This document shows, piece by piece, positions 1 to 6,355 of a stretch of DNA of 6,355 nt (position 1 is its first letter; each line of letters starts with the position of its first letter). The stretch is taken from the NCBI GenBank assembly GCA_025996655.1, contig BNTO01000054.1, positions 1-6,355 on the forward strand, given 5' to 3'. The stretch comes from Alphaproteobacteria bacterium (GTDB lineage: Bacteria > Pseudomonadota > Alphaproteobacteria > BNTO01). The position numbers and the translations under genes are program-made. Below the pieces are notes generated by a model. The model ran no database searches. It saw nothing but the letters and a program-made list of their open reading frames with translations, and had not been told where the DNA came from.

Positions 1-175
1 AAGGAAAGGGGGAGGCGTATCCCTTAAACACACGTTTTTGCTTGGTTCTAACGGCGGAGGGAGATTGTGTGACAAGGCCTTTTTCCTTGAGGTTGCAAAG
101 GATTCGGCCGACCGTGCTTTTGCTGAGACCTAAGCTTGAAAAGGCATTGGGAAAATATAATATTATCGTTCCCAT
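1..175 (-). pseudogene. Partial transposase-like HTH fragment (IS481/rve-integrase type), probably degraded
   Basis: Reading leftwards from an ATG at 175 there are 58 open codons running off the window edge. The peptide contains LSKSTVGRILCNLKEKGLV, the helix-turn-helix pattern (S-x-STVGRIL-x-x-L-x-x-x-G) that in IS481-like and related rve transposases lies just before the DDE catalytic core. A basic stretch (RTKQKRVFKGY) follows, as expected for the linker to that core. Just upstream, a second frame (ATG at 215, stop at 177-179) encodes MKDTPWEFGLST. Joining the frames with a one-base shift gives a continuous sequence across the junction, so a frameshift is likely. No catalytic residues are visible because the fragment leaves the window. 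The family assignment is from remembered motif patterns, not a search. A MarR-like winged helix is a less likely alternative. Confidence 0.45.
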
Positions 176-272
176 TTTAGGTTGAAAGGCCGAACTCCCA
201 TGGAGTATCTTTCATCTCAGGACGCTCTCGTACCGTCTCAAATTATGGGGACTTATACACTCTCTTCTTTTC

Positions 273-354
273 CTGTACAGCCTAGCGAATTTCGCCCAAA
301 ATGATTTTGGATTTTTGGATTTTTTTTCATCATGTCGTTCCAAGATCTTCTTGA
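273..354 (+). repeat. Leader repeat copy 1 (murD 5' region)
   Basis: This 82-nt block matches 3863-3944 without gaps at 71 of 82 positions. The first 15 bases, CTGTACAGCCTAGCG, are identical. It spans about 59 nt of leader plus the first seven or eight codons of murD. It contains the 8-bp palindrome CTGTACAG (273-280) and the inverted repeat GCGAA-T-TTCGC (285-295). No Shine-Dalgarno-like sequence stands before the murD ATG in either copy. The function is unknown; it may be a regulatory leader or a dispersed repeat that supplies a gene start. Confidence 0.85.
301..354 (+). other. Possible 17-residue leader ORF overlapping the murD start
   Basis: An ATG 31 nt before the murD ATG opens a frame of 17 codons plus TGA (MILDFWIFFHHVVPRSS). 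It ends 20 nt inside murD, in a different frame. The matching copy at 3891-3944 keeps the same length, start, stop and C-terminal pattern (HHVVP-basic-SS), with no indel. No ribosome binding site is visible. Conservation of the frame may simply reflect the recent copying of the block. Confidence 0.25.
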
Positions 355-1720
355 TCCATCTCCGCAAAAAGGTGTCCTCATTCTTGGCCGAGGGAAAACG
401 GGCGAAGCTGTTTTTGATTTTTTCCAAAAGAGAAACGTTAGTGCGTGGGTTTTTGACGAAGCAAAGCCTCATAGCCTGGTGCGCCTTGAAGATATCCCTT
501 GGGGGCACCTTGCTTTTCTTGTCCAAAGCCCAGGTTTCCCGCCGTCTCATCCCGTGTGTCTTCAGGCGCACAAAAAAAATCTTCCTATTTTGAGCGATAT
601 TGATATTTTCCGCCAATGCACCGTGGAAATGCGCTGCGTCGGCGTGACCGGAACCAACGGCAAATCCACAACAACCGCCCTTATCGGGCATGTGCTTCAG
701 CAGCATTTCCCCAAAGTTTTTGTGGGCGGCAATATTGGCGCCCCCGTCCTCACTCTTCCTTTGCCGGATACGCTGCCGCCCGGGTCCGCCCCCGTCTACG
801 TTTTGGAATTGTCTTCCTTTCAGCTCGAACTTGCGAACTCTCTTTCTTTAGAGGCCGCCGTTTGGACGAACTTGACCGAAGATCACTTAACGCGTCATCA
901 AACAATAGAAAAGTATAGTGCGGCCAAAAGAAAAATTTTTACGGACGCCAAAGCGTGCTTTGTCGGCGTGGATGACGCCTTTTCGCACGACGTGTACACG
1001 CAATTGAAGCAACAGGGGCGCGCGGTTTCTAGTTTTTCTTTAGCTCAAGGAGCGGATTATTGTGTGGACGTTCAAGGCATGTTGTGGGGGCAGACCTCTC
1101 AGGGGGCCCGCCCCATTTTTAGTTTGGCAAAGCACCCTTATCTTTCGGGCTGCCACAATTTTCAAAATATGGGGCTGGCCTATGGCGTTGCGAAATTTTT
1201 TGGCCTAGCCGACAAAGATATTGCCGAGGGCATTTTTTCGTTTCGAGGCCTTCCTCACCGCCTTGAACGGTGCGGTACCTGGAACGGCATCATTTTTATT
1301 AACGATAGCAAGGCCACCAACGCCGCCTCAACCCTTCAGGCGCTGCGGAGTTTTCCAAACGATTCGCTCTTTCTTATCGCTGGGGGCCGCCCCAAAAGCG
1401 ATGGCCTCACGCCCGCCATTTCCGCCATGCATAACGTCAAAAAAGTTTTTCTCATTGGAGAAGCGTCGGAACGCTTCGCGCAGGAATTAAAGGAACACAG
1501 TAACATTCCCTTTGCGTTTTGCCCAACGTTGGACCGCGCTCTTCACGAAGCGTTTCTTGAAGCCCAGCGAGCCGCGCCCCCAAAAGGCGCCCCCATCATT
1601 TTACTGTCCCCGGCCTGTGCCAGTTTCGACCAATTCTCCAGCTTTGAAGAACGCGGCGACTGTTTCAAAAATTGCGTCCAAAATCTCTTGAAAAAGGGGG
1701 GGCATAATGGCGCCACCTAA
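332..1720 (+). CDS. murD: UDP-N-acetylmuramoyl-L-alanine--D-glutamate ligase MurD
   Basis: This cytoplasmic Mur ligase adds D-glutamate to UDP-MurNAc-L-alanine using ATP. At 462 residues it is normal length. Visible landmarks: N-terminal UDP-binding loop GRGKTG (19-24) and SPGF (66-69); P-loop GVTGTNGKSTTT (104-115); GGNIG (132-136); ELSSFQLE (159-166); TNLTEDHLTRH (179-189, usually NLxPDHLDRH); the lysine expected to be carbamylated in YSAAKRKIF (K199); HNFQN (275-279); GLPHRLE (306-312); NDSKATN (324-330); and the C-terminal LSPACASFDQFSSFEERG (425-442). The ATG at 332 puts the UDP-binding loop at the usual distance from the N-terminus, but it lacks a visible Shine-Dalgarno sequence. Start and leader lie in a repeat shared with murG. 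The 3' end overlaps ftsW by 14 nt, implying co-transcription and translational coupling. Confidence 0.97.
   Translation: MSFQDLLDPSPQKGVLILGRGKTGEAVFDFFQKRNVSAWVFDEAKPHSLVRLEDIPWGHLAFLVQSPGFPPSHPVCLQAHKKNLPILSDIDIFRQCTVEMRCVGVTGTNGKSTTTALIGHVLQQHFPKVFVGGNIGAPVLTLPLPDTLPPGSAPVYVLELSSFQLELANSLSLEAAVWTNLTEDHLTRHQTIEKYSAAKRKIFTDAKACFVGVDDAFSHDVYTQLKQQGRAVSSFSLAQGADYCVDVQGMLWGQTSQGARPIFSLAKHPYLSGCHNFQNMGLAYGVAKFFGLADKDIAEGIFSFRGLPHRLERCGTWNGIIFINDSKATNAASTLQALRSFPNDSLFLIAGGRPKSDGLTPAISAMHNVKKVFLIGEASERFAQELKEHSNIPFAFCPTLDRALHEAFLEAQRAAPPKGAPIILLSPACASFDQFSSFEERGDCFKNCVQNLLKKGGHNGAT
1695..1702 (+). promoter_or_regulatory. Shine-Dalgarno of ftsW inside the murD 3' end
   Basis: AGGGGGGG ends four bases before the ATG at 1707. 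It lies within the last codons of murD and supports the chosen ftsW start and coupling of the two genes. Confidence 0.7.
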
Positions 1721-2852
1721 TCCCTCCTTTGTTCGGCGCGACGCCAGCGTCCTAGGCCGTTGGTGGTGGACGGTGGACCACGGCCTGCTGTGGGCCGTGC
1801 TGCTCCTCACGTTGATTGGCCTCGTCCTCAGCGTTTCGGCAAGCCCCTGCGTGGCGGCGCGCATTGGGTTTGCGCGTTTTTCTTTCGTCAAGAAACATTT
1901 TCTGATGGTGCCGCTCTCTCTTATGACCATGGTCGCCGTTTCGCTTCTTTCTCCACAAAATATTCGAAAATTTTCGCTTCTCGTTTTGGCGGCGGGCCTT
2001 TTCGGGCTGGTTCTCGTTCTTTTTGCGGGGCAGGAGATCAAGGGCGCAAAACGCTGGCTTTTCCTTTTTGGTTTTTCCCTGCAGCCGTCCGAATTTGTCA
2101 AACCCGCGCTTCTTATTCTTGTGGCGTGGCTTTTGACAGAACGGCACAAAGATGCCGACTTCCCCGGCTTTAAACTGGCCCTCTTTTTCATAGGTCTTGT
2201 CACAGCGCTCACGCTTTTGCAGCCGGATATTGGCATGACGCTTGTCATTATTATGTCTTGTATGGTGCAAATTTTTATCGCCGGCATGCCGTTGCTTTGG
2301 GTTTTTGTTCTTGCCTTTTTAGGCATTTCGGGGCTTTCACTTTCTTACTTTTTTATCCCGCATGTGGCTAATCGCCTGGATGCGTTTTTCCATCCCGAAA
2401 CGGGCGACCCGGATCAACTCTATCAAATCCGCCAATCGCTGGCCGCCTTTCATCACGGCGGTTGGTGGGGGTGCGGGCCCGGTGAAGGCATTATTAAGCG
2501 CTTGGTCCCGGACGCGCACGCGGATTTTGTGTTTTCGGTGGCGGGCGAGGAATACGGCCTTATTCTTTGCCTTTTTATCGCGGCGCTTTTCGCTTTCGTC
2601 GTGATTCGCTCCCTCTTTCTTGCGATGCGCCAACAAAATTTATTTGTTATTTTTAGCGTCACGGGCCTTTCGGTTCAGTTTGGGCTGCAAGCGTTTATTA
2701 ATATGGCCACAGCGCTGCGCCTCATCCCCACCAAGGGAATGACGCTGCCTTTTGTGAGCTACGGCGGCTCGTCCATTATTGCGGTCGGGCTTGGGATGGG
2801 TATGGTCCTGGCTTTAACGCAAAAACGGCATGGATTTGTAGGGGATTTATAA
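1707..2852 (+). CDS. ftsW: Septal peptidoglycan glycosyltransferase FtsW (SEDS family)
   Basis: This polytopic inner-membrane SEDS protein polymerises lipid II at the division septum together with FtsI. It has 381 residues with about ten hydrophobic segments. The N-terminus WWWTVDHGLLWAVLLL (19-34) followed by SASP (44-47) is typical of alphaproteobacterial FtsW. Other landmarks: EIKGAKRW (110-117); LQPSEFVKP (125-133); LQPDIGMT (171-178), with the catalytic-loop aspartate at 174; PETGDPDQLYQIRQSLAAF (230-248); GGWWGCGPGEG (251-261); DAHADFVFSVAGEEYG (269-284); and LPFVSYGGSS (347-356). Pattern and motif set favour FtsW over RodA because it lies between murD and (remnant) murG. It is intact. 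It is followed five bases later by a broken murG start instead of the intact gene. Confidence 0.97.
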   Translation: MAPPNPSFVRRDASVLGRWWWTVDHGLLWAVLLLTLIGLVLSVSASPCVAARIGFARFSFVKKHFLMVPLSLMTMVAVSLLSPQNIRKFSLLVLAAGLFGLVLVLFAGQEIKGAKRWLFLFGFSLQPSEFVKPALLILVAWLLTERHKDADFPGFKLALFFIGLVTALTLLQPDIGMTLVIIMSCMVQIFIAGMPLLWVFVLAFLGISGLSLSYFFIPHVANRLDAFFHPETGDPDQLYQIRQSLAAFHHGGWWGCGPGEGIIKRLVPDAHADFVFSVAGEEYGLILCLFIAALFAFVVIRSLFLAMRQQNLFVIFSVTGLSVQFGLQAFINMATALRLIPTKGMTLPFVSYGGSSIIAVGLGMGMVLALTQKRHGFVGDL

Positions 2853-2857
2853 AAAAG

Positions 2858-2998
2858 ATGGAACGGTTAGGGAAGGCGGGAGCGGCGAAAAAAGCGCCTC
2901 TTTTCGTGTTGGCGCCGGAGGAACGGGCTGTTCCAAAAACGTGGCGTACGGAAAAATCTTGTCGCTTGAACAAGGCTATGCGATTTTTCTTGACATAA
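2858..2998 (+). pseudogene. murG: Truncated, frameshifted remnant of the murG 5' end
   Basis: Five bases after the ftsW stop, at the expected murG position, an ATG opens 46 codons beginning MERLGKAGAAKKAPLFVLA. The stretch 2886-2927 matches 4016-4058 of the intact murG with two substitutions and one missing base. The deletion lies in the codons for the AAGGTGG nucleotide-sugar-binding loop and shifts the frame, giving APEERAVPK in place of AAGGTGG. Restoring the base gives LAAGGTG, after which nucleotide similarity to murG stops. The most likely reading is that this was the original murG start, now a decayed stub. A short expressed 46-residue peptide is possible but has no supporting signal. 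Its tail contains the promoter of the next gene. Confidence 0.8.
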
Positions 2999-3018
2999 GC
3001 CTTTTATCTTATTATACA
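2990..3018 (+). promoter_or_regulatory. Sigma70-type promoter of the 3098-3634 gene
   Basis: A perfect -35 TTGACA (2990-2995) is separated by 17 nt from a -10-like TATACA (3013-3018). This is the best promoter match in the window. Transcription would begin near 3025, leaving a leader of about 70 nt before the ATG at 3098. The -35 overlaps the end of the murG remnant. Confidence 0.65.
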
Positions 3019-3097
3019 TTAAAATTATGGGGGACGCTTTCTTTTTTCTGAATTAGGGTGCGTTCATTTTTTGTTTTTTTATTTATTGGAGATTTTT

Positions 3098-3634
3098 ATG
3101 AATTTTAAGAAAATTTTATTTGTTGCCCCTATGTGCATGGGATTGTTAAGTGCGGGGCAAAGCAGTCTTCACTTTGTAACGAGCGACGGACTAGTATTGA
3201 CGGAAAGAACTGCTACAGCTGCGGTGATTAAGAACTTAAAAGGACATGACAAAGATCGCTATAGACAAAGCAATTCCTTCGCTGTCAGACCCGACAAGGA
3301 ACTTCTTTTGAAGGAACTTTACAAGAGCGATTTGAGCGAGCCGCCTTTGGGCGCGACTGGCCAAGAAGCCGCAGGCGCCCTAAGAGACGAAAGAAGGGTG
3401 AATAACTCCGTGGGAGGGATCGAAATCTTTGGAAGTTACGAATCTGCATTTTTGACGGGTTGCGGGTCGGTAGACATTTTTAGCCCAGCGGAGCGGGTCG
3501 TAAAGGTTTTAAAAGCGATCAAAATAAAATATCCAGAGGTACTGGGAAGGTACCTCAAAAGCAAAGCTTACACTCAACATACCGGCAAAGCGCGGCTGGA
3601 CAATCTGCTAGAAGCGGAAAACCTATTTGACTAA
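3098..3634 (+). CDS. Small exported protein of unknown function
   Basis: I do not recognise this 178-residue protein. ATG 3098 is chosen because GGAG (3088-3091) lies six bases upstream; a longer form from TTG 3071 has no such site. The N-terminus MNFKKILFVAPMCMGLLSAG has lysines then a hydrophobic core, a likely Sec signal peptide cleaved near residues 18-20. The mature part is hydrophilic and charged. It contains a Gly/Ser patch with one cysteine (LTGCGSVDIFSP, 119-130) and a basic, probably helical C-terminal half (VVKVLKAIKIKYPEVLGRYLKS, in part 134-155). Seven of ten arginine codons are AGA or AGG, whereas murD, ftsW and murG mostly use CGN. This suggests recent arrival or low expression. 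It has its own promoter and a terminator downstream, so it is a separate transcription unit inserted between ftsW and murG. Confidence 0.8.
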   Translation: MNFKKILFVAPMCMGLLSAGQSSLHFVTSDGLVLTERTATAAVIKNLKGHDKDRYRQSNSFAVRPDKELLLKELYKSDLSEPPLGATGQEAAGALRDERRVNNSVGGIEIFGSYESAFLTGCGSVDIFSPAERVVKVLKAIKIKYPEVLGRYLKSKAYTQHTGKARLDNLLEAENLFD

Positions 3635-3674
3635 CTTCTTCTTCCTTCCTCTCCGGCAAATGTGGAGAAATGTC

Positions 3675-3684
3675 GGGGGGGGGG
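3675..3684 (+). repeat. G10 homopolymer tract
   Basis: Ten consecutive G residues are flanked by TGTC and ACA. Tracts of this length are prone to slipped-strand length change. It lies 41 nt after a stop codon, outside any supported gene, so no frame-switching role is evident. Confidence 0.9.
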
Positions 3685-3777
3685 ACAACTCTAAAAAGAA
3701 GTTGAGTCGAAAAGAAGGCAACAGAAGATCGAAATCACAAGGAAAAGCTTGGAAGGTTCCATTTTTCTCGAACTCAA

Positions 3778-3794
3778 AAGTCTCCGGGAGACTT
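3778..3794 (+). repeat. Perfect short inverted repeat just before the terminator
   Basis: AAGTCTCCGGGAGACTT can fold as a six- or seven-pair stem with a very small loop. It directly abuts the terminator hairpin, so the transcript would end in two tandem hairpins. It may stabilise the 3' end or be a protein-binding palindrome. Confidence 0.7.
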
Positions 3795-3795
3795 G

Positions 3796-3840
3796 ACTCC
3801 GCTGTTTCTGTAAGCAGATTCAGCGGAGTTTTCTTTTGTT
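3796..3840 (+). terminator. Rho-independent terminator
   Basis: The stem ACTCCGCTG (3796-3804) pairs perfectly with CAGCGGAGT (3821-3829) and is followed by the T-rich tail TTTTCTTTTGTT. The loop can form an inner CTG/CAG pair. It should end transcription of the 3098-3634 gene and isolate murG from upstream transcription, so murG probably needs its own promoter. Confidence 0.85.
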
Positions 3841-3862
3841 ACCGCAATTTCTCTTTTTTTTT

Positions 3863-3944
3863 CTGTACAGCCTAGCGCATTTCGCCAAAAATGAAGTTGG
3901 ATTTTATGATTGGTTCTCATCATGTCGTTCCCAAATCTTCTTGA
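3863..3944 (+). repeat. Leader repeat copy 2 (murG 5' region)
   Basis: This is an 82-nt block, 71 of 82 identical and ungapped to 273-354. It keeps the palindrome CTGTACAG (3863-3870). The second inverted repeat is partly spoiled (GCGCATTTCGC, 3875-3885). It supplies the murG start codon and first seven or eight codons, giving MSFPNLLD compared with MSFQDLLD in MurD. The two proteins are otherwise unrelated at this end, so the similarity reflects copied DNA and not protein homology. Confidence 0.85.
3891..3944 (+). other. Possible 17-residue leader ORF overlapping the murG start
   Basis: An ATG 31 nt before the murG ATG opens 17 codons plus TGA (MKLDFMIGSHHVVPKSS). It parallels the frame at 301-354 exactly in length and position. 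Most differences between the two peptides are non-synonymous in the first half, while HHVVP-K/R-SS is kept. No ribosome binding site is seen. It is listed as a candidate only. Confidence 0.25.
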
Positions 3945-5127
3945 CAACTCTCCCACCAAAGCGGCACACCAAAAATCGAATTCTGAAGAGCCCGGCAAAA
4001 AAAACCGAAAGAGATCGAAAAAAGCGCCTCTTTTTGTGTTGGCCGCCGGGGGAACGGGAGGGCACGTGTTTCCAGCGCTGAGTTTGGCGCGGGTCCTTAA
4101 ACAGCGGGGCCATCGCGTTGTCCTTTTTACGGATGAGCGCGCTGAACCCTGGGTTCAGCCTCAAGATTTTGCGCGCATTTTTGTGACCCACTTAAAAAAA
4201 ACACACGGGCGGACCACGCGCCTTTCGTTTGCCTTGCGCTTGCTTGGGTGCGGCGTCAAAAGTCTGGCTTTTTTCGTAAGGCACCGCCCCGCTGTCGTTG
4301 TAGGCTTTGGCGGCTACCCTTCGGCTCCCACCGTTTTGGCCGCCCAATGGCTGCGTATTCCCTTTGTGTTGCACGAATGCAACGCTTTGCTAGGGCGAGC
4401 AAATGAAAGGCTTATGCCCAAAGCCAGGGCTGTCACGACAGGATTTCCCGAAGTCTCGAAGATTGATGCGAAAAAACAAATTTTTGTGGGGAATCCTTTA
4501 AGGCAAGAATTTGAGGCGCTTAAAGCGCATTCTTATGAACCGCCTCAAAAATCAGGCCCCCTGAATCTTCTTGTTTTGGGGGGCAGCCAGGGCTCTCACA
4601 TTTTTTCCAGCACCGTTCCCTTGGCCCTTCAGGCGCTTCCTCAAGAATTTTTAAGGCGTCTGTCCCTTGTTCAGCAAGTCCGCGAGGCCGACGCAGAAAC
4701 GGTGAAGCACGGGTACGCGCGCCTTGGCGTTTCCGCTACGTTACGCCCTTTTTTTAAGGATGTCGCCCAACAGCTTGATTCTGCCCATATGATCATTTCC
4801 CGCTCAGGCGCGCTTACGCTGGCCGAAATAGCCGCGGCGGGCCTCCCTTCTATCTTGGTTCCTCTGGCGCATTCACGCGACGGGGATCAATTTGCGAACG
4901 CGTCGCACTACCGCGATGCGGGCGCAGCTGTTTTGATGGAAGAGAAGGATTTTGTGCCGGAAAAACTCAAAAATGTTTTGCTGGAATTGTTTGAAAACGC
5001 GGAGGTCCTCAAAAAAATGAGCCTCGCCGCGCGCAAAAAAGCGTGCTTCCATGCGACGGAAAAAATGGCGGATGAGGTGGATCGACGAGTTTGGGGAAGA
5101 AAAAACAAAAAAGTTTACGATTCTTGA
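3922..5127 (+). CDS. murG: UDP-GlcNAc:lipid I N-acetylglucosaminyltransferase MurG, with a mosaic N-terminus
   Basis: This peripheral inner-membrane GT-B glycosyltransferase transfers GlcNAc from UDP-GlcNAc to lipid I, forming lipid II. From ATG 3922 it has 401 residues, longer than usual (about 355-370) because of an N-terminal extension. Landmarks: AAGGTGGHVFPAL (41-53), GFGGYPS (128-134), HECNALLGRAN (151-161), GNPLR (190-194), LGGSQGS (219-225), and SRSGALTLAEIAAAGLPSIL (293-312) followed by VPLAHSRDGDQFANA (313-327). The usual HEQN reads HECN here, a Gln-to-Cys change at residue 153. The ATG at 3922 matches the murD start in the shared leader repeat; a TTG at 3910 would add four residues. 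Residues 1-8 come from the repeat, about 9-31 are a charged linker, and the native sequence resumes at SKKAPLFVLAAGG. It is not followed by murC. Confidence 0.96.
   Translation: MSFPNLLDNSPTKAAHQKSNSEEPGKKNRKRSKKAPLFVLAAGGTGGHVFPALSLARVLKQRGHRVVLFTDERAEPWVQPQDFARIFVTHLKKTHGRTTRLSFALRLLGCGVKSLAFFVRHRPAVVVGFGGYPSAPTVLAAQWLRIPFVLHECNALLGRANERLMPKARAVTTGFPEVSKIDAKKQIFVGNPLRQEFEALKAHSYEPPQKSGPLNLLVLGGSQGSHIFSSTVPLALQALPQEFLRRLSLVQQVREADAETVKHGYARLGVSATLRPFFKDVAQQLDSAHMIISRSGALTLAEIAAAGLPSILVPLAHSRDGDQFANASHYRDAGAAVLMEEKDFVPEKLKNVLLELFENAEVLKKMSLAARKKACFHATEKMADEVDRRVWGRKNKKVYDS
4016..4058 (+). repeat. Direct repeat of the murG 5' coding block (intact copy)
   Basis: This 43-nt segment of murG, encoding AAGGTG at its end, recurs at 2886-2927 in the same orientation with two substitutions and a one-base deletion. 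The two copies bracket about 1.09 kb containing the secreted-protein gene, terminator and leader repeat copy 2. Confidence 0.85.
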
Positions 5128-5163
5128 AAAATTTCTTTTTATTCCGTCCAAGCGCCGTAAACT
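5112..5163. repeat. Widely spaced inverted repeat at the murG 3' end
   Basis: AGTTTACG (5112-5119) and CGTAAACT (5156-5163) are perfect 8-base complements separated by 36 bases. They straddle the murG stop at 5127. The loop is long and no strong U-run directly follows, so this is not a classical terminator. It could be a weak 3' structure or coincidence. Confidence 0.35.
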
Positions 5164-5266
5164 CACGGAAAGATATATACAATTTTATTAAAACTTTATG
5201 GGCTTTTATTTTTTTTGACTTTCACCCTTAGAATACCAAACAATGAGTATTAGGGAAGTGAAAAAA

Positions 5267-5272
5267 AGGGGA
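5267..5272 (+). promoter_or_regulatory. Shine-Dalgarno of the 5281 gene
   Basis: AGGGGA lies eight bases before the ATG at 5281 and supports that start. Confidence 0.65.
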
Positions 5273-5280
5273 TTTTTGCA

Positions 5281-5802
5281 ATGCGAAAAACAAATGCATG
5301 GTCTTGTCAAGAAATAGAGTCTTTAAAAAATGGTTTTTTGGAGGGTACGCCCTTTAAAATTTTGTCACAAAAATTGGGACGTTCGCCAACGGCGCTCAAC
5401 AAAGCCGTGTCGCGTTTTCATATTCGGCAAGTTATGCGCTCGAACAAATCCATTCTTGTTGCGTGTACGGCGCCTATTTCGGTGGAGGCGCCGCCCTGCA
5501 AAACGAGAAGAACGGCCAACGCCCTCTTTGCACAAACACGCGCGGCCACCATTGACGAAATCATTAATTTTTTGAAAGACAATGGCTACGACATTCGCAA
5601 AAAAACGGTTCCTTGCGGCAACAACGTGACCGAACATTATTTTGTGAACAGATGGGCTATTTCGGCGACACGTTTGTTAGTCATGGCGAACAGCATTCGC
5701 CTTGAAAGAAAACTTCCAATTTTTCAAATCAAATTTGTAAAAAAAAGGGTTCCCAAGAAAAGAGACGAGGAACGGGTGGGAAGAGGCCGCTTGAAAGGAT
5801 GA
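5281..5802 (+). CDS. Basic SANT/Myb-like helix-turn-helix protein
   Basis: This is a 173-residue, strongly basic protein of unknown exact role. Residues 7-49 (starting WSCQEIESLKNGFLEG and ending SRFHIRQ) show the pattern of a small three-helix DNA-binding domain: an initial Trp, acidic residues and Leu in helix 1, then FKILSQKLGRSPTALNKAVSRF as a helix-turn-helix with GRSPTAL at the turn. This resembles the short SANT/Myb or GcrA-like N-terminal domains seen in alphaproteobacterial regulators, but the GcrA signature itself is not clear. After a linker (50-88), a second region (89-156) begins TIDEIINFLKDNGYDI, possibly a second small helical fold, and ends in a Lys/Arg-rich tail. It is predicted cytoplasmic and DNA-binding. 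A sigma-like or phage-derived regulator is an alternative. Confidence 0.7.
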   Translation: MRKTNAWSCQEIESLKNGFLEGTPFKILSQKLGRSPTALNKAVSRFHIRQVMRSNKSILVACTAPISVEAPPCKTRRTANALFAQTRAATIDEIINFLKDNGYDIRKKTVPCGNNVTEHYFVNRWAISATRLLVMANSIRLERKLPIFQIKFVKKRVPKKRDEERVGRGRLKG

Positions 5803-5922
5803 AAAAACAAATGTTTATTCTAAAGTTTATTTATTCAATACAAATAATACTTATTTCTTAATAAAAAATTAACAATAAAATGTGACAATTATCGTAAGAA
5901 CGTTTGTCCTCGACACATAAAA
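5803..5922. other. AT-rich spacer with promoter-like region
   Basis: These 120 bases are strongly AT-rich and contain no open frame of note and no clear terminator for the preceding gene. They hold the CtrA-like box and probably the promoter of the proline-rich protein gene. A -35/-10 pair is not unambiguous in sequence this rich in A and T. Confidence 0.5.
5858..5872 (+). promoter_or_regulatory. Candidate CtrA binding site (TTAA-N7-TTAA)
   Basis: TTAA (5858-5861), seven bases, then TTAA (5869-5872) followed by C matches the alphaproteobacterial CtrA consensus exactly. It lies 51-65 bases before the ATG at 5923, a plausible promoter position. The local AT content raises the chance of a fortuitous match. 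Confidence 0.4.
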
Positions 5923-6355
5923 ATGAACAAAAACGTACCAGTTTTTAAATGTTTTCATTTTTTTAAACTGTCCCGTCTCTTTTTTTTACTCTTATGCGTA
6001 GGAAAGAATCCTCTTTATGCTTTCGATCTTGGTGGCCTTTTAAACAGCGTTGGAGGAACCGTTAGTAATTTAATGAGGCCAAGCACGCCGACACCCATGC
6101 CGCCGCAGCCCATGCCGCCGCAGCCCATGCCGCCGCAGCCCATGATGCCGCCGCAAGTGATGTCGCCGCAGCCGCAAATGCCCTATCAGCAGCAAATGTC
6201 GCCACCACCAATGGGCTATGGCACGCCGCCACCAATGGGCTATGGCACGCCGCCACCAATGGGCTATGGCACGCCGCCACCAATGGGCTATGGCACGCCG
6301 CCACCAATGGGCTATGGCACGCCGCCACCAATGGGCTATGGCACGCCGCCACCAA
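5923..6355 (+). CDS. Exported proline-rich tandem-repeat protein (3' end outside window)
   Basis: This open frame begins at ATG 5923 and runs past the window end, with 144 codons visible. The first 33 residues look like a signal peptide: basic N-region (MNKNVPVFKCFHFFKLSR), hydrophobic LFFLLLCVG (19-27), and a likely cleavage after LYA (31-33). Residues 34-58 (FDLGGLLNSVGGTVSNLM...) are a short Gly-rich start to the mature protein. Then come three MPPQP units (59-73), a Met/Pro/Gln-rich transition, and from residue 97 at least six identical MGYGTPPP units. No Shine-Dalgarno sequence is evident. Such a composition suggests an extended surface or cell-wall-spanning linker. Low-complexity repeats make homology claims unsafe, and the family is unknown. 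Confidence 0.8.
   Translation, partial: MNKNVPVFKCFHFFKLSRLFFLLLCVGKNPLYAFDLGGLLNSVGGTVSNLMRPSTPTPMPPQPMPPQPMPPQPMMPPQVMSPQPQMPYQQQMSPPPMGYGTPPPMGYGTPPPMGYGTPPPMGYGTPPPMGYGTPPPMGYGTPPP
6097..6141 (+). repeat. Three 15-bp tandem units encoding MPPQP
   Basis: ATGCCGCCGCAGCCC occurs three times in a row, in frame. A degenerate continuation (MMPPQV, MSPQPQ) follows, suggesting older decayed copies of the same unit. Confidence 0.9.
6211..6355 (+). repeat. Six identical 24-bp tandem units encoding MGYGTPPP, continuing beyond the window
   Basis: Six full units (6211-6354) are identical at every base, and the array begins a seventh at 6355. Each unit is eight codons (MGYGTPPP), so copy-number changes keep the frame. 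The lack of any base difference implies recent expansion or ongoing homogenisation. Confidence 0.95.

Follow-up and report, generated by a model that had tools for sequence, protein, structure and literature searches.

How does a gene of a conserved operon come to have two starts, a broken one directly behind ftsW and an intact one further downstream, with another gene in between? The murG gene raises this question in the window, i.e., the whole stretch of DNA that was analysed, which is an entire contig of 6,355 bases from a genome of 1.23 Mb (318 contigs, 92% complete). The host is a small-genome bacterium of a Holosporales-type family, and the gene order is murD, ftsW, an orphan ORF, murG, the ORF at 5281-5802 and an ORF truncated by the contig end, with the following features:

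134..259, + strand: right end of a dispersed repeat (IS481-associated), ending ...ACTTATACA at 259
260..362, + strand: murD leader and first codons (donor copy), with 86 of 100 aligned bases matching 3851-3950
332..1720, + strand: murD (TIGR01087, 353 bits, above the cut-off)
1707..2852, + strand: ftsW (top match TIGR02614 at 336.4 bits, just below the cut-off of 337.5; also PF01098)
2850-2852, + strand: ftsW stop codon
2858..2927, + strand: frameshifted murG start stub at the canonical site 3' of ftsW; 2886-2927 matches 4016-4058
2990..3018, + strand: promoter-like site of the orphan gene, TTGACA-17-TATACA, seen by eye and absent from the promoter scan list
3098..3634, + strand: orphan ORF of 178 aa, with an N-terminus that looks secreted (by eye)
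3796..3829, + strand: hairpin resembling a terminator, placed between the orphan gene and the leader of murG, absent from the scan list
3851..3950, + strand: diverged copy of the murD leader and start, by similarity to 260-362, now leader and start of murG (ATG 3922)
3922..5127, + strand: murG, apparently chimeric, 401 aa (TIGR01133, 258 bits, above the cut-off of 250.25)
3951..4015, + strand: in-frame linker of 65 nt, with no significant similarity in pairwise comparisons
5281..5802: ORF 3' of murG, 173 aa, with no convincing family match (Pfam, NCBIfam)
Contig end: last ORF, which runs off the contig inside a repeat

That last repeat (6200-6355) is an array of a 24-base unit encoding a GYGTPPPM-type peptide repeat, and the contig breaks off within it.

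Two murG starts behind ftsW

The stub behind ftsW is 70 bases long, its ATG (2858) lies 5 bases 3' of the ftsW stop, and its frame is shifted by a one-base deletion. Its second part differs from the intact block at 4016-4058 by 2 substitutions and 1 indel in 42 aligned bases, and the local score of 71 compares with 43 for the highest of 500 first-order Markov shuffles, so that the claim of an earlier note, made from the letters of this DNA, that a murG start block is present twice in direct orientation, with the frameshifted copy five bases after ftsW, was borne out. When the stub's first part (2858-2885) is joined to 4016 onward, an in-frame MurG with an ordinary start is obtained (MERLGKAGAAKKAPLFVLAAGGTGG). 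The DNA similarity of the 42/43-nt repeat ends abruptly at both borders, and neither DNA nor protein comparison found further murG past 2927. A longer remnant there had seemed possible by eye and was rejected: frame 1 did not stand out from shuffles when aligned to the window's MurG (682 of 1000 did as well), and against the N-terminal parts of 118 MurG proteins it averaged 15.4, compared with 15.8 for shuffles. Frame 0 beat the shuffles against the same 118 parts (6 of 200 as good), over only 13 residues, and against the window's MurG 710 of 1000 shuffles were as good.

Between stub and new start lies the orphan gene, which is closed by a strong hairpin followed by T residues; the stretch 3780-3840 folds at -28.9 kcal/mol (z -5.8), a stability that 0 of 200 shuffles equalled. 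The promoter-like site and the terminator-like hairpin of the self-contained gene proposed earlier are both absent from the scan list; the former was seen by eye. Due to this hairpin, transcription from ftsW or from the orphan gene is predicted not to reach murG well. As for the orphan itself, no match was found in Pfam or NCBIfam at E up to 1 and no homologue in 8 family genomes, a protein search retrieved only the query, and the structure model was uninformative (mean pLDDT 34). A stretch at its front (3069-3117) resembles the front end of a gene on another contig of the same genome (G000:C8:3970-4017, - strand; 84% over 49 bases). The stretch common to both is ribosome-site and signal-peptide DNA, which suggests that secreted genes of the host may share a front-end module.

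Is the interval then a mobile cassette, which carried the orphan gene into the front part of murG and gave murG a replacement start? It had been likened to an element of this kind, comparable to integrative islands, which restore a tRNA 3' end. The flanking direct repeat (2886-2927 and 4016-4058) and an orphan gene with a promoter-like site and a terminator hairpin are what such a cassette would show, and the likeness to integrative islands extends to the short direct repeat around the insert and to a target gene made whole. However, here it is a 5' end that is restored, with no integrase, and the new start comes from murD, i.e., it is a copy from the same cluster. The observation that no integrase is visible holds for 2929-3850, where only the orphan ORF, without any Pfam or NCBIfam match, exceeds 82 aa and no integrase-sized frame is found besides it. 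Searching the own genome for the insert gave no other copy of it, only the murD leader and a 48-base match in C8. With neither an integrase-sized frame nor another copy or a homologue, the cassette is distinctly improbable.

The murD leader as source of the new start

The intact murG does have a different leader and N-terminus, as stated earlier; what had been missed is their source, the leader and first codons of murD. The two leaders (260-362 and 3851-3950) differ by 14 substitutions in 100 aligned bases plus 3 gap columns, score 133 (at most 45 in 500 shuffles) and match at E 1.1e-23 in a search of the own genome, in which no other copies of the leader were found at useful E-values. At the protein level, the MurD start MSFQDLLDPSP has its counterpart in the MurG start MSFPNLLDNSP, and judged by its sequence MurG reads as a chimera of a MurD-like start, a 65-nt linker and a MurG body. 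Two starts are listed for murG, TTG 3910 and ATG 3922, and protein P0001 implies a third, GTG 4036, which falls inside the first strand of the MurG domain and would cut that strand. Since no in-frame ATG, GTG or TTG occurs between 3922 and 4036, translation of a complete MurG has to begin in the murD-like part, at ATG 3922 or at TTG 3910 of the same copy.

No known leader RNA was found in Rfam at E up to 1, both leaders fold in an ordinary manner (z -0.8 and +1.0), and the promoter scan listed 10 candidates where 5.2 +/- 2.9 were expected, an excess over chance that is not convincing. Each leader holds an overlapping frame of 17 codons (MILDFWIFFHHVVPRSS at 301-354 and MKLDFMIGSHHVVPKSS at 3891-3944) that begins before the start of murD or murG and ends inside that gene start; these frames may be due to chance or may be coupling frames.

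The leader homology upstream of murD stops at the end of the dispersed repeat (base 259) or within about 5 bases of it. Copies of this repeat were found in contigs C118, C6, C107, C68, C35, C46, C75 and C16, and weakly in C83; 7 of the 10 repeat ends compared (window included) read TTAYACA at the end point, after which the flanks differ. The window, C6 and C35 have 5 further bases in common, CTCTC, so that the repeat may end a few bases later and the coincidence of the two borders is good to about 5 bases, not exact. With the break in homology at a repeat end, the duplicated stretch may originally have extended further upstream. In C35 the repeat sits behind an IS481 transposase fragment, and so does the weakly similar copy in C83. 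The IS481 family gave 16 matches in the own genome, mostly fragments and none above the curated cut-off, and the same search was also positive in 10 of 14 control genomes. Further upstream, 1-127 and 129-255 match contigs C105 and C118 exactly over 127 bases; these are probably assembler k-mer overlaps, which makes the window's first bases uncertain.

Could the whole arrangement be an artefact of assembly, as had been considered earlier? The genome is a fragmented MAG of 318 contigs, and the exact 127-base matches to two other contigs fall within the window's first 255 bases. However, the copies of the repeats differ from each other, and both the orphan protein and MurG occur in 2 contigs (the longest of 14,096 bases), one of which is possibly the window's own contig. 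We regard this explanation as very improbable.

The position of murG in relatives

In most of the alphaproteobacteria covered, ftsW is followed by murG. Among the best 80 of 151 FtsW loci, 4 were too short and 76 were informative, and murG adjoins ftsW in 61 of these 76 (56 within 600 bases and 5 overlapping the ftsW end); 6 of the 15 loci without murG behind ftsW are titled Holosporales or Holosporaceae, and one of these six is from G003. In a second set, of loci from the same class, murG lies next to ftsW in 22 of 23, and the remaining contig ends early. Adjacency of ftsW and murG is thus ancestral in the outgroups, in agreement with the view that murG has been rebuilt and that a decayed native start remains after ftsW.

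Within the family, murG is behind ftsW in none of the 6 relatives with a readable junction (0.9 to 5 kb downstream), and all 6 have murG on another contig. The junction comparison proposed earlier, which was to find ftsW directly followed by murG in close relatives, gave this order outside the family and not in these 6 family relatives; no closer relative with an intermediate arrangement was found. Searches of G001 and G004 yielded a weaker RodA-like match instead of an FtsW orthologue, and in G001 MurG was not found either. The 7 family relatives in which murG was located present it in six different neighbourhoods:

G005: sodium:sulfate symporter-type gene
G002: phosphoglucose isomerase gene
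G004: recO
G006 and G007: EamA transporter gene
G003: lgt
G008: unnamed ORF

Among 7 family genomes compared, the own included, only the own one has a copy of the murG start behind ftsW; the murD and murG leaders could be compared in 5 family genomes, and again only the own was positive. A candidate for leader capture in G003 was rejected, its score of 77 (from a list in which 40 of 217 candidates were scored) being due to a repeat dispersed through that genome, for which 40 matches reach at least E 7e-57. This repeat (L052:1290-1494) is about 150 bases long, has inverted ends and stops at the murG start codon.

In a tree of FtsW and MurG (20 genomes, 718 columns), G002 and the four g5 genomes form a group (86.9/87) to which the own genome is sister, with a support of 99.2/99 for the whole clade, and G003 and G005 lie outside. 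If the stub marks the ancestral site, murG would have moved away from ftsW on two or more further occasions within the family.

Origin and meaning of the arrangement

In the window, the leader with its start and the start of murG are each present twice, one murG is truncated, and the orphan gene with its terminator-like hairpin lies in between. Our best explanation, which we hold with even confidence, is a tandem duplication of the region leader-murD-ftsW-murG with a breakpoint inside murG, followed by the deletion of the redundant murD and ftsW. The stub would stem from the breakpoint inside murG: of the left copy, murD and ftsW would have survived with only the first 70 bases of murG, and of the right copy the leader, the first codons of murD and everything in murG past roughly codon 10, the deletion having fused the start of murD to murG. 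An IS481-type element, the end of which adjoins the murD leader today, would have taken the place of the upstream part of the left copy or pushed it away, possibly together with a second orphan gene; this would explain the lost upstream homology. Behind the terminator, murG is predicted to be transcribed and translated from the borrowed leader, independently of read-through from ftsW. Two of the traces that duplication and deletion would leave were found, i.e., a leader copy fused to murG and a truncated murG at the joint. Tandem duplication followed by decay had been named earlier as the alternative to insertion; once the leader copy of murD is seen, it fits better.

What can be found of the second murD? 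The stretch 2928-2975 resembles the murD tail at 1660-1697 (1 of 1000 shuffles as good), a similarity picked from 58 comparisons, with ranges narrowed afterwards, and the only one of the 58 above the 99% level; the protein-level check against MurG, the MurD tail and MurD did not clearly support it, the best of 9 comparisons being equalled by 38 of 1000 shuffles. The best murD match of the linker is 1629-1657, which by itself has no significance (540 of 1000 shuffles did as well). These matches to neighbouring stretches of murD are placed as remnants of a second murD would be, which is a weak indication in favour of the duplication. The 65-nt linker is otherwise unexplained by it, and counts against it, as do the lack of a second orphan gene copy in searches of the 92%-complete genome and of an intermediate in any closer relative.

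The main rival of duplication and deletion, possible although clearly less probable, is template switching in one step, in which the replication machinery would have jumped out of murG around codon 24, run through other DNA (the orphan gene and the murD leader) and returned to murG at a point 42 bases earlier. The sharp borders of the 42/43-nt repeat agree with it, the linker suits the filler found at such junctions, and a single event would yield the stub, the insert and the borrowed start. However, two or more switches would be required, switching does not by itself account for the leader homology ending where the repeat in front of murD ends, and the orphan gene would need a further source, no second copy of it having been found in the 92%-complete genome. 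A stepwise history is unlikely; in it, the operon would first have been interrupted by the orphan gene, and ectopic recombination, favoured by selection for expression, would afterwards have given murG the murD leader. A strong hairpin before murG would make a new leader useful, and the two repeats differ in divergence (14 of 100 substitutions in the leader, or 14%, and 2 of 42 in the stub, or 5%), but murG would have had to survive without a start in between. The difference in divergence is not significant (p 0.15) and does not decide between one event and two.

Returning to duplication and deletion, how does it compare with what is known? The Cit+ trait of the long-term E. coli experiment is reportedly a case of promoter capture or co-option. 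In two papers (PMC5526668, PMC11111574), this name is given to a gene placed by rearrangement, through duplication or deletion, under a copied or neighbouring upstream region, and murG would have gained its upstream region in the same manner. Unlike those cases, the present one arose in nature and concerns a cell-wall gene that has taken leader and first codons from a neighbour in the cluster, with a stub of the former start remaining at the canonical site. The locus also resembles operon break-up in host-associated bacteria, murG being away from ftsW in several Holosporales-type genomes, whereas here the move is short and the stub records the old site. In the literature searched (murG, Holosporales, dcw and promoter capture; few subscription journals), a murG with a murD leader was not reported. 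We regard the case as a variation on leader capture and operon break-up, neither a mobile element nor a new type of element, and the arrangement as a real evolutionary intermediate.

A broader reading, which we put forward tentatively and consider rather doubtful, is that murG leaves its operon in this family by repeated borrowing of front ends: a copy with its own leader would become independent, the native one would rot and the gene would be free to roam, and this genome would have been caught in mid-step, with a borrowed start, a rotting start and a first spacer gene. To our knowledge, one can seldom observe how a gene thought unlosable leaves a conserved operon with no period in which its function is lost. 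In the window, 4 kb are enough to hold the former start of murG, its present start and the sequence from which the latter was copied, and the succession of events thereby becomes readable and testable. The prediction is a MurG with a MurD-like N-terminus, encoded by a murG that would be freed from translational coupling to ftsW.
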